Shown: in pieces, positions 1 through 64,000 of the stretch | Numbering within the stretch: the first letter of the stretch is position 1 | How the letters are laid out: the number at the start of each line of letters is the position of its first letter | Origin: Chloroflexaceae bacterium | GTDB taxonomy: Bacteria; Chloroflexota; Chloroflexia; Chloroflexales; Chloroflexaceae | Direction: 5' to 3' | Length of the DNA: 64,000 nt | Assembly (NCBI GenBank): GCA_028282325.1 | Contig: JANQID010000077.1 | Location: 62,001 to 126,000, forward strand | The notes under the pieces: generated by a model | What the model was told of the DNA's origin: nothing | Seen by the model: only the letters and a program-made list of their open reading frames with translations | Databases searched by the model: none | Program-made: the position numbers and the translations under genes

Positions 1-504
1 CTGTTCGGTGCTGCCGAAGTGACGCAATGTCAGCGGCGCCGGCAAGCCATCGCCCGGCGATTGTCCGGCGTAGAAAATGCCCGGCTCGGTATGCACCAGC
101 TCACGTAGCGCTTCAACTGAGGCCGGATGCACGGGCGTGCCGCTTGGCGGCGGCGTGGAAAGCGTGGTGCGTCGCTTGACCTGGCCTGCATCGTCGAGCA
201 GGAAGATGCCCAGCGCCGTGAGTTGAGCGCTGGTCAGGTCGCTCTCGCCACTCAACACGGGCAGGGGGCCTTGATGTTTGATCACCGAACGAATCACCGG
301 ATCTTCATGCCAGCGGTTGCGGGTGACAATGCCGCCGAGCTGGCAGAGGGCGCGCTTGCGATAAGCCTTGCCGTTGAAGCGTTCAACGACCTCAAACGTA
401 ACCCATGCGTGGTCAAGCGCGCGATCACGCGCGGTTTCCAGAATATCAACGGTGAAGGAGGTTGTGCTGTTGGGCGACCCAATAATAGCGATGGGTTGCA
501 TCAT
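1..504 (-). CDS. HerA/DUF87-family ATPase, N-terminal part (runs off window)
   Basis: An open minus-strand frame of 168 codons runs from tandem ATGs (504 and 501) to the window edge without a stop. It opens with a short beta-rich stretch (QPIAIIGSPNSTTSFTVDIL) typical of a HAS-barrel. It then shows TNRWHEDP-like (TRNRWHEDPVIRS) and LPVLSG motifs and ends with GIFYAGQSPGDGLPAPLTLR followed by HFG. From memory of the family, this order precedes the Walker A loop in DUF87/HerA ATP-binding proteins, DNA translocases that often work with NurA-type nucleases. The ATPase core would lie left of position 1 and cannot be checked here. No strong ribosome binding site is visible. The family call is moderately sure; the frame itself is well supported by its length and codon use. 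Confidence 0.62.
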   Translation of the reverse strand, partial: MMQPIAIIGSPNSTTSFTVDILETARDRALDHAWVTFEVVERFNGKAYRKRALCQLGGIVTRNRWHEDPVIRSVIKHQGPLPVLSGESDLTSAQLTALGIFLLDDAGQVKRRTTLSTPPPSGTPVHPASVEALRELVHTEPGIFYAGQSPGDGLPAPLTLRHFGSTEQ

Positions 505-701
505 GGCTTTGCACAAAAATGCTGTAAACACAATTTGGCGCTAGCAGGGGCGTTTGGGGCGCAGGAGCGCTTCGCTTCCCAGTATACAACTTTACAAACA
601 TATGTGCAATAAGAATATTTGTGCGTATTTCACTGTCAGTATGCAACCAATGACCCGACGATCTCGATTCGTGCAAGCGCCGATCGGCGTCGGGTCAATC
701 G

Positions 702-2339
702 CTAGAGTCCCGTCGCGGTGGCATGTTCAACCAGATCTTTCCGAATAAACACGTGCAACTGCTTGCTTCCCCAGATCCAATGCACCGGCGTTCGCCTGAT
801 ATCGTCGTCGAGAAAGACCGGGTACGTGGTATGGACATACTGCTCCGGCACCTCACTGCGCAAAAGCGCCTCGACGAAGGCGTCGTAGCCAACGATGATT
901 CCCGGTCGCATTTCTCGCACGCAGCCAACCGGAATAGCGCCGATACAGCCGCAATTGCGCTCATCAGGAATGCTCATCGGGTGCCAGCGGAGCACCTGCG
1001 GCGAAACCAGGCCGGCCCCGTCGATAATACGGCCCCTGAAGGTATCGCCGAGACCGCCAATCTCCGCTGCCAACAAAGTTGTGTTGGGGTACTGGCGAAA
1101 CAAGGACGCGCCGATTTCTCGATAGAGCCGCACGCGCGCACCCCGCTCGAAATGTTGATAGTGCGCCGGATTGCCGGATGCAGCCAGCCAGACCTGCAAC
1201 AGGCCGACAAGCAGAATCGCCAGCACCGGCGTCGCCAACACGCCGACGCTGAGCAACACACGTCGCGAACGGTTGCTGGCCATGAGCGCGCTCACCGAGA
1301 ATACGAGCGGTACGGCATACAATGGAATATACCAGGGAAAAATGAACGTTCGGGTTGACAGATACGCACCGGCGATGGCAACACTCCAGCCAATCAGGAA
1401 CGCGCCCAGCAAGCGATGGGCGCGCCATGCGCGTTCGATCAAAGTTCTCATCGTTCCATAGGCAAGGATCGCTCCAACGAGCACGATGAGCGAAAGGAGG
1501 TACAACTCCTTGGCCGCCATTGGAATAGCATATTGCCAGAACGGCAAACGAATATCCGGCAACAAGCTATTTGTGATGTCCTGAAAAACGCTGGCGTAAT
1601 CGATCGAGTACACAATCGATTTGGCTCGGATCGTATGCGGTACGAAGGATCCAAAAAAATAGAGGCTGTATGCCATAAAAGGCGCCGCCCCGAGAATCGG
1701 CAACAATACCATATCGCGCAGACGAAAGCGATGCTCGATCAGGCCATAGATCAACACCAGCACCAGAACCAGGAGTAATTCCAGACGAAAGAAGACGGCG
1801 ACGCTGAAAAAGAGGAAGCAATAGCTGTTGTCTCGAACGAGCAAATGCAAGCCGATGCCCACAATAAGTAACGCGACGACGGTTTCCATTAAACCGATGC
1901 TGTGTTGAATTGTCAACGCAATGTATATGAACAGAACGGCCCAGTAGGCAAGTGTGCGATGGGGACGGTGGGCAAGCCGACTGATCAACGCTGCGTACAC
2001 CGCCGCGCCGACCACCGTGGCCATCGCATTCACCACTGCAACGGCAAACGCCAGATTGATCCAACGCCCGAATAGCAACCCCAATTTGAGCAACGCGGAG
2101 AGCATCAGAATCCAGCCGGTTGACGAACTCGCGTTGATTGGTTCGCCAGGATTGAAGTAGGGTGCGCCGAACTCAACGAAATGTCGCGCAATGCGAAAGT
2201 GAATGTAGGCGTCATCGTAGGCGTAATGATGCAGCCGTAGATGAATATGCAGCACCGCCAACGCCGTCAGAATGTGAGCGACAACAGCAACAACGGTCAG
2301 AAGCTTCCCTACAAGACTCGAACTGCTCGAACGCACCAT
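702..2339 (-). CDS. GT-C fold membrane glycosyltransferase-like protein
   Basis: A 545-aa polytopic membrane protein with about ten or more hydrophobic segments. After the first segment (residues 10-30) comes a loop with YDDAYIHFRIARHF (41-54); the Asp pair at 42-43 matches the acidic catalytic position of GT-C enzymes. The following PYFNPGEPINASSSTGW resembles the polyprenyl-sugar-dependent mannosyl/arabinosyltransferase group. The C-terminal third is soluble and presumably extracytoplasmic. Such enzymes move a sugar from a lipid-linked donor to a cell-surface acceptor; donor and acceptor cannot be deduced. It lies just downstream of a clear paralogue (2384-4057) on the same strand with a 44-bp gap, so the two are probably co-transcribed. 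Confidence 0.72.
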   Translation of the reverse strand: MVRSSSSSLVGKLLTVVAVVAHILTALAVLHIHLRLHHYAYDDAYIHFRIARHFVEFGAPYFNPGEPINASSSTGWILMLSALLKLGLLFGRWINLAFAVAVVNAMATVVGAAVYAALISRLAHRPHRTLAYWAVLFIYIALTIQHSIGLMETVVALLIVGIGLHLLVRDNSYCFLFFSVAVFFRLELLLVLVLVLIYGLIEHRFRLRDMVLLPILGAAPFMAYSLYFFGSFVPHTIRAKSIVYSIDYASVFQDITNSLLPDIRLPFWQYAIPMAAKELYLLSLIVLVGAILAYGTMRTLIERAWRAHRLLGAFLIGWSVAIAGAYLSTRTFIFPWYIPLYAVPLVFSVSALMASNRSRRVLLSVGVLATPVLAILLVGLLQVWLAASGNPAHYQHFERGARVRLYREIGASLFRQYPNTTLLAAEIGGLGDTFRGRIIDGAGLVSPQVLRWHPMSIPDERNCGCIGAIPVGCVREMRPGIIVGYDAFVEALLRSEVPEQYVHTTYPVFLDDDIRRTPVHWIWGSKQLHVFIRKDLVEHATATGL

Positions 2340-2383
2340 TGCATACCACTCCCTAAAGCCAACCGATCTAGGTATGCCTGAGC

Positions 2384-4057
2384 TTACTCTTGAGCCGACG
2401 CGTGCGCGAGATGGGCAGTCATGTCGCGCTCGCCATAATTTAAACGCCAGGCATCTTGTACTAATCCATATAGCGTTGCAAACCGCGGGCTGTCGCGTCG
2501 CAACGCCAATCCATAGTCAAACGCGCTCGGATAATAGTCATAGTGTCGCCAGAACGCATCGGCATGCACAATATCGGCCACGATGCGTGCATAGTCTGAG
2601 TGAGGCAGCCAGATGAGATCGGGCTGTTGGGACAGAAAACGATCGACCGAGAAGCCGTTGTGAGCAACCTCTCGATTATGGAGGCCGAGCGGATCGATAA
2701 TCTGCACATGCGGAGCGATAGCCCCAACCAGCCCATACTCAGACAATGCGATGGTCGTGTCGGGCGGCGCTTTTTCCGCGATCGCGGCGACGGCATTGAT
2801 GGAGCGCCACCAGCCAAGCGTCGGCGTCGGCGCTACGGATATGGGAGCATCAGAAGAAGCAATATCGGTTGAAGAAGACAGAAACGCGTTCTGGTATGCA
2901 TCGGGTATCAGCGCTCGGATCGGTGACGCGATCAACGAGTAGAGCAGCACGAGTGTGACCAGGCGCGGTGATACGATATACCTGGCCGACGGAGTGTGAT
3001 CCCTGTGGGCGAGCGCATCGTCGGTTATCAAAAAACCGGCGACAATCACAAACGGCAACGAAGGCAGATAATAGCGCGCCTCATCGCCCATAATTTGTAC
3101 AACATTGAAGAACGCGACAAAAGTCAGCGCGACCGGCAGCAGAAATGTTGTCAACAGTGCGATGGTTCGCCGCGTAGCGAAGATGATGCTAAGCGTGAGA
3201 TATGGCATAGCAACACCGACGAACTGAAGCAGATACGCTGCGGGATTCCACTTGTGCGCGCCGAGGTAGCCGTCATAATAGCCATTGTGTTTGGCGTAGA
3301 ACGCCAACGGAAGCGGATCGCCGAAGACGAGCCATTTCACGAGCGCATCGACAACCACAATGCCGCCCAGGCCAAGCAGAAAATGCACCGCGTAGCGGCG
3401 CTGCGCCGGCGCCAGCAATACAATGGCTAGCGACGGAAACAACACAGAAAAGATGATATTGTCTGGCCGGGCCAGGTATGCGAGGTAGGCGTTAAACGTC
3501 ATCAACAGCAAACGCGGCGGCGAGCCGGTTTCAACAAATGCAAGCACGCTCAGAATAAGCAGTGTATTGCACAGCAACGCCAGGGCGGTATCCATTCCGG
3601 TAACGGAGTGATACTGAAATACGGGGTTGATCACGAGCAGCGGCAGAACAATGCCGGCCCAGATGACGAAACGATGCCGACCGCGCGGCCAAAGCGTGAA
3701 ACGCGTGCACACCCAGGCGAGCGCAAGCATAGCAAGCAGACCAGCGCCTGCTGAGGCAATGAGAACTATCGTCGCGTCCGAAAAGGGGAGTATGGCGCGG
3801 AGCAGCGTCACAACGCCAAAATGCAGCAGGCTTGTGCTGCCGTATATCTGGACTCCATCCGGATTCCAGGCATGGCCCAACCCGGCGAGAAAATGCTTCG
3901 CGTAGCGTATAAACATATACGCATCGTCGAATGTCGTCACGCCGGCACGGGCAGCCGCGCCGAGGTAGATCAGAATCGCGCTCGTCGCAAGAACCAGGCA
4001 GAGCCAGAGCACGAGCAAGGTGACATGTGCAAACTGAAACGAAATTGTCTTGCGCAT
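2384..4057 (-). CDS. GT-C fold membrane glycosyltransferase-like protein (paralogue)
   Basis: A 557-aa multi-spanning protein with an N-terminal membrane anchor (13-35) followed by a first outer loop containing FDDAYMFIRYAKHFLAGLGH (43-62), with Asp44-Asp45 as the likely catalytic pair. WNPDGVQIYGSTSLLH then matches the equivalent NPG...SSSTGW block of the next gene. About ten further hydrophobic helices and a soluble C-terminal domain follow. The two genes (2384-4057 and 702-2339) look like an old tandem duplication acting on related surface glycans or glycolipids. A promoter with a palindrome over its -35 element lies about 130 bp upstream. The exact sugar is unknown. Confidence 0.72.
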   Translation of the reverse strand: MRKTISFQFAHVTLLVLWLCLVLATSAILIYLGAAARAGVTTFDDAYMFIRYAKHFLAGLGHAWNPDGVQIYGSTSLLHFGVVTLLRAILPFSDATIVLIASAGAGLLAMLALAWVCTRFTLWPRGRHRFVIWAGIVLPLLVINPVFQYHSVTGMDTALALLCNTLLILSVLAFVETGSPPRLLLMTFNAYLAYLARPDNIIFSVLFPSLAIVLLAPAQRRYAVHFLLGLGGIVVVDALVKWLVFGDPLPLAFYAKHNGYYDGYLGAHKWNPAAYLLQFVGVAMPYLTLSIIFATRRTIALLTTFLLPVALTFVAFFNVVQIMGDEARYYLPSLPFVIVAGFLITDDALAHRDHTPSARYIVSPRLVTLVLLYSLIASPIRALIPDAYQNAFLSSSTDIASSDAPISVAPTPTLGWWRSINAVAAIAEKAPPDTTIALSEYGLVGAIAPHVQIIDPLGLHNREVAHNGFSVDRFLSQQPDLIWLPHSDYARIVADIVHADAFWRHYDYYPSAFDYGLALRRDSPRFATLYGLVQDAWRLNYGERDMTAHLAHASAQE

Positions 4058-4188
4058 CGCGTAAGAAATACTAACCCGGCAACCCGAATCACGGTTGTCA
4101 GAACGGATGGCGCTTCATGGCCGATATTTGCTTACCCACATTGATAGAACAGGGTGGCTTTTATTGTAGTGCGAGACAAATTGAACAG

Positions 4189-4220
4189 AGTATACCACAT
4201 AATTGCAAAAACTTTGCAAT
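4189..4220 (-). promoter_or_regulatory. Putative promoter with ATTGCAAA palindrome for the GT-C pair
   Basis: On the minus strand a TTGCAA -35 (4219-4214) and a TATACT -10 (4194-4189) are 19 bp apart and point to the glycosyltransferase gene starting at 4057. The -35 lies in a perfect 8-bp inverted repeat, ATTGCAAA-AAC-TTTGCAAT (4202-4220), which could be an operator. A second, wider inverted repeat, GTGCGAGA (4169-4176) with TCTCGCAC (4231-4238), brackets it. The rest of the 4058-4568 gap holds the MITE-like element and nothing else I can recognise. Confidence 0.45.
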
Positions 4221-4271
4221 GAGTAACAATTCTCGCACAATGCAGAGGAGCACGGGTTGCGGTTAGAAGGA

Positions 4272-4416
4272 AGCTACCAAACAATATGGGAGACACCGCA
4301 TGGGGTCATTCTGAGCGCAGCGAAGAAGCTCAGATTCCCCCAACGCCGAGACCCTTCACGCTGCCGGCGGCTCCGTTCAGGGTGACATGCGGCATGGGTG
4401 TCATCGTTTGGTAGCT
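4272..4416. repeat. MITE/REP-like palindromic element (145 bp)
   Basis: The ends are an 11-bp perfect terminal inverted repeat, AGCTACCAAAC at 4272-4282 and its complement at 4406-4416. Inside are a second imperfect inverted pair, GTCATTCTGAGCG (from 4305) against GTTCAGGGTGAC (ending 4385), and the GCATG pieces. Read on the minus strand, the element encodes the CHPERSRR...EGSRR...FAALRMT word string, which I recognise as the conceptual translation of a dispersed non-coding palindrome found in many bacterial genomes. No transposase is present. It lies between two minus-strand transcription units. Copy number elsewhere in the genome cannot be seen here. Confidence 0.7.
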
Positions 4417-4568
4417 CCAGCGTAGCTAGGGTCGACACACGTTGGAACGATGTCAAGATCTGCGAACCCATCCGGGCGTAGCATCGCGTACCAAGCAAGC
4501 TGATAATTCCCGAAGGATTGCCGATCTTGGAAGACGGGCAGTCCTTCGGTCACGCTTCATCTCAGCAC

Positions 4569-5237
4569 TTATACATCCGCTCGTTTGCGAAAGATCTGGC
4601 AGCGAACAATGTCATTCAGATAGACATCCTTCGCCGGATCAAGGGCTTGTTCCTGGCACAATGCCGGAAATGCGTTGTACCAGTGATCTTCGGTCACCTG
4701 ATCTTCGGCCAATGGGTTCAGCCAGCGCCCTGCGAACCAGATAACGCCCATAAAGCCGACGGGGCTCAGACGCGGACGGCTAATATCTACCAGCGCGAAG
4801 ATGCCGCCCGGTTTGAGCACGCGGGCAATCTCGCGAATTGCGCCGCGCCGCACATCGGGTGGGACGTGGTGAAAGGTAAACGCGGACGCTGCTGCATCGA
4901 AGGTCTGGTCGTCAAACGGCAATTCATCGATGGAGGACTGGTGAAAGGTAAAGGGCGTTTGCAATTGCGCTGCTCGGTTGCGTCCGTGTTCGATCTGCGC
5001 CGCCGCGAGATCAATGCCGTCGAGCGCGCCGGTTTCACCGATGTATTCCGCTATAGCAAGGCCAAACAACCCGGTCCCGCACCCCAGATCCAGAACGCGC
5101 ATACCCGGCTGCAACCGCATCTCCCATGCCGCCTGTTTATGGAATCTGGTATTCCGACTCAACGCCATAAACCGGTCATAATTCGCGCCGCTGATGAACC
5201 CTTGATAGACATTGCCTTTGGATGAAGTCATAGTCAT
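4569..5237 (-). CDS. Class I SAM-dependent methyltransferase (UbiE/Methyltransf_11-like)
   Basis: About 222 aa with the Rossmann methyltransferase signature: motif I VLDLGCGTG near residue 50, an acidic residue in DGIDLA for the SAM ribose, the DELPFDDQTFDAA block, and HHVPPDVRRGAIREIARVLKPGGIFAL as motifs II-III. The substrate is not evident; quinone, lipid or small-molecule methylation are all possible. ATG at 5237 has a GAGAG sequence upstream. A TTG at 5249 would add four residues and overlap the stop of the upstream DUF1405 gene (TTGA), which suggests translational coupling either way. It is the last gene of an acyltransferase-DUF1405-methyltransferase operon. Confidence 0.8.
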   Translation of the reverse strand: MTMTSSKGNVYQGFISGANYDRFMALSRNTRFHKQAAWEMRLQPGMRVLDLGCGTGLFGLAIAEYIGETGALDGIDLAAAQIEHGRNRAAQLQTPFTFHQSSIDELPFDDQTFDAAASAFTFHHVPPDVRRGAIREIARVLKPGGIFALVDISRPRLSPVGFMGVIWFAGRWLNPLAEDQVTEDHWYNAFPALCQEQALDPAKDVYLNDIVRCQIFRKRADV

Positions 5238-5245
5238 CTCAACTC

Positions 5246-5869
5246 TCAATATGATGCCGCCAGTTGCGCTGGCGACTCACGTTCCCGCCGCGGAAGCAAG
5301 AGCAGACTCGCACCAAGCGCCGCCGTCAGCACCATCGCCATCCAGAAGGCAAACTCTGTCGGCACCTGCGGCGTGAGCGGAGGATGAAACCCCAGCCCAT
5401 AATCAACAAAGACCGAAAGCGCAAACCAACCGATCACTGCCAGGCGCTTGGGGATGCTGAGCGAACCGATGAAAGGTATGAAAAGCAAACCCTCGACGAA
5501 TAAGCCGATGTGCGTTACGAACAGGAGCGCCTCGATAGGAAACACCTGATTTGCGACGCTCCAATGACGCAGCCAGAAGCCAATCGTCCACAGGCCGTAT
5601 TTCATACCAGCCAGCGCGACCAGTGCATAGAAGAAACCCCAATGTCGGTGCGCGCGCAATGCAAGTAACGCAATACTGCCGACCAGGGCGGCGAGCGGAC
5701 AATCGGGAATGAACGGCAGCGCCCAAAAGGGCGATTGCAGCAACATTGGCCCGTACCAGTAGATGCCGCCGACGACCGCGCCGATCAGGTTGACAATCAC
5801 ACAGGTCCAGAATATCAACGGCCAGCGCAGGATGACGCTCATCACGCCGCGCAACAGGCGTTCCATCAT
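5246..5869 (-). CDS. DUF1405 (YpjA-like) integral membrane protein
   Basis: 207 aa with five or six hydrophobic helices. The N-terminal NLIGAVVGGIYWYGPMLLQ and PFWALPFIPDCPLAAL blocks match the conserved N...G..YWYG...P....F.PD.P motif of DUF1405/YpjA proteins, whose function is unknown. GGGAG lies 6 bp before the ATG at 5869. The stop overlaps the candidate TTG of the methyltransferase, and the acyltransferase gene ends 38 bp upstream, so this is the middle gene of a three-gene operon. The family call is fairly secure; the role is not known. Confidence 0.8.
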   Translation of the reverse strand: MMERLLRGVMSVILRWPLIFWTCVIVNLIGAVVGGIYWYGPMLLQSPFWALPFIPDCPLAALVGSIALLALRAHRHWGFFYALVALAGMKYGLWTIGFWLRHWSVANQVFPIEALLFVTHIGLFVEGLLFIPFIGSLSIPKRLAVIGWFALSVFVDYGLGFHPPLTPQVPTEFAFWMAMVLTAALGASLLLLPRRERESPAQLAASY

Positions 5870-5907
5870 GCATCGCTCCCCTATCTATTTTCCGACATCT
5901 GACGCTT

Positions 5908-6534
5908 TCATTTGTCCGCCATCGCCGCCGCCGCAGAGCCACGCGCCGGACGCAGCATCCGAAGCGGCACGCCGCCGACCAACGCGCCGGGCGGGACATC
6001 GCGATTGACCAGGCTCATCGCCGAGACGGTCGCCCCATCACCGATCACTACGCCCGGCAGAATCGTTGTGTTCGCGCCGATGGTAACGTCCCGACCGATC
6101 CAGACCGGGCCGCGGCGCCATTCGTAACGCATAAACTCGTGGCAAAGAATGACCGAGTTATAGCCGATGACGCAATCATCGGCCAGCGTAATGTCTTGCG
6201 GAAAAAAGATATCGATCATCACCATCAAACCAACCGAAGCAAACGCCCCGACTCGCATCCCCAGCCCGCGATAGATTCGCTGTTTGAGCGGCAGCATCGG
6301 GATGTAACGGGCCAGCCAGATCAACGCCGCATTCCGCGCCACCGTCGCATAGCCTCCGGTGACCTGGGGAAAATACCAGAGGGCGTTGTGCGGACCGGGC
6401 GAAGTATGCACCTCAAGCCGGGCCTTGCGCGTCGCGCTTGTTCCCAGGCCATCACTTCCCCATGCGCCCATAGACGGCGCGGCAGTGCCGGCAACCGGCG
6501 CGAGGTGTTGTGGTGCGCTTGCTTGTGCTTGCAT
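5908..6534 (-). CDS. Left-handed beta-helix (hexapeptide) acyltransferase
   Basis: 208 aa. The C-terminal half is built of hexapeptide repeats ([LIV]-G-x4), for example VWIGRDVTIGANTTILPGVV followed by IGDGATVSAMSLVNRDVPPG, which form the left-handed beta-helix of the LbetaH/WcaF-Maa family. HEF (about 131-133) supplies a probable catalytic His. The first 60 residues are low in structure signals, and ALIWLARYIPMLPLKQRIYRG is an amphipathic or membrane-associated stretch also seen in such O-acyltransferases. It probably transfers acetyl or another acyl group to a sugar or lipid. It is first in its operon; no clear ribosome binding site precedes the ATG, so the start is uncertain. Confidence 0.78.
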   Translation of the reverse strand: MQAQASAPQHLAPVAGTAAPSMGAWGSDGLGTSATRKARLEVHTSPGPHNALWYFPQVTGGYATVARNAALIWLARYIPMLPLKQRIYRGLGMRVGAFASVGLMVMIDIFFPQDITLADDCVIGYNSVILCHEFMRYEWRRGPVWIGRDVTIGANTTILPGVVIGDGATVSAMSLVNRDVPPGALVGGVPLRMLRPARGSAAAAMADK

Positions 6535-6718
6535 AAAAACGTATTCGCTACACGAGATGAGATTGGCGTCATTATAGCATGCTTCAGCGCGGCGCTAAGC
6601 GAATCAGTGGCTACGTTCATATAGCCTGGCATATCTACAATGTGCGGCGATCCCGCAAAATCTATGGTACACTGACCGAAATATGCGCTGAATCTCTATC
6701 AAGACGGAATACAAAACT

Positions 6719-7276
6719 ATGATGAAGATATATACCAGAACCGGAGACGACGGGCAGACCGGACTATGGGGCGGGCAACGCGTCGCGAAAGATTCGCTGC
6801 GCGTCCAGGCGTACGGTACAGTCGATGAGTGCAACGCCGTGATCGGCGTCGCGCGCGCCAGCGGGATTGATCAGGGTATTGACGCCATTTTGTCGGAGGT
6901 ACAAAACCAACTCTTCGTGGTCGGCGCCGATCTGGCGACGCCCGGCGATGCCGCAAACATCCCCCGTATCGCCGAGAATGCGATTGAAGTTTTGGAGGGC
7001 TACATCGACCAGTTGGAAGAGGAATTGGAGCCGTTGCGCCAGTTCATTTTGCCCGGCGGCAGCCTGGCCGCGGCCCACTTGCACCTCGCACGCACAATCT
7101 GTCGTCGCGCCGAGCGCGCCGTCGTCAGCCTGAACCACGCCGAAACGATCAACTCCCACATTGTTGTATACATCAATCGTTTGTCAGATCTCCTGTTCGT
7201 GGCTGCGCGCGCCGCGAATGCACAGGCTGGCTTGGCCGACGTACCCTGGAACAACCCTCAACAGCGTTTGGGCTAA
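6719..7276 (+). CDS. Cob(I)yrinic acid a,c-diamide adenosyltransferase, PduO type
   Basis: 185 aa, the normal length for PduO/EutT-type ATP:cob(I)alamin adenosyltransferases, cytoplasmic enzymes that make adenosylcobalamin. The N-terminal YTRTGDDGQTGLWGGQRV binds ATP, YGTVDECNAVIG follows, and the C-terminal RQFILPGGSLAAAHLHLAR plus RRAER and YINRLSDLLF are hallmark motifs. Two adjacent ATGs (6719, 6722) are possible. It is monocistronic, and its stop overlaps by 4 bp that of the convergent ybeY. No cobalamin riboswitch is visible in the 180-bp leader region, which contains a possible TACACT -10 at 6668. Confidence 0.92.
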   Translation: MMKIYTRTGDDGQTGLWGGQRVAKDSLRVQAYGTVDECNAVIGVARASGIDQGIDAILSEVQNQLFVVGADLATPGDAANIPRIAENAIEVLEGYIDQLEEELEPLRQFILPGGSLAAAHLHLARTICRRAERAVVSLNHAETINSHIVVYINRLSDLLFVAARAANAQAGLADVPWNNPQQRLG

Positions 7277-7743
7277 GACTGGGCGCGTTGCAGCCCCAGG
7301 GCTTCGAGCGCAGCTTCTTCGCGTTCGCGCATTGCGGCGGCATCTTCAGGACTGCGCTCATGATCGTATCCCAGCAGATGCAAAACCCCATGGGCCGTCA
7401 GGTATGCCAATTCGCGCTGCGGAGAATGCCCATAATCATCCGCCTGGGCCAGCGCACGTTCGTATGAGAGAACGATATCGCCCAGATAGCGCGGCGCCTC
7501 TGGACTGACGACAAATATGTCATCGTCGTCCTCGGCGAAGGAAAGCACATCGGTCGGATCATCCACGCCGCGATAGTCGCGATTAAGCGCGTGGATCTCG
7601 GCATCGTCGGTCACCAGCACACTCACGCTCACAGACGCGCGGACGTTGGCCTGAGACAGTACAACCGCAACTACACGCTCGATCAGCGTTGTATCAACGG
7701 CATCAGTCACCGCGTCGGCGACAGAAATCCCAATCTCTATCAT
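7273..7743 (-). CDS. ybeY: Endoribonuclease YbeY (rRNA maturation factor)
   Basis: 156 aa, the usual length for this zinc-dependent single-strand RNase that processes the 16S rRNA 3' end. The metal site HGVLHLLGYDHE gives His118, His122 and His128 in the HxxxHxxxxxH pattern. It is preceded by the conserved LNRDYRGVDDPTDVLSFA and LGDIVLSYERA blocks. In many bacteria ybeY lies with phoH, dgkA or era; here it stands alone, converging on the cobalamin adenosyltransferase gene with a 4-bp stop overlap. A terminator hairpin separates it from the upstream ppa-Nudix unit. Confidence 0.95.
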   Translation of the reverse strand: MIEIGISVADAVTDAVDTTLIERVVAVVLSQANVRASVSVSVLVTDDAEIHALNRDYRGVDDPTDVLSFAEDDDDIFVVSPEAPRYLGDIVLSYERALAQADDYGHSPQRELAYLTAHGVLHLLGYDHERSPEDAAAMREREEAALEALGLQRAQS

Positions 7744-7779
7744 TTTATAGTTAGCTCACGAACTCTAGATAAACAGACA

Positions 7780-7807
7780 GGGCGCGGAGAAACATTTCTC
7801 CGCGCCC
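7780..7807 (-). terminator. Rho-independent terminator of the ppa-Nudix unit
   Basis: A perfect 13-bp inverted repeat (GGGCGCGGAGAAA with TTTCTCCGCGCCC) lies 54 bp downstream of the Nudix stop. On the minus strand it is followed by a moderately T-rich stretch (CTGTCTGTTT). Confidence 0.75.
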
Positions 7808-7860
7808 GAAATAGCGATCATACACGCAGGATTGAAACCCGCTGCCTCTTTTCTTCAAGC

Positions 7861-8316
7861 TTATATCAACCCTTGCTCGTTCCAAAGCGTCTGGACTCTC
7901 ACGAGCACATCGCGCTCGCGCTCGAACGAAACCAGAGCCATCGCTTCATCCAACGGGAACCAGCGTACATCGTCCACCTCATCCTCTTGAGGGCGCGGAT
8001 CGCCGCTCACATATTTGAGGAGGAAGAGATCGACATATTTGTGAACGCGCGCCGGGCCGGCCCGAAACCAGTATTCGATCGTCGCCATAAACCGGACGAC
8101 CTCGCCTTCTAAACCGGTCTCTTCGGCAATTTCCCGAATCGCCGCGGCCTCAGCCGTCTCACCCCGCTGCACATGCCCCTTTGGCAAACCCCAGCGCGCC
8201 CCCTTATCCGTCGCAATCAACGCCGTTTCGAGCCGCCCGGATCGGATACGATAAATAACGCCTCCGGCTGAGTAGGCAGTGCGATGAGACGTTGATCTGT
8301 TCGTTCGAGAAGCCAT
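7861..8316 (-). CDS. Nudix hydrolase
   Basis: 151 aa, a single-domain Nudix enzyme. The complete Nudix box GX5EX7REUXEEXGU is present at residues 47-69 ([23 protein letters not shown]), so the metal-binding Glu residues are intact. The N-terminus ([11 protein letters not shown]) and WGLPKGH match the Ap4A/diadenosine-polyphosphate-like subgroup, but substrate cannot be assigned from this alone. It starts 12 bp after the inorganic pyrophosphatase stop, so the two are an operon. The pairing makes sense, since both hydrolyse phosphoanhydrides. A strong hairpin ends the unit. Confidence 0.9.
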
Positions 8317-8328
8317 GAGCGATGGCGT

Positions 8329-8880
8329 CTAGTCCTTCCGTTTGAGACGACCTGCGCGCATATCCCAATATGCATCGATCGATCGTACGATTTGTTGCCT
8401 GGCGAAGTCGCCATTTTCCCAGCCGACCGGTTCGACGCGGGTGCCTTCCAGGTCTTTATACACGGCGAAGAAGTGCTCGACCTCTTTCAGATAATGTTGC
8501 GGAAGGTCGGTGTAGTCCTGAAAATCCTGGAAGAACGGGTCATACTGCAAAACGGCTAATACTTTATCGTCGGCCTCGCCTTTGTCCAACATGCGGAACA
8601 TGCCAATCGGGCGCGCCTCGACCAGACAACCGGAGAAGGTCGGCAAGTTGGTCATCACCAGCACATCAAGCGGGTCGCCGTCGTCGTAGTAGGTCTGCGG
8701 CATAAAGCCATAATCGCCGGGATATTGCACAGCTGAGTAGAGTACGCGATCGAGCTTGAAAGCGCCTACACGCTTGTCGAATTCATATTTGTTGCGCGAG
8801 CCTTTCGGGATCTCTACGATAACGTGGATGACATCGGGTATTTGAGGTCCCGGTTCCAGATCGTGCCACAGGTTTTGCAT
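8329..8880 (-). CDS. ppa: Inorganic pyrophosphatase, family I
   Basis: 183 aa soluble family I PPase that hydrolyses pyrophosphate to phosphate and drives biosynthetic reactions. The active-site residues are all visible: IVEIPKGSRNKYE (21-33), YPGDYGFMPQT (53-63), and the signature DGDPLDVLV (67-75) with the catalytic Asp triad, plus the C-terminal HFFAVYKDLEG block. It is the first gene of the ppa-Nudix operon. The ORF start is supported by family length. Confidence 0.96.
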   Translation of the reverse strand: MQNLWHDLEPGPQIPDVIHVIVEIPKGSRNKYEFDKRVGAFKLDRVLYSAVQYPGDYGFMPQTYYDDGDPLDVLVMTNLPTFSGCLVEARPIGMFRMLDKGEADDKVLAVLQYDPFFQDFQDYTDLPQHYLKEVEHFFAVYKDLEGTRVEPVGWENGDFARQQIVRSIDAYWDMRAGRLKRKD

Positions 8881-8980
8881 TATTGCCTCGTTTCAAACAT
8901 GGTTTCTAGATCTAAGCACCCGAAATTATAGCACGGCTTGGATACGAGCAAGGTGAATAGCATCGCACATGACAAATATA

Positions 8981-10813
8981 TCATCTCTGGCGTTCCGCCG
9001 CTAATAATGCACGAGCGACCGCTTGTTCGAGCGGCCAGAGTTGCGGCGTTGTACGATAGAGGAATGCAATCGTCATATCGTTGTCGTGTGCAATCGTGCG
9101 CATGGCCCCGGCAATAGGAGTGCCATCCGGCGTTGTACCAGCGAAGCTTTGATAGCGACTGCCATCCGGCAAAGCGATTGGATTGCTTTCCTCGGCGACC
9201 GCGCCAACCAGCAAAGGGAACGCCTCAGTGACGCTCGGCGCTTCGATGCCGATGGGCGCAGCGCTTATCACGCGCAGGCCATCGGGAGCCATAGCGACGT
9301 ACTCTTCAAATTCGGCGAAGATTTCCAGCCGCCATTCCGCCGGGTAGAACAGGCGATAGCCGAGAGGCCCGACGACGTTGAGCGGAGGCGCCGGCAGCCA
9401 AACCAGCGGCGATGCGTAATCGACATCCTCAACCAGTCGTCCCGCCGGCGCATCGCCCGGAACCCAGCGCCAGATCTCGCCCGGATCGGTCGTTTCATAC
9501 AGCGCTTCGTTGGCATCAACATCGGCGCTCCAGTTCGGCGGCAAGAGCACTGCCATCGCGCTGCCATCGGGCGACCAGGCCGCTCCGGCAACGTGTGCAA
9601 GCTGATCGATTTCCGCTGCCTGGGTCTCACGCTCGCCGGTTGGCAGAAATACCGCGCCTGAGCGTTCAAGATCCAGGATTTGTACGCTCCAGACATCGTA
9701 CCCGCTGAAGCCGCGCGCGTTGCTGTAGTCATACTCGATGGCAGCCATACGATTCCCGCTGGGAGCAAACAGCGGGTCAAGCAACCATCCCGCGCCGACG
9801 CCGAGCAGGTCGCCATTCCCCTGAAACGAACCGGCCATCTCGATGTAGTCCAGATCGACCAGCGCTCGATAGCCGACAAAGCGTTGGTACGCTAGCTGCA
9901 AACCGTCAGGCGACCATGACGGCGCATAGACCAGCAAACCGCTTTCATCGGAGCGCTCAGGATCGGCGCTGGTGAAACTCCAGCCGTTTTGACCGCGGCG
10001 ATTGACCAGCCGAATGGTATTCACGGCATTGACGGCATCGAAACCCGACGCCTCGGCTTGCGGCGGCGTTGCAAACGCAATGCGCAACCCGTCGGGCGAG
10101 AAGGCAGGATCGCACCCAGCCTCAAGCGTGGTCTCGCGTTCGGTGACGATATCCAGCAAGCGCACATCGCTGGCAGCACACCAGGCGGCCCAGCTTTGCC
10201 ATTCAAACGGGCGCGCGGGCGCGACGCTTGCGGAAGCATACGCCAGCGTCAAACCATCGGAGGCCCAGGCGAGACTGCTCTCCGCACGCGTGTTGTCGGT
10301 CGCCTGGCGGAGATCGGAGCCATCCCGCTGCACCAGCCAGATCTCGGCGGACAACCCATCGCTGCGCACGATCGCCAGCATTCGCCCATCGGGTGTTGCG
10401 GCGAATTCCTGCACATTGCGCGCGATCACGCGTTCCCGGCGAGCATCCAGATCATAAGCGGTCAGGTCGCCGCCACGAAGAAACAAGAGTTCACTGCCTA
10501 TGCGCAGTGCAGACGCGATGGTTACAGTCGGCGCGCTGGTTGCGGTTGCCGCGCTCATAGGTGAAGCAACTGCGGTTGGCGTCGTTGCCGGGGCAGTCGT
10601 CGTAATCGTTGGCACAGCCGTCGGTGATGAAGCTTCGCTCGATGGGGAAGGCGGAATATCAGTCGGTGAAGGCAACGTCGACGCTACGTCAACCATCGCC
10701 GCCGTCGTGGGCGTGATCGTAGGAATACCGGCGGCAGCGCCCTGACATCCCGCGATCATCACGATCAGTAGCGCAAGAACCGGCGTTATCCTTCCCGCTT
10801 GACGATACCGCAT
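8981..10813 (-). CDS. TolB-like beta-propeller lipoprotein
   Basis: About 610 aa. Start ATG 10813 is chosen because GAGGAG lies 7 bp upstream and a signal peptide with a lipobox (LLIVMIAGC) follows directly; the longer frame to 10897 adds a non-signal leader. A Thr/Pro/Ser-rich linker of about 70 residues follows. Then come several WD40/PD40-type blades (SPDGLRIAFA, SPDGLQLAYQR, SPDGSAMAVLLP and variants) typical of TolB propellers. The last 120 residues form a separate domain after LNVVGPLGYRLFYPAEW, a pattern seen in surface lipoproteins that follow protein-damage or binding functions. It is divergent from the macroglobulin-like gene with 158 bp between the starts, so the two may share regulation. 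Ligand unknown. Confidence 0.75.
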   Translation of the reverse strand: MRYRQAGRITPVLALLIVMIAGCQGAAAGIPTITPTTAAMVDVASTLPSPTDIPPSPSSEASSPTAVPTITTTAPATTPTAVASPMSAATATSAPTVTIASALRIGSELLFLRGGDLTAYDLDARRERVIARNVQEFAATPDGRMLAIVRSDGLSAEIWLVQRDGSDLRQATDNTRAESSLAWASDGLTLAYASASVAPARPFEWQSWAAWCAASDVRLLDIVTERETTLEAGCDPAFSPDGLRIAFATPPQAEASGFDAVNAVNTIRLVNRRGQNGWSFTSADPERSDESGLLVYAPSWSPDGLQLAYQRFVGYRALVDLDYIEMAGSFQGNGDLLGVGAGWLLDPLFAPSGNRMAAIEYDYSNARGFSGYDVWSVQILDLERSGAVFLPTGERETQAAEIDQLAHVAGAAWSPDGSAMAVLLPPNWSADVDANEALYETTDPGEIWRWVPGDAPAGRLVEDVDYASPLVWLPAPPLNVVGPLGYRLFYPAEWRLEIFAEFEEYVAMAPDGLRVISAAPIGIEAPSVTEAFPLLVGAVAEESNPIALPDGSRYQSFAGTTPDGTPIAGAMRTIAHDNDMTIAFLYRTTPQLWPLEQAVARALLAAERQR

Positions 10814-10971
10814 TCCATCGCTCCTCGTCACTATATGGCGGAGCACGTATGTGCCAGAGGCTTGTTCATCGTACCATATTCGCCGCACGAACGCCAACGG
10901 ATGAGATATGCTATACTATCATCGCGCTCGCTGCTCGCGACCGTAGGCGAAGGTTTGGTTGGAGTATTAGA

Positions 10972-13900
10972 GTGCGAGTCCTACGCTTCCTCGGCGTGAT
11001 CTGGACAGCTTTACTAGGCTGCATTGCCCTTGCATTGACGTTGGCGACAACCATACGGTTGTTGCTGCCGCTTACTCCCTGGGCGCAACCGCCTGTCCTG
11101 ACCCGCATCTCCCCCGGCGATGGCTTCCGCGAGGTTTTGCCGCGCACGCCGATCAAGCTGACATTCGATCAGCCGATGAATCGCTATTCGGTCGGCCAGG
11201 CGATCCGGTTCGAGCCGCCAATTTCCGGCGATCTACGTCTGCGATGGAGCGATGACAATCAAACGCTGACGATCACGCCGGATCAGGCGTTCACATCAAA
11301 TACGACATACACCCTGACACTCGATCGTCAGGCGCAAGGGCGCTGGTGGCGCACACTTCACGCGCCGATCGCGGCCAGCTTTCATACTGCGCAAGCGCCG
11401 ACGGTATCTGCTGCGTTGCCCAATCGCGCCTCGGTTGATCCGAACGCCGCCATTGCCCTGATCTTCAGCCAGCCGATGGTTCCCCCAGATCGCATCGGGG
11501 CGACGCCAATTCTGCCTCAACTCCAATTTGAGCCGCCGATCGCCGCCGAAGCGTACTGGATTGACGTATACACGCTCGCGCTGTATCCAACGACGCCGCT
11601 CGCGCCAGCAACGCGCTATCGCGGGCGAATTGCCGCCGGATTGACCAACGCCCGCGGCGCTGAGCTGGAGCAATCGTTTACGTGGAGCTGGCAAACCCGC
11701 GGTCCTACGCTGCTCGATCATAGCCCGCCCGATGACAGCCGCTGGGTTGCGCCGCGCCAACCGCTTACCCTGACCCTTTCACCGGCGCTCGACTTAAATG
11801 CGGTCGAGTCCAGCTTGCAGATTACGCCGACAATTAGCGGTACATTGACGAGCGCAACTACTTTATCGAACACGCAGATCATCACCTTCACCCCCGCGCG
11901 TGAGTGGACGCCGGGGCAAACATACGATGCTACGATGCCTATCGCCGAACCGGCGTCGACCACGACGTGGAGTTTTACGACTCAGCCACTTCCCGGCCTC
12001 ATCGGGCGGTTCCCCGGTCAAGGACAGCTTTTGCCGCGCGGACAAGCGCTACGGCTGATCTTCAGCACTCCGATGAATACCGAGACGCTGCGCTCCGGGT
12101 TGATCCTGACGCCAGCCGCGGATGATCTGGAAATCAGCGTACACGAGACGGAAGTGCGACTGCTGGCCGATTTCGCGCCGACGACCGCCTATACCCTGAC
12201 CATCCCCGCCGACCTTACCGACCGCAACGGTGTCCCGCTCGCCAGCGACTACTCCCTGCGATTTCTTACGACGCCCGCCGCGCCGACGTTGGCGCTGCCG
12301 GAAATCACCGGGCATTTTGCCAGCTTTCCGACTGCGCAACCGGTTGCGGTACGCATAGAGCGTACCAATCTCTCGGCGCTGAATTTGACGCTCTACGCAC
12401 TCGACGAAGCCACGCTGCTGCGTACGCTCAACTTCAGTCGCCAGGAATGGGATGGCTTCGCCCCCGAACGTTACGATCAGCAAATGCTGCGTGATTGGCA
12501 GATCGCTCTCAACGATCCGACCGATCAGATCGTGCGCGATTCGCTGCCGATTGAACTTAACCCAGATCAGCCGCTCGATCCCGGCGCATACTATCTGCGT
12601 ATACGCACGCCGGAAGGGCCCGACGCCGACATCGTTTTGATCGTCTCGCGCGTCGATCTGGCCCTCAAGCAGAGCGATCGTCAAACGCTGGTCTGGGCCA
12701 TCGACGCCATCAGCGGCGAACCGCTGCCTGAGCTGCCGCTTGCGCTCTATCGCGGCAACGCGCTCGTCGCCCGTGGGAGCAGCAATGCCGATGGAATTTG
12801 GCTGATCGATCACATCCGTCGCTCGGAGATCACGCCATATGTTGTGGTTGGCGGAACGGAGCAGCCCGCGGTCGTCAGCAGCGCATGGCAAACGATGATA
12901 AGCCGGTCAAGTGATGGGCCAGCAGCCCAACAACGCTATACCTGCGCCATCTTCACCGATCACTCACATTACATCCCCGGCGCGACGATGGAGGTCCTGG
13001 GCATTGCGCGCGTGCGCGATTCCGGCGGCGCGCTAATTGCACCGCCGCCGGGAACCCCATTCGAGCTGACAGTGCAGGCGTGGGATGATCGCAACGCAAT
13101 CTCCGGCGTCTCGTTCAGACTCGACAGCAAAGGCATCATCAGCGGCAGCCTGACGCTTGACGATAATCTGACTCCAGGTCTCTACTCTGTGCGCACGAGC
13201 CTGGGCGACGCGACAGCCAGTGTCCCGATACAGATCACGGCAGTCGATCCCCCGTTTGATGTGCAGTTTGAGACGGCGGAATCGCCAGACACGCCGGAAC
13301 TCGCATTGCGCGTGACGGGCGCCGGCGTTCCGATTGCCGGCGCGACTGTTTCCTGGCGCGTCTACATCGCACCGGAGCCCGCCACGCCTCAACAGGTTGA
13401 CGGTGCAATCTTCGTCGATGACGAACAACCGGCGCTCGCGCCGTTCGAGCGTGAAGGCAGCGGCGTTACCGACCCGAACGGGCGGTTGGCGTTGCCGCTG
13501 CCTGAACCGGCTACCCTGTCCCAGACCCTGCGCTATATTGTCACCGCACGCGTACAGGAGCCGGGCGGCCCGTCCGTGGAAGCGACAACAACGTATGTGA
13601 TCACGCCGACAACGCCGACCATTGGCATACGCTTGCCAAGCCGCATCGTCACGAGTCGCGAACGCCCCGCCGTGATCGTACTGGCCCAGAATCGGCGCGG
13701 CAATGCAGCATCGGGTTCGGCAATCGCCCTTGAAGTCTATCGGCGAGCATGGACTATCGATCCGGCGACCGGCGACCGGCTTCCCGCCGACACGTTGGTA
13801 TTGAGCAGACGCACAACAACCGACGACCAGGGCCAGGCAACGCTCGAACTGCCGCCGCTATCCGCAGCAGAGTATCGCATCGTTGCCAGAAGCGGAACGC

Positions 13901-16557
13901 GGCAAAGCGCAACCGGTTTATGGGTCGTCAATTCCGGCTACACAGGCTGGCGCGATGATGGCGAGCAACTCCGGGTTGTTACCGATCGCACGCACTACCG
14001 GCCCGGCGACGTTGCCCGGATCCTGGTGCTTGGATCGTATGCGGACGCGACAATGCTCCTCACGCTGGAGCAAAACGGCGTGATCAGCGCAACTACACGT
14101 AATGTTCAAGCCAGCCAGGTGATCAATCTCGACATCACGGAAAATATGGCCCCAAGTACGCACATTGGCGTAGTCCTCGCCCGGCGCAATACCGGCCAGT
14201 CGGTGCCGCTCCAGGCTGGGTATGCCAATATTCACGTGATCGACGCCGCTCAAACGATGACGTTGACCATTGCCGCCGATCAGCCGACATATGCACCGGA
14301 AGCTACCGCAACTCTGACGGTGAGCGTCCAGGATGATCAGGGCCAGGCGTTAGACGCGCAACTGATCCTGGCGGTTGCGCCAGACGACAACTCGCCAATC
14401 GAGTCGACGGCGTTTATTGACGCATTCCAGCGCCTCAACCCGTCGGGCTTCATCACGGCGCAAACGCAATCGCGGTATCAGGCGCAAGAGGCGGCGGAAT
14501 CCGCCGTCGCCGCGTCGCATGATGAGCCTTCCAGATGGCGAGCGCCGCCCGACTGGCGCTTGCTGACGCCGAAAATCGTGAACACCGGATCCGACGGTGT
14601 GCGGGTCTTTCAGGCTACGCTGCCGGCCACCCCCGGTCGCTGGCGGGTGATCGCCTACGCCGCTACCGCTGACGGGCGTTTCGCCCAGGCCTACACGACG
14701 CTGGTGACAACCCAACCGCTGGTCATCGAGCCGATCCTGCCGCCATTTTTGCACTATGGCGACCGCGCCGCCGTGATTGCGCGCATCCGCAACACAACGC
14801 CGGTCACGCAGACGGCGCGCGTGGCTTTGACAATGCGTGGGGCGATGATGGCCGACGACACGCCCGTCACCCAGATGCTTGTCCTGCCGCCTGAGTCCGA
14901 ACAATCGGCGCGCTGGATGATCGAGGCCGATGCCGGAGACGAAGCGACGTTTACTTTCAGTATGTTCGCATCCGATCAGAAGCAAACCGCAACCCGCGTC
15001 ACCTTGCCAGTGCAATACGCCGAGGTAACGCTGCACTCGCATACCGATGCGGTTGCCATCACGCAACCGTTCTCCACAACCATCGCGCTAACATCAACTG
15101 CATCGAGTCAACTTGAGTTGATGCTCGCGCCTACGATTCGATCCGCCGTCGCCGCAATCGCTGCAGACCTGGCGGCAGCGCCGGATCACAGCATCGAACA
15201 ATCGGCCAGCCTGCTGCTCCTGAACGCGCTGTTGGCTCGCGACGGCGATCCGCAAGAACGCCAGGCGCGCCAATCGCAAGCCCGGCAGATATTCGCCGCG
15301 CTCGACGCGAACCAGAATAGCGATGGCGGTTGGGGATGGCGTCCGGGTATGCCCTCCAATACTTTCGTAACGACGTATGTCTTAGAAGCCCAGGTTACGG
15401 CTAACGAAGCATTCGAGCTTGACCAGAACGCCAATGCACGGGCGCTCGCATTTCTCCGCCGCGCCAATCAGACTGATCTGAATCCCAACCTGCAAGCGTA
15501 TATTGCCTATCTGTTTGCGTTATCCGGCGATGGCAACGTCGATGCAGCCCGTGGCCTACTCGATCAAGAGCTTGGCGCGGATGGATTAGCCTACCTGGCA
15601 TTGGCGCTGCCGCCCGACCAGGCGAACCCGGCATTAATACGCCTGCTGGCGCAAGCGCGCGCAGAACGCGCCACGGATCATAATGAACGTACTGTTGTCT
15701 GGTCAATCGACGGTAGCGTCGCTCTGCCGCGGAGTTCCGTCGGCGTCACTGCGCTGGCGGCGCAGGCGCTGCAACGCTTGCGCCCCGACAGTCCCCAGAT
15801 CGAACCGGCGCTGCAAACGCTTCTGCAAGCCTGGGGCGCCAATGGATGGGGGGCGTCTATCGACAGCGTGCGCTGCGCCGGAGCGTTGCTCGCAAGCCCA
15901 TTCACCGCCGAATCCGCGTCCGGCCTGCGTCTGACGGTGAATGACGACACGCTGCTGGATTCCAGCCGACCGCTGACGCGCACCCAACGCTTCCAACTGG
16001 ACGCGAATGAACTAGAATCGGAGAATATCGTACGCGTGGACTTCGCTAATGACGGGTTTACTGCACCGCCGACCCTCAATCGCCCGACGTTATTGCTGGC
16101 GCATCGGCTAACCCAACCTGCGCCGAACGCGCCAGACGCCGAATCAAGCAACGGGCCGCCGGACAGTATCATGCGACAGGATCTCAGCGATCCCATCAGC
16201 GGTGCTACGCTCGATCCGGCGACGCTGCGGCAAGGGCAGCTCGTGCGCGTGCGTCTCACGTTGATTACCACACAATCGCCGGGTATTGCCGAATTACACG
16301 TAGTTCCGCCAGCAGCGTTCGCGGCAGTGAGCGCAGAGGGCAACCAGGATTTCACGCACACAATTGTGACACGAAACCGGATTATCTTCGCTGCCGCCGA
16401 CCTCAAAAGCGGGGTATACCTCCAGTCCTATCTTGCCCGTGTGGTTGCGACTGGAGACTTTGTCGTTCCCTCGCCGCAGATTATGTTGGGCTTCGGCAAA
16501 AGTCTCACTGCTACAGAATACAATCTACGTAACATATCGATCATACCGACATCATAA
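10972..16557 (+). CDS. Alpha-2-macroglobulin-like surface protein lacking the thioester Cys
   Basis: 1861 aa from GTG 10972 (GGAG 7 bp upstream). A membrane anchor or uncleaved signal (about residues 3-28) is followed by about four SbsA/Big_5 Ig-like domains (repeated P.d....p.t.i.l.FsqpM pattern, to about residue 430). Next come macroglobulin domains with DHSHYIPGATMEVLGIARVR and DRTHYRPGDVARILVLGSYA, then the alpha-2-macroglobulin core and the helical thioester-domain region (NQNSDGGWGWRPG). Bacterial homologues trap proteases in the periplasm or on the surface. The expected CxEQ thioester is SIEQ here, with Ser1407 coded by AGC at 15190, so covalent trapping is not expected. A possible TATACT -10 lies at 10912-10917. 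The gene is intact over its whole length and divergent from the TolB-like lipoprotein. Confidence 0.85.
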   Translation: MRVLRFLGVIWTALLGCIALALTLATTIRLLLPLTPWAQPPVLTRISPGDGFREVLPRTPIKLTFDQPMNRYSVGQAIRFEPPISGDLRLRWSDDNQTLTITPDQAFTSNTTYTLTLDRQAQGRWWRTLHAPIAASFHTAQAPTVSAALPNRASVDPNAAIALIFSQPMVPPDRIGATPILPQLQFEPPIAAEAYWIDVYTLALYPTTPLAPATRYRGRIAAGLTNARGAELEQSFTWSWQTRGPTLLDHSPPDDSRWVAPRQPLTLTLSPALDLNAVESSLQITPTISGTLTSATTLSNTQIITFTPAREWTPGQTYDATMPIAEPASTTTWSFTTQPLPGLIGRFPGQGQLLPRGQALRLIFSTPMNTETLRSGLILTPAADDLEISVHETEVRLLADFAPTTAYTLTIPADLTDRNGVPLASDYSLRFLTTPAAPTLALPEITGHFASFPTAQPVAVRIERTNLSALNLTLYALDEATLLRTLNFSRQEWDGFAPERYDQQMLRDWQIALNDPTDQIVRDSLPIELNPDQPLDPGAYYLRIRTPEGPDADIVLIVSRVDLALKQSDRQTLVWAIDAISGEPLPELPLALYRGNALVARGSSNADGIWLIDHIRRSEITPYVVVGGTEQPAVVSSAWQTMISRSSDGPAAQQRYTCAIFTDHSHYIPGATMEVLGIARVRDSGGALIAPPPGTPFELTVQAWDDRNAISGVSFRLDSKGIISGSLTLDDNLTPGLYSVRTSLGDATASVPIQITAVDPPFDVQFETAESPDTPELALRVTGAGVPIAGATVSWRVYIAPEPATPQQVDGAIFVDDEQPALAPFEREGSGVTDPNGRLALPLPEPATLSQTLRYIVTARVQEPGGPSVEATTTYVITPTTPTIGIRLPSRIVTSRERPAVIVLAQNRRGNAASGSAIALEVYRRAWTIDPATGDRLPADTLVLSRRTTTDDQGQATLELPPLSAAEYRIVARSGTRQSATGLWVVNSGYTGWRDDGEQLRVVTDRTHYRPGDVARILVLGSYADATMLLTLEQNGVISATTRNVQASQVINLDITENMAPSTHIGVVLARRNTGQSVPLQAGYANIHVIDAAQTMTLTIAADQPTYAPEATATLTVSVQDDQGQALDAQLILAVAPDDNSPIESTAFIDAFQRLNPSGFITAQTQSRYQAQEAAESAVAASHDEPSRWRAPPDWRLLTPKIVNTGSDGVRVFQATLPATPGRWRVIAYAATADGRFAQAYTTLVTTQPLVIEPILPPFLHYGDRAAVIARIRNTTPVTQTARVALTMRGAMMADDTPVTQMLVLPPESEQSARWMIEADAGDEATFTFSMFASDQKQTATRVTLPVQYAEVTLHSHTDAVAITQPFSTTIALTSTASSQLELMLAPTIRSAVAAIAADLAAAPDHSIEQSASLLLLNALLARDGDPQERQARQSQARQIFAALDANQNSDGGWGWRPGMPSNTFVTTYVLEAQVTANEAFELDQNANARALAFLRRANQTDLNPNLQAYIAYLFALSGDGNVDAARGLLDQELGADGLAYLALALPPDQANPALIRLLAQARAERATDHNERTVVWSIDGSVALPRSSVGVTALAAQALQRLRPDSPQIEPALQTLLQAWGANGWGASIDSVRCAGALLASPFTAESASGLRLTVNDDTLLDSSRPLTRTQRFQLDANELESENIVRVDFANDGFTAPPTLNRPTLLLAHRLTQPAPNAPDAESSNGPPDSIMRQDLSDPISGATLDPATLRQGQLVRVRLTLITTQSPGIAELHVVPPAAFAAVSAEGNQDFTHTIVTRNRIIFAAADLKSGVYLQSYLARVVATGDFVVPSPQIMLGFGKSLTATEYNLRNISIIPTS

Positions 16558-16569
16558 TGTACAAGATAT

Positions 16570-17142
16570 ATGGTTGAAAGCACGATGGTATCGAGCCAAA
16601 CAATAATCTCTACCAAACGTCTGATATTGCGCCCGCTTGGTCCAATATTTGCCGAACCGACGCTCGACTATCTCATCCGAAATCGCGCATTTTTTGAAGA
16701 ATGGAATCCATCGCTCGAAGACGCATACTATACGCTGGACTTCCAAAGACAGCGTCTGAGGCGCGAATGGCAGCAGATGCTGCACAGGCGACTAGTCAGA
16801 CTATATATTTTCAAACGCCAGGATCAGCATTTCGAGCATGTTATCGGTGATCTCGCCTTCTCTCATTTCAACGACTATCGCTCATGCTTTCTGGGGTACA
16901 AGCTGGATAAAAATGAAACCAACCAGGGATATATGACCGAGGCTTTGGACTATGCGCTCCGTTTTGGATTTGGTCAACTACGATTACATCGCATCGAAGC
17001 CAATATTATGCCGCGAAACCTGTGTTCACGCCGAGTCGTCGAAAAACTCGGCTTCGTCAAAGATAGCTTGATACAAGGGTATCTTCAGATCAACGGGGTC
17101 TGGGAAGATCATATCCGTTATGTCAAACAAAAGCCCTGCTAG
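16570..17142 (+). CDS. GNAT acetyltransferase (RimJ/RimL type)
   Basis: 190 aa. TKRLILRPLGP at the N-terminus, YKLDKNETNQGYMTEALDYA as the acetyl-CoA pyrophosphate loop, and LHRIEANIMPRNLCSRRVVE with KLGFVKDSL are the standard motifs of N-acetyltransferases that act on ribosomal-protein N-termini or small amines. It starts 12 bp after the macroglobulin stop and may be co-transcribed with it, though no functional link is apparent. The region is slightly AT-richer than its neighbours. ATG 16585 is an alternative start. The target is unknown. Confidence 0.85.
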   Translation: MVESTMVSSQTIISTKRLILRPLGPIFAEPTLDYLIRNRAFFEEWNPSLEDAYYTLDFQRQRLRREWQQMLHRRLVRLYIFKRQDQHFEHVIGDLAFSHFNDYRSCFLGYKLDKNETNQGYMTEALDYALRFGFGQLRLHRIEANIMPRNLCSRRVVEKLGFVKDSLIQGYLQINGVWEDHIRYVKQKPC

Positions 17143-17215
17143 CGCTTATATTTTGCATATTTCCAAACGCTACACCAGTGCGACAGCGCCGTCGATAAAT
17201 TGATTTGAGGTTGGT

Positions 17216-18997
17216 GTGCTACGACGTTCCACATTCGTATTGCTCACCATAGTTGTGTTGTTAACTCCCTCGGCAACAGCGCCGCAGTCAGGCGCCGCCG
17301 GAACGCCCGTCTACAGCCGCACACCGAGCGGGCCGCCGTCGTTTGGTCTGAACTCGCATATTGCAACGCGCTATCCCGACCCGGCGACGATGGACAAGCC
17401 TGCCGACGTGATCGTCGAGCTAGGGGTCAACTGGGTGCGCGAAGACTTGCACTGGCACCGCGTGCAGCCGACTTCCAACGCCTGGGATTGGACCTTCACC
17501 GACGCCGCCATCCACGAACTGGCTGAGCGCGGAATCAACATACTGGGCGTTCTGGGGCCGTCGGTAGGCTGGGCCACGCCCTTCTCCGGTGACGCGCCGG
17601 ATGGCGTCTCCTACTACGCCCCCGATCCCGATCGTTTCGTCGCCTATGTGCAGGCCGTTGTCACCCGCTATCGGGATCGCATCCATCACTGGGAAATCTG
17701 GAACGAACCAGACAATGCAATCTTCTGGCGTCCGCATCCCGATCCGCTAGCCTATGCCGATTTGCTCAAGCGCGCAACCGCAGCGATCAAAGGCATCGAT
17801 CCGCACGCCCAGACGCTTATCGGCGGTCTCAACCCGTTCGATCTCTCGTTTGCCCGCACGGTGGCCGAGTCGGGCCATTGGGACAGTTTCGACATTATCG
17901 CCATTCATCCTTACGTCGATCCTTACAGCCCCGAAGCCGGCAACCTCATCGCCGCCGCCGATGGCATACGCACAATGGCGCTGCATTATGGCGTCAAGCC
18001 AATCTGGGCAACCGAGATCGGCTGGTCCAGCGGGCCGGGAGATCGCGATGCTATTGGGATGACCGACGAAGAGATGCAAGCGAACTATCTCGTACGGGCA
18101 ATGCTGCTGTTGTGGCAAGCGGGGGTCGAGCATATCTTCTGGTACACGCTGAAGGACGACCCGCACAACCCCTACGGCTTGATCAGATATGGCGACGGAC
18201 GCGCCGATCTCGAACCACGCAAGCCAGCGTTCGCCGCGCTACGCACGCTCAACCGCGAAACAGCCGGCGCCCGCTTTATCGAGCGCCGCGACGTATTTCA
18301 CCAACACACCCTGCTCAACTTTGAAGAACCGCGCGAATGGCTGCGGCCCAGCCAGCCAAACGGAGCGCTTCGCCGCAGCCGATTGCAGCGCTATAGCGGA
18401 GCGTACAGCGCTCAGATAGCCTATCATTTCAGCACAACCGCGAACGACTATCTCGTATTTGAAAGCGCTCAACCGTTGCGCATCAATGAGGAGCTACAAG
18501 CATTGGGAGCGTGGGTCTATGGCGACGGCAGCGGACACCTGATCAAAGTCTGGCTGCGCGACGCGGAAGGCGAGGTGCTTCAATTTAACCTGGGTGTAGT
18601 TGGGGAGCCAGGATGGAGGTTGCTTGCGGCACCGATCAACCTGCGTGTTGAGAGCAACGATCGCATCGAGGGCGACATTAATGGGCGCCTCGACTTCCCG
18701 GCATACCTGGCAGCGATCGTGCTCGATGATTCACATCATACTTACACCGGCAGCGGAACGCTCTATGTGGACGATTTACACAGCATCACCGGCTACGTCG
18801 TCTACGATTTTCACCTGGAGCGTGAGGGCGGTACGCTCGACATTCTCTGGTCGCCGTTCCACACGCCGCAACCGTTCGCCCTCTCATACAGCGCTAGTGT
18901 TGAGCGCGACGGCAAGCGGAATGTGTGCGCCGTGGAAGAGACATGCTCTGCCATTCTCGATTCGGCACCGCTGTACCTCTGGAGTCAGCGCCAATAA
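17216..18997 (+). CDS. Secreted GH39-like (clan GH-A) glycoside hydrolase
   Basis: 593 aa from GTG 17216 (GAGG 5 bp upstream). A signal peptide (1-28) precedes a TIM-barrel catalytic domain. WNEP at 162-165 supplies the acid/base Glu164, and PIWATEIGWSS supplies the nucleophile Glu267, the strand-4/strand-7 arrangement of clan GH-A. Spacing and WVREDLHWHRVQP resemble GH39/cellulase-like enzymes. The C-terminal 200 residues (NFEEPREW... LYVDDLHSITG) look like a jelly-roll carbohydrate-binding module. The enzyme should act outside the cell on a polysaccharide or surface glycan; substrate is not predictable. It stands alone, with a 58-bp gap to the convergent anti-sigma candidate. Confidence 0.8.
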   Translation: MLRRSTFVLLTIVVLLTPSATAPQSGAAGTPVYSRTPSGPPSFGLNSHIATRYPDPATMDKPADVIVELGVNWVREDLHWHRVQPTSNAWDWTFTDAAIHELAERGINILGVLGPSVGWATPFSGDAPDGVSYYAPDPDRFVAYVQAVVTRYRDRIHHWEIWNEPDNAIFWRPHPDPLAYADLLKRATAAIKGIDPHAQTLIGGLNPFDLSFARTVAESGHWDSFDIIAIHPYVDPYSPEAGNLIAAADGIRTMALHYGVKPIWATEIGWSSGPGDRDAIGMTDEEMQANYLVRAMLLLWQAGVEHIFWYTLKDDPHNPYGLIRYGDGRADLEPRKPAFAALRTLNRETAGARFIERRDVFHQHTLLNFEEPREWLRPSQPNGALRRSRLQRYSGAYSAQIAYHFSTTANDYLVFESAQPLRINEELQALGAWVYGDGSGHLIKVWLRDAEGEVLQFNLGVVGEPGWRLLAAPINLRVESNDRIEGDINGRLDFPAYLAAIVLDDSHHTYTGSGTLYVDDLHSITGYVVYDFHLEREGGTLDILWSPFHTPQPFALSYSASVERDGKRNVCAVEETCSAILDSAPLYLWSQRQ

Positions 18998-19055
18998 TAC
19001 GCCTATACGACTGCCTGATCACACCCCCGAAACCCTTACCCTTATTGAACGAGCG

Positions 19056-19859
19056 TCACGCATCAGTCTCAATCGCGATCGCCATATCGGGCGCATCCGG
19101 GGCGATAAGCAATTCGGTGGGAATGCCGGAAACGTTCGCCTCGCCGCACTCGTCAAACCGGGCGCGAAACGACTGATCACCGATCTTCAATACGCCCCAA
19201 CCCATGATGGGCGGATCGACGGAAACAACAACGCACCAGCTACCATCGGTATCTTTGCGCACGCTTAAATGAATCTCGTAATCAGCCAGGTCTTCCTCTG
19301 CTAACACGATCTCCTCATCTTGATGTCCATAGGCGACACCTAGTGCCGGCGAGATTGAGAAGATGCGCGTCAAAAAATTGCGGCGCAGCACAAACTGGTG
19401 AAATATGCGCACGCCCGGCGGCTTAGCGGCAGGGCTAACATCATGGTTATGTACAGGTTGCTGCGCCAGTACGTCACGCAACACGCTATCAAGCGGCGGC
19501 AACTGCCCTTCTTGCTCAGCATCGAGCAGCAGAGTTGTAAAGCGGTACGTTTCTGCGCAATCAACACAGCGCAGCAGATGCCACCAGATATGGGGATATT
19601 CCCGCGCCGCCTGACTTATATCTGCTTGGCGTTCCACATCAATAAACGCAGCCAGCTCGTTCTGGCAATCCTGGCAATTCGTTTGGCCCGTCTCGGCGGG
19701 GATGCCGATAATTCGGGAGACCAATGCAACAAGATCGTTCTGATCAACCGGCAAATCAGCATAATCGCCGTGGTCGCTCAACGAACTTGGCTCAAATCGT
19801 TTTGGGTTCATAAACGCGTTGATGAAACGACGTAACACCAACCAATCAGAAGATTCCAT
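19056..19859 (-). CDS. Putative zinc-finger anti-sigma factor or sigma-associated protein
   Basis: 267 aa. Residues 62-101 hold CQDC (Cys62, Cys65) and HLLRCVDC (His94, Cys98, Cys101). The H-x3-C-x2-C half matches the ZAS/zf-HC2 zinc motif of anti-sigma factors, here with an extra Cys pair 30 residues upstream. No transmembrane helix is obvious, so unlike most ZAS proteins it appears cytoplasmic. The C-terminal half (about 150-267) is beta-rich and unrecognised. It lies downstream of a sigma factor gene on the same strand, 369 bp away, which is the main reason for the anti-sigma proposal. Codon use is normal. The function is inferred, not shown. Confidence 0.55.
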   Translation of the reverse strand: MESSDWLVLRRFINAFMNPKRFEPSSLSDHGDYADLPVDQNDLVALVSRIIGIPAETGQTNCQDCQNELAAFIDVERQADISQAAREYPHIWWHLLRCVDCAETYRFTTLLLDAEQEGQLPPLDSVLRDVLAQQPVHNHDVSPAAKPPGVRIFHQFVLRRNFLTRIFSISPALGVAYGHQDEEIVLAEEDLADYEIHLSVRKDTDGSWCVVVSVDPPIMGWGVLKIGDQSFRARFDECGEANVSGIPTELLIAPDAPDMAIAIETDA

Positions 19860-20228
19860 GCCGTTTCCTTTACATCATAAGTCAAGATATACAATAAACT
19901 CTCAACTGCGACAGGGGCGGGTTGGCTTCTCAATTCAGCGAGAATTTTACCCCCTCACTATAATATGTACCAAAAAGGATTATTTTTGCGCGCATTTTTA
20001 CTCGATTTTGACAAGATCTCAGATAACGGTTGCACCCAACCGAACGAGCGTGCAAAGCTGCGTTGCAAGCAACCAGCATCTGCTACCGATGTTCAACGTA
20101 GGAGGGCAAGGTGCGCTTGCTTGAGCGCGTTATTGTCATAATACATAGCATTCGCGACATCTGTGGGGATGTTGTGGACAATCACAACACAGGGTCTGGA
20201 TATGTATGAGGCTACTCATCGAAGATCT
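19860..20228 (-). other. Intergenic region between sigma factor and its zinc-finger partner
   Basis: 369 bp without a convincing gene. It is AT-rich around 19960-20010 and contains a TATAAT-like sequence near 19960-19970 readable on either strand, so the downstream gene may have its own promoter. A TGTTGTG-GACAAT-CACAACA hairpin lies at 20170-20189, just after the sigma factor stop. It lacks a T-run and may be an attenuator or an operator. Confidence 0.4.
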
Positions 20229-21029
20229 TCAATATTCCATGCCAGGATCGCCATATTCAAGCATCCTATCATCTCCATACCAATCGCGTATCGCGGCATG
20301 ACGTATCAGCAGACTGCGAGCATATTTCAGCAATGATCGAACCCGCGACGCACTCAGATGCATATGTTTGGCGATCTCTTCGGGGCTCATCTTGTCATCA
20401 AACCAGAGTTGGAATATGCGGGCTAATCGTTCGCCGTTATTCGCCTCGGCCTTCAATACCTCAACCATAAAAGCGACAAACAGGGCATTCTCCACCAAAA
20501 TATCTGGATGGCTTTCCACATCGTTTGCCGTTTCAGATAACTGTTCATATGATACGGTAATTCCATTGCGTTTTTGCGCATTAAGATGGCGGATGTGGCG
20601 CTGAGCGCTCCGCACAATGACTCGATAGGCCCAGGTTGAAAAGTGGCTTTCATAACGAAAACTATTGATTGATCCGATCAAATCCGCCAATGCCATCTGA
20701 GCGAGATCATCGGCATCGACGGCAACGTCGCGCGACCAGAATAAACCGGCGTGTTGGAGAAAGGCCGCTGCCTTGTTCATCCACTCGATCCACGCCAGAT
20801 TGTTATCAATATGGCTGCAATTCTGCAGTGCATGCACCAGTTCGTGGTCTTCGTGATATATCACGACGATGCTTCGGAGTTTGTCGTCATCAACATCTTC
20901 TGGAAGACAGCGCAGCAAATCAACTTTGTATTCCTGCTGCGTCTCCAGGCTCAGATCCCATCCCTGCCTTTGGTTGAGATCCGCCACCGTCGCTATGCAT
21001 CGTGCTTGAAGAGTTTCGCTTGGCTTCAT
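20229..21029 (-). CDS. RNA polymerase sigma factor, ECF-like with N-terminal extension
   Basis: 266 aa. Region 2 is clear at about 105-150 (DADDLAQMALADLIGSINSF then STWAYRVIVRSAQRHIRHL), including the aromatic -10 melting stretch. Region 4 is at about 195-245, with the helix-turn-helix MSPEEIAKHMHLSASRVRSL. There is no region 1.2 or 3, so it belongs to the group 4/ECF type. The first 100 residues are an extension without recognised motif, rich in acidic residues (LPEDVDDDK). It probably directs a small regulon in response to a signal sensed via the neighbouring zinc-finger protein. An 11-bp inverted repeat lies about 120 bp upstream. Confidence 0.82.
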   Translation of the reverse strand: MKPSETLQARCIATVADLNQRQGWDLSLETQQEYKVDLLRCLPEDVDDDKLRSIVVIYHEDHELVHALQNCSHIDNNLAWIEWMNKAAAFLQHAGLFWSRDVAVDADDLAQMALADLIGSINSFRYESHFSTWAYRVIVRSAQRHIRHLNAQKRNGITVSYEQLSETANDVESHPDILVENALFVAFMVEVLKAEANNGERLARIFQLWFDDKMSPEEIAKHMHLSASRVRSLLKYARSLLIRHAAIRDWYGDDRMLEYGDPGMEY

Positions 21030-21144
21030 AACAAGCTCCAGTCAAACTGTAAGACGAGTAAGCGTCAGGTTTATTGGAGATGAAGATACGATGTAGTAGT
21101 GTCTTATTGTATCCGAAAAATACGCAAAAAGGCGGTTTGATCGT

Positions 21145-21178
21145 TTGTCAAAGATAACATTTACGTCATCTTTGACAA
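21145..21178. repeat. 11-bp perfect inverted repeat upstream of the sigma factor gene
   Basis: TTGTCAAAGAT at 21145-21155 and its exact complement ATCTTTGACAA at 21168-21178, separated by 12 bp. It lies in the 307-bp gap between the sigma factor start and the end of the beta-helix gene. No T-run follows on the minus strand, so an operator is as likely as a terminator. The rest of the gap (21030-21336) shows nothing I can name. Confidence 0.6.
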
Positions 21179-21336
21179 TTATGAAAGTATCAAAGCAGGC
21201 AGCAGCCGGCAGACTCTGCCACTATCCTCCGAAGCAGCGCTGCACGCTATAAGCGCGACAACAACAGCGCTGCTGGCATTATATTATTGCGTTCAGCATC
21301 ATAAGTTCTTTGCACCTTCAGGTTGTTACCGTGGCG

Positions 21337-22929
21337 CTAGGGCTGAGGAACGCACGCCGCCGCCTCAGTCAACCAGGGTGCAAAGGTGATATTATCACCG
21401 ACCGAGTCGCCGCGGCCTTCGGGGTTATATTCCGGGTCATAGGGGCCGGAGGATTCTCCCCACCAGTTATTGCGCATATCAAGCGGGATCTCGCTGGCGG
21501 CGCCGCGCCCGATGCCATACTTGAGGTAGATCGGAATAATGGGCGGCGTGTGAACGTCGATCAAGTTGTTGACCACCGTAAGCTGCGCTTCAGGAACCTG
21601 CAACGTCTGGGTGCGTAAGCTCAGGCCCATATTGCCGCCGATCAGCGCATTGCAGGCAACCACGCCTTGCAGCGGGCCGTCGGTCGAGAGCACCAGATTA
21701 TCGATTCCGCCTCGAAGCAGATTGCCCTGAATATCGACGGAGAGCGTCTCGAACACGCTCTGGTTGCTGATCCGCACATTGGGAGCGCCATCGCCCAACC
21801 GATTGCCGCCAACACGGTTGTTATGTAGAATAACGCCGTTCCCGCGCGTATAGACCACATCCAGCGCCGCTCCATAGGGCATGTCATTTCCGGCGACCTC
21901 GCTGTCGAGCACCTCCAGTCGGCTGTCGTTGAACAGCAAGGCGCCGCCATTGTCGTTAAAGCGCGAACTGCGAATGATCACTTGGCTTTGATCGCTGAAG
22001 AGCAGCATCCCCGCCGCTCCGCCGCCGCGCATTTCCATATTTTCCATCACAGCATAACTGCCGGGGCGAATGAAGAGCCCTTCCCAACGCGCCGGCGTGT
22101 CGGAGACAAAACGAACCGGCTGTTCAGGCGTTCCCAGCGCCAGGAATTGTGCGCCATCAACATAGAATGAGACACCGCCTCCCAGGCGCACCTCCACGCC
22201 TGGATCGATGATCAAAATCGCGTCGGGCGCCAGTTGAACATCGTTGGGCAGCAATATCGGACTCTGATCGGCGCGCCAGCGGATGTTGCCTTCCAAGACA
22301 TCAACTGGCGGCGCGGTTGGCGAGGGCGTCGGGGTTTGGGTCGCTGTCGGAGACGGCTCTTTCGGCACATCAGGCGTTGGTGTATCCGGCGGCGTGGTAG
22401 GTGCCGACGTTGGCGAGAGCGCCAGGGTTGTTATCGGGCGCGGCGTCACCGTCAAGCGAGTGGGGGCGAAGGTTGGCGCGGCGCTCGATTGCGCCGGCGG
22501 CGAGCCAACCGGAATCGGGTAAGCGGCCTCTTCGGTCAGATCGTTTGCGGGAGTCGTCGTCTGATCGGTCGGCTCAGGCTCCGCCTCGATGGTTGCTGTT
22601 GATGTGGAAGTCGTTTCGGCATTGGGGGCCGGGTATCCTGAACCTTCAGAGCTGTCATTGGGTGTAGTCGCAGCATGCGCAGGATAGCCGTTGTCAACTA
22701 CAGCGCTTGTCGGAGCAGGGTAGCCTGGCTCACCGGGAGTTGTCGGCTGCTCGGCGACCAATGTCGGCTGGCTTTGATCGCCGAACCCAAGCGGAAACAA
22801 AAATGTCAGGCCAATCGCAATAATCAGAAACGCTAGCGCCCCAAGCAGCACCAGCGTGTCACGATTGATGGTGAAACCAGAGCGACGTTCCGGCTCCTGA
22901 AATGACTGGTCGTCATCTTCTGGCTGCAC
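21337..22929 (-). CDS. Membrane-anchored parallel beta-helix protein with Pro/Thr stalk
   Basis: 530 aa. A short cytoplasmic N-terminus is followed by one membrane helix (about 26-48), then about 165 residues of Pro/Thr/Ser stalk containing four spaced copies of a GYPAP-like motif (GYPAP, GYPAH, GYPAP, AYPIP). The C-terminal 300 residues are right-handed beta-helix coils (NNRVGGNRLGD, NNLIDVHTPP, ending NNWWGESSGPYDPEYNPEG), as in pectate-lyase-like/NosD folds. It is probably surface-exposed and may bind a polysaccharide; no catalytic residues are certain. It lies upstream of the sigma factor on the same strand, so it could be in the same regulon. Confidence 0.7.
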   Translation of the reverse strand: MQPEDDDQSFQEPERRSGFTINRDTLVLLGALAFLIIAIGLTFLFPLGFGDQSQPTLVAEQPTTPGEPGYPAPTSAVVDNGYPAHAATTPNDSSEGSGYPAPNAETTSTSTATIEAEPEPTDQTTTPANDLTEEAAYPIPVGSPPAQSSAAPTFAPTRLTVTPRPITTLALSPTSAPTTPPDTPTPDVPKEPSPTATQTPTPSPTAPPVDVLEGNIRWRADQSPILLPNDVQLAPDAILIIDPGVEVRLGGGVSFYVDGAQFLALGTPEQPVRFVSDTPARWEGLFIRPGSYAVMENMEMRGGGAAGMLLFSDQSQVIIRSSRFNDNGGALLFNDSRLEVLDSEVAGNDMPYGAALDVVYTRGNGVILHNNRVGGNRLGDGAPNVRISNQSVFETLSVDIQGNLLRGGIDNLVLSTDGPLQGVVACNALIGGNMGLSLRTQTLQVPEAQLTVVNNLIDVHTPPIIPIYLKYGIGRGAASEIPLDMRNNWWGESSGPYDPEYNPEGRGDSVGDNITFAPWLTEAAACVPQP

Positions 22930-23049
22930 GATGTGTTCCTCCAGGCACGGTTATTCGAGAACGCAGCACCGTGTACATCTTACATCTTACCACAGGCCCG
23001 CCACTGTCGCAACGTGTTAGAACGCCCCATGACGTTGCGAGGAGCTATA

Positions 23050-23712
23050 TCACGGATTCAGTTCCTCGATTTCATTGGTCTCTAGAAAAATGACGCGCTC
23101 GCCGATATTCGTCGCCCGATCGGCGGTGCGCTCTAACGCATGCACGACATCTAGCAGATCGATGGCGCCTTCAATGCGCTGCGGATCGGACTTGGCAATA
23201 TCCAGCAACTCAGCACGCAAATCGGTCTCGTATTGATCGACGCGCTTGTCGTATTCGCTCAGGGTCTGAGCCAGTTCGACATCTTGATTCAGAAATGCAT
23301 CCAGGCTTATGTGCAGCATACGCTGGGCAAGGTTGGCCATTTCATTGAGGCCGTCGGGCGCGGGTACGAATGCTGGTCGGCGAGTGGCGCGACGAACGCG
23401 CCGGGCGATGCTATTGGCATAGTCGCCGATGCGCTCGAGTTCGCCCGCAATAGCAACCACTACGCTCATCAACCGCAGGTCGGACGCCAGGATCGGCTGC
23501 TGGGTCGCGAGCAAGCGGATAACTTTGTCTTCAACCAGACGCCAGGTTTCATCAATCTGCTTATCATCATGGATAACCTGAGCGGAGACAATCACATCCC
23601 AATTCTGGAGGCAATGCATCGCCCGTTTCAATGCGTGCTCAACCATACTTCCGAGACGCAGCAAATCTTCGCGCAAAGTGTCGATCTGACGCACATATTT
23701 TTGTCTGAGCAT
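23050..23712 (-). CDS. phoU: Phosphate transport system regulator PhoU
   Basis: 220 aa from ATG 23712, chosen because AAAGGAG lies 7 bp upstream and family members begin with this R..Y..Q...LR..L...G..VE...A pattern. Two PhoU repeats (about 15-100 and 120-205) carry the metal-binding E/D-x3-D-type motifs: ELERIGDYANSIARR and ALERTADRATNIGERVIF. PhoU restrains phosphate uptake and histidine-kinase signalling through the Pst transporter. No pst or phoR gene lies in the window. It is divergent from the lytic transglycosylase gene. Confidence 0.95.
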   Translation of the reverse strand: MLRQKYVRQIDTLREDLLRLGSMVEHALKRAMHCLQNWDVIVSAQVIHDDKQIDETWRLVEDKVIRLLATQQPILASDLRLMSVVVAIAGELERIGDYANSIARRVRRATRRPAFVPAPDGLNEMANLAQRMLHISLDAFLNQDVELAQTLSEYDKRVDQYETDLRAELLDIAKSDPQRIEGAIDLLDVVHALERTADRATNIGERVIFLETNEIEELNP

Positions 23713-23884
23713 CGAGCCACTCCTTTCGCGTACGCATATCCCGGATTCACAGCACAATGCAGTGGAAAGTATGTTGTATCGAAAAAGCGTACGTTGTGTG
23801 TATACTCGAAGAACATCGATTGAGTTGAATAACCAAAGAATACCACATCTGCATCGAGACCGCCAGAAGTGGTACAATGCGGTT

Positions 23885-26287
23885 ATGCGCAACTCTCTTG
23901 TTCGATCCCTTTACTATGCCATATCGCTCGTGATGTTGTTGTCGCTGCTGACATCCTGTGAAGTGGTCAACGCTCCCCCGCCCGGCGCTACACGAACGAG
24001 TGTCGAGCTATCCCCCGCCGCAACTGCCGCACCCACGCCGTTGCCTGCCCCCGATCTACTGGCCTCCGCGCTTGAACGCCGAGCGATTGGCGATTACGAT
24101 GGCGTTGCATTGGATCTCAGCACGCTGATCGAGACTTACCCGGAAGCAGTTGAGGGGCGCGAGGCGCGTTACTACCTTGCCGAAAGCTTCGCGCTTCGCG
24201 GTCGCTGGACTCCAGCGGTCGCTGCGTTTCGCGAATTCCTCGACGACTCGGCTGATGATGAATTGACAGCGCGGGCGTTGTTTTGGATGGCGCGGGGCTA
24301 TGAATCCGCCGGCGACTGGTCAAATGCGGCGATGACCTATGAGCGTTATCGCGAGCGAGGAACGCCGCTCGAACCGTATGCCGCGATGCGCCAGGCGGCC
24401 CAACAACAAGCGCTCGGTCAGTTTGAAGCCGCTGCCGCGAATTACGAACACGCCGCCGCTACGGACATCGCACGCGGTGAACGGGCCGGGAGCTACGAAA
24501 AAGCGATTGCTCTATACCGGCAGCTTGGCCAAAACGAACAGACGCTTGCTCTCTACGTCACCCTGCTCGACTTTGTGGAGCAACCGGCGCACCGTGCGCG
24601 CATTCTAGACGAGGCGGCGAATCTGGCGCAACAGCTTGGACGGGATGAGCAAGCGCAAGCATGGTTGCTGGACATTGTCGCCGCCGCACCGGCAGCGCCC
24701 CAGGCCGCTAGCGCCGTCGATCGACTGCTTGCCGCGAGCTTCCTCGATCTGTCGCCGGCAGACGCCGCACGGGCGTACTTTAACGCCGAACGTTACGATG
24801 CCGCGCTGGAGCAATTCGACCGGGCGCTGGCGCAGGCGGAGGTTGGAAGTGACACGGCGATTGAGTTGCAGCGACTACGCGGGCTGACGTTGCGCGGGCT
24901 TGGGCGCTTTCCGGAAGCGCTGCAAGCTCTGGCGCTCGCCGGCGGGATCAATCCGAACAGCGAACCGGGACGCCAGGCGCAACTCGACTGGATCCAAACG
25001 GTCGGTCAGAGCGGCGAGACGCAACAGGCGATCGACGGTTATCGCGAGTATGCCGACGCCTACCCGGACGACCCGCGCGCTCCTGAAGCGCTCAGCCGGG
25101 CAGCCCAATTGCTCGACCGATTAGGCCAGACTGAAAGCGCGCTGCAGGTTCGTCTGGAGTTGGGACGGCGCTATCCGAAGAGTGATCAGGCTGTGGGTGC
25201 GCTGCCCGCCGTCGGTCTGACACTTTTCCGAGCGGGGCGTTATAGCGAGGCGCAGCAAGCGTGGAACCTGCTGGTCGAACATCATCAGGGCTATGAGCAG
25301 GCGCGCGGGGCATTCTGGGCTGCACGCAGCCTCCAGGCTCAGCAGCCGGAGGCCGGCACAGCGCGTGATCTGTTTAACAGCGCCGTGAATGCCGATCCCG
25401 AGTCGTACTATGGTGTGCGCGCCACCGAAGAGTTGAGCGTGCCGTTCATCGGGACGCGCGCGCTGGATGCAGCGATCGGCGCAGACGAATGGCGCGAATT
25501 GGAAATCTGGCTCGATGAATGGTCAGAGCAATCATTGCCAGACGACGCAGAGCGCGATGACGCTTCAGACGTAGCGGACAGCGGTTTTATGCAACGGGCG
25601 ACAGCGCTAGCCCACGTCGGTCTGCAATCCGAGTCTATCGCCGAGTGGAACGCCGCCCGCGCAGCGTGGGCTGACGATCCGGGGCGCTTGATGCGCCTCG
25701 CTCGGCTGGCCCACGAACAGGGCGTGCATTACATCGCGCTGAAGACCGCCGAGCAACTGGCCGTGCTCGCGCCGGACGACGCTCCGCCACCGCCGCTCAT
25801 CCTGCGACGCCTGATCTTTCCCACCCCCTACGCCGATCTGATCATCGAACAATCACGGGCAAACAACATTGATCCGCGTTTGCTCTACGCGCTGTTGCGC
25901 CAGGAAAGCTTGTTTAACCCCGGCGCGACATCGTGGGTCGGGGCGCGTGGATTGGCTCAGGTGATGCCCGCAACCGGCGAAGGCATCGCGCAGCGTTTAA
26001 GCGTCGCCAACTTCACGGTAGATGATCTCTATCGGCCAATTATCAGCATACAATTTGGGGCGTTTTACATTGGCCAACGCATCGCAGATATGGAAGGCAG
26101 CGTGCAAGGCGGGCTTTCGGCGTACAACGCCGGGTTGGGCAATGCGCAACGCTGGGCGGGCGGCAGCCGCGTGAATGATTCCGACCTGTTCACGGAGGGG
26201 ATCGACTACGCCGAAACCGAGAATTACGTCAAGTTGGTATACGGATACTATGGAGCTTATCAGCAACTTTACACGATAGACGAGTAA
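23885..26287 (+). CDS. TPR lipoprotein with C-terminal lytic transglycosylase (GH23/SLT) domain
   Basis: 800 aa from ATG 23885. The signal peptide ends in lipobox LLTSC. About 600 residues of TPR-like helical repeats follow. The C-terminal soluble lytic transglycosylase domain has the catalytic Glu674 in RQESLFNPGATSWVGARGLA and the downstream QVMPATG and SAYNAGLGNAQRW motifs of Slt70 relatives. It cleaves peptidoglycan glycan strands to 1,6-anhydro-muropeptides at the membrane surface. A TACAAT -10-like hexamer ends 6 bp before the ATG, which would place transcription start on the ATG itself, so the message may be leaderless. A small signal-anchor protein gene follows by 6 bp. Confidence 0.9.
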   Translation: MRNSLVRSLYYAISLVMLLSLLTSCEVVNAPPPGATRTSVELSPAATAAPTPLPAPDLLASALERRAIGDYDGVALDLSTLIETYPEAVEGREARYYLAESFALRGRWTPAVAAFREFLDDSADDELTARALFWMARGYESAGDWSNAAMTYERYRERGTPLEPYAAMRQAAQQQALGQFEAAAANYEHAAATDIARGERAGSYEKAIALYRQLGQNEQTLALYVTLLDFVEQPAHRARILDEAANLAQQLGRDEQAQAWLLDIVAAAPAAPQAASAVDRLLAASFLDLSPADAARAYFNAERYDAALEQFDRALAQAEVGSDTAIELQRLRGLTLRGLGRFPEALQALALAGGINPNSEPGRQAQLDWIQTVGQSGETQQAIDGYREYADAYPDDPRAPEALSRAAQLLDRLGQTESALQVRLELGRRYPKSDQAVGALPAVGLTLFRAGRYSEAQQAWNLLVEHHQGYEQARGAFWAARSLQAQQPEAGTARDLFNSAVNADPESYYGVRATEELSVPFIGTRALDAAIGADEWRELEIWLDEWSEQSLPDDAERDDASDVADSGFMQRATALAHVGLQSESIAEWNAARAAWADDPGRLMRLARLAHEQGVHYIALKTAEQLAVLAPDDAPPPPLILRRLIFPTPYADLIIEQSRANNIDPRLLYALLRQESLFNPGATSWVGARGLAQVMPATGEGIAQRLSVANFTVDDLYRPIISIQFGAFYIGQRIADMEGSVQGGLSAYNAGLGNAQRWAGGSRVNDSDLFTEGIDYAETENYVKLVYGYYGAYQQLYTIDE

Positions 26288-26293
26288 AAACAG

Positions 26294-26662
26294 ATGAACA
26301 AGCAACGAACCATAGTGTGGATAGGCGGGCTGGCGATTGCAGCAGGAATAGCGCGGTTTGCGCTCTGGCCAGCTCGCATACGCAACGCGCGCGTGACGGC
26401 GATAGAAAAAAGCTCCCAGCCATCTGCAAGTCTGGCCTGGAGCTATCGGTCTGGCGGTCAACGTCCCATCAGCGTGATCATTGATCTGGCGACCGCTGAC
26501 GGCATGAACGGCAGTTTGACCACCGACGGCGAACAGATCAACGGCGCAATACCGCTGTCGTCCATCCCGGAAGGCGATTACACGATTACCACGACGGCAA
26601 CGTATCGCATCGCGGGTGTTGCACAAATCATTGAGCAGACATTCAAAAGCTATTTTAAGTAA
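26294..26662 (+). CDS. Small signal-anchored hypothetical protein
   Basis: 122 aa, not recognised. A short basic N-terminus and a hydrophobic segment (about 8-26) suggest a signal anchor. The remaining 95 residues are beta-rich (ISVIIDLATADGMNGSLTTD, IPEGDYTITTTATYRI) like a small Ig-like extracytoplasmic domain. It starts 6 bp after the lytic transglycosylase stop, so the two are probably translated from one message and may act together at the cell wall. Its stop is 2 bp from that of the convergent gene at 26665-27093. Confidence 0.55.
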   Translation: MNKQRTIVWIGGLAIAAGIARFALWPARIRNARVTAIEKSSQPSASLAWSYRSGGQRPISVIIDLATADGMNGSLTTDGEQINGAIPLSSIPEGDYTITTTATYRIAGVAQIIEQTFKSYFK

Positions 26663-26664
26663 GG

Positions 26665-27093
26665 TCAGCCTTCAATGTCGCCGCCGGCTTCGCGAATCCG
26701 TTGGCGCGCGATGTCGGCCAGGCGCTCCAATTCGCGGTTGATCACGTATTGCCATTCCTCAGCTTCACGATCTTCGAGCGCCCCGCCGCCATATTTCAGT
26801 TCCATCGCCATATTCCATCCCTTGCGCAGCGCGAAGCGTTCCAATTCATCCTGGCGGCTAGGAAGCCAGCGTCGCTTGATAAACTGCTGGAACGCCAACT
26901 CCATACGTTGCGAACCATCGGGATTGAGTGACGGCAGTGCGAACCAGGATTCAGCATCTTTCGGATCGGGTTTGGCGGCGCTCGAAAAGTAAATCGTTTT
27001 GTGAGGAACAGAATAGCGATACTCGCCATCGCCGTCGTACCTGGCAGGATTATTGGCAATCGCACCGGTAAGCATGCGCTCAGTAATGGTCAT
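26665..27093 (-). CDS. Hypothetical cytoplasmic protein
   Basis: 142 aa, not recognised. It has no signal or membrane segment. The N-terminal half contains YRYSVPHKTIYFSSAAKPDP and the C-terminal half is helical and charged (EEWQYVINRELERLADIARQ). The frame is well used and its codon usage matches that of neighbours. It converges with the small protein gene at 26294 with almost no gap and is upstream of proX on the same strand but after proX's terminator. No function is proposed. Confidence 0.5.
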   Translation of the reverse strand: MTITERMLTGAIANNPARYDGDGEYRYSVPHKTIYFSSAAKPDPKDAESWFALPSLNPDGSQRMELAFQQFIKRRWLPSRQDELERFALRKGWNMAMELKYGGGALEDREAEEWQYVINRELERLADIARQRIREAGGDIEG

Positions 27094-27190
27094 TGGCTTT
27101 TGATCCTGAACATCCTTGGTCGCTCTTAAAAGCCGTAGGATAGCATATTATCCTCGCTTTGTACAGCATTCTATACGTTGCCGGATATGA

Positions 27191-27225
27191 TCACGGGGCC
27201 GGCAATCAGATTGTCGACCCCGTGA
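27191..27225 (-). terminator. Terminator hairpin of proVWX
   Basis: A 17-bp inverted repeat with two mismatches (TCACGGGG...CCCCGTGA at the base) lies 25 bp downstream of the proX stop. It has no clear T-run, so it may also serve mainly to stabilise the proX message end. Confidence 0.6.
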
Positions 27226-27249
27226 CGGATGCGTGCCTGCGACGCTTGC

Positions 27250-28386
27250 TTATGCGCCGGCAGCGCGCGCTTCGTTCAGCCACTCATCGATCTGAGCGCG
27301 GTTTGCGTCGATCCATTCCTGGACGTGGCGCGCAATATCGTCATCGCTGTCTTCGCCCTCCAGCATCTTCGTATTCTGGTCGGCAATGTCCTGCAACGGA
27401 ACTTCCACCAGTTCGAAGAGACGCTGGGCCGCCGGATCGCTCGCGAGGAACTCCGCATTGGCGACAACACGGATGTCGTTCGGCGGGAAGCCTATATTAC
27501 ACGGATCGGCCACACATCCGATGATGCCGTCGCCGACGGTCATATCTTCCATGTCCTTCTGATCCTCAGGCAGGCTCGAGAACGGAACCTCGATCCACAC
27601 CACATCCTCACCGGGCGCCAACTCGGCGATCGTCCAGTTCGGCGTCCAGGTGTAGAACAACACCGGCTCGCCGCGCTTGTAACGTGCGATTGTATCAGCC
27701 ATCAGCGCAGAGTATTCGCCCTGGATGTGATCGATGCTCTCGCGCAGCTCGTACGCATCCAGATGATGCTCGATCACCTTCTCGCAACCCCAACCGGGAT
27801 TACACCCGATCAGATCAGCTTTACCGTTGCCGTCGCCATCGAACAACGCAGCAACTTCAGGATTCTTGAAGTCTTCCAGACTGACGATGCCCATCTCGTC
27901 AGCAGTCTTTTTGTCAACCAGATAGCCCTGCAACGCACCGGCCTTCACCTGATAGCCAACCAGTTCAACCTTGCCCGCAACGTCCTCCTGTTGCACGAAC
28001 GTGTTGTGGATCGGGAACCATCCGTTGGCCCAGAAATCGAGTTCGCCGTTGGCAAGCGCAACGTAGAAGATTTCTGGGGTCAGATCGTTGGGAGCGGAGA
28101 CATCGTAGCCAAGCTCTTGCAGCAGATTGCTATAAATAGCGGCCTGGAACCAGCCCGTATCCCAGGTTGCACGACCGAGACGAACGGTCGTGCCTTCGCC
28201 GGGCATCGCCATTGGCTCTTCAACTGGTTCTTCTTCAGTAGCCGGGGCTTCCGTCGCCGCTGGTTCTTCGGCAGCCGGAGCTTCCGTCGCCGCTGGTTCT
28301 TCTGTCGCAGGGGTGCCGCCACAGGCGGCCAGTACCATGACCAGTACCAGGCTAAGACCGAGCAGAAATTGGAATCGGTGCTTCAT
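27250..28386 (-). CDS. proX: Glycine betaine/proline ABC transporter substrate-binding lipoprotein ProX
   Basis: 378 aa. The signal peptide ends in lipobox VLAAC (Cys22), followed by an Ala/Pro/Glu repeat stalk (EEPAATEAPA copies). The OpuAC/ProX domain shows FWANGWFPIHNTFVQQEDV and PNWTIAELAPGEDVVWIEVP, with the Trp residues that cage quaternary amines. GCNPGWGCEKVIEHHLDAY is the family's hinge region, with two Cys. It delivers betaine or proline-betaine to ProVW under osmotic stress. AGGAGG precedes the ATG. It is the last gene of proV-proW-proX, separated from proW by 231 bp in which I see no gene, perhaps allowing independent expression. Confidence 0.93.
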   Translation of the reverse strand: MKHRFQFLLGLSLVLVMVLAACGGTPATEEPAATEAPAAEEPAATEAPATEEEPVEEPMAMPGEGTTVRLGRATWDTGWFQAAIYSNLLQELGYDVSAPNDLTPEIFYVALANGELDFWANGWFPIHNTFVQQEDVAGKVELVGYQVKAGALQGYLVDKKTADEMGIVSLEDFKNPEVAALFDGDGNGKADLIGCNPGWGCEKVIEHHLDAYELRESIDHIQGEYSALMADTIARYKRGEPVLFYTWTPNWTIAELAPGEDVVWIEVPFSSLPEDQKDMEDMTVGDGIIGCVADPCNIGFPPNDIRVVANAEFLASDPAAQRLFELVEVPLQDIADQNTKMLEGEDSDDDIARHVQEWIDANRAQIDEWLNEARAAGA

Positions 28387-28617
28387 AAGCGTTTGTCCTC
28401 CTAAGGAGTAGGTTACTCAATAACCCTCTGTTACTACCCGTATTCGGTATGCACAATGGTTTCTCAATCGATGACGCTATGTGTCACGACCTCCTTTCGC
28501 TACAACTGCAAACTGAACGCCATGGGGGCAAAAACGGCAAACACACCTGATTTCACGCGGGTGACAAGCCTGCGGGTTGCCGCAACGAAGCGAAAGGGCC
28601 TTGCGCAGCATCTTAGC

Positions 28618-29541
28618 TTAAGAAGCCGCCCGCTTGCCCACTTGCGAAACTCTATCGAGAACGACTGCCAGGATGAGCACTGCGAGACCGGAAGATACCG
28701 CACGTCCAATATCAAGACGACCGACCGAGCGCAGAATTTCGCCGCCCAGACCGCCGCCGGCAATCAGAGCAACAATCACCACCATCGACATCGCCAGCAT
28801 CAAGGTCTGATTCAATCCGGCCATAATGGTCGGCATCGCCAGCGGGATCTGCACGTCGAACAACAACTGGCGATCATCTGAGCCAAAGGCGCGCCCTGCT
28901 TCCACGACATCGCCGGGAACCTGACGAATACCAAGATTGGTCAGACGTACAATCGGCGGCAGCGCAAAAATAATCGTCGCCAGCGTGCCGGGAACTTTCC
29001 CGATGCCGAAGAACATCACAATGGGAACCAGGTAGACGAAGGGATGGATTGTCTGCATAGCGTCGAGCAAGGGTCGGATCACGCTTTCGACGCGGTCATT
29101 GCTGGCAGACCAGATACCGAGCGGAACACCGATCACAATGCAAAATACTAGTGCGGTAATGATCATACCAAGCGTAATCATTGTCAGTTCCCAGTACCCC
29201 AGGAACCCGATCAGCAATAAAAGAGCGCCGCTCAACAGACCAAGCTTCCAGCCCGATTTTAGCACCGCGACGAAGGTAGAGCCAAAGCTCTCGCCGTCCT
29301 TCAAGCGGCGAAACTGACCGCCGCCGCCTTTCAAGAAGCCGATGATGATAACAGCGATCACCACCACAAACCACGGCAGCCAGAGCAGGAAATTGCCCGC
29401 GCCTTCTAGCACGGTGTCGATCGGCCAACGGATCGCGTTGAAGATCAACGTCGCCGTCTCATTTTCAACCAGCCAATCGACGCCATTCTCGATCCAATCT
29501 CCGATTGGCAGTGTATAGACATCAAAGAATTCATCACCCAT
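28618..29541 (-). CDS. proW: Glycine betaine/proline ABC transporter permease ProW
   Basis: 307 aa, the expected length. An N-terminal segment of about 75 residues is followed by at least six membrane helices. The EAA loop region EAGRAFGSDDRQLLFDVQIPLAMPTIMAGLNQ contacts the ATPase. MQTIHPFVYLVPIVMFFGIG is a conserved ProW membrane block. It forms the inner-membrane channel with ProV. It lies 62 bp downstream of proV; GGGAG stands about 11 bp before the ATG. Confidence 0.94.
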   Translation of the reverse strand: MGDEFFDVYTLPIGDWIENGVDWLVENETATLIFNAIRWPIDTVLEGAGNFLLWLPWFVVVIAVIIIGFLKGGGGQFRRLKDGESFGSTFVAVLKSGWKLGLLSGALLLLIGFLGYWELTMITLGMIITALVFCIVIGVPLGIWSASNDRVESVIRPLLDAMQTIHPFVYLVPIVMFFGIGKVPGTLATIIFALPPIVRLTNLGIRQVPGDVVEAGRAFGSDDRQLLFDVQIPLAMPTIMAGLNQTLMLAMSMVVIVALIAGGGLGGEILRSVGRLDIGRAVSSGLAVLILAVVLDRVSQVGKRAAS

Positions 29542-29603
29542 AATTAAAGATACTCCCTATCGCGCTATAGTCTGACGTAGTGCGATCTCCATGTTAGTTC
29601 ACG

Positions 29604-30935
29604 CTACCCTAACGTCGCTGTCTGCTCAAGCGACGCTCCGTTGCCGTTACGAGCTTTCTCGCCGTCATTTGCTGCGGTGTCCGCCGGCTCGGCGACGTTT
29701 GCTCCATTCGAGTCTTCGCCAACGTGCTCGACTGTCGCCAGGCTTGCCAGAACATCAGAGGCGGTAACGACGCCCATCAATCGGCCGGCTCGATCTATCA
29801 CCGCGACCGGAACGCCATCGGCGACCAGCGCATACAAATCAGACAACGACGCGGACGGCTCGGTTGTCGGAAACTCACGCTCGATAAACGGCACGAGGTC
29901 TTTCTTGCCGCTCTTTTCGGCACGGAGAATGTTCTGTTTGGAGATGAAGCCTTCGACCTTCTCCTGGCCATTGACAACATAAAAGTCGCTTGCGTCATCT
30001 TTGGCTTTCACCCGTTTGACCGCGATCTCAAAAGCATCGCGTCCTAATACAAGATAATCAGCCGGCTTCATCACAACTTCAGCGGTCAGCACACGACTCT
30101 GATCGACATCGCGCATAAACGCTGCCACATAGTCGTCAGCCGGCTGGGTGATAATTTCAACCGGGCTGCCGATCTGGACAATCTTGCCGTCGCGCATCAT
30201 CGCAACGTGATTGCCAACACGCAGCGCTTCATTTAAGTCGTGGGTAATAAAGAGCACCGTTTTCTTGAGTTGAACCTGAAGTTCGAGCAACTCATTTTGC
30301 ATCTCACGCCGGATCAGCGGATCTAATGCGCTAAACGCTTCGTCCATCAACAAAATATCGGTATCCATCGCCAAAGCCCGCGCCAACCCAACCCGTTGCT
30401 TCATACCGCCGCTCAAATTTTCGGGCAGCCGGTCGGCCCAGGACTTAAGCCCGACCATATCAAGCGCTTCCAATGCGACCGAGCGGCGTTCTTCCGGTTG
30501 TATCCCACGAATTTTCAACCCATACGCCACATTATCCACTACGGTTTTGTGGGGCAACAACGCGAAGTGCTGGAAGACCATAGCCATCCTGGTGCGACGA
30601 ATCTCGCGCAGACGCTGTTCATCAACTGCCAATACATCTTCGCCATCTAGATAGACATGCCCGCTGGTAGGCTCAATCAGCCGATTAATGCAACGTATCA
30701 ACGTGGATTTGCCCGACCCCGACAGACCCATCACCACAAAAATCTCGCCTTCTTGCACGGTAAACGACGCGTTGGCAACACCCAAAACATGGCCGGTGCG
30801 ATTCAAAATTTCTTCTTTCGAGGCTCCCTGACGGAAAAGGCTGAGGGCTTCTTTTTTAGACGCCTTGCCGAAAATCATGATGAGATTCTCAACGTGTAGT
30901 TTCGCGGACTGTTTTTCCATTGCGGAGTTTTGCAT
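29604..30935 (-). CDS. proV: Glycine betaine/proline ABC transporter ATPase ProV with CBS pair
   Basis: 443 aa. Walker A GLSGSGKST at 70-78, Q-loop Gln122, signature LSGGMKQR at 174-181, Walker B ILLMDEAFSALDP at 194-206, and an H-loop in FITHDLNEA. The C-terminal third carries two CBS domains, which in OpuA-type systems sense ionic strength and gate transport. The tail after the CBS domains is Asn/Ala/Glu rich. It is the first gene of the operon; a GGGGG-containing ribosome binding site precedes the ATG. The substrate class follows from proWX next door. Confidence 0.95.
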   Translation of the reverse strand: MQNSAMEKQSAKLHVENLIMIFGKASKKEALSLFRQGASKEEILNRTGHVLGVANASFTVQEGEIFVVMGLSGSGKSTLIRCINRLIEPTSGHVYLDGEDVLAVDEQRLREIRRTRMAMVFQHFALLPHKTVVDNVAYGLKIRGIQPEERRSVALEALDMVGLKSWADRLPENLSGGMKQRVGLARALAMDTDILLMDEAFSALDPLIRREMQNELLELQVQLKKTVLFITHDLNEALRVGNHVAMMRDGKIVQIGSPVEIITQPADDYVAAFMRDVDQSRVLTAEVVMKPADYLVLGRDAFEIAVKRVKAKDDASDFYVVNGQEKVEGFISKQNILRAEKSGKKDLVPFIEREFPTTEPSASLSDLYALVADGVPVAVIDRAGRLMGVVTASDVLASLATVEHVGEDSNGANVAEPADTAANDGEKARNGNGASLEQTATLG

Positions 30936-31472
30936 GTGTTTTACCCCCTACTTGATTACATTGCGAACGGACGAATATGGCATACCGTGAACGCCACAAA
31001 ACCAAGGCGTCATATGCCACTCAAATTACGACTACGACAAAGTAAGAGCGTTGATCCACACACGTTCACCGCGTTGGATACAAAGCGATGCGGGAAGACT
31101 ACTGCGGCGTATGCCGCTCAATCACAACAAATCTGGAGAAAAACCCGAGGCTAGCAAGTAATTCCGCCGAATCTGACCAATGACCGCACCCGCGAGGATG
31201 CCTGGCCACTATACCCATCAACATTCACACGACGTATGTCTTGCCAAATACCGGTATGCCGAGCGAATGCGGGGAACAATCACAAGAGAAATTGGAACGC
31301 ATAGCAACGTTCACATTTCAACGCATCGCTTTCAGACGCCGTTGTCTGGAAAGGATATGTTATGTTTGGTTGTTTATCGGGCGTTGGACAAAGCCTGGCG
31401 CCCGATTTATTATTTGCACTGGAAGTTTGCGTCTTTAGTATATCACATATTTGTGATGGTACGGTCAGGGCT
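30936..31472. other. 537-bp intergenic region upstream of proV
   Basis: No convincing gene on either strand. The plus-strand frames that enter it are Pro-rich shadows of the Gly-rich tail encoded on the minus strand from 31473. It should hold the proVWX promoter, but I cannot place a clear -35/-10 pair. A hairpin at 31376-31406 probably ends the coiled-coil gene's transcript. Confidence 0.4.
31376..31406 (-). terminator. Possible terminator after the coiled-coil/Gly-rich gene
   Basis: ATCGGGCG at 31376-31383 pairs with CGCCCGAT at 31399-31406. It lies about 70 bp downstream of the gene's stop. Flanking AT-rich sequence on both sides makes direction uncertain. Confidence 0.4.
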
Positions 31473-33284
31473 TTACCAACCGCCGCCGCCACCGCCGCCG
31501 CCGCCAAATCCGCCGAACCCGCCGCCGCCGCCGCCAAATCCGCCGAACCCGCCGCCGCCTTTGCCCCAGCCACCGCCACCGCTGCCGCCCCAGCCGCCGC
31601 TGCCGCCCCAGCCGCCGCCGCGATGACCGGAACGCATCGCCGAATCGAGCATCGCGCCGATGAGCATACCGGCAACCATATCTCCCGACCGTCCGCCGCC
31701 GCCGCTACGAGGCGGATGATAATTGCGACGGATCTCGTTTTCAGCGGCTTGTGCATCACTGCGCAGACGGTTGGCAAGCTGGAGCATATTTTGCAGATTC
31801 GTCTCGCCAACGATCGGCAGCTTGATACGCTCGAAATTACGACGGAGGGTGCGAATTTGTTGGATTGGACGGGCGCTTGATGGCACGACGCTCTGATATT
31901 CGGCCAGGGTGCGTTCGGCGCTGGCGATCGCGTCACGCGCGCCAGCGAGAGCGCGATTGACTTCGGCACGCAATTTTTCAAGACGCTGAAAGTCTTTATA
32001 GACGGCGGCATATACCTGTTTCGCGTCGGTCTGCAAGCGGTTGTAATTTGTGTACGCCTGGTGCAAAGCCTTGCGCCTTTGATCCTCCTCAACCTGCTCA
32101 GCGCGTTGCCAATGGGAATAAGCTTGCTTTACCTGTTGTTGGATGTCGGCAATCGCGCGCTGGTTGCGCTCCTGAATGTCCGCACTATGCAAACCGACGA
32201 ACTGGACGATCTTCTGCACCTCAGCGCTGGCAAGCTGTTGCGCTCGACTCGCCTGAGCGCGCAGTTTTTCCATCGCCTCGACTTCCGAGCGAGCGCCTGC
32301 CAATGCCTCGTCGGCCAGTTCATTCGCAGCCTGGGCTTTGCTCACCAGTTCAAGCCAGTCGGGCTTGGACTTCTGCATCTCGTTCTGCGCTTCGGCGAGC
32401 AGCGCTTCGGCCTGCTTAAGTTGCTGTTCAGGAATCTTGCCAACATCGGGATCGTTGGATTGGACAAATGACCAGCCGCGATCAATATCCGCCTTGGCGG
32501 CGGCAACCTCTTCGCGCGCGGTGTCGCGCGCCGCTTCAAGATCTCTGAGGCGCTGAAGAATCGCCGCGATCAATGAACGGGCGTAGTTTAACTCGGATTC
32601 GGCCTCATCGAGATCTTCTTTCGCTTCAATGAACTCCTGGATCTCCATCGTATTGCGCTGACCAGCGTTGCTCCAGAGTTCGTGAGCGTGATCGGCGGCA
32701 GCCTGCGCTTCGCTTCCATTGCCACGAATATCGCTCCACGTGCTTTCGGCGAATTCATCCACCTGATCGAAGGCCTGGCGGCCTTCGACAATCAGCGCCG
32801 CAATGGTTTCGCCCAGCGTCTCGATCTCTTTCAAACGCCGATCATTTTCCTGTTGCAAGGCAATCAGGCCCGTGCCGTTCGCCACTGCTTCATCAAGCAT
32901 CGCGCGTGCATTCTGGATCGTGGCGCCGGCTTTGCTCGCGCCGCTTGACTGAAGCAACTGTACGGCTTCATTCAGGGCGGCCTGAGCGGCATTCAGACGA
33001 TCGCGGCTGGTTTCCATACGATAGCCGCGTGCCGCAAGCGACTCGGCATCGTTGCGTCCCTGAACTATGCCATCACGAATGGACACATAATCGTCGAGGA
33101 TGGTGATAATAGCTTGCGCGTTCTCCGACGCTGCCTGGGCCGATTCGATAGCGCGGCGGGCGTCGTGCCCAGCTTGCGCTTGCTCGGCTTGCGCCGCCAG
33201 CTTGTTCGCCGGTACGAGGACTGCTTCGCTATCAGCAATCTCACGCCGCAGCGTCGCCAGCCGGTCGGCAGCGTCGGTTAGCAT
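31473..33284 (-). CDS. Coiled-coil protein with Gly-rich tail (second part of TPM protein)
   Basis: 603 aa with no signal peptide. About 520 residues of almost continuous Ala/Glu/Gln-rich coiled coil end in a tail made nearly only of Gly with Trp, Phe and Ser (GGGW and GGFGGF units). A Gly-rich C-terminus is the usual end of TPM/YgcG-type proteins, yet here it is separated from the TPM domain, which is in the previous gene. The ATG at 33284 overlaps the upstream stop (ATGCTAA), and the last A's before it form A_AAA_AAA. The frame is therefore probably expressed either by -1 frameshifting from the TPM gene or by coupled reinitiation. Role unknown; membrane or surface scaffold is a guess. Confidence 0.72.
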   Translation of the reverse strand: MLTDAADRLATLRREIADSEAVLVPANKLAAQAEQAQAGHDARRAIESAQAASENAQAIITILDDYVSIRDGIVQGRNDAESLAARGYRMETSRDRLNAAQAALNEAVQLLQSSGASKAGATIQNARAMLDEAVANGTGLIALQQENDRRLKEIETLGETIAALIVEGRQAFDQVDEFAESTWSDIRGNGSEAQAAADHAHELWSNAGQRNTMEIQEFIEAKEDLDEAESELNYARSLIAAILQRLRDLEAARDTAREEVAAAKADIDRGWSFVQSNDPDVGKIPEQQLKQAEALLAEAQNEMQKSKPDWLELVSKAQAANELADEALAGARSEVEAMEKLRAQASRAQQLASAEVQKIVQFVGLHSADIQERNQRAIADIQQQVKQAYSHWQRAEQVEEDQRRKALHQAYTNYNRLQTDAKQVYAAVYKDFQRLEKLRAEVNRALAGARDAIASAERTLAEYQSVVPSSARPIQQIRTLRRNFERIKLPIVGETNLQNMLQLANRLRSDAQAAENEIRRNYHPPRSGGGGRSGDMVAGMLIGAMLDSAMRSGHRGGGWGGSGGWGGSGGGGWGKGGGGFGGFGGGGGGFGGFGGGGGGGGGW

Positions 33285-34261
33285 TTTTTTAGGCGGTCAA
33301 TCTCCCTATGAGCTTGCCGCGCCAGATTGTCGAGCTCGACACGGCGCGTGTTGATGCCCTCCAAAGCGGGACGCAATTTGTTCACCTGGGCCAGCGCCTT
33401 CTGATAGCCTGCGGTCGCCTCATCATACTGCTCGATTGTTGGCTCGGCCCGTCGCTCAAGCTCCTCGCCGACATCATCGAAGAGGGTTTGCGCCTGAGCA
33501 AAGCTGCGTTCGACCTCGCGCTGATCTTTCGCCAACGATTCTACATCGGCGGGAGCGTAGGAAACGCTGTCGAATTCGGCTTTCTCGCGTGCAGTTTTAA
33601 GCAACTGGCCCATACTGGCGATGGCGTTCCCGACAGACTGGCGCGCCTCTTCCATACGCTGACGCGCTTCAGCCATTGCGCGCGCCGCCGCCCGGCGTCG
33701 ACTTACCACACCCCAGACGACAAACGCGGTGATCAGCACAAATACGCCGATGATCACCGGGATGAAGTTGATGTTAAACGTCGTCCCGCCGCCGGGTTGC
33801 GGAGGATTCACGACCGATTCTTCGATCGCATCAAGCGCATTAACAAAGCCTTGCGTGAAATCGCCGGCAGTTAGTTCAGGGTTGAGTTTCGTTTCGATGA
33901 TGTACTGGAAGTTATCGTTGATCGCGAGCGCTTCATTCCAGCGGTCGCCAAACTTGATAGCGCTCTGGCGGTTGCCAAGATCAACATAGACAACGATCAT
34001 CGTATCGCGCACCAGCCCATCGGCGTTGATCAGCCCGTCGGCGCGCAGACGATTGTCAAGATCAGTTTCGCCACCCTGGTTCACCATATACACCGCCACC
34101 TGGGCGCCGCGGTCAAGCAATGGCTGGGCGGCGCGCTCGATGCTACCGCGATCCAGGTTGTCGGTTTCGTCGAAGAAAAACAATTGCCCCTGAGCAAAAG
34201 CAGGCGCTGATACCAGGAGCAGCATCACAGCGGTGATCGCTACACGTATGACATATCTCAC
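33278..34261 (-). CDS. TPM-domain membrane protein (YgcG-like)
   Basis: 327 aa from GTG 34261, which has GAGGGG 5 bp upstream and is followed at once by a signal peptide (VIRVAITAVMLLLVSAPAFA). A TPM domain (FFDETDNLDRG... to about residue 165; DTMIVVYVDLGNRQSAIKFG) lies outside the membrane, then a Pro/Gly linker, a membrane helix (IPVIIGVFVLITAFVVWGVV), and a cytoplasmic coiled coil of about 130 residues. The frame ends RLKKC at 33278, and the coiled coil continues without a break in the -1 frame. TPM proteins are linked to membrane-protein quality control and photosystem repair in some lineages. The upstream neighbour is a lipoprotein. Confidence 0.78.
   Translation of the reverse strand: MRYVIRVAITAVMLLLVSAPAFAQGQLFFFDETDNLDRGSIERAAQPLLDRGAQVAVYMVNQGGETDLDNRLRADGLINADGLVRDTMIVVYVDLGNRQSAIKFGDRWNEALAINDNFQYIIETKLNPELTAGDFTQGFVNALDAIEESVVNPPQPGGGTTFNINFIPVIIGVFVLITAFVVWGVVSRRRAAARAMAEARQRMEEARQSVGNAIASMGQLLKTAREKAEFDSVSYAPADVESLAKDQREVERSFAQAQTLFDDVGEELERRAEPTIEQYDEATAGYQKALAQVNKLRPALEGINTRRVELDNLARQAHREIDRLKKC
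33284..33290 (-). promoter_or_regulatory. Candidate -1 ribosomal frameshift site (A_AAA_AAA)
   Basis: On the minus strand the TPM frame reads CTA AAA AAA TGC TAA. The heptamer A AAA AAA is in the exact register of a classical -1 slippery site. A one-base slip continues as AAA AAA ATG CTA ACC, which is the frame of the 603-codon coiled-coil gene. The zero-frame stop follows one codon later. No clear pseudoknot was identified downstream. A one-base sequencing error in the seven-A run would give the same picture. Confidence 0.55.
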
Positions 34262-34368
34262 GATATCCCCTCCCTTAAGCTCTTCGCTCCGCGAGTAAGG
34301 CTTGGGATGACATACAAGGCATAATTGGCGGGCGCCTCGCTTTGAAGTCGCCCACCGGAAAAGCCATA

Positions 34369-35340
34369 TCAAGGTGTTGTCGAATCAAATGAAGGCACTT
34401 CCAATGGCGCCGCATCCGCCGGCGGAGTGATCGTGATGTCACCATTGTGATCGAAGAGCCGCATCATCATAGTGATGGACATCAACTCATCCGGATTCGT
34501 CTCGTCGACGCCCTCAACGAACATGTCCATCTGGTGCAGGTACCCATCGGCGCAGATCCAGAATTTGATCTCGGCATTCTGTACCTGATCCGTCTCAGTC
34601 ACTGGGGGGACGGAGTCACTTGAACTCATATCTTCCATCACTCCCATCAACATCTCCTCATCGCCGCGATACACGGTGCATTGCTGCCCATCAAGCGTCT
34701 CCTCGCCGATGATCGTAAAGGCTGCCGGATCAACATCGTTTGTGGTCAATGGGTCGATAAAACTGTCGGTTTGTAACGGCGGTTCGGTAATCGAACTCTG
34801 CGCATCGTCCGTCACGTACCATATATCTTCGGGCGCGCCGAGCAGCGGGATTGGGCCACGGATATAACTCTGGCCATCAACGGTAATCACTTGCAATCCC
34901 TGTTCGGGATCAAGCCCCATAAAACTGGCGAACACGCCTTTCATAGTAAACTGTGTATTCTGACCATCGAAAGCTCCCTCGACCACAACCAGCGGCGTAT
35001 TTTCATCGCCAGCGCCGACTAAAGCCAATTCACCTCCGCTCCCCGACATCTCCAACTCGAATCGGTAGGCAGTAAGCGCTCCAACCGTATTCAGCGCCTC
35101 CACCAGCGCGTCAACATCCGCGTTATCGGCCGGTTCAACCACCGCCGCATCGGTTGGGGCAGAAGTTGGCAATGGGACAGCGGTTTGTGTTGCGGGGATC
35201 GGCGTTGGCAACGCTGGCTCTGCAGTTGGCGTTGGCGGCTCCGCAGTCGGCGCGGATGCAGCCGGTTCTTCGCCACCGCAGGCCACGAGCGTGAATGTCA
35301 TTGCCAGAAGGAGCAACGTGATCGAAATGAGTTTGTTCAT
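34369..35340 (-). CDS. LppX/LprG-like lipoprotein
   Basis: 323 aa. The signal peptide ends in lipobox FTLVAC (Cys21), followed by a Pro/Thr/Ala stalk to about residue 70. The mature domain (LNTVGALTAYRFELEMSGSG, LQVITVDGQSYIRGP, FTIIGEETLDGQQCTVYRGD) has the alternating-strand pattern of the LolA/LppX_LprAFG fold, which carries lipids or lipoproteins in its cavity. It precedes the TPM gene by 108 bp on the same strand, so the two are likely one unit. A TATAAT -10 on the minus strand (35469-35464) may drive it. The lipid-carrier role is inferred from fold resemblance. Confidence 0.65.
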   Translation of the reverse strand: MNKLISITLLLLAMTFTLVACGGEEPAASAPTAEPPTPTAEPALPTPIPATQTAVPLPTSAPTDAAVVEPADNADVDALVEALNTVGALTAYRFELEMSGSGGELALVGAGDENTPLVVVEGAFDGQNTQFTMKGVFASFMGLDPEQGLQVITVDGQSYIRGPIPLLGAPEDIWYVTDDAQSSITEPPLQTDSFIDPLTTNDVDPAAFTIIGEETLDGQQCTVYRGDEEMLMGVMEDMSSSDSVPPVTETDQVQNAEIKFWICADGYLHQMDMFVEGVDETNPDELMSITMMMRLFDHNGDITITPPADAAPLEVPSFDSTTP

Positions 35341-35513
35341 ACAGAGACTCTACTTTCCAGACAACCGTGCATAGCTCAGGTTAATACACGAACCGATAGG
35401 CCGTAAACATTGTCGCATCCGTCAGATTTGGCGAACTTCTCATCGTGTACTTTGTTCAGCATGGATTATAACACAGCCACTTTTGCATGCTATGTCAACA
35501 TATCTGCCAAATA

Positions 35514-35542
35514 TTGCAAATATGAACAGCTTGCGGTATGAT
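35514..35542 (+). promoter_or_regulatory. Promoter of the 66-aa membrane protein gene
   Basis: TTGCAA (35514-35519) and TATGAT (35537-35542) with a 17-bp spacer, giving a leader of about 70 nt before the ATG at 35619. It lies back to back with the lipoprotein-TPM unit. Confidence 0.55.
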
Positions 35543-35618
35543 AGAGTATAGAATGGATAGAAAAGGCGTTTAATGCGCTTCCCTGCTCTAGAAACGCCGA
35601 ACCAGAGGGAGGTGACGT

Positions 35619-35819
35619 ATGCTCGAAGCATTGGCATTTAAAATTTTCGTCGTAGTTCTGGTGACAATTGGTCAAATCGTATTGTGGACGTGGGTCGTAT
35701 TACGGTTGCGCAACAAGCTGCCGCAGAACACTACCTGGTCAATCTTCAATGATTACTCAGGCAAAACTAGCGATCGCTGGTTTGGTACGCGTGATCGCTG
35801 GTTCAAGCCGCGATCATAG
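35619..35819 (+). CDS. Small single-pass membrane protein with DRWF repeat
   Basis: 66 aa with an optimal ribosome binding site (GGGAGGTGA 3 bp before the ATG), its own promoter, and a strong terminator, so it is very likely expressed. One membrane helix (about 8-29, FKIFVVVLVTIGQIVLWTWV) is followed by a basic patch RLRNKL and a soluble tail. The tail ends with a direct repeat, SDRWFGTRDRWFKP. No family is recognised. It is divergent from the TPM/lipoprotein unit. Confidence 0.65.
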   Translation: MLEALAFKIFVVVLVTIGQIVLWTWVVLRLRNKLPQNTTWSIFNDYSGKTSDRWFGTRDRWFKPRS

Positions 35820-35848
35820 GCGGCAAGCGGAATAAGCAGAAAAAAGCT

Positions 35849-35884
35849 AATCCGGGCGGAGCGCTACAATGCTCCGCCCGGATT
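35849..35884. terminator. Bidirectional rho-independent terminator
   Basis: A perfect 14-bp stem (AATCCGGGCGGAGC with GCTCCGCCCGGATT) with an 8-nt loop. It is followed by ATTTTG on the plus strand and by a T-run from AAAAAAG on the minus strand. It serves both the small membrane protein gene and the convergent Crp/Fnr gene. Confidence 0.88.
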
Positions 35885-35898
35885 ATTTTGCCGCGCGG

Positions 35899-36597
35899 CT
35901 ACTGTCGATTGGCCAGCCGCTGCAACTTTTCCAGATCGGTTAAAAACACAGCGTCTCCCTCGACGCGAATGAGGCCAGCCTCGCGATACTCTCCAATGGT
36001 TTTCGTAACGGTCTCGCGATAGGAGCCGATCATCTCCGCGAGCTGCTGGTGGGTGTAGCGCATCACAGAGGGAGGCTCAGCGGCGTTCGTCTGGCCGTTG
36101 GGCACGCCGGCCAGATTGAGAAAGACCGTAGCCAGACGCTGCGGCACGCTTTTAAATGCGATGTCAGCTAGTTTGTTTTCCATATCCCGCAATCGCTGGC
36201 CCATCAATTCCATAAAACAGATCGCCACCTGCGGATAGGCGGCGAAGATCTTGTACAACGCGTCATGGTTGATCGTGCCGATGACGCACTCAGACATCGC
36301 CTCGGCGAACGAGTCGTGCATCCACTGGCCAACCAGGGTCATCTCGCCAAAGATCGTCACTGGCTCCAGCACGGCAAGCGTTAGCGCGCGACCTTCGGGC
36401 GAGAGCTTGTAGATACGCACTCGGCCCGACTGAAGCAAAAAAAGCTGCTCTCCGTATTCATTGGGCGAATGGAAGACTTTCCCCGCCGGATAGGGACTGT
36501 AGCTGATCGATTGATCGACCTCAGCGCGCTGCTCAGGCTGAAGTTCGCGAAAGATATCGCCCGCTGCTACGCAATGGATCGGATGTTCGTTGACCAT
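35899..36597 (-). CDS. Crp/Fnr family transcriptional regulator
   Basis: 232 aa. An N-terminal cyclic-nucleotide-binding fold (about 10-130; GKVFHSPNEYGEQLFLLQSG, FGEMTLVGQW) is followed by the dimerisation helix and a Crp-type winged helix (about 168-220). The recognition region is YTHQQLAEMIGSYRETVTKT. The Cys pattern of Fnr is absent, so an oxygen-sensing iron-sulfur cluster is unlikely; the ligand is unknown. It lies 56 bp downstream of argB on the same strand. Possible targets cannot be named. Confidence 0.9.
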   Translation of the reverse strand: MVNEHPIHCVAAGDIFRELQPEQRAEVDQSISYSPYPAGKVFHSPNEYGEQLFLLQSGRVRIYKLSPEGRALTLAVLEPVTIFGEMTLVGQWMHDSFAEAMSECVIGTINHDALYKIFAAYPQVAICFMELMGQRLRDMENKLADIAFKSVPQRLATVFLNLAGVPNGQTNAAEPPSVMRYTHQQLAEMIGSYRETVTKTIGEYREAGLIRVEGDAVFLTDLEKLQRLANRQ

Positions 36598-36653
36598 AGA
36601 CGTTTCCTCAACATTGAGCTATTGTAAGGAGTGACCGTCAGGCTAGGATATGG

Positions 36654-37418
36654 TTACATCGTGATGCGGGTGCCGCCCTCCGCAAAACCTTCCAGATTGG
36701 TAATACGCGCGCCGGACGCGCCAGATTTCAGCGCGGCAAGCGCCGAACGCACCTTCGGGATCATGCCGCCGCTGATGGCTCCCGACGCTATGCCCTGCTC
36801 GATCTCCGTCGCTGTGAGACGCGCGATCACCTGTCCGTCCAGCATCACGCCGGGAACGTTGCTCACGAAAACAACCTCAGACGGTGCATCGCCCGCGCGA
36901 GTCAACCCGGCGGCCACGCCGAGCGCCATATGGTCAGCATTGATATTGTATGCCAGGCCATCTTCCTCACCTAGAGCTACCGGAGCGATAACCGGCAGCC
37001 ATCCCTGGGCGATGAGCGTGCGCAGCGCAACGGTATCAACTCGCGTTACCTCACCGACCCGACCCAGATCCGCGCCTTTGGGGCGGTGGGGCGCACAACG
37101 CACTAGACCCAGATCAACGCCGCTCAAGCCTAACGCGGGTTGGCCAGCTGTGATCAGTTTCGCAACAATACGCTTGTTGACGCTGCCGCAGACAACCATT
37201 TCCATCACCGCCATACTCTCCGGCGGCGTGACCCGCAACCCCTCGATAAAGCGCGATGGCTGGTCATAGCGCTCCAACGCACCGGTAATTTCCTTGCCAC
37301 CGCCGTGAATCAGAACAAGCGGCCCTGCAAAAGCCGCCAGCATCGTACATAGCCCTTCAAGAAACTCCGGCGCATCGAGTTCATTTCCGCCAACCTTGAC
37401 GACTGTTATTGGTTCCAC
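36654..37418 (-). CDS. argB: Acetylglutamate kinase (ArgB family)
   Basis: 254 aa amino-acid kinase-fold enzyme. VKVGGNE at the N-terminus, IHGGGKEI as the substrate-binding glycine loop, the YNINADHMALGVAAGL block, VFVSNVPGVMLDG, and GGMIPKVRSALAAL are characteristic of N-acetylglutamate kinase, the second step of arginine synthesis. The closely related LysZ, which uses a LysW-bound substrate, is the main alternative; its R-x-T-type N-terminal differences cannot be settled here and no lysW is nearby. It stands apart from other arg genes. Confidence 0.85.
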   Translation of the reverse strand: MEPITVVKVGGNELDAPEFLEGLCTMLAAFAGPLVLIHGGGKEITGALERYDQPSRFIEGLRVTPPESMAVMEMVVCGSVNKRIVAKLITAGQPALGLSGVDLGLVRCAPHRPKGADLGRVGEVTRVDTVALRTLIAQGWLPVIAPVALGEEDGLAYNINADHMALGVAAGLTRAGDAPSEVVFVSNVPGVMLDGQVIARLTATEIEQGIASGAISGGMIPKVRSALAALKSGASGARITNLEGFAEGGTRITM

Positions 37419-37668
37419 GCAGTTTCCTCAAAACGACACTATGCAAAGCAGCGACATGACCACCACGCAGCGCGCTGTGTCGGGCGAAAGACGTTTTTCG
37501 CCAATCAGCATAGCATATTTTTCGCGAATGCGCGCAGCAGATAGACGCAGTCTCTGTGTTATGACGCTACCCATATTGCATAGCGCCACTATGCATGGTG
37601 TGTGGTATGATAGAAGCGGTTCCACCAAGCGCACACGTTATGCCGCATCAGCCTGATGCAATCATTCG

Positions 37669-38979
37669 ATGATTCCCACGCTTCGTCTGCTATTGCTATT
37701 ATTGCCTGGCGCAGTCTTTATCGCCGGCGCTGTGCTGGCCCGTCCGCTGATCTGGCTGGCGGTCATCTATTTCCTTGCCGTGATTGCGCTTGTTATCACC
37801 GACCTGTTTCTTTCCACCCGCCCGGACCAGATCGAAGCTGAACGCATCAACGATACCCGGCTCTCGCTTGGTGCGAACAACCTGGTGACGGTGCTGCTGG
37901 CGAATAAAAGTGCGCGCCCGGTGCAGTTTACCTTGCGCGATGAGTATCCATACCAATTTCCCGCCGATGCGCAGTTTATCAGCGGCGCGATACCGGCATA
38001 TGATGTGTTTGAAGCGCTTTACCATCTTCGTCCAATCCGGCGAGGCGATTACAACTTTGGCGCAATTAACCTGCGTTATCGCAGCCAGTTGCAAACCTTC
38101 ACCCGTCAGGTGCGCTATCCGTCGGCAGCGACAGTCAAGGTGTATCCAAACGTGCTGGAGATTCGCAAGTACGATCTGCTGGCGCGCAAGGGATTGTTGT
38201 TCGAGCTAGGGTTGCGTCAGGCGCGCATCTATGGTGTTGGAACCGAGTTTGAACGCTTGCGCGAGTATACAACCGACGACGAATTCCGGCGGATCAATTG
38301 GAAGGCGACGGCGCGGCGCGGCAAACCGATTGCCGCCGAGTACGAAACCGAGCGCAGCCAGTATGTTGTCTGCGCCATCGACACCGGGCGTTTGATGCGC
38401 CCGCCGATTGGAGATCTCGCCAAGCTCGATTACGTGATCAACGCATCGCTGCTGCTATCCTACGTCGTTTCGCTTAAGGGCGACCACGTGGGGTTGCTGA
38501 CATTTGCCGACGACGTGGAGGCATATCTTGCGCCCCGGCGCGGCAAGAGCCAGTTCTATCGCATGTTGGAAACGCTCTATAATGTGCAATTCCAGTTGGT
38601 TGAGTCGGATTATGCTCGTGCGTTAAGCTACCTGAGCTTGAAGAACAAACGTCGCTCACTGATCGTCGTATTCACCGACCTTGTCACGCTCGACGCAGCC
38701 CGACCGCTGATTGCAAACCTGGCGCGACTGGCGCGCCGCCATCTGCCGCTTTGCGTCACTATCAGCGATCCCAACATTACGCGGCTCTCCGGGCGCAGGC
38801 CGGACGACAGCAGCGCGATTTATCAGCGCGCGGTCGCCGAAACATTGATTGACGAGCGTCAGGTCATCCTGGATACGCTCAATCGCAGCGGGGTGATGAC
38901 CCTCGACGTACCTGCCGACAAACTTGGCGTCGGGGTGATCAATGCCTATCTCGAACTCAAGGCAAAAGGGAAGCTCTAG
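37669..38979 (+). CDS. DUF58 domain membrane-anchored protein
   Basis: 436 aa. Two N-terminal membrane helices (about 5-24 and 26-47) are followed by a beta-rich segment and the DUF58 signature YGVGTEFERLREYTTDDEFR then RINWKATARRGKPIAAEYE (about 187-230). A vWA-like region with CAIDTGR and LIVVFTDL follows. DUF58 genes usually sit beside a MoxR ATPase and a transglutaminase-like gene; neither is in this window, so this is an orphan copy. No ribosome binding site is obvious at the ATG; a TATGAT at 37606 may be its -10. Confidence 0.85.
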   Translation: MIPTLRLLLLLLPGAVFIAGAVLARPLIWLAVIYFLAVIALVITDLFLSTRPDQIEAERINDTRLSLGANNLVTVLLANKSARPVQFTLRDEYPYQFPADAQFISGAIPAYDVFEALYHLRPIRRGDYNFGAINLRYRSQLQTFTRQVRYPSAATVKVYPNVLEIRKYDLLARKGLLFELGLRQARIYGVGTEFERLREYTTDDEFRRINWKATARRGKPIAAEYETERSQYVVCAIDTGRLMRPPIGDLAKLDYVINASLLLSYVVSLKGDHVGLLTFADDVEAYLAPRRGKSQFYRMLETLYNVQFQLVESDYARALSYLSLKNKRRSLIVVFTDLVTLDAARPLIANLARLARRHLPLCVTISDPNITRLSGRRPDDSSAIYQRAVAETLIDERQVILDTLNRSGVMTLDVPADKLGVGVINAYLELKAKGKL

Positions 38980-39097
38980 CCTTCCTACGAACAAATGACG
39001 AGATCGTCATTTGTCCACGGTGGAATCTCGCAAGCTGTTCCGCTATACTGAAAGCAGCAAGCATTATAATTATATCGATACAATAGCCTGGAAATCT

Positions 39098-40621
39098 ATG
39101 GATTTGGAGACGCCGACTGTTAAGCTCCATCATGTCGCAGCCCTGGCCGGGAATTGGCTTGCCAGCGGAGCAACCAGTTTTAGCATCTGGCTCGATGGAC
39201 AACCTCTGAAATGCTGGCCCGCAAAATCTCATGGTCTTCCCCCCGATCTGAGGGCCCCTGTTTACGTGCAAAACGCACACACGTATGAGCTGCGCGTGTC
39301 GGGCGTTATCGATGCCGAGTCGCAACGACGCCTTGCCAACGAGGCCCGTCTGATTGCTGAGATCATGGATCTTGAGGCGCAGGTTACAGCAATAACCCAT
39401 GAACTTTCTGAAAGCCAGAACCAGTTGCTGGCGCTCTACAACATCACACAATCAACGCGGGGACAATTGCAAATCAACGCGATGCTGCAGTCGCTGACCC
39501 GTGAGGCTGCCAAGCTGGTGAAAGCGCCGTATGCGTTCACTATCGTATCGACGGGCATTGGCCGTTCGATCACCGTGCAGCACCCCGAAGATTTTCTCGA
39601 TCCGGAGACCTTCTCCGCATTTTTGAGCCGCTTGCGATCCGCCAGTCAGGAAATCGTGCTCAATGATAGCAATGCTGATTTTGAACTGCCGGATATGATC
39701 GACAATATGTGCTTCGTGCCGATCCAGATAGGCGGCGCGGTCATTGCCGGCGGTCTGGGGTTGCTGAATAAAGCTGCGCCAGGGTTCACTGCATCGAATT
39801 TGAAGCTCATCCGCACGATCACCGCGCAGGCCGGCGCGCTCATTGAAAAATCTCTGCTCTATCAGGACAACATTGATCAGATCAAGTTTCAGACCGAGAT
39901 GGAAGTTGCGCGGCGGGTTCAGATATCGCTCTTGCCGCGCCACGCCCCGCAAGTACAAGGAGTAAGCATATTTGCCCGGACTTTGCCGGCATCGCAAGTA
40001 GGCGGCGACTTCTATGATTTCATTGCCAAGCCCGATCACCCCCTTCTTTTTACCCTCGGCGACGTCACCGGCAAAGGTCTCTCCGCAGCATTGCTGATGA
40101 CGATGACGCTTTCGTCGATTCGCAGCAAGGCGACGTTTATGCCAGATCCGTTTCCCGAAATCATTATGAGTCGCGCGAATGAAGATCTCTACGACGATTT
40201 TACCGAAGTGCATATGTTTGTCACGGTGTTTATCGGTCACTACGATCCACACCATCGTCTGATCTCATTTGCCAACGCCGGTCATTCGCCGGTGATCTCT
40301 TGTCCGGCAGGCGGTCCGGCGACGCTGCTCAAAGCCGATGCACCGCCAATGGGCGTATTGCCGATGAGCATGTGCGCACGTCAGGTTCTCCGCCTCGATC
40401 CGGGCGATGTTCTGGTGATTGCCAGCGATGGGTTCAGCGAGGCTGCTAACCTGAAAGGGGAATTCTTCGGCCACGAACGTTTGCTGCAACTGATTGAGAC
40501 ATATTCAACACGATCGGTTGAAACCATCGCCCAGATGCTCTTCAATAGCGTGAGGCAATTCCGCGCCGGGATGCCGCAGCAAGATGATCAAACGCTGGTC
40601 GTGTTAAAAGGCGAGGCGTAA
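39098..40621 (+). CDS. GAF-SpoIIE (RsbU-like) serine phosphatase
   Basis: About 507 aa from ATG 39098; upstream codons to 39011 look untranslated and contain TATAAT/TACAAT -10-like hexamers. A novel N-terminal segment (1-75) is followed by a short coiled coil, a GAF domain (about 110-255), and a PP2C-type SpoIIE domain (about 290-505). The latter has VGGDFYDF, GDVTGKGLSAALLM, ANAGHSP, IASDGFSE and QQDDQTLVV, so all metal-binding Asp residues are present. Such enzymes dephosphorylate anti-sigma antagonists in partner-switching control. No partner STAS protein or anti-sigma kinase lies next to it. Confidence 0.9.
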   Translation: MDLETPTVKLHHVAALAGNWLASGATSFSIWLDGQPLKCWPAKSHGLPPDLRAPVYVQNAHTYELRVSGVIDAESQRRLANEARLIAEIMDLEAQVTAITHELSESQNQLLALYNITQSTRGQLQINAMLQSLTREAAKLVKAPYAFTIVSTGIGRSITVQHPEDFLDPETFSAFLSRLRSASQEIVLNDSNADFELPDMIDNMCFVPIQIGGAVIAGGLGLLNKAAPGFTASNLKLIRTITAQAGALIEKSLLYQDNIDQIKFQTEMEVARRVQISLLPRHAPQVQGVSIFARTLPASQVGGDFYDFIAKPDHPLLFTLGDVTGKGLSAALLMTMTLSSIRSKATFMPDPFPEIIMSRANEDLYDDFTEVHMFVTVFIGHYDPHHRLISFANAGHSPVISCPAGGPATLLKADAPPMGVLPMSMCARQVLRLDPGDVLVIASDGFSEAANLKGEFFGHERLLQLIETYSTRSVETIAQMLFNSVRQFRAGMPQQDDQTLVVLKGEA

Positions 40622-40770
40622 CCCAATTGAACTGCTCGTGATACAATCGACGGCGCGGGCTTGCCGCTGCTCGCATCCTTTCCCCAATATTTTTCGTCAT
40701 GAAAGCATCCCTTCCGGCTGTTCGGCCGGTACGCTCATGCTCATAATTCGGTGTGGAGAGAGGTATAACG

Positions 40771-43170
40771 ATGCAACCACGCTGGCGGAAGGTTCTTGCC
40801 GATCTGTGGAGTAATCGAACTCGCACGCTGCTGGTAGTGCTGTCAATTGCGATTGGCGTGTTCGCCGTCGGAGCGATCAGCGGCGCCTACGTGATTTTGC
40901 TGGATGACCTGGAGCGCCAATACCAGGCGGTGAATCCGCATAGCGCCATTGTCTACAGCAGCGTGTTCGATGATGATATGGTGCGCGCTATTCGCGATAT
41001 GCCGGGCGTCGGCGCGGCCGAGGGTCGCACCAGTTTCGGCGGGCGTGTGCGCAACGAGGAGAGCGACTGGCTCCAGGCACGGGTTACTGCGATCCCGCCA
41101 TTAGAGGATATGCAGATCAACCGTCTTGACCTCGAAGATGGTTTTGCCAGTTCCAGCCTGAATGACAAAGAAGTCTACATCGAACGATCTGCGCTGGGCG
41201 CTCTGCCCGTTCAGCCTGGCGATGTCGTTTACGTTGAGCGCTCCGACCAGAAGATTCGCACCTTGCGCGTAGCTGGCATCGTCCACGATGTGAGCGACTT
41301 CTCGTACAACCTGTCGAACCAAGTCTACGGCTATGTCACGCCCGAAACGATGGAGTGGCTGGGGCAGTCGCGTCTGTATAATCAGATGTACATCGCGGTC
41401 GCCGAGAACCCCAAAGATGAGCAGCATGTGCGCGCGATCGCCCAATCTGCGGCTGACAAGATGGAGCGGAGCGGTTTGCTGGTTTTTGCTACGATTGTGT
41501 TTAACCCCGGCGAACACCCCACAACGTTCGTTGTCGAAGCGTTGCTCAGTCTGCTCGGCGGATTGGGCGTACTTACAGTGTTGCTCAGCGGTTTTTTGGT
41601 GGTCAATACGATCTCAGCTTTGCTCAGCCAGCACATTCAGCAAATTGGGATTATGAAGGCGGTCGGCGCCCGGCGCGAGCAAATCGCGGGTTTGTATCTC
41701 GTCCTGGTGCTCAGCTTTGGTCTTCTGGCGCTGCTGATCGCGGCGCCGCTGGCAGCCATCGCCGGTTATGCTCTAGCAAGCGGGTTCGCCGAGTTTTTGA
41801 ACTTCGATCCCAGCGAGTTTCAGATTGTTCCCACAGCGCTGCTGCTGGAAATTCTGGTGGCACTTTTGATACCGTTGCTGGCGGCGTTGGCGCCTGTGTT
41901 CAGCGGCACGCGGATTACCGTTCACGAGGCGATCAGCAGCTATGGCCTAGGCAAGGGTCGTTTCGGCTCAGGATGGATTGATCGCGCCGTCGAAAAGGTG
42001 CGCGGGCTTCCCCGGCCGCTGCTGATTTCGCTGCGCAACACATTCCGCCGCAAAGGCCGCCTTGCGTTGACTCTCTCGACGCTCACGCTGGGCGGGGCGA
42101 TTTTCATCGCCGTGTTTAATGTGCGAGCATCGCTCAACCTCACGCTTGACGAATTGCTCGGCTATTTTCTTTCCGACGTGAATGTCTCGTTGGGGAAAAC
42201 ACAGCGCATTGATTATATCGAAGAGCTGCTGATGAGCGTCCCCGGCGTCGAGCATGTCGAGGGCTGGTCAGCCGTGTCGGGTCAGCTATGGATAAAAGGC
42301 GCCGCCGACGAAGTTGGAACCGACGCGCTGATCTTTGCGCCGCCGAATGACTCGCAACTCATCGAGCCGGTGTTGGTCGAGGGCCGCTGGCTTGTTCCCG
42401 AAGACCAGAATGCAATTGTTGTCACGAATATCCTGATGCGCCTGCGCCCGGAAATCAAGGTCGGCGACGAGGTCGTGATCAGGATTGACAGCAAGGAATA
42501 CGACTTTAGCGTCGTCGGCATCGCCAAGCTGGGCGGCAACTGGGCCTCTGCGCCGCTCTACGCGAACTACGACTACATCTCGCGCATTCAAGGCCTGACC
42601 GGGCGTTCATCCGATTTCCGCATCGGCGCGAATGTGGCGGATCCGGCGACTGCTGATCGCATTGCAACGCAGGTCGAAGCATTGTTGACCGAGCAGGGCA
42701 TTCGGGTGACGAACATTGAGACCGGTTACACCATTCGCGCGCAGCAAGCCGCCTCATTCGACGCGGTGATTATCTTCCTGGCGCTGATGGCGACGCTCAT
42801 TGCGTTGGTTGGCGGGCTTGGACTGGCGGGAACGATGAGTATGAACGTGATGGAACGCACACGCGAGGTCGGCGTGCTGCGCGCCATCGGCGCCTCGAAC
42901 GGTGCGATCCTCCAGCTTGTGATCGTCGAGGGAATGTTGATTGGCATCATAAGCTGGGCGCTTGGCGCAGCGCTCGGCGCGCCGATCAGCATGCTCCTGG
43001 GCGGGGCGGTCGGCCTCGCGTTCCTGGCCGTTCCGTTAGCATTTTCATTTTCCGTAGGCGGCGTACTGGTCTGGCTGGTTATCGTAATCGTGTTGGCGGG
43101 CATCGCCAGCATCTGGCCGGCATTGAACGCCGCGCGGATCACCGTTCGTGATGCGCTGGCTTACGAATGA
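40771..43170 (+). CDS. FtsX/MacB-type ABC transporter permease
   Basis: 799 aa from ATG 40771 (GAGAGAGG upstream). It has two FtsX halves. The first has an N-terminal helix (RTRTLLVVLSIAIGVFAVGA), an extracytoplasmic MacB_PCD-like domain, and three helices after residue 255. The second starts at about 425 (RPLLISLRNTFRRKGRLALT) and ends with three more helices containing RTREVGVLRAIGASNGAILQ. This layout fits the LolCE/YknZ-like group that extracts or exports lipids, peptides or lipoproteins. A cognate ATPase gene is not adjacent. A strong terminator follows 7 bp after the stop. Confidence 0.88.
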   Translation: MQPRWRKVLADLWSNRTRTLLVVLSIAIGVFAVGAISGAYVILLDDLERQYQAVNPHSAIVYSSVFDDDMVRAIRDMPGVGAAEGRTSFGGRVRNEESDWLQARVTAIPPLEDMQINRLDLEDGFASSSLNDKEVYIERSALGALPVQPGDVVYVERSDQKIRTLRVAGIVHDVSDFSYNLSNQVYGYVTPETMEWLGQSRLYNQMYIAVAENPKDEQHVRAIAQSAADKMERSGLLVFATIVFNPGEHPTTFVVEALLSLLGGLGVLTVLLSGFLVVNTISALLSQHIQQIGIMKAVGARREQIAGLYLVLVLSFGLLALLIAAPLAAIAGYALASGFAEFLNFDPSEFQIVPTALLLEILVALLIPLLAALAPVFSGTRITVHEAISSYGLGKGRFGSGWIDRAVEKVRGLPRPLLISLRNTFRRKGRLALTLSTLTLGGAIFIAVFNVRASLNLTLDELLGYFLSDVNVSLGKTQRIDYIEELLMSVPGVEHVEGWSAVSGQLWIKGAADEVGTDALIFAPPNDSQLIEPVLVEGRWLVPEDQNAIVVTNILMRLRPEIKVGDEVVIRIDSKEYDFSVVGIAKLGGNWASAPLYANYDYISRIQGLTGRSSDFRIGANVADPATADRIATQVEALLTEQGIRVTNIETGYTIRAQQAASFDAVIIFLALMATLIALVGGLGLAGTMSMNVMERTREVGVLRAIGASNGAILQLVIVEGMLIGIISWALGAALGAPISMLLGGAVGLAFLAVPLAFSFSVGGVLVWLVIVIVLAGIASIWPALNAARITVRDALAYE

Positions 43171-43176
43171 TGCAGA

Positions 43177-43212
43177 ATCTATGACCGGCGGGGGATGTCG
43201 CCGGTCATAGAT
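43177..43212 (+). terminator. Terminator after the FtsX-type permease gene
   Basis: A perfect 14-bp stem (ATCTATGACCGGCG with CGCCGGTCATAGAT) and an 8-nt loop directly follow the stop. The T-run is weak (CATTTTCC about 10 bp downstream). Confidence 0.75.
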
Positions 43213-43371
43213 AGCGTCGCATTTTCCCGCCATTCGGCAAGACTCGCGGTACTTCCCCACATAACGATTTCTCGCTACACTGGAAAAGTAGTTTCATTCC
43301 TCGCTTCGCGGATAATGGCTACGCTCCTCAGCCACACCGCGACGTTTTCGGTAATCTACGGGAGTATGCCT

Positions 43372-44019
43372 ATGCACAGCATGCAACATAGCTGGAATGA
43401 AGAGATCGCCAATGTCATTACGCATGGCTTTGGTGTGATCGCCAGTCTGATCGGCGCGGCCGTCCTGGTTATCCTGGCGCTCAGTTTTGGCGACGCGTGG
43501 CACGTGGTAAGCGCGATCGTCTACGGCGCATCGCTTATTATCCTCTACAGCGCATCAACGTTGTATCACGCTGCGCGCGATAAACGGGCCAAAACCTGGC
43601 TCGAAATCTTCGATCATTGCGCCATCTTCATCTTAATCGCCGGAACCTACACACCCTTTACTCTGGTGACGCTGCGCGAGAGTCTGGGGTGGAGCCTTTT
43701 CGCCATCGTCTGGGGCCTGGCCGTGGCGGGGATTATGTTCAAGCTGTTTTTCACCCGCCGCTTTCGGTTGCTCTCGACGCTGTTTTATCTCGCGATGGGC
43801 TGGCTGGCCTTATTTGCGTTTGAACCGATGATGCGCATTCTGTCGCCGGAAGCGATCACGCTCCTGGTGATCGGCGGCGTCGCCTATACGGGCGGCACAT
43901 TCTTTTACCACAACAAACGAATCCGCTATTCGCACGCAATCTGGCATCTCTTTGTGCTGGTCGGCAGCGCGTGCCACTTCGGCGCGGTTGTGATGCAAAT
44001 GCTGCCTCAGGTTGCCTAG
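43372..44019 (+). CDS. Hemolysin III / YqfA-family membrane protein (PAQR)
   Basis: About 215 aa with seven membrane helices. NEEIANVITHGFGVIAS at the N-terminus, SASTLYHA, EIFDHCAIFILIAGTYTPFT, and YSHAIWHLFVLVGSACHF carry the conserved Ser, His and Asp residues that form the metal site of PAQR/HlyIII proteins. Bacterial members influence membrane lipid homeostasis. ATG 43372 has GGGAG 8 bp upstream; the in-frame extension to 43195 runs through the previous gene's terminator and is not credible. Confidence 0.92.
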   Translation: MHSMQHSWNEEIANVITHGFGVIASLIGAAVLVILALSFGDAWHVVSAIVYGASLIILYSASTLYHAARDKRAKTWLEIFDHCAIFILIAGTYTPFTLVTLRESLGWSLFAIVWGLAVAGIMFKLFFTRRFRLLSTLFYLAMGWLALFAFEPMMRILSPEAITLLVIGGVAYTGGTFFYHNKRIRYSHAIWHLFVLVGSACHFGAVVMQMLPQVA

Positions 44020-44123
44020 CGTTGGCGCATTGCCCCGGTCGTAGGGCGAAAACTGTTTCGCCTCTACTACATGCCCTCATATACTACATTAGTATCCAAA
44101 CGCCCCGGTTTTGCCTGCGTTCG

Positions 44124-44165
44124 GCAAAAAAATGCGGCGAATGTCGTTGAAACGTCCGCCGCATT
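44124..44165 (-). terminator. Rho-independent terminator of the 1179-aa membrane protein gene
   Basis: AATGCGGCG at 44131-44139 pairs with CGCCGCATT at 44157-44165. On the minus strand the stem is followed by a run of six or seven T's, 50-90 bp after the stop at 44214. A second small hairpin (TTTTGCC...GGCAAAA, 44109-44130) could serve the convergent hemolysin III gene. Confidence 0.78.
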
Positions 44166-44213
44166 CACCTACAATATGATAGGGCCATTGACTATTCTGA
44201 AAAAGTCGCTATC

Positions 44214-47200
44214 CTATCCCCAACTTCTCAGCCGATCCACCCATACGCGGCCCGCGCGCGCCAGCAGTTCCTGGCGGCGTTCAAGCAGCACGTAAGCGCC
44301 GACCATGAGCATGCCGAGGATGCCGAAGACGACCCACTGGTTGACTGCCTGCAATGGTTTGACGGCGATCCAGAGCGACCCGGCGACGAAAAAGGCGATA
44401 CCCCCGACAAAAGGCACGCGCAGACGCAGCAGCATGCCGTAGCCGATGACGATCAGCGCTTCGGCGCAAAGCCACAGGGCATAGGCATAGAGCAAGCCGC
44501 CCTGCACCCGCAACGATTGTCCCAACGTTGTGCCGAGCAACAACATAAGCGCGCCGGCTTCGACCACGCGCGATACGCGGTGGCGACACTGGAAACGGCG
44601 CAATCCCTTGGCCAGCGCCAACAGATAGAGACCGGCGGGAACAACATACCACTGTGGCTCGCGAAAACCCCAGTCGGCAAGTTGGCACAACCCGGCGGCG
44701 ATCAGGCTGGCGCCCGCGACGTAACCGTAGTCCAGCGCCCGCTCACGAACGGTCAGCGTGGCTAACAACAGTCCCATCGTCGCGAGAGTGAACGTCATCG
44801 GGTCGAGATCTCCGGCGGCTATCACCAGCGCCAGCAACGGGAGGAGCAGCGCGACGCCCACAACTAGCGGACCGAGCGTGGTCGGTCGCCGCCAGAGCGT
44901 CAGAGCGCGTTGTTTCGTCGCGTCGAGCACCCAGCCCAACAGCGCGACGCCCAGCAGTTCAAATCCGATCCAGGCCAGATTCCACGCCAGCGCAACGTCC
45001 AGCGCCTGGTGCAGGCTGAACAGACCGACGAGCAGCAGTCCCAGCGTCCCCCATGCGCTGATCACGTTGCGTTCACGGGTGGCGATCAGCCCCAGCAGCG
45101 CTGCCAGCACCAGGGCGGCGCCGGCCAGCGTTGCGGCGGCGCCGAGCGCCAGGAACAGCGTGCTCAGGCCGCTGAAGATGGCGCCGGCATAGAGCGCCTG
45201 CCCGGTCTGCATACGCGAACCGGTCGCGGCATTGTAACCATATCGAACGCCGACGCCCAACATGGCCTGAAGCCAGGTCGCCGCCAGCAGGATACGTGCC
45301 GCGCTGGCCGGATCGATGCCGAGGAATGCCCATTCCACGCTATGCAGCAGCGCCAGGTCGAACGCTGCGCAGGCGAGCGTGATCAACCAGGGGAGACGGT
45401 AGAACCGTGCGCCGAATGTCAAGAGCGTCGCTACTGTCGCCCAGGTTAGGCTGAGCGCGAGCGTATCGCCGAGCGCCAGCAGCGGGGCAAAGGCTAGCGT
45501 CGCGTAGCCGACCGCCTCGTACGGAATAGCGTAGGGTCGGGCGACTCGTCGCAGCGTCTGACCGACGAACACGAACGCGATGACCAGATTGCACAAAACC
45601 AGCGCCAGGTCGGCGGGCATAGGCTGCCACGCGGTGAAAAATCCGGCGCTGGCGGCCAGCATGATGCCGGTAATCCAGAGGAACGCCGCCGGGTAGCCGA
45701 GCCAGGCGCGACGCCAGACCGAACTGAGCAGGACGAGCAGTGTGGCAAAGGCCAGAAATACGCCGGTGTACAGCGGCTCGACATGCAGATCATCGCCGAT
45801 CGCGACAGTCGTCATCATCAGGGTCAGCACGCCGCTCAGCAGCGCCCAGCCCAGCGCTGGCTGCACCCAGAAGCGCCAGACGCTGTGACGCAGCAGCGTG
45901 CCGCCGAGCGCATAGACAAGCGTCACGATGAGTCCCAGCCCGATCCAGGCGTCAGGCTGGATCTGCACGGCGAAATGATACAGGCTAAACACACCGCTCA
46001 ACAGCGCCGCGCCCAACGCCGATGCGGCCCACAACTCCGAGCGCTGCACCATTGCATATCCGATCAGGATCGCAGCGAACAACAATGCGCCGGGCAGCCA
46101 GGGTCCGCCAATGACGGTTGTCACAACCACGGCGAGCAGTCCCAGCGTCAACCCCAGCGCCTGGAGCGCGACGGCATAGGCGCGACGCAAGCGCCCCAGT
46201 TGCCAGTATGCGCCGACGAAATAGAGCGCAGACAGCAACAAGAAGCCGATCTCCTGATGTTGGATGGCGAGATTGGTCAGGTCGAACATAGCCAGAAGCC
46301 ACAGCGGCAGGAGAACGCCTTCGGCGATGAGCCCCGCCGTCGCCAGGAGAGCGCGATCATGGGCTTTTAACCAGCTCAGGCGCCCGCGATGGGCGAGCAG
46401 CGTTGTTGCGCTGGCGTAGAGCATCAGCGGCGGCAATGCCGTCTGAAATGCCGCGAAGCCGGCAAACGTCGTCCCAAACGTCTGTAACGCCGTTATCGAT
46501 ACGACTACGAAGCTGATCCCACACCAGGGCGCTGCATAATGCCGGGCGCGCGTTTCCAGCGCCGCGCCGAGGAACAGGTACGCCGTCGCCAACGCGCCCA
46601 GCGTGGTCAATTGCCAGCGCCACGCGATGTCGATCGTGGACAGGCTCGTCAACAGCGCAACCGGCGCCAGTGCACCGACGACCCAGATCCAGTGCGGACG
46701 GCGATCAAGCCAGGCGACCAGTGCATAACCGAAAACGCCGGCCCAGAGCGTTGCGGAGAGCGGGGCCAATTCGATGAGTCCGACAGTGCGCCAGCCGAGC
46801 AGCAGGGCCAGCAGCAACGTCGACGGCAGACCGATGTGGGCGACCCAGAACGGCCCGCGGGACAGTGCATTCTCGCCGCGCCGGCGCAACCAGTCGGCCA
46901 GCGGAATATACCCTGCCAGCCAGAAGGCGAGCAGCGGCGCGAGCCATTGATCCTCGATCATCTGTGGGGCGGCGAGAACGACGTTCGCTGCAGCAAATGC
47001 AGCCAGTGTGCTGTAGAGCATCCGACGCGTACGCCAGGCGGCCAGAATGTACACGGGCAAACTCAGTGCGGAAACCAGCAGCCACGATCCGCGCGGCGCG
47101 AGATCAAGCAGGCCGGGCCGCGAGAGTGCGAAGAACGCCAGCGGCGCGAGTAACGCGGCAACCCCTTGCAAATTCAAGCCGGCCCGCTGCAAATTGGTCT

Positions 47201-47753
47201 TGCGGGTCAGCCATTCGCCGCTGGCCCACAACCCGCCGACCGCGCTCGCGAGTAATGCAAACTGAACCAGCGGGGAGAAGCTTGACCAACTGAACAACAC
47301 CAAAGTTAGACCGGACATCACCAGCAGGAAGCTGCCCAGCGCCAGCAGTGTCTGGCGGGTGTAGAGAGCCGCCAGCGCGTTACCCAGACGTTCGCCCAAC
47401 GTCGGCGGCGCAACCGCCGCCGGTGATGTCGGCGGCGTAAATGGCCCGACAGTCGGTGCGGCGACCGGCGCAACTGACGGACGCGGCGGGATCGGCGGCG
47501 ACGCGGCAGCGGGCGGCGTCTGGCCCATCGCCGCGCGATCCTGATCAATCAGTATCTTGATGCGGTCAGCCAGATCGGGCGCAAGGCGACCCTGATAGAC
47601 CCAGCCACTTAGTCGCTGCATAACAATCGCCAATTCATCTACAGCGCGTGGGGCGTGGCGATTCTGATAGCGCGCGATGGCGACGATCGTCGCAACCAGG
47701 GTGCCGATCGGAATCAGCAGGCAGAATAGTATGAAGAATATCAATTCAATCAT
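44214..47753 (-). CDS. Very large polytopic membrane protein (DUF2339/DUF2157-like)
   Basis: 1179 aa from ATG 47753, chosen for the AGGGAGG 7 bp upstream and the membrane helix that follows at once (IELIFFILFCLLIPIGTLVA). After a cytoplasmic Pro/Ala-rich stretch (about 75-130) with TLGERLGNALAALY, it contains some 35-40 closely spaced hydrophobic helices to the C-terminus. This matches the general look of DUF2339/DUF2157 predicted membrane proteins, whose function is unknown. The codon use is high in GC and uniform. It is monocistronic. Confidence 0.75.
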   Translation of the reverse strand: MIELIFFILFCLLIPIGTLVATIVAIARYQNRHAPRAVDELAIVMQRLSGWVYQGRLAPDLADRIKILIDQDRAAMGQTPPAAASPPIPPRPSVAPVAAPTVGPFTPPTSPAAVAPPTLGERLGNALAALYTRQTLLALGSFLLVMSGLTLVLFSWSSFSPLVQFALLASAVGGLWASGEWLTRKTNLQRAGLNLQGVAALLAPLAFFALSRPGLLDLAPRGSWLLVSALSLPVYILAAWRTRRMLYSTLAAFAAANVVLAAPQMIEDQWLAPLLAFWLAGYIPLADWLRRRGENALSRGPFWVAHIGLPSTLLLALLLGWRTVGLIELAPLSATLWAGVFGYALVAWLDRRPHWIWVVGALAPVALLTSLSTIDIAWRWQLTTLGALATAYLFLGAALETRARHYAAPWCGISFVVVSITALQTFGTTFAGFAAFQTALPPLMLYASATTLLAHRGRLSWLKAHDRALLATAGLIAEGVLLPLWLLAMFDLTNLAIQHQEIGFLLLSALYFVGAYWQLGRLRRAYAVALQALGLTLGLLAVVVTTVIGGPWLPGALLFAAILIGYAMVQRSELWAASALGAALLSGVFSLYHFAVQIQPDAWIGLGLIVTLVYALGGTLLRHSVWRFWVQPALGWALLSGVLTLMMTTVAIGDDLHVEPLYTGVFLAFATLLVLLSSVWRRAWLGYPAAFLWITGIMLAASAGFFTAWQPMPADLALVLCNLVIAFVFVGQTLRRVARPYAIPYEAVGYATLAFAPLLALGDTLALSLTWATVATLLTFGARFYRLPWLITLACAAFDLALLHSVEWAFLGIDPASAARILLAATWLQAMLGVGVRYGYNAATGSRMQTGQALYAGAIFSGLSTLFLALGAAATLAGAALVLAALLGLIATRERNVISAWGTLGLLLVGLFSLHQALDVALAWNLAWIGFELLGVALLGWVLDATKQRALTLWRRPTTLGPLVVGVALLLPLLALVIAAGDLDPMTFTLATMGLLLATLTVRERALDYGYVAGASLIAAGLCQLADWGFREPQWYVVPAGLYLLALAKGLRRFQCRHRVSRVVEAGALMLLLGTTLGQSLRVQGGLLYAYALWLCAEALIVIGYGMLLRLRVPFVGGIAFFVAGSLWIAVKPLQAVNQWVVFGILGMLMVGAYVLLERRQELLARAGRVWVDRLRSWG

Positions 47754-48034
47754 TGGCGCGCCTCCCTGAAGATGAAGGGTTGAAAGCAGCAAGCGAAACA
47801 TCGTTCGCACCTTACGAGATGCTGGCCTGATTGTAGCTTTCGGCAATAGGGAGAACCAACGATTGAAGGGTGAATGCACGGGTGAATTGGTGCGCATTCG
47901 CGCGCCCGGCGTCTCTGCCGATTGCGCGTCTGGCAAAGTCAATTGACGCCCGCGCGCAACGATGGTACGATCGCCCGGCCCAACGCCCGTGAATTCTGCG
48001 CCCTCCGCGGCCTGTATGGAGAACCTGAAACGCT

Positions 48035-48865
48035 ATGCCCATCGCCGATACTTCTCTGCTCATTCCGTCCGACCAGCAGCCGTTGTTCGGCAAACGCATC
48101 CTGATCACCGCTCCCCGCAATTACGCCGTTCGCTTCGCCCAGACGATCCTGGCCCGCGGCGGTTTGCCCGTGGTGATGCCCACGATTGAGACGGCTTTGC
48201 TTGCCGACTACACCGAGCTGGATCGCTGCCTGGAGCAACGCACTGCCTTCGATTGGATCGGCTTCACCAGCCGCAACGGCATTGAAGCGTTGCTGTACCG
48301 TATCGAGAATATGGGCTTGCCGGCCAGAGCCCTGAACGACTGCCGCCTCGCTGCGATTGGCAAGGACGCCGAGCGCCTGACCACGCTCGGTCTGCGAGTG
48401 GATCTGGTTCCCGCCGAGCCTAGCCCGACGGGCATCGTGGCTGAGCTAGATCGTATGCCAGACGACAACACGCGCACTATTCTCGTACCGGCGCCGGAGG
48501 TTGCAGGCGTTCCTGAACCGGATGTCATCCCCAATTTTGTCGCCGGACTGGAACGTATTGGCATGTGTGTTACCCGCGTTCCGGCCTACCAGACCCGCGC
48601 CCTGGAACGCGCCCGCTATCCGATCGAGCTCGATCTGATTCGGCGCGGTGCAGTCGACGCCATCGCCTTCAGCAGCGCGGCGGAGATCGAGGGCTTTCTG
48701 CGTATGATCGACGCACCGGATGACTATCAACGCTGCGCAATCGCCTGCTTCGGCCCCTACACCGCCGCCAACGCCCGGCGGTTGGGCCTCGTGCCCGATG
48801 TTGTGGCCGCCAACTTCAGTTCGTTCGATGGATTCGCCGAGGCGCTCGCCGCGCATATGCGCTAA
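48035..48865 (+). CDS. hemD: Uroporphyrinogen-III synthase (HemD family)
   Basis: 276 aa. GKRILITAPRNYAVRFAQTI opens the first Rossmann-like lobe; DWIGFTSRNGIEALL, LAAIGKDAERLTTLGLRVD, GAVDAIAFSSAAEIEGFL and IACFGPYTAANARRLGLVPD are the typical sparse HemD markers. The enzyme inverts ring D and closes hydroxymethylbilane to uroporphyrinogen III for heme, chlorophyll and cobalamin. No other hem genes are next to it. The first 18 residues are an extra leader; the ATG at 48035 has GGAGA 13 bp upstream. Confidence 0.87.
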   Translation: MPIADTSLLIPSDQQPLFGKRILITAPRNYAVRFAQTILARGGLPVVMPTIETALLADYTELDRCLEQRTAFDWIGFTSRNGIEALLYRIENMGLPARALNDCRLAAIGKDAERLTTLGLRVDLVPAEPSPTGIVAELDRMPDDNTRTILVPAPEVAGVPEPDVIPNFVAGLERIGMCVTRVPAYQTRALERARYPIELDLIRRGAVDAIAFSSAAEIEGFLRMIDAPDDYQRCAIACFGPYTAANARRLGLVPDVVAANFSSFDGFAEALAAHMR

Positions 48866-48937
48866 GACGGACGGATCAGGCTACAATTAGGAGAGGCATT
48901 CGCCGCTATTCTGGAGCGCTGTTGGAGGCAAACAGTT

Positions 48938-49627
48938 ATGACTACCACCGATTTGCTCAAGCAACGAGTCGCCGAGCACGCCGTCGGGTACATTCGCAGC
49001 CATACAGTTGTCGGTCTGGGCACCGGCTCAACGATGCGTTTCGCGCTGGAGGAACTGGCGCGCCGTCTCAATGCCGGCGAATTGAGCGATGTCGTCGGTA
49101 TTCCTACGTCGCAACGTACCGCCGACATTGCCCACGATCTGGGCATCCCGTTGACCACGCTCGAAGAAAACCCCAAGCTGGATCTCGCCATCGACGGCGC
49201 AGATGAAATCGATCCCGACTTGAACGCGATCAAGGGCGGCGGCGGCGCGTTGCTTCGCGAGAAGATCGTCGCTTCCGCCGCACGTGAGTTCATCATTATC
49301 GCCGATCACACCAAGCTGGTGACGCAACTGGGCGCGCGTTTCAAGCTGCCGGTTGAGGTGACGCCCTTCGGGACGCCGTTGATCCGGCGGCGCCTTGAAG
49401 CGATGGGAGGGAGCGTCGAATTGCGCCTTGCTGCCAACGGGCAGCCCTACCAGACCGACAATAGCAACCAGATCCTCGACTGCGCCTGCGGCCCGATCGC
49501 CGACCTGGTGGCGTTGAACCAGACGCTGTTGAATATGCCCGGCGTCGTCGATCACGGCCTGTTCCTGGGTATGGCCCGCCGCGCGATTATCGCCGATGAG
49601 ACCGCGATCAAGATACTGGAGCGTTGA
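48938..49627 (+). CDS. rpiA: Ribose-5-phosphate isomerase A
   Basis: 229 aa, the usual size. TVVGLGTGSTMRFALEEL, IDGADEIDPDLNAIKGGGGA, LLREKIVASAA and VEVTPFGTPLI contain all substrate-binding motifs, including the catalytic Asp/Glu/Lys set. It interconverts ribose 5-phosphate and ribulose 5-phosphate in the pentose phosphate or Calvin pathways. A GGAGG ribosome binding site lies 9 bp before the ATG. It follows hemD by 72 bp on the same strand. Confidence 0.96.
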   Translation: MTTTDLLKQRVAEHAVGYIRSHTVVGLGTGSTMRFALEELARRLNAGELSDVVGIPTSQRTADIAHDLGIPLTTLEENPKLDLAIDGADEIDPDLNAIKGGGGALLREKIVASAAREFIIIADHTKLVTQLGARFKLPVEVTPFGTPLIRRRLEAMGGSVELRLAANGQPYQTDNSNQILDCACGPIADLVALNQTLLNMPGVVDHGLFLGMARRAIIADETAIKILER

Positions 49628-49719
49628 TTAAACAGCTTGACCGTCATCTGCGGGTTAAACCAGATCGGGATCAGGCCAAGAAAGCGGATGCCGCACCCAG
49701 TGGTAGAGTCCGCCGACAA

Positions 49720-49833
49720 TCAGTTCCGGCGGGCCAGACGGCGTTTCCGTTCTTTAGACTGCTGGCTAGCCGTAAAACTATGCACCACAATAATCCATAA
49801 ACTTGTTACAACTGTCATAGCCGCCGCAGACAT
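49720..49833 (-). CDS. Possible 37-aa membrane peptide
   Basis: A short minus-strand frame from ATG 49833 coding for one hydrophobic helix (MTVVTSLWIIVVHSF) and a strongly basic tail (SKERKRRLARRN). GAGG lies 7 bp before the ATG. That GAGG is inside AGAGGTT, which can pair with AACCTCT 40 nt upstream (hairpin 49839-49886), so the ribosome binding site may be sequestered, or the hairpin may simply be a terminator (TTTTTG follows). Expression is unproven. The remaining 49628-50001 sequence holds only the nfo promoter. Confidence 0.3.
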   Translation of the reverse strand: MSAAAMTVVTSLWIIVVHSFTASQQSKERKRRLARRN

Positions 49834-49954
49834 ACAAAAACCTCTACGGCGCAACAGGCGCAACCTGTCGTCGGATCGCAGAGGTTGAACAACGAGCGGT
49901 AACAGCGACCAGTATAGCACACGTTGCTCTAGCATTAGTTTGATCAGCAAGCCG

Positions 49955-49963
49955 TGCTATAAT
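49955..49963 (+). promoter_or_regulatory. Extended -10 promoter for endonuclease IV gene
   Basis: TGCTATAAT is a perfect extended -10 element; a weak TTAGTT -35 lies 17 bp upstream (49935-49940). Transcription would start about 32 nt before the ATG. Confidence 0.55.
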
Positions 49964-50001
49964 GGAAGGACGGAAGTCGCTTAGCATATTGTCAGGAACC
50001 T

Positions 50002-50883
50002 ATGCCCTTCGGCGCACATATGTCGATCGCAGGAGGGGTCTCGAAGGCGTTCGCCCGCGGCGAGCATATCGGCTGCGACACAATGCAGATCTTTTGCAAG
50101 AATGATCGCCAGTGGTCTGCCCGTCCGTATTCGCCTGAAGAGATTGCCGCCTACAAAGCAGAACAGGAACGCACCGGCATCAGGCCGGTCGTTGTCCATG
50201 CTTCGTACTTGATTAATATGGCGGCGCCGGCCGAAGATCTGTGGTCGAGATCGATCGCCGGCCTCGTCGATGAGCTGGAACGTTGCGCATTGCTCGATAT
50301 TCCATACCTGGTCGTCCATCCTGGCGCACATGTGGGCAGCGGCGTCGAAGCCGGAATTCAACGCATCGCCGAAGCACTCGACCAGATCTTTCACGACGGC
50401 GTCGGTGATAGGACGATGGTGCTGCTCGAAACAACCGCTGGTCAAGGAACGGCGTTGGGCTGGCGTTTCGAGGAGATCGCCCAGATCATCGAGCACGTCG
50501 CGACGCCGGAGCGGCTGGGCGTATGCATCGACACCTGCCATCTGTTCGCCGCCGGGTACGATCTGCGTACCGCCGAGACCTACGCGGCGACTTTCACCAA
50601 CTTTGATCGAATTATCGGCCTGGATCACCTCAAAGTGATCCATTTGAACGACTCAGCTCGTGAACTCGGCAGCCGGGTCGATCGTCATGAGCACATCGGG
50701 AAGGGTCAAATCGGGCAGGAAGGATTTCGCTTTCTGGTCAACGATCCGCGCCTCCGGGCGCTCCCGATGATCCTTGAAACGCCTAAAGGCAAAGACATGG
50801 CCGAAGATGTTGAAAACCTCGGCCTGTTGCGCTCGCTCGTTGATCCATCTTTGGCACAGCATGAACAACGAGCGGTGATATAG
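50002..50883 (+). CDS. nfo: Endonuclease IV (AP endonuclease)
   Basis: 293 aa, full length. The AP endonuclease 2 fold and its trinuclear zinc ligands are visible: VVHASYLINMA (His66), LVVHPGAHVG (His106), VLLETTAGQG (Glu143), CIDTCHLFAAGYD (Asp177, His180), IHLNDS, DRHEHIGKGQIG, and MILETPKG. The enzyme cuts DNA 5' to abasic sites in base excision repair. It begins GAHMSIAGGV as usual. A ComEA-like gene follows 30 bp downstream, probably in the same transcript. Confidence 0.97.
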   Translation: MPFGAHMSIAGGVSKAFARGEHIGCDTMQIFCKNDRQWSARPYSPEEIAAYKAEQERTGIRPVVVHASYLINMAAPAEDLWSRSIAGLVDELERCALLDIPYLVVHPGAHVGSGVEAGIQRIAEALDQIFHDGVGDRTMVLLETTAGQGTALGWRFEEIAQIIEHVATPERLGVCIDTCHLFAAGYDLRTAETYAATFTNFDRIIGLDHLKVIHLNDSARELGSRVDRHEHIGKGQIGQEGFRFLVNDPRLRALPMILETPKGKDMAEDVENLGLLRSLVDPSLAQHEQRAVI

Positions 50884-50913
50884 TACCAGTCGTGCGATGT
50901 GTAGGAGTGAACG

Positions 50914-51441
50914 ATGTTCAAATCCCGCAAGTTTCTCTGGCTGGTCGTCGTTGTCGTAGTCGTGGCTGTGATCTGGCGTTGGCGACAACAGCGCGCCGGA
51001 GAACAGGGGCTGAACGGGCGCGATAGCGCTACTACGTTTGGGTCTTCGACTGCCGCTACGACGCCATCCCAGGGAGCCAACGCCGCCCGGAGCGGAACCT
51101 CGTCGGCAACTAGTCGTCGGATCGTCACACGAGTCCATAAGGGAGTGCCGCCGCCCGCGAATGCATCGAAACCAGCGGATCAACCGCAAACCGGCGAGCC
51201 GGCTGTAGAAGCGCCGCAAGCACCGGAAGCGCCCGCGTCAACTGAAGTTCAACCGGTGAATATCAACGCAGCAACGATTGATGCCCTGGTTGAGTTGCCC
51301 GGCATCGGCCCTGTGTTAGCACAGCGCATTGTTGAATATCGCGAAGCAAACGGCCCGTTCAGCTCTGTCGAGGGGCTCGGCGTCGTGCAGGGCATCAGCG
51401 CGGCGCTCGTCAGCGAGCTTACCCCATACGTGCAGGTTTAG
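50914..51441 (+). CDS. ComEA-like helix-hairpin-helix DNA-binding protein
   Basis: 175 aa. A basic N-terminus and one membrane helix (9-22) anchor it in the membrane. A Ser/Ala/Pro-rich linker of about 85 residues follows, then a double helix-hairpin-helix at the C-terminus (VNINAATIDALVELPGIGPV and LAQRIVEYREANGPFSSVEG). In transformable bacteria ComEA binds incoming DNA outside the membrane; no comEC or comEB is nearby. The linker is longer than in Bacillus ComEA, and there is no SLBB domain. A strong terminator follows. Confidence 0.88.
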   Translation: MFKSRKFLWLVVVVVVVAVIWRWRQQRAGEQGLNGRDSATTFGSSTAATTPSQGANAARSGTSSATSRRIVTRVHKGVPPPANASKPADQPQTGEPAVEAPQAPEAPASTEVQPVNINAATIDALVELPGIGPVLAQRIVEYREANGPFSSVEGLGVVQGISAALVSELTPYVQV

Positions 51442-51449
51442 AACGTGCA

Positions 51450-51492
51450 AGCGAGGGTCGCGACAGAGCATATGCCGATCGCGACCCTCGCT
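51450..51492 (+). terminator. Rho-independent terminator after the ComEA-like gene
   Basis: A perfect 14-bp stem (AGCGAGGGTCGCGA with TCGCGACCCTCGCT), a 15-nt loop, and GCGGTTTT after the stem. Confidence 0.85.
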
Positions 51493-51553
51493 GCGGTTTT
51501 CTCCAGGCTGTCGCTCTACCGCTCTGATTCCGCGTAACATACCGCTAAAGCCC

Positions 51554-51582
51554 TTGTTTCTCCTCACTGCTGATGCTATAAT
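51554..51582 (+). promoter_or_regulatory. Promoter for the GT4-TPR gene pair
   Basis: TTGTTT (51554-51559), a 17-bp spacer, and extended -10 TGCTATAAT (51574-51582). The predicted leader is about 84 nt. Confidence 0.6.
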
Positions 51583-51672
51583 CCATCTATTATCCTGGTT
51601 TTTGTCGAACGCTTGATAGGCCTGCCGTGGCGAAATACTCCTCTCACGCGGCCTGAGTTTTTTCCTGCTATC

Positions 51673-52905
51673 ATGCGCGTTTTAATGCTTTCATGGGAAT
51701 ATCCGCCGCATACTGTCGGCGGCCTTGGCAAGCACGTCGCCGAACTCGTTCCCGGCTTAACCAGACGTGGTATCGCTATATCGTTGATCACGCCGTTGCT
51801 CCGTTCCGGCGCTGAGCGCGAAATGATCAATCCGAGCACGCACATCTTCCGCGTAGTTCCGCCTATGATGGATGAGTATGACTTCCTGACATTTGCGCTT
51901 GAAACTAACCAGACCCTCGAACGCGCCACGCAACGGCTGATCGATGAGTTTGGCCATTTTGATCTTATCCATAACCACGACTGGTTGACGGCCCCTACAG
52001 CCATCGCGCTCAAGCACCAGTTGAAGATACCGCTGATCACGACGATTCACGCCACCGAGCACGGTCGAAATCAAGGCTATCTGCATAGCCGGCAATCGCG
52101 CCAGATCCATGAAATTGAACAGAGCCTGATGCACGAAGCCTGGCGTGTCATCGTCTGCTCGGCATTTATGAAAAACCAGCTCGCCATGCACTTCTACACT
52201 CCGCCGGATAGAGTCGATGTCACGCCCAACGGCGTGCATATTCAACCCGGCCCATTTTATAGCTCTGAAGAGCGCTACGCATTTCGCCGCCGTTTCGCCG
52301 ATCCTCACGATCACATTGCGCTGTACGTCGGGCGTATCGTCTATGAAAAAGGTTTGCATACATTAGTAGACGCCTGGCCGCAGATCCTCAAGCATGTCCG
52401 CGCCCGCCTGGTGATCGCCGGCGCCGGAGCGCAACTCAACGAACTCAAGGCGCATATCAAAGCGCTGGGACTCAAGGAGTGGATCACATTCACCGGCTTT
52501 ATTCCCGACGAAGATCGCGACCGGCTCTACCGCGTCGCCGATGTTGCCGTGTTCCCGTCGCTCTACGAGCCGTTCGGCATCGTTGCACTGGAAGCGTTCG
52601 CCGCCGAGTGTCCCGTTGTGGCGTCAAATACCGGCGGACTTACCGAGGTCATTCGGCCGCACGAGACCGGCATCGCCGTTGAGCCGGGGAATGTCGATTC
52701 GTTGGTGTGGGGCATTCTGCATACGCTTCAGAACCCGGAGTGGTCGCGCGCGCGCGCCACAAACGCTCTGCACGAAGTCAGCGCTCATTATATATGGGAT
52801 CGGGTCGCACGCGAGACGCTGAGCGTGTATAATCGAGTCTATCAGGAATGGCTCGCCAGCGGTTGGGGCAAAGAGATCGTTATGCGAACGGAGACACATC
52901 CTTGA
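51673..52905 (+). CDS. Glycosyltransferase family 4 (glycogen-synthase-like)
   Basis: 410 aa from ATG 51673, where the domain begins MRVLMLSWEYPPHTVGGLGK; an upstream TTG frame start at 51613 adds only non-conserved residues. GT-B fold: N-terminal acceptor lobe with HNHDWLTAP, C-terminal donor lobe with VGRIVYEKGLHTLV, and FPSLYEPFGIVALEAFAAEC containing the conserved E-x7-E nucleotide-sugar motif. It probably transfers glucose or another hexose from NDP-sugar to a polysaccharide. The stop overlaps the TTG start of the TPR/zinc-ribbon gene (TTGA), so translation of the two is coupled. Confidence 0.9.
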   Translation: MRVLMLSWEYPPHTVGGLGKHVAELVPGLTRRGIAISLITPLLRSGAEREMINPSTHIFRVVPPMMDEYDFLTFALETNQTLERATQRLIDEFGHFDLIHNHDWLTAPTAIALKHQLKIPLITTIHATEHGRNQGYLHSRQSRQIHEIEQSLMHEAWRVIVCSAFMKNQLAMHFYTPPDRVDVTPNGVHIQPGPFYSSEERYAFRRRFADPHDHIALYVGRIVYEKGLHTLVDAWPQILKHVRARLVIAGAGAQLNELKAHIKALGLKEWITFTGFIPDEDRDRLYRVADVAVFPSLYEPFGIVALEAFAAECPVVASNTGGLTEVIRPHETGIAVEPGNVDSLVWGILHTLQNPEWSRARATNALHEVSAHYIWDRVARETLSVYNRVYQEWLASGWGKEIVMRTETHP

Positions 52906-54164
52906 CCAACATCGATCAACTCCTCAAGCAAGGCATCGATGCCGCACGCACCGGACGACGCGACAACGCGCGCGCGTTGTTGATGCGAGTGATCGAAGCC
53001 GATGAGCGCAATGAACTCGCCTGGTTGTGGCTGTCCAGCGTGGTAAACGAAGAAAGCGACCGCCGCATATGCCTGGAGAATGTGCTTGAGATTAATCCAA
53101 ACAATCCTCAGGCGCAACGCGGCATTGCGGTGCTCAATGAACGCTCGCGACAGTCAGCCTCGCCGGACCCAGCTTCAACGCCAACAACGCACGCCGACGC
53201 GCCCAATCCTCCCGCCACCGGGGCGACGATCGCGCTCGAACCAGAGAAGCCGCAGGCGGAGACGGCCAAACAGCCCGCCGAAGTTGCTGCCGATTCAGAC
53301 GATTACGCCTGCCCGTACTGCGGCGCACAGACCAGCCCGAAACTCTCGCACTGCCCGGCGTGCCGTCGCAGCCTGATGATTCGTGGGCAGCCGCCGGAAA
53401 AACGCTCGACAGCGCTGACCATTCTGGCGATTCTGTGGGGCATTGGCAGCCTGTTTGCGTTGCTGGCGACTGTCGGTGTCTTGTTATTGACGCTGCCGCT
53501 TATCCAGATGACGATGGAATTTGGGGCCGCGTTTCCATTCGGATTACTTACGCCATTGATCATAGCGATAATCTATACCGGTGTAAACATCGCCATTACC
53601 GTTGGCCTGTTGCGCCGCCGGCGTTGGGCCTATATCATCAATGTCATCCTGCTCGTCTTGAATGTTATCGGCATACTTCTCGCGCTCATCTTTGGCGCCG
53701 CCGTGATGGCGCTGCTGGTTGGGGGAATGGCCAGCGCCGATCTGCCGGCGGATGCGTCGATTCTTACCCTGTTTTCCGGCGGCGTCGGCTTCCTGATCGG
53801 CCTGGCTCCGATCATATTGATTGCCGTTCTCACCTATCTGAGCTATGGCGACTTCTACGGCCCCAAACTGCGTATCACAACCACCATCGGCGATCAGGAC
53901 GCCGAGGGGCATTATAATATCGGCGTGGCGTGCAAGAATCGCGGGATGTGGTATATGGCCGCCCGCGAATGGGCGACGGCAGTTCACATGAGTCCGAATG
54001 ACGCCGATTATCGCCGCGCCCTGGGGCTGGCCTATGCGCAACTAAAACGTTTCGACGACTCTTTGCAGGAGTTGCGTTCGGCACAGGATCTGGCGCCCAA
54101 TGATGCCCGGATCCACGAGGATATAACAGTGATCGAACGGTTGGCCATCGGGAAGACCAGATAG
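52902..54164 (+). CDS. TPR / zinc-ribbon / multi-helix membrane protein
   Basis: 420 aa from TTG 52902 (GGAGA 7 bp upstream, overlapping the GT4 stop). Order of parts: an N-terminal TPR pair (1-80), a Pro/Ala-rich linker, a CxxC...CxxC zinc ribbon (Cys137, Cys140, Cys151, Cys154), four membrane helices (about 175-310), and a C-terminal TPR block (about 330-415; [20 protein letters not shown]). I do not recognise a named family. Coupling to the glycosyltransferase suggests a scaffold or regulator of the same process, but this is inference. Confidence 0.72.
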
Positions 54165-54189
54165 GCTAGGTAGCCAGATCAGGATAGAT

Positions 54190-55284
54190 ATGGCAGGAAA
54201 TAGTATCGGACAGGCGTTTCGATTGACAACCTGGGGCGAATCGCATGGCCCGGCGGTTGGTTGCACGGTCGATGGCTGCCCGTCGGGGTTGGCCATCGGC
54301 GAAGCGGATATTCAACGTGCGTTGGATCGACGCCGCGTCGGTCAAAGCAAGGTCAGTTCAGCACGGCAGGAGCCGGATCGCGTGCAGATCCTTTCCGGCG
54401 TGTTTGAGGGCCACACAACCGGCGCGCCGATCGCGATGGTTGTCTACAACACCGACGCCAAATCGTCGCACTATGAGCCGATCAAAGATCTGTATCGCCC
54501 CGGTCACGCCGATTATTCCTGGGATGCCAAGTACGGCTTTCGCGACTGGCGCGGCGGTGGACGGAGCAGCGCCCGCGAGACGATCGGGCGCGTGGCCGGC
54601 GGTGCTATCGCCCAGGCGTTGCTGGCGACCGCCGACATGCAGATCCTGGCCTATACCCTGGCGCTGGGCAATGGGAGTGGTGTGACCGGCGACATTCTGT
54701 TTGCCGAGAACTTCGACGAAGCCGAAATCGAGCGCAACATTATGCGCTGCCCCGACGCCGCAGTCGCCGAACAGATGGTCGAGCGGGTCGAGGCGGCGCG
54801 TCGTTCGCTCGACTCGCTGGGTGGCATTGTCGAAGTGCGTGCGCGCGGCGTGCCGCCGGGGTTGGGCGAGCCGGTCTTCGACAAGCTGCAAGCCGATATT
54901 GGCAAGGCGATGTTTAGCATCCCGGCGATCAAGGGGGTGGAGTTCGGCGAGGGCTTTGGAGTCGCGGCGCTGCGCGGCTCGGAAAATAACGACCCGTTCG
55001 TTCGCCGACCTGACGGCGGCGTTGGCACGGCCAGCAACCGGCACGGAGGCATTCTGGGCGGTATAAGCACTGGCGAAGAGATCATCGTGCGCCTAGCGGC
55101 CAAGCCCCCGGCTTCCATCGCTCAACCTCAATCGACGGTTGATCGTGACGGCAACCCGGCTGAGATTACCGTTCACGGACGCCACGACCCGACAGTGTTG
55201 CCGCGCCTTGTGCCAATCGCCGAGGCGATGCTGGCGCTGACGCTGGCCGATCATCTGCTTCGCCAACGTATGGCGCGCGTCTGA
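54190..55284 (+). CDS. aroC: Chorismate synthase
   Basis: 364 aa, full length. The three family signatures are present: [18 protein letters not shown] at the N-terminus, [20 protein letters not shown] then [19 protein letters not shown] in the middle, and [15 protein letters not shown] plus [15 protein letters not shown] near the C-terminus. The FMN-dependent enzyme makes chorismate from EPSP, the last shikimate step. It is the first of an aroC-membrane protein-tyrA group on the plus strand, a sensible set leading to tyrosine. Confidence 0.97.
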
Positions 55285-55290
55285 CCTGAT

Positions 55291-55944
55291 ATGATGAGCG
55301 ATAGTTCCGACGCTATGAACGAGGCGGAGTCGACTCCGCCATCACGAACGGAGGAGCGCGGAGGCTGGAAGATAGACCGCTGGTCGCTGTTCCCGGCCCT
55401 CGCGGCGGGGTTGTGCTGGGCCGGCGCAATCGCCCTCCTGCTCCTGATTGATTTGCGCACCGAACCCGGCTGGTTCGCCCCGCAACGGCTGTTGTTTTAT
55501 GCCCTCGCGCTCGGCGCAGGGCTGTTGACATTCACACCGGTCGAGTTGCATATGCAATTGCCCGGCCTGGCATTTGAAGGCGTCGCTGGGACGGCGCTGT
55601 TGCTATACACGTTGGCGTTCACGCCGCCACCGACCGGCTGGTTGCTCGATCCACCCGATCTGCCCGTGTATGCGCTGCTCGCCATCGCGTTGTTCTGGAG
55701 CGTGGCGGCGATTATGCTGCCGTTCGTCTATGCCTTGAGCCAGAGGCTTTTCAAGCAACGCGCGCGCCGCTCCGATTTGCGCCGCGCGCGTCGGCAGGCG
55801 TATGAGTTTGGCGTCCTGGCGGCATGCATCGTGGTATTGGCCGGGTTGCGCGTATTGACCTGGGTCAGCATACTTCTGGTGATCTTGATCCTGATTACCG
55901 CCGAGTTGCTCTTCCTGGCGCGCGTAAAGACCGAAAGCACATAA
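55291..55944 (+). CDS. Hypothetical multi-helix membrane protein in aroC-tyrA group
   Basis: 217 aa, not recognised. A polar N-terminus of about 27 residues (with WKIDRWSLFP) precedes five membrane helices, with a basic cytoplasmic loop RLFKQRARRSDLRRARRQAY between the third and fourth. It starts 6 bp after aroC (ATG 55291 or 55294) and ends 68 bp before tyrA, so it is probably co-transcribed. Nothing in it suggests an aromatic amino acid function; a transporter is unlikely at this size. Confidence 0.6.
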   Translation: MMSDSSDAMNEAESTPPSRTEERGGWKIDRWSLFPALAAGLCWAGAIALLLLIDLRTEPGWFAPQRLLFYALALGAGLLTFTPVELHMQLPGLAFEGVAGTALLLYTLAFTPPPTGWLLDPPDLPVYALLAIALFWSVAAIMLPFVYALSQRLFKQRARRSDLRRARRQAYEFGVLAACIVVLAGLRVLTWVSILLVILILITAELLFLARVKTEST

Positions 55945-56012
55945 GACGTTGGCAGCAAAATCCCCGTGGCGGCTATCCCGATAACCTAAGCGACGGACAA
56001 CTGAGGAGAGTT

Positions 56013-56996
56013 ATGATCAACATTGCAATTATCGGCATGGGGATGATCGGGGTGTCGCTGGGGATGGCTCTGCGCTCGGTCGAACCACAAGACTCGTACC
56101 TGGGTGAGATCACGGTTGCTGGTTACGATGCAAATGCTGTTCATACCCGTGAATCCCGCGGACGCCTGGCGATTGATCGCGAAGCGCGCTCGGTGGAAGA
56201 TGCTGTGCGGGATGCACACATCGTTGTTGTGGCCACGCCCGTTCAGGCTATCCGGGATGTGTTCGCGCAGCTGGCCGCGCATCTGCCATCTGGCGTGATC
56301 GTCACCGACGTCTCAAGCACCAAAGCCCAGGTTGTCGCGTGGGCCGCCGAGCTTTTGCCCCCCGGCGTCGATTTCGTCGGCGGCCATCCGATGGCCGGCA
56401 AAGAACAGTCCGGCCCCAAGTCCGCCGACCCGCAACTATTCAAAGAGGCGATTTATTGCCTCACGGCGGCGGCCAATATCCGCCAGGAATCGATCGACGC
56501 CATTCACGCGCTGGTCAAGACCATTGGCGCCAAGCCTTACTACATCGATCCCGTCGAGCACGACGCCTACGTCGCCGGCATATCGCATCTGCCGTTTCTG
56601 CTTTCGGCGGCGCTGGTCGAAGTTACCAGCCGCAGCCCGGCGTGGACCGAGATGGCGCCGCTGGCGGCCAGCGGCTTCCGCGATCTCTCCCGGCTGGCCT
56701 CCGGCGACCCGGTGATGCATCGTGACATCTGTCTGACGAACCGGCAGGGCCTGATACGCTGGATCGACGAAACAATCACGCTGCTGCAACACATACGCAC
56801 CGATCTGGAGCAAGGTGATCGCGAGCGTATCGATGAGTTCTTCCGCCACGCCAAAGCCGCGCGCGACGAATGGCTGGAGAGCCGCCTGCAGATGCGACCG
56901 GGCGAGGCTGATTTTGAGCATGTTCCCCAGGTTGAACGCCCGCGCTTATTTGGTTTCCGCAAGCCATCGGATCGCGATAGCAAGCGGCGTTCCTGA
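56013..56996 (+). CDS. tyrA: Prephenate dehydrogenase
   Basis: 327 aa from ATG 56013, which has GAGGAGAG 2-8 bp upstream; the longer frame from 55824 lacks a ribosome binding site and overlaps the previous gene. The Rossmann loop is IIGMGMIGVSLGMAL (5-19). DVSSTKAQVVAWAAELLP and VGGHPMAGKEQSGP are the substrate/NAD motifs, and HDAYVAGISHLPFLLSAALV has the conserved catalytic-site His. The enzyme converts prephenate to 4-hydroxyphenylpyruvate (or arogenate to tyrosine). No ACT domain follows; the last 50 residues are charged and non-conserved. Confidence 0.92.
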   Translation: MINIAIIGMGMIGVSLGMALRSVEPQDSYLGEITVAGYDANAVHTRESRGRLAIDREARSVEDAVRDAHIVVVATPVQAIRDVFAQLAAHLPSGVIVTDVSSTKAQVVAWAAELLPPGVDFVGGHPMAGKEQSGPKSADPQLFKEAIYCLTAAANIRQESIDAIHALVKTIGAKPYYIDPVEHDAYVAGISHLPFLLSAALVEVTSRSPAWTEMAPLAASGFRDLSRLASGDPVMHRDICLTNRQGLIRWIDETITLLQHIRTDLEQGDRERIDEFFRHAKAARDEWLESRLQMRPGEADFEHVPQVERPRLFGFRKPSDRDSKRRS

Positions 56997-57070
56997 TGCT
57001 GCATTGTGATCTCTGCGCCTATGGAATGCCGCTGGATCGGCGCCGACCGTGAACTCGGTTTGCCAAAGGC

Positions 57071-57100
57071 TTGACATGCACAAAAAATTTGTGCTACACT
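57071..57100 (+). promoter_or_regulatory. rex promoter with internal palindrome (candidate operator)
   Basis: TTGACA (57071-57076) and TACACT (57095-57100) with an 18-bp spacer, about 110 bp before the rex start. The spacer is almost exactly filled by GCACAAA-AAA-TTTGTGC (57078-57094), a perfect 7-bp inverted repeat. It probably binds a dimeric repressor, perhaps Rex itself, although the half-site orientation is the reverse of the usual TTGTGA...TCACAA Rex box. Confidence 0.65.
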
Positions 57101-57212
57101 TCACGAGATTTCCCCAGCAGCTTGATCATGAGACGAGCACGTAACGCTTCAAAGCTATGCTAGCAATCAATGGCCAGGCTGCGCCTGAACCTTATCAACC
57201 GCGGAGGATCGT

Positions 57213-57857
57213 GTGGAACGATTAGATACGCCACCAGATGTCGTTATTCGGCGCTTGCCGCTCTATGCTCGAAGTCTACGCTATCTTCTTCAGGAAGGCG
57301 TTCACTCCGTTTCTTCGCAAGAGCTTGGCGAACGTATTAATGTTACCGCTGCGCAGATTCGCAAGGATCTTTCCTACTTCGGCGAGTTTGGCAAGCAAGG
57401 CATCGGCTATGATGTTCAGAAACTGCTCAGCCATATTGAGCACATCTTAGGGTTGACCCAGGAATGGCCTATCATCCTTGTCGGCACCGGACATCTCGGA
57501 CAGGCGATCGCTCGTTACGAAGGGTTTCGTAGTCGCGGGCTGCGGCTGGTCGGATTGTTCGACGACGATCCGGCCAAGGTCGGTCAGAGCGTTGATAGTA
57601 TGCTCATTCTCAGCAACGAGGAAATCTCCCGCGTTGTGCAGGAACAGGGTGTGAAACTAGCGATTATGGCTGTGCCGGCCTCGTGTGCGCAGGATGTCAC
57701 CGACCTGCTCGTCGCCGCCGGCATCCGCGCCATTCTGAGCTACGCGCCGATCATTGTGCAGGCGCCCGAAGGCGTGTGGGTTCGCTATATCGACCCAATT
57801 GCGGTTTTGCACAGTATGACCTATTACCTGGCGCGCTATGAGAGCAATTTATTCTGA
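57213..57857 (+). CDS. rex: Redox-sensing transcriptional repressor Rex
   Basis: 214 aa from GTG 57213 (GGAGG 5 bp upstream). The N-terminal winged helix ([20 protein letters not shown] then [20 protein letters not shown]) and the C-terminal NADH-binding Rossmann domain ([32 protein letters not shown]) with the swapped C-terminal helix [13 protein letters not shown] match Rex throughout. It senses the NADH/NAD+ ratio and represses fermentative or respiratory genes when NADH is low. The palindrome in its promoter suggests autoregulation. Confidence 0.96.
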
Positions 57858-57999
57858 AAACCTGTCTGCAAAGCAGCATAAAGCACACTGATCCAGTCTT
57901 CCATGAAAACCTTTGCCGAAGGATTCGACAGCAAGCGCGCTCAGATATTCAATATTCTGCCGGGGTTGTGAGACTGGCCCAGTCTTTTCAGTATACAAA

Positions 58000-58032
58000 A
58001 GACCTGACAGGTTTCCAAAACTTGTCAGGTCT
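58000..58032 (-). terminator. Terminator of acyl-CoA dehydrogenase gene, dispersed-palindrome type
   Basis: AGACCTGACAGGTT and AACTTGTCAGGTCT form a 14-bp stem with one G-U pair. On the minus strand it is followed by TTTTG, 27 bp after the stop. The AGACCTGACAGGTTT word is, as I remember it, common as an intergenic palindrome in many genomes including Chloroflexi. Confidence 0.8.
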
Positions 58033-58058
58033 GTCAGCTCTCCACTCACCACTCAGTA

Positions 58059-59201
58059 TTATTCCTTCGTCAGCTCGCGGCTGATCACCAGGCGCTGGAT
58101 TTCGCTGGTTCCTTCGTAGATCTCGGTAATCTTGGCGTCGCGGAAGAAACGCTCGACAGGGTACTCCTTGCTGTATCCATTCGAGCCGAAGATCTGCACC
58201 GCTTTTGTCGTTGTCCACATCGCTGTCTCCGAGGCGAACACTTTCGCCATTGCCGCATCCTTGATGAAGTCCAGCCCCTGATCCTTGCGCCAGGCGGTCT
58301 CGTACACCAGCATCCTGGCGGCTTTGATGCGCGTCGCCATATCCGCTAGTGTGAAGCCAACGGCCTGGAAATCGGCGATGCGCTGGCCAAACTGCTCACG
58401 CACTTTCGCGTAGTTGAGCGCCGCCTCGTAGGCGCCCTGGGCAATGCCCAGCGCCTGCGCTGCAATGCCGACCCGGCCGGCATTCAAAATCGTCATTGCA
58501 ATTTTGAAGCCCTGGCCTTCTTCACCCAACCGCCGCCGCACCGGAATGCGGTAGTTGTCATACGCCATCTGGCAACTATGGGCGCTGCGTATCCCCAGCT
58601 TGTTCTCAACCTTCATAATGCTCACGCCCGGCGCATGAGTATCGACGAGAAACGCGCTGATGCCGCGATGGCCTTGGCTCGCATCGGTCATCGCCATCAA
58701 AATGATCGTATCAGCGTGGTCGCCGTTAGTTATCCAATTCTTGATCGCGTTGATCACGTACGCGTCGCCATCGCGCACTGCCGTGGCCTTCTGCGAAGCC
58801 GCGTCGCTGCCGGCGCCCGGCTCGCTCAGCGAAAACGCGCCCAGCGCTCGGCCACTCGCCAGCGGGACGAGCAGTTCACGTTTTTGCTCCTCCGTGCCAA
58901 ACTTTTCGATGCCATAGCACACCAGCGAGTTGTTCACCGATGCGATGACGCCGAGCGAGGCATCAACCCGGCTGAGTTCTTCGATGATGATCGCGTATGA
59001 CATATAGTCAAGGCCAGCGCCGCCGTATTCCTCGCTCACCGCGACGCCGAGCAGGCCCATCTCCCCCATGCGTTGCACCAACGCCCCCGGCCATTCCATC
59101 TGTTCGTCGCGCTCGGCGGCGGTAGGAGCAGCTTCCTTTTCAGCAAACTGTCGCACGGTATCGCGAAGCAAAACATGATCTGCGGAAAGCTGGAAATCCA
59201 T
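58059..59201 (-). CDS. Acyl-CoA dehydrogenase (short-chain/butyryl type)
   Basis: 380 aa FAD enzyme. N-terminal helical domain, FAD-binding beta domain with FSLSEPGAGSDAAS and NAIKNWITNGDHADTI, and C-terminal helical domain with REQFGQRIADFQAVGFTLAD and QIFGSNGYSKEYPVERFFRD. The catalytic base is Glu363 in IYEGTSEIQR, as in the medium/short-chain group. It oxidises acyl-CoA to enoyl-CoA and passes electrons to ETF. It is monocistronic, ending at a good terminator and converging on rex. Fatty-acid or branched-chain amino-acid degradation is likely; chain length cannot be set. Confidence 0.94.
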   Translation of the reverse strand: MDFQLSADHVLLRDTVRQFAEKEAAPTAAERDEQMEWPGALVQRMGEMGLLGVAVSEEYGGAGLDYMSYAIIIEELSRVDASLGVIASVNNSLVCYGIEKFGTEEQKRELLVPLASGRALGAFSLSEPGAGSDAASQKATAVRDGDAYVINAIKNWITNGDHADTIILMAMTDASQGHRGISAFLVDTHAPGVSIMKVENKLGIRSAHSCQMAYDNYRIPVRRRLGEEGQGFKIAMTILNAGRVGIAAQALGIAQGAYEAALNYAKVREQFGQRIADFQAVGFTLADMATRIKAARMLVYETAWRKDQGLDFIKDAAMAKVFASETAMWTTTKAVQIFGSNGYSKEYPVERFFRDAKITEIYEGTSEIQRLVISRELTKE

Positions 59202-59387
59202 TGCGAGAAACCTCCTCTTACTTGTGACGGCGCTATTGATGACGCTCCCGGCAGCCGACCAGATCCGCCCGGAGCATGCCCATATACAGGAATGCTTTCC
59301 ATTCTATGCCAGAACCCGCGCCGCCGCAACCGCTGCCGTGCCTCGTGCCTGGCTCGCAGATTAATCTTCGTTTAACCTTTTGCTAAT

Positions 59388-59427
59388 TTGACAAAACTAC
59401 AGGTAAACCTTAGTATTAACTGACTAA
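59388..59427 (+). promoter_or_regulatory. feo promoter with DtxR/IdeR-like operator
   Basis: TTGACA (59388-59393), a 17-bp spacer and TAGTAT (59411-59416) make one of the best promoters in the window. TTAGTATTAACTGACTAA (59410-59427) overlaps the -10 and start site. Its TTAGT/ACTAA inverted ends resemble the TTAGG...CCTAA frame of DtxR-family iron-repressor boxes. The leader to feoA is about 205 nt. The rest of the 59202-59628 gap shows no gene. Confidence 0.55.
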
Positions 59428-59628
59428 TTTCTGTGGGATACCCAAAAATTCATTATTCTAGTTGCGGAGTGATTGGACTCTCGCGATTTTGGCCTGCTGC
59501 GTCGGGCAGTAATTTTCTGCTTTCAAAACGCCGTAAAACGCAAACAAGGTCTGGCATATCAAACGATGGCGCTTCGCCGGGAATCCCATTGCCGGAGCGG
59601 GACACGCCTGATTGCAAAGGAGATCCTT

Positions 59629-59841
59629 ATGAAAACAGAGACAAACTCTGCATCTGTCACGCTTGAACGTCTGGCAGTAGGTCAGACGGCCAGCATTGTC
59701 CGCGTTGGCGGCGAAAAAGCCGCCCGCCGGCGTCTGCTCGAAATGGGCCTGGTGACCGGCGAAACGGTGAAGGTCGAGCGAGTTGCGCCGCTGGGCGACC
59801 CTATCGAAATCGTGGTCAAAGGCTATCACCTCAAATCCTGA
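59629..59841 (+). CDS. feoA: Ferrous iron transport protein A
   Basis: 70 aa from ATG 59629, set by AAAGGAG 7 bp upstream; the frame opens earlier at 59473 but that part is leader sequence. The SH3-like FeoA fold is evident: VTLERLAVGQTASIVRVGGE, RRRLLEMGLVTGETVKVERV, APLGDPIEIVVKGYHLKS. FeoA supports FeoB, the GTP-dependent ferrous iron permease, at the cytoplasmic face. No feoB follows; feoC is next, 50 bp downstream. Confidence 0.93.
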   Translation: MKTETNSASVTLERLAVGQTASIVRVGGEKAARRRLLEMGLVTGETVKVERVAPLGDPIEIVVKGYHLKS

Positions 59842-59891
59842 TCGCTGACCACTCATCATTCATCACTGGCAGCATCTATACGAGAGACAGT

Positions 59892-60188
59892 ATGTTGCAG
59901 CAAGTGTTGCGCGAGATCGAACAAGTACGCGAGCCGGTCAGTTTGAGTGCATTGGCGCGCAAGCTTGAGGTGGAGCAGAGTGTCCTGGAGGGGATGCTAA
60001 CCTTCTGGGCGCGCAAGGGACGGATCAGCGTGAACGACGTTGACGAGCAAACCTGTGCGATGGGCGCCGGTTGCGCCAGTTGCGCCGCTGGCGCCGGATG
60101 CTCGTTCGCAGGCATGACGCGCCGCGCACCTTTGCGCTGGCTGATCTCTGAGGAAGCTGTAGAACGGCGTCTCGCGTCCCCAACGTAA
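59892..60188 (+). CDS. feoC: FeoC-like winged-helix protein with [4Fe-4S] Cys cluster
   Basis: 98 aa. An N-terminal winged helix (VSLSALARKLEVEQSVLEGM, LTFWARKGRISV) is followed by Cys55-x5-Cys61-x2-Cys64-x5-Cys70, exactly the spacing of the FeoC iron-sulfur ligands. FeoC is thought to sense oxygen or iron and regulate FeoB stability or feo expression. It follows feoA closely, and the absence of feoB between or after them is unusual. Confidence 0.82.
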   Translation: MLQQVLREIEQVREPVSLSALARKLEVEQSVLEGMLTFWARKGRISVNDVDEQTCAMGAGCASCAAGAGCSFAGMTRRAPLRWLISEEAVERRLASPT

Positions 60189-60309
60189 TTATGGGCGGCG
60201 GGTCACATAGGCCTTCCGCACATGGACTCGCGGGTTGTAAAAGCCGTTTTGGACGAGGAACGCGAACCTGTTACCGCTGCTGGATTTCCTGCAAATCACT
60301 CTGGCGCTG

Positions 60310-60549
60310 GTGCTGCTATGGCTCGTAGTCGTCCTCATCCGCACGGTGCTGCAATCTCGCGAGCAATTCGCCCGCCGGTATTATGATCGCCATCGACGCC
60401 GGGCTCACATTACCGACGCCGACGCATCAGAACAGCCGGATCTCCCCGCCAATGACATCCCGACGCCGCAGCGTCGACGCCGCAAGCGCCGGCAGCGGCG
60501 GCGTGCAACACCTGAGACAGTAATATACAGCCAGGATAGTGACCCATAA
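60310..60549 (+). CDS. Small basic membrane protein preceding the metallophosphoesterase
   Basis: About 79 aa from GTG 60310, though the open frame extends upstream and a non-ATG start near 60268 would give a complete membrane helix (LLDFLQITLALVLLWLVVVL). After the helix comes a basic region (RRYYDRHRRRAH), an acidic-Pro spacer, and another very basic cluster (RRRRKRRQRRR). The stop overlaps the next ATG (TAATG), which supports its being a real, coupled gene. Not recognised as any family. Confidence 0.5.
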   Translation: MLLWLVVVLIRTVLQSREQFARRYYDRHRRRAHITDADASEQPDLPANDIPTPQRRRRKRRQRRRATPETVIYSQDSDP

Positions 60550-61571
60550 TGATTCAGCGATCTTTCGTGTTACTATGGCTGCTGAGCAGCACGATGCTGC
60601 TCAGCGGATGCGGGAATGCCGCCGAACCCGCAACGCTCGCCCCACCGCCCGCGCCAACTGCCGTTCCCGCGGCGATCCGCCCGACCGTCACGCAAACAGT
60701 TCCGCCGACTGCTACGGCGACGATCGCGCCCAGTCCGTCGCCGACCCTCACGCCCACACCGGAACCGCAGACAGCGCGCTTCGCGGTGATCGGCGATCTG
60801 GGCGAGCCTGGGTCGATTTCCGCCGCCGTGGCCGAACTGGTGCAAAGCTGGGAGCCGGAGTTTATCGTTACGACCGGCGATAACAATTTCCCCAACGGCG
60901 AAGCCGAAACCATTGACGCCAACATTGGCCAGTACTATCACGCCTATATTCACCCCTATCAGGGCGACTATGGCGCGGGAGCGGAAACCAACCGGTTTTT
61001 TCCCATACTGGGCAACCACGACTGGGACGTCCCCGGCGCAACTCCCTACTTCGACTACTTCACACTGCCAGGCAATGAGCGTTACTACCGCATCGTGCGT
61101 GGACCAACGGCGATCTATGCGCTCAACAGTATGCCGGGCGAGCCGGATGGCATCGATCAGGAATCGGTGCAGGCGGCCTGGCTCCAGCAGGAGTTGGCGG
61201 AATCCACCGCTTGCTGGGATCTCGTCTTCTTCCATCACACCGCCCACACCTCCGGGCATCGCGGCCCCAGCCCATGGATGCGCTGGCCGTACCAGGAATG
61301 GGGCGCGGATGCCACGCTCTCAGGCCATAACCACATCTACGAACGGGTGATGGTCAATGGCTTTCCCTATCTGACGAATGGGCTGGGCGGCGCGCCGCGC
61401 TATGCGTTCGCCGATTCTTTCGCCGAAGGCAGCGCGGTGCATTACAACGCTGAACACGGGGCTATGCTGGTCGAAGCGGTTGATGGGCGGATTACGTTCC
61501 GTTTTGTCACCATCGGCGGCGAGCTAATCGATACATTCACGCTGGAGAAACCGTGCGACGGGGCGCAGTAG
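60549..61571 (+). CDS. Metallophosphoesterase lipoprotein
   Basis: 340 aa. The signal peptide ends in lipobox LLSGC (Cys21); a Pro/Thr stalk runs to residue 75. The calcineurin-like domain has all metal motifs: IGDLG (Asp83), TTGDNNF (Asp111, Asn112), LGNHDWD (Asn156-His157-Asp158), FFHHTAHTSG, and SGHNHIYER. The arrangement resembles purple-acid-phosphatase-like secreted phosphoesterases, which carry an Fe-Fe or Fe-Mn pair. The start overlaps the stop of the small basic protein gene. A link to the upstream feo genes through iron is possible but speculative. Confidence 0.87.
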   Translation: MIQRSFVLLWLLSSTMLLSGCGNAAEPATLAPPPAPTAVPAAIRPTVTQTVPPTATATIAPSPSPTLTPTPEPQTARFAVIGDLGEPGSISAAVAELVQSWEPEFIVTTGDNNFPNGEAETIDANIGQYYHAYIHPYQGDYGAGAETNRFFPILGNHDWDVPGATPYFDYFTLPGNERYYRIVRGPTAIYALNSMPGEPDGIDQESVQAAWLQQELAESTACWDLVFFHHTAHTSGHRGPSPWMRWPYQEWGADATLSGHNHIYERVMVNGFPYLTNGLGGAPRYAFADSFAEGSAVHYNAEHGAMLVEAVDGRITFRFVTIGGELIDTFTLEKPCDGAQ

Positions 61572-61611
61572 ACTGGTTGCGAAAATCAGTGGAACGATGC
61601 GAGATGTTCAC

Positions 61612-61640
61612 TTGACAAACATGTCTTGTTCGTTCATACT
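61612..61640 (+). promoter_or_regulatory. Promoter of the tandem substrate-binding protein gene
   Basis: TTGACA (61612-61617), a 17-bp spacer and CATACT (61635-61640), with a predicted leader of about 165 nt. Just downstream, TTCGCACAC (61652-61660) and GTGTGAGAA (61672-61680) form an imperfect inverted repeat that may be an operator. Confidence 0.6.
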
Positions 61641-61700
61641 CACTTTATGTATTCGCACACACAATAAACTAGTGTGAGAAGTTGCGATCTGCGCTGTGTC

Positions 61701-61785
61701 TGTGCGCTATCCTATCCCGCTCGCCGGGCTACCTGGCCTGTGCAACGAGGCCGGTAGGCGGCGTCTGTGACCGATAGCAGCCGCG
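61701..61785 (+). ncRNA. Candidate structured 5' leader (cis-regulatory RNA?)
   Basis: The leader can fold into one long interrupted hairpin. The outer stem is GCTATC (61706-61711) with GATAGC (61773-61778), extended by TGTGC/GCGCA. After an internal loop come CGCCG/CGGCG (61722-61726 with 61759-61763), CTACC/GGTAG and GGCC/GGCC, closed by the 10-nt loop TGTGCAACGA. It ends about 30 nt before the ATG. I cannot match it to a known riboswitch consensus. Confidence 0.4.
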
Positions 61786-61812
61786 CACCGCAATCCATTC
61801 CTGGAGCAAAAC

Positions 61813-63942
61813 ATGCGAGTCGCGTCAATGAAACAGTATACCCACGTCCTGGTGATTGTGCTCGTTGCCGGTCTCTTGCTGGCCGCCTGCGGCGCCCCTG
61901 AGGCTGTGGTGGCGCCGACCGAAGCCCCGGCGCCCGCTGCCACCGTCTCCGAGGAACCCACTGCCGCGCCTGAAGAGCCCACTACCGCCCCTACGGAGGA
62001 ACCCACCGCTGCGCCCGCCGAACCAATTGTCCTGAACGTCGGCGCCAAGTGCGGCCCGAGCCCGCACGCGATGCCGCTGTTCATTGCGCTGGCCAACAGC
62101 GACGGCGGCCAGTTTGAACACGGGCAGATCGAGTTTGTTCCCGTCACCGAGCCCTCGCAAATGGCGGCGTTGCTCGGCAACGCCCAAGTCGACGCGATGG
62201 TCGGCTTCGTCGCCCAGACCGCCAACATCTTTCAGAAGGGCGGCGTCGATAATCTGCGCCTGATCAGCGTCCCGCTCTGGCGCGCCTTCTACGTCGTCGC
62301 TACTGAGGATGTGGCAAGCTGGGCCGACCTGCAGGGCGAGCCCATCCTGATGCCCGATCCGCAGGGCGGCCCCTCGCAACTGGCCCGTACGGCGATGCAG
62401 CAGGCCGGGTTCGACCCGGAAACCGATTTCGAGATCCAGAACATGCCAGCTTCGCAGATCATCCAGTTGATGATCGCTGGCCAGGCTCGTGCAGCAGTCG
62501 TCTCGGAACCGTTCAGCACCATGCTGATCAACAAGTCGCGCCAGGAAGGCGCCGCGCCACTGCAGATCGCCCCGATCAGTCTGTACAATGTGTATACCGC
62601 CGAGAGCGCCTGGCCGGACGATGCCCTCCCGATGGAAGGCTTCCTGGCATTGCAGGAGACGCTCGACGATCCGGAACGCCTGGCACTGCTGCAGGAGTTT
62701 GAAGCTGCCTACTACGAGGCTGTCGATTTTATGCAGACCAATCCGGAAGAGGCTAGCCAGTTGGTCGTTGCGCAACTGGGCGAGTACTGCGACAGCAATA
62801 TGCAGCCCCAGGCTCTGGCGGCGTCGATCAGCAGCGAGCGCATGCTCTTCAATCCGTATCCCGCCGCGGATCTGCAGCCCGACCTGAGCGCCTATATCGA
62901 AACCATCACCGGCACAGCGATTGACGAAGCATTCTATGCCCCAGCTGAGGTATCGATCGCGCCCAGCGCTCCGTTTGCCGAGGCCGCCCCTGAGCCCGCT
63001 GCTACGGCGGAAGTGAACGCCGATCTGCCCACGCTGCAGATCGGCGCCAAATGTGGCCCGACTCCCCATGCGATGCCGCTGTTCACAATGATCGGCCAGA
63101 ACGGGATGGTCTTCGACGACTTCAATCTCGAATATGTTGCGGTGGCCGATTCCTCCCAGATGGCGGCGCTGCTGACCAATGCGCAGATCGATGTGATGCT
63201 GGGCCAGATCGTCCAGACCGCCCGCATGCAGGCAACGGCTGTACCCGACCTGCGCCTGTGGAGTACGTCGATGAGTCGGGGCTTCTACGTGATGGGAGCT
63301 GACGATGTAAGCAGTTGGGAAGACCTTGTCGGCAAACGCATCCTTATGCCTGGCCCTACCAGCGGCCCGACTAACCTCGCGGTCGCCTCGATCCGCACCG
63401 CCGGGCTTGACCCCGAAACCGATTTCAGCATCGAGTATATGCCTGCCTCACAGATCGTGCAGTTGATGGTTGCGGGCGAAGCCCCGGCCGCAGTCGTGGC
63501 TGAGCCCTTTGTGACGATGATCATCAACAAGTCGCGTCAGGAAGGCGACACACCGATCGATGTGGCCCCGATCGATCTCTACGCCCTGTACGAGTCGGAG
63601 CAATGGAACAGCGGTGAGTTGCCGCTCGATGGTATCCTGACGCTGCAAGGAGTATTGGACGACCCCGATACCCGTGCGGCATTCGAGGCGTTTGTGATCG
63701 AGTACAACGCAGCGATCGCCTTTATGCAGGAGAGTCCGGAAGAGGCAAGCAAACTGATTGCCGCGCAGCTTACCGAGCAGTGCGACAGTATGATGCAGGC
63801 CAAACCGATCCAGATAACCCTGGGGAGTGAGCGACTGGTCTATGCGCCGAAACCGGCGGTCGATCTGCTCCCAGATCTGGACACCTATATTGAACTGGTG
63901 TTGAACGACGAAGTGAACGATACGTTCTATGCCCAGCCCTGA
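61813..63942 (+). CDS. Tandem-domain ABC transporter substrate-binding lipoprotein (NMT1/SsuA-like)
   Basis: 709 aa. The signal peptide ends in lipobox LLAAC (Cys26), followed by a Pro/Ala/Glu stalk. Two homologous substrate-binding domains follow, about 73-375 and 408-709. Each begins NVGAKCGPSPHAMPLF-like (Cys80/His85 and Cys414/His419). Each shares SQMAALL.NAQ.D.M, QTA, FYV, ILMP.P..GP, AGFDPETDF..., MPASQI.QLM.AG.A.A.V.EPF..M.INKSRQEG and a late CDS(N/M)M. The fold is that of the NMT1/SsuA/TauA periplasmic-binding group for sulfonates, nitrate or thiamine precursors. Two complete lobes in one polypeptide is unusual. No permease or ATPase gene is visible before the window ends. GGAG stands 6 bp before the ATG. 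Confidence 0.82.
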   Translation: MRVASMKQYTHVLVIVLVAGLLLAACGAPEAVVAPTEAPAPAATVSEEPTAAPEEPTTAPTEEPTAAPAEPIVLNVGAKCGPSPHAMPLFIALANSDGGQFEHGQIEFVPVTEPSQMAALLGNAQVDAMVGFVAQTANIFQKGGVDNLRLISVPLWRAFYVVATEDVASWADLQGEPILMPDPQGGPSQLARTAMQQAGFDPETDFEIQNMPASQIIQLMIAGQARAAVVSEPFSTMLINKSRQEGAAPLQIAPISLYNVYTAESAWPDDALPMEGFLALQETLDDPERLALLQEFEAAYYEAVDFMQTNPEEASQLVVAQLGEYCDSNMQPQALAASISSERMLFNPYPAADLQPDLSAYIETITGTAIDEAFYAPAEVSIAPSAPFAEAAPEPAATAEVNADLPTLQIGAKCGPTPHAMPLFTMIGQNGMVFDDFNLEYVAVADSSQMAALLTNAQIDVMLGQIVQTARMQATAVPDLRLWSTSMSRGFYVMGADDVSSWEDLVGKRILMPGPTSGPTNLAVASIRTAGLDPETDFSIEYMPASQIVQLMVAGEAPAAVVAEPFVTMIINKSRQEGDTPIDVAPIDLYALYESEQWNSGELPLDGILTLQGVLDDPDTRAAFEAFVIEYNAAIAFMQESPEEASKLIAAQLTEQCDSMMQAKPIQITLGSERLVYAPKPAVDLLPDLDTYIELVLNDEVNDTFYAQP

Positions 63943-63954
63943 TCTCGACAAGGT

Positions 63955-63980
63955 GCGCCTGGGGTTCATCCCTCAGGCGC
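63955..63980 (+). terminator. Possible hairpin after the tandem binding protein gene
   Basis: GCGCCTG-GGG pairs with CCC-T-CAGGCGC around a TTCAT loop, 12 bp after the stop; no T-run is visible. A short frame from ATG 63929, overlapping the stop and open to the window edge, is an alternative reading of this sequence as the start of a next gene. Confidence 0.45.
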
Positions 63981-64000
63981 GCCGGTTGTTCCTGGTACGC

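Follow-up and report, generated by a model that had tools for sequence, protein, structure and literature searches.

Probable programmed −1 ribosomal frameshifting, flanked by a conserved long-range RNA helix, in a TPM-domain gene of the Chloroflexales

Within the 64,000-nt stretch of DNA analysed here (the window), a chromosomal gene very probably makes two proteins by programmed −1 ribosomal frameshifting of the dnaX type, a short product of 327 aa and a long product of 929 aa. We put the probability of this reading at roughly 0.92, in the absence of reads, ribosome profiling or peptide data. A first-pass annotation of the window had proposed a frameshift with products of 327 and about 929 aa, and the proposal is now supported by a conserved heptamer, by fused orthologues that align without gaps, and by two stimulators, a Shine-Dalgarno (SD)-like motif and an RNA helix, both absent from that annotation. 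No earlier report of a frameshift at this gene was found in the open-access literature, the coverage of which was incomplete, and an earlier listing in the survey of disrupted bacterial ORFs cited by PMC3711429 cannot be excluded.

Locus and protein products

Direct reading of the minus strand at 33292-33278 gives CTA AAA AAA TGC TAA at the end of the TPM gene, and the 603-codon frame in −1 is confirmed. The short-product 0-frame ORF (33278..34261, minus strand) has a GTG start at 34261 and encodes a 327-aa TPM-domain membrane protein. Its TPM domain (residues 50-148; 33818..34114, minus strand) lies behind an N-terminal signal-peptide-like helix, and the protein meets the family test for Pfam PF04536, scoring 32.8 bits against a curated cut-off of 22.1. 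The model of the short protein matches the folds of Psb32 and AtTLP18.3 (Foldseek; Psb32 E 1.3e-05), and a PDB sequence search with it gave no match at E 0.01. A probable transmembrane segment, VIIGVFVLITAFVVWGVV (33704..33757, minus strand), was picked out by eye without a TM predictor; judged from the sequence, a coiled coil begins after it and is expected to be cytoplasmic.

The slippery heptamer A_AAA_AAA (33284..33290, minus strand) is followed one codon later by the 0-frame stop (33278..33280, minus strand). From the ORF and alignment, the frame in −1 (31473..33284, minus strand) would supply the last 603 residues of the long product, a coiled-coil region that ends in a Gly-rich tail (from sequence and model, residues 526-603 in second-frame numbering; 31476..31709, minus strand), and a −1 fusion has 326 + 603 = 929 aa. 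AlphaFold predicts this second frame to be helical throughout, with the Gly-rich tail disordered (mean pLDDT 84.6); a fold search with the helical extension returned no significant match. The sequence AAAAAAATGCTAA is found once in the 4.6-Mb genome, and A7 alone matches 212 times.

Upstream of the TPM gene, comparison of gene neighbours with those of relatives identified a lipoprotein-like gene (34369..35340, minus strand), for which no Pfam match was found. It adjoins the TPM gene on the same strand in many relatives and is therefore a probable operon partner, although its family could not be assigned.

Split and fused relatives

The second frame was used as query against 100 related genomes, 66 of which had a match, including Candidatus Viridilinea halotolerans (G023) of the order Chloroflexales; 82 genomes of the order were covered. 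The junction could be read in 48 loci, window included, comprising 28 split and 20 fused versions. Every split locus (the window and 27 relatives), the clean cases for the homologue alignment that the first-pass annotation had proposed as a check, has A_AAA_AAA, one codon, a stop and a second ORF in −1, with the X_XXY_YYZ heptamer correctly phased to the 0 frame, a recurrence far beyond chance. Among the 20 fused loci, 16 carry A7 at the same place, followed by a single additional nucleotide; L005 has A10, and the other three (L041, L043 and L051) are without a run, so that A_AAA_AAA is invariant in 44 loci. The −1 product of the split genes aligns without gaps to the fused proteins, with RAKK[S/I/M]LTDAAD at the junction, which indicates that the shift is −1 and that both frames belong to one protein. 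Neither of the findings named beforehand as refuting the idea, an intergenic gap or split relatives without the heptamer, was seen among the relatives, and the conserved signal is present in three families of one order.

Two further loci, L012 (genome G005; A6) and L014 (G016; A8 and an upstream frame break), were excluded from the main alignment for these deviations, which count against the frameshift reading. Both come from fragmented drafts in which the long-range helix described below is intact, and their run lengths stem from misassembly or else from a recent change of frame. Genus g21 has more distant homologues of the helical region (L054, L055 and L057; 22-24% identity), in proteins of 712-731 aa that have a TM segment at the start and ..W at the end and seem to lack both the TPM domain and the Gly-rich tail.

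Constraint at the slip site

Synonymous conservation, taken as codon identity in excess of the expectation from codon usage, was scanned along the whole gene, and its peak falls at the slip site in both the split genes (z 4.2, 635 windows) and the fused genes with a run, L005 included (z 5.1, 730 windows). All 28 split genes and all 17 fused genes that have the run contain AAA AAA, and (GCA)AAAAAA would be expected from codon usage in 3-7% of genes. The codon preceding AAA AAA ends in A in every run-bearing gene except L005. Where the 0-frame stop is created, the codon is CTA or GTA in 18 of the 28 split genes, even though CTA makes up only 3% of Leu codons. Several of the statistics come from custom scripts and a single alignment, and shuffle counts, here and below, overstate independence because the genomes are related.

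Probable stimulators on either side of the heptamer

An SD-like AGGGAG (33302..33307, minus strand) stands 11 nt before the heptamer, as judged by a published motif rule and by energy relative to shuffles. Under that rule, which accepts GAGG, GGAG, AGGA, GGNGG or AGGKG at 6-17 nt upstream (PMC4066793), a motif is present in 44/44 A7 loci versus 1/4 loci without A7. The predicted energy of pairing with the anti-SD is −8.9 in split genes versus −6.8 in synonymous shuffles, and −9.6 versus −6.3 in fused genes (0/200 shuffles in each case).

On the other side of the heptamer, a complementarity search, RNAalifold and covariation converge on a long-range helix. Its 5' arm, CCGACGCUGCC (33267..33277, minus strand), begins 6 nt past the heptamer, and its 3' arm, GGCAGCGUCGG (33125..33135, minus strand), is also found in the fold of the window. 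By folding, the helix encloses a domain of about 131 nt (33136..33266, minus strand) which is probably branched, the inner stem being moderately supported. Across loci, 10-14 bp are formed between nt 4-17 and nt ~146-162 past the heptamer in 28/28 split and 15/16 fused A7 loci (43/44); the sole A7 locus without it is the fused L023, which has lost this pairing register and in that respect counts against the frameshift reading. A search for complementary segments found no such helix in L005, L041, L043 or L051. Among the A7 loci the helix starts 4-7 nt after the heptamer, a spacer that fits the rule for bacterial −1 signals of a downstream structure at 4-10 nt (PMC4066793). Its span of 153 nt, slightly above the 17-140 nt hairpin rule for IS3 elements, counts against the frameshift reading.

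RNAalifold on 44 sequences returned the long-range helix as its sole structure. Helix cells are paired in 97.3% of cases and double changes occur at 6/11 pairs; double-change cells number 35 compared with 9.0 +/- 2.2 in shuffles (0/500), and when the partner arm was slid by 1-3 columns as a control, pairing was only 25-54%. The energy of arm-to-arm pairing relative to synonymous shuffles has z −13 in split and z −10 in fused genes, far beyond what the shuffles yield, and protein coding therefore does not explain the helix. The window's own minimum-energy fold includes it (−84.5 kcal/mol, z −3.75). No Rfam family matched the RNA region, apart from one chance hit.

A second helix, a 7-bp inner stem, is paired in 90% of split genes and 78% overall, and the number of its pairs with double changes is not above that in shuffles; we have moderate confidence that it is real. 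A local downstream hairpin was considered and rejected, as the first 15-20 codons past the heptamer fold no better than synonymous shuffles and the partner arm lies about 150 nt away. Codons 2-30 past the heptamer have a fold energy far below that of synonymous shuffles in split genes (z −9.7) and not in fused genes; it was this signal that prompted the search for a distant partner arm, and the inner stem may be its source, or the signal may be unrelated.

Proposed mechanism and alternative explanations

Bacterial −1 frameshift signals are built from an SD motif, a heptamer, a spacer and a helix (PMC4066793). All four are observed here, as are their conservation, the covariation and the match to fused orthologues; the occurrence of the shift, its ribosomal nature and its efficiency are inferences from sequence comparison. 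Ribosomes would translate the TPM frame as far as A_AAA_AAA, where the SD-like sequence about 11 nt upstream could pair with the 16S rRNA anti-SD and the RNA helix 6 nt downstream would close a domain of about 150 nt. This pairing and the helix may together hold the ribosome while two lysyl-tRNAs occupy AAA_AAA, and some ribosomes would then re-pair one base back and go on in −1 to give the 929-aa long protein, the remainder reading one more codon before stopping to give the 327-aa short protein. One point against this is that in E. coli A_AAA_AAA slips far less readily than A_AAA_AAG (PMC5009743). The genome encodes tRNA-Lys with UUU and with CUU anticodons; tight pairing of a second Lys tRNA with AAG is described in PMC5009743, and we infer that this could be why A_AAA_AAA is in use here rather than the A_AAA_AAG of dnaX.

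The first-pass annotation had left transcriptional slippage open as an alternative, in which the polymerase adds or drops an A within A7 and standard translation of the mixed mRNAs yields both products. Runs of A are classic slippage sites, but A7 falls below the 9-A runs with documented high slippage (PMC5009743), and a homopolymer of about nine or more A or T is lacking from the window and from 43 other loci, all of which have A7; only L005, with A10, has one. Neither the conserved SD motif nor a helix lying 3' of the run would obviously serve polymerase slippage, for which the documented RNA stimulator sits 5' of the slip site, and all 28 split loci require −1 only, a single direction being a sign of ribosomal shifting (PMC3711429). 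The shortness of the run, a structure placed 3' of it and a shift in one direction only thus disfavour slippage on A7, which we regard as improbable. It remains plausible in one relative, the fused L005 (G013), where the run is A10, loss of one A puts a TGA in frame, and both SD motif and helix are missing, as if slippage had taken over from ribosomal shifting; this suggests, from a single genome, that such a switch may have been made there.

Translational coupling of two ordinary genes, with ribosomes stopping at TAA and restarting at an overlapping ATG, had also been raised. The window does contain ATGCTAA, and an ATG no later than the second codon of the second frame is present in the six g20 relatives and in L040 as well, yet 20/28 split loci have no ATG, GTG or TTG in the first six codons of that frame. 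The test of a conserved start is thus not met, and reinitiation cannot account for those loci. The SD-like motif in the window is about 17 nt from the ATG, beyond the normal distance for initiation, the residues directly after the heptamer are conserved and match those of fused proteins, and coupling leaves the conservation of heptamer and helix unexplained; we consider this explanation very unlikely. Least credible of all is the remaining alternative from the first-pass annotation, an indel that arose by sequencing error or mutation within a single continuous gene. Homopolymers are error-prone, one more A would fuse the frames, and drafts with A6 (L012) and A8 (L014) exist, but 27 relatives have the same A7 and stop, the site is under synonymous constraint and the RNA stimulators covary, which excludes a one-off indel and rules out indels as a general cause. 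Programmed −1 ribosomal frameshifting is thus the preferred reading.

Probable exchange of roles between the two products

On a tree of the long protein the split or fused state changes at least five times, and the default and frameshift products therefore exchange roles. In the fused A7 genes a −1 stop lies 3 or 6 codons on in 16/16 cases, against a background of 31% within 6 codons, so that a shift there would make the short form. Normal reading in these relatives would give the long form, and a −1 shift, ending at that stop, the short form. Repeated swaps of the default frame would be least costly at an efficiency near 50%, the level in dnaX.

We are evenly divided on a wider proposition, that this is a second family after dnaX to keep a two-product output while the means change, the −1 signal persisting as the default frame flips, an A10 lineage relying on polymerase slippage, and a long-range helix closing a domain of about 131 nt serving as stimulator. 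If true, it would mean that efficiency is close to 50% and that selection acts on the ratio between the two proteins, not on mechanism. The coexistence of genes whose 0-frame product is short and genes whose 0-frame product is long offers a natural test of selection on product ratio and of the evolution of shift signals.

Function and significance

Both forms are most likely membrane-anchored assembly or repair factors resembling Psb32 and YdjH, the long form with a helical scaffold of about 600 residues, although this is an inference. To our knowledge, few cases of conserved −1 frameshifting are known in chromosomal, non-mobile bacterial genes, and the comparative support at this gene is unusually strong. 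Standard gene calls mislead here: in split genomes they would show the short TPM gene followed by a truncated one, and in fused genomes they would overlook the short form. The gene also offers a way into what TPM/Psb32-like membrane proteins do in a group with phototrophs among its members.

Comparison with known systems

TPM proteins (PF04536), among them Psb32, TLP18.3 and B. subtilis YdjH, share with this gene the TPM domain and the Psb32 fold, and typically have a signal sequence, a TM segment and a low-complexity or coiled-coil C-terminus (PMC11237479, on YdjH). Unlike them, the protein described here carries an additional helical region exceeding 500 residues. No report of frameshifting in the TPM family was found in the open-access literature, within the same incomplete coverage.

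The orfAB arrangement of IS3-family elements (IS911, IS3) is similar in having a short product in frame 0, a long one in −1, and an SD motif with a branched structure (PMC4066793). This gene differs in that it is not a mobile element, has no transposase and is inherited vertically across an order. Like it, cso2 and magnesium chelatase are non-mobile genes with −1 frameshifting, and magnesium chelatase also has fused homologues, its A_AAA_AAA shifting 10% in a cassette (PMC3711429). Their proteins are, however, unrelated to the one described here; cso2 is without an SD stimulator, and the structure of magnesium chelatase is not strongly conserved in sequence (PMC5009743).

The closest likeness is to dnaX (tau/gamma), which has an SD-like motif about 10 nt upstream, an A-rich heptamer, a stem after a short spacer, and short and long products with a common N-terminus (PMC5009743). 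In dnaX, too, the roles are reversed in some species, and polymerase slippage is used in Thermus (PMC5009743). The likeness is one of signal only, as no AAA+ or clamp-loader match was found in Pfam, and the family is a different one. The heptamer is A_AAA_AAG in E. coli dnaX and ends in AAA here, and the dnaX stem is a local 11-bp hairpin, whereas the helix here is long-range and encloses a domain of 131 nt. Unlike in dnaX, all of the arrangements are found here inside one bacterial order.
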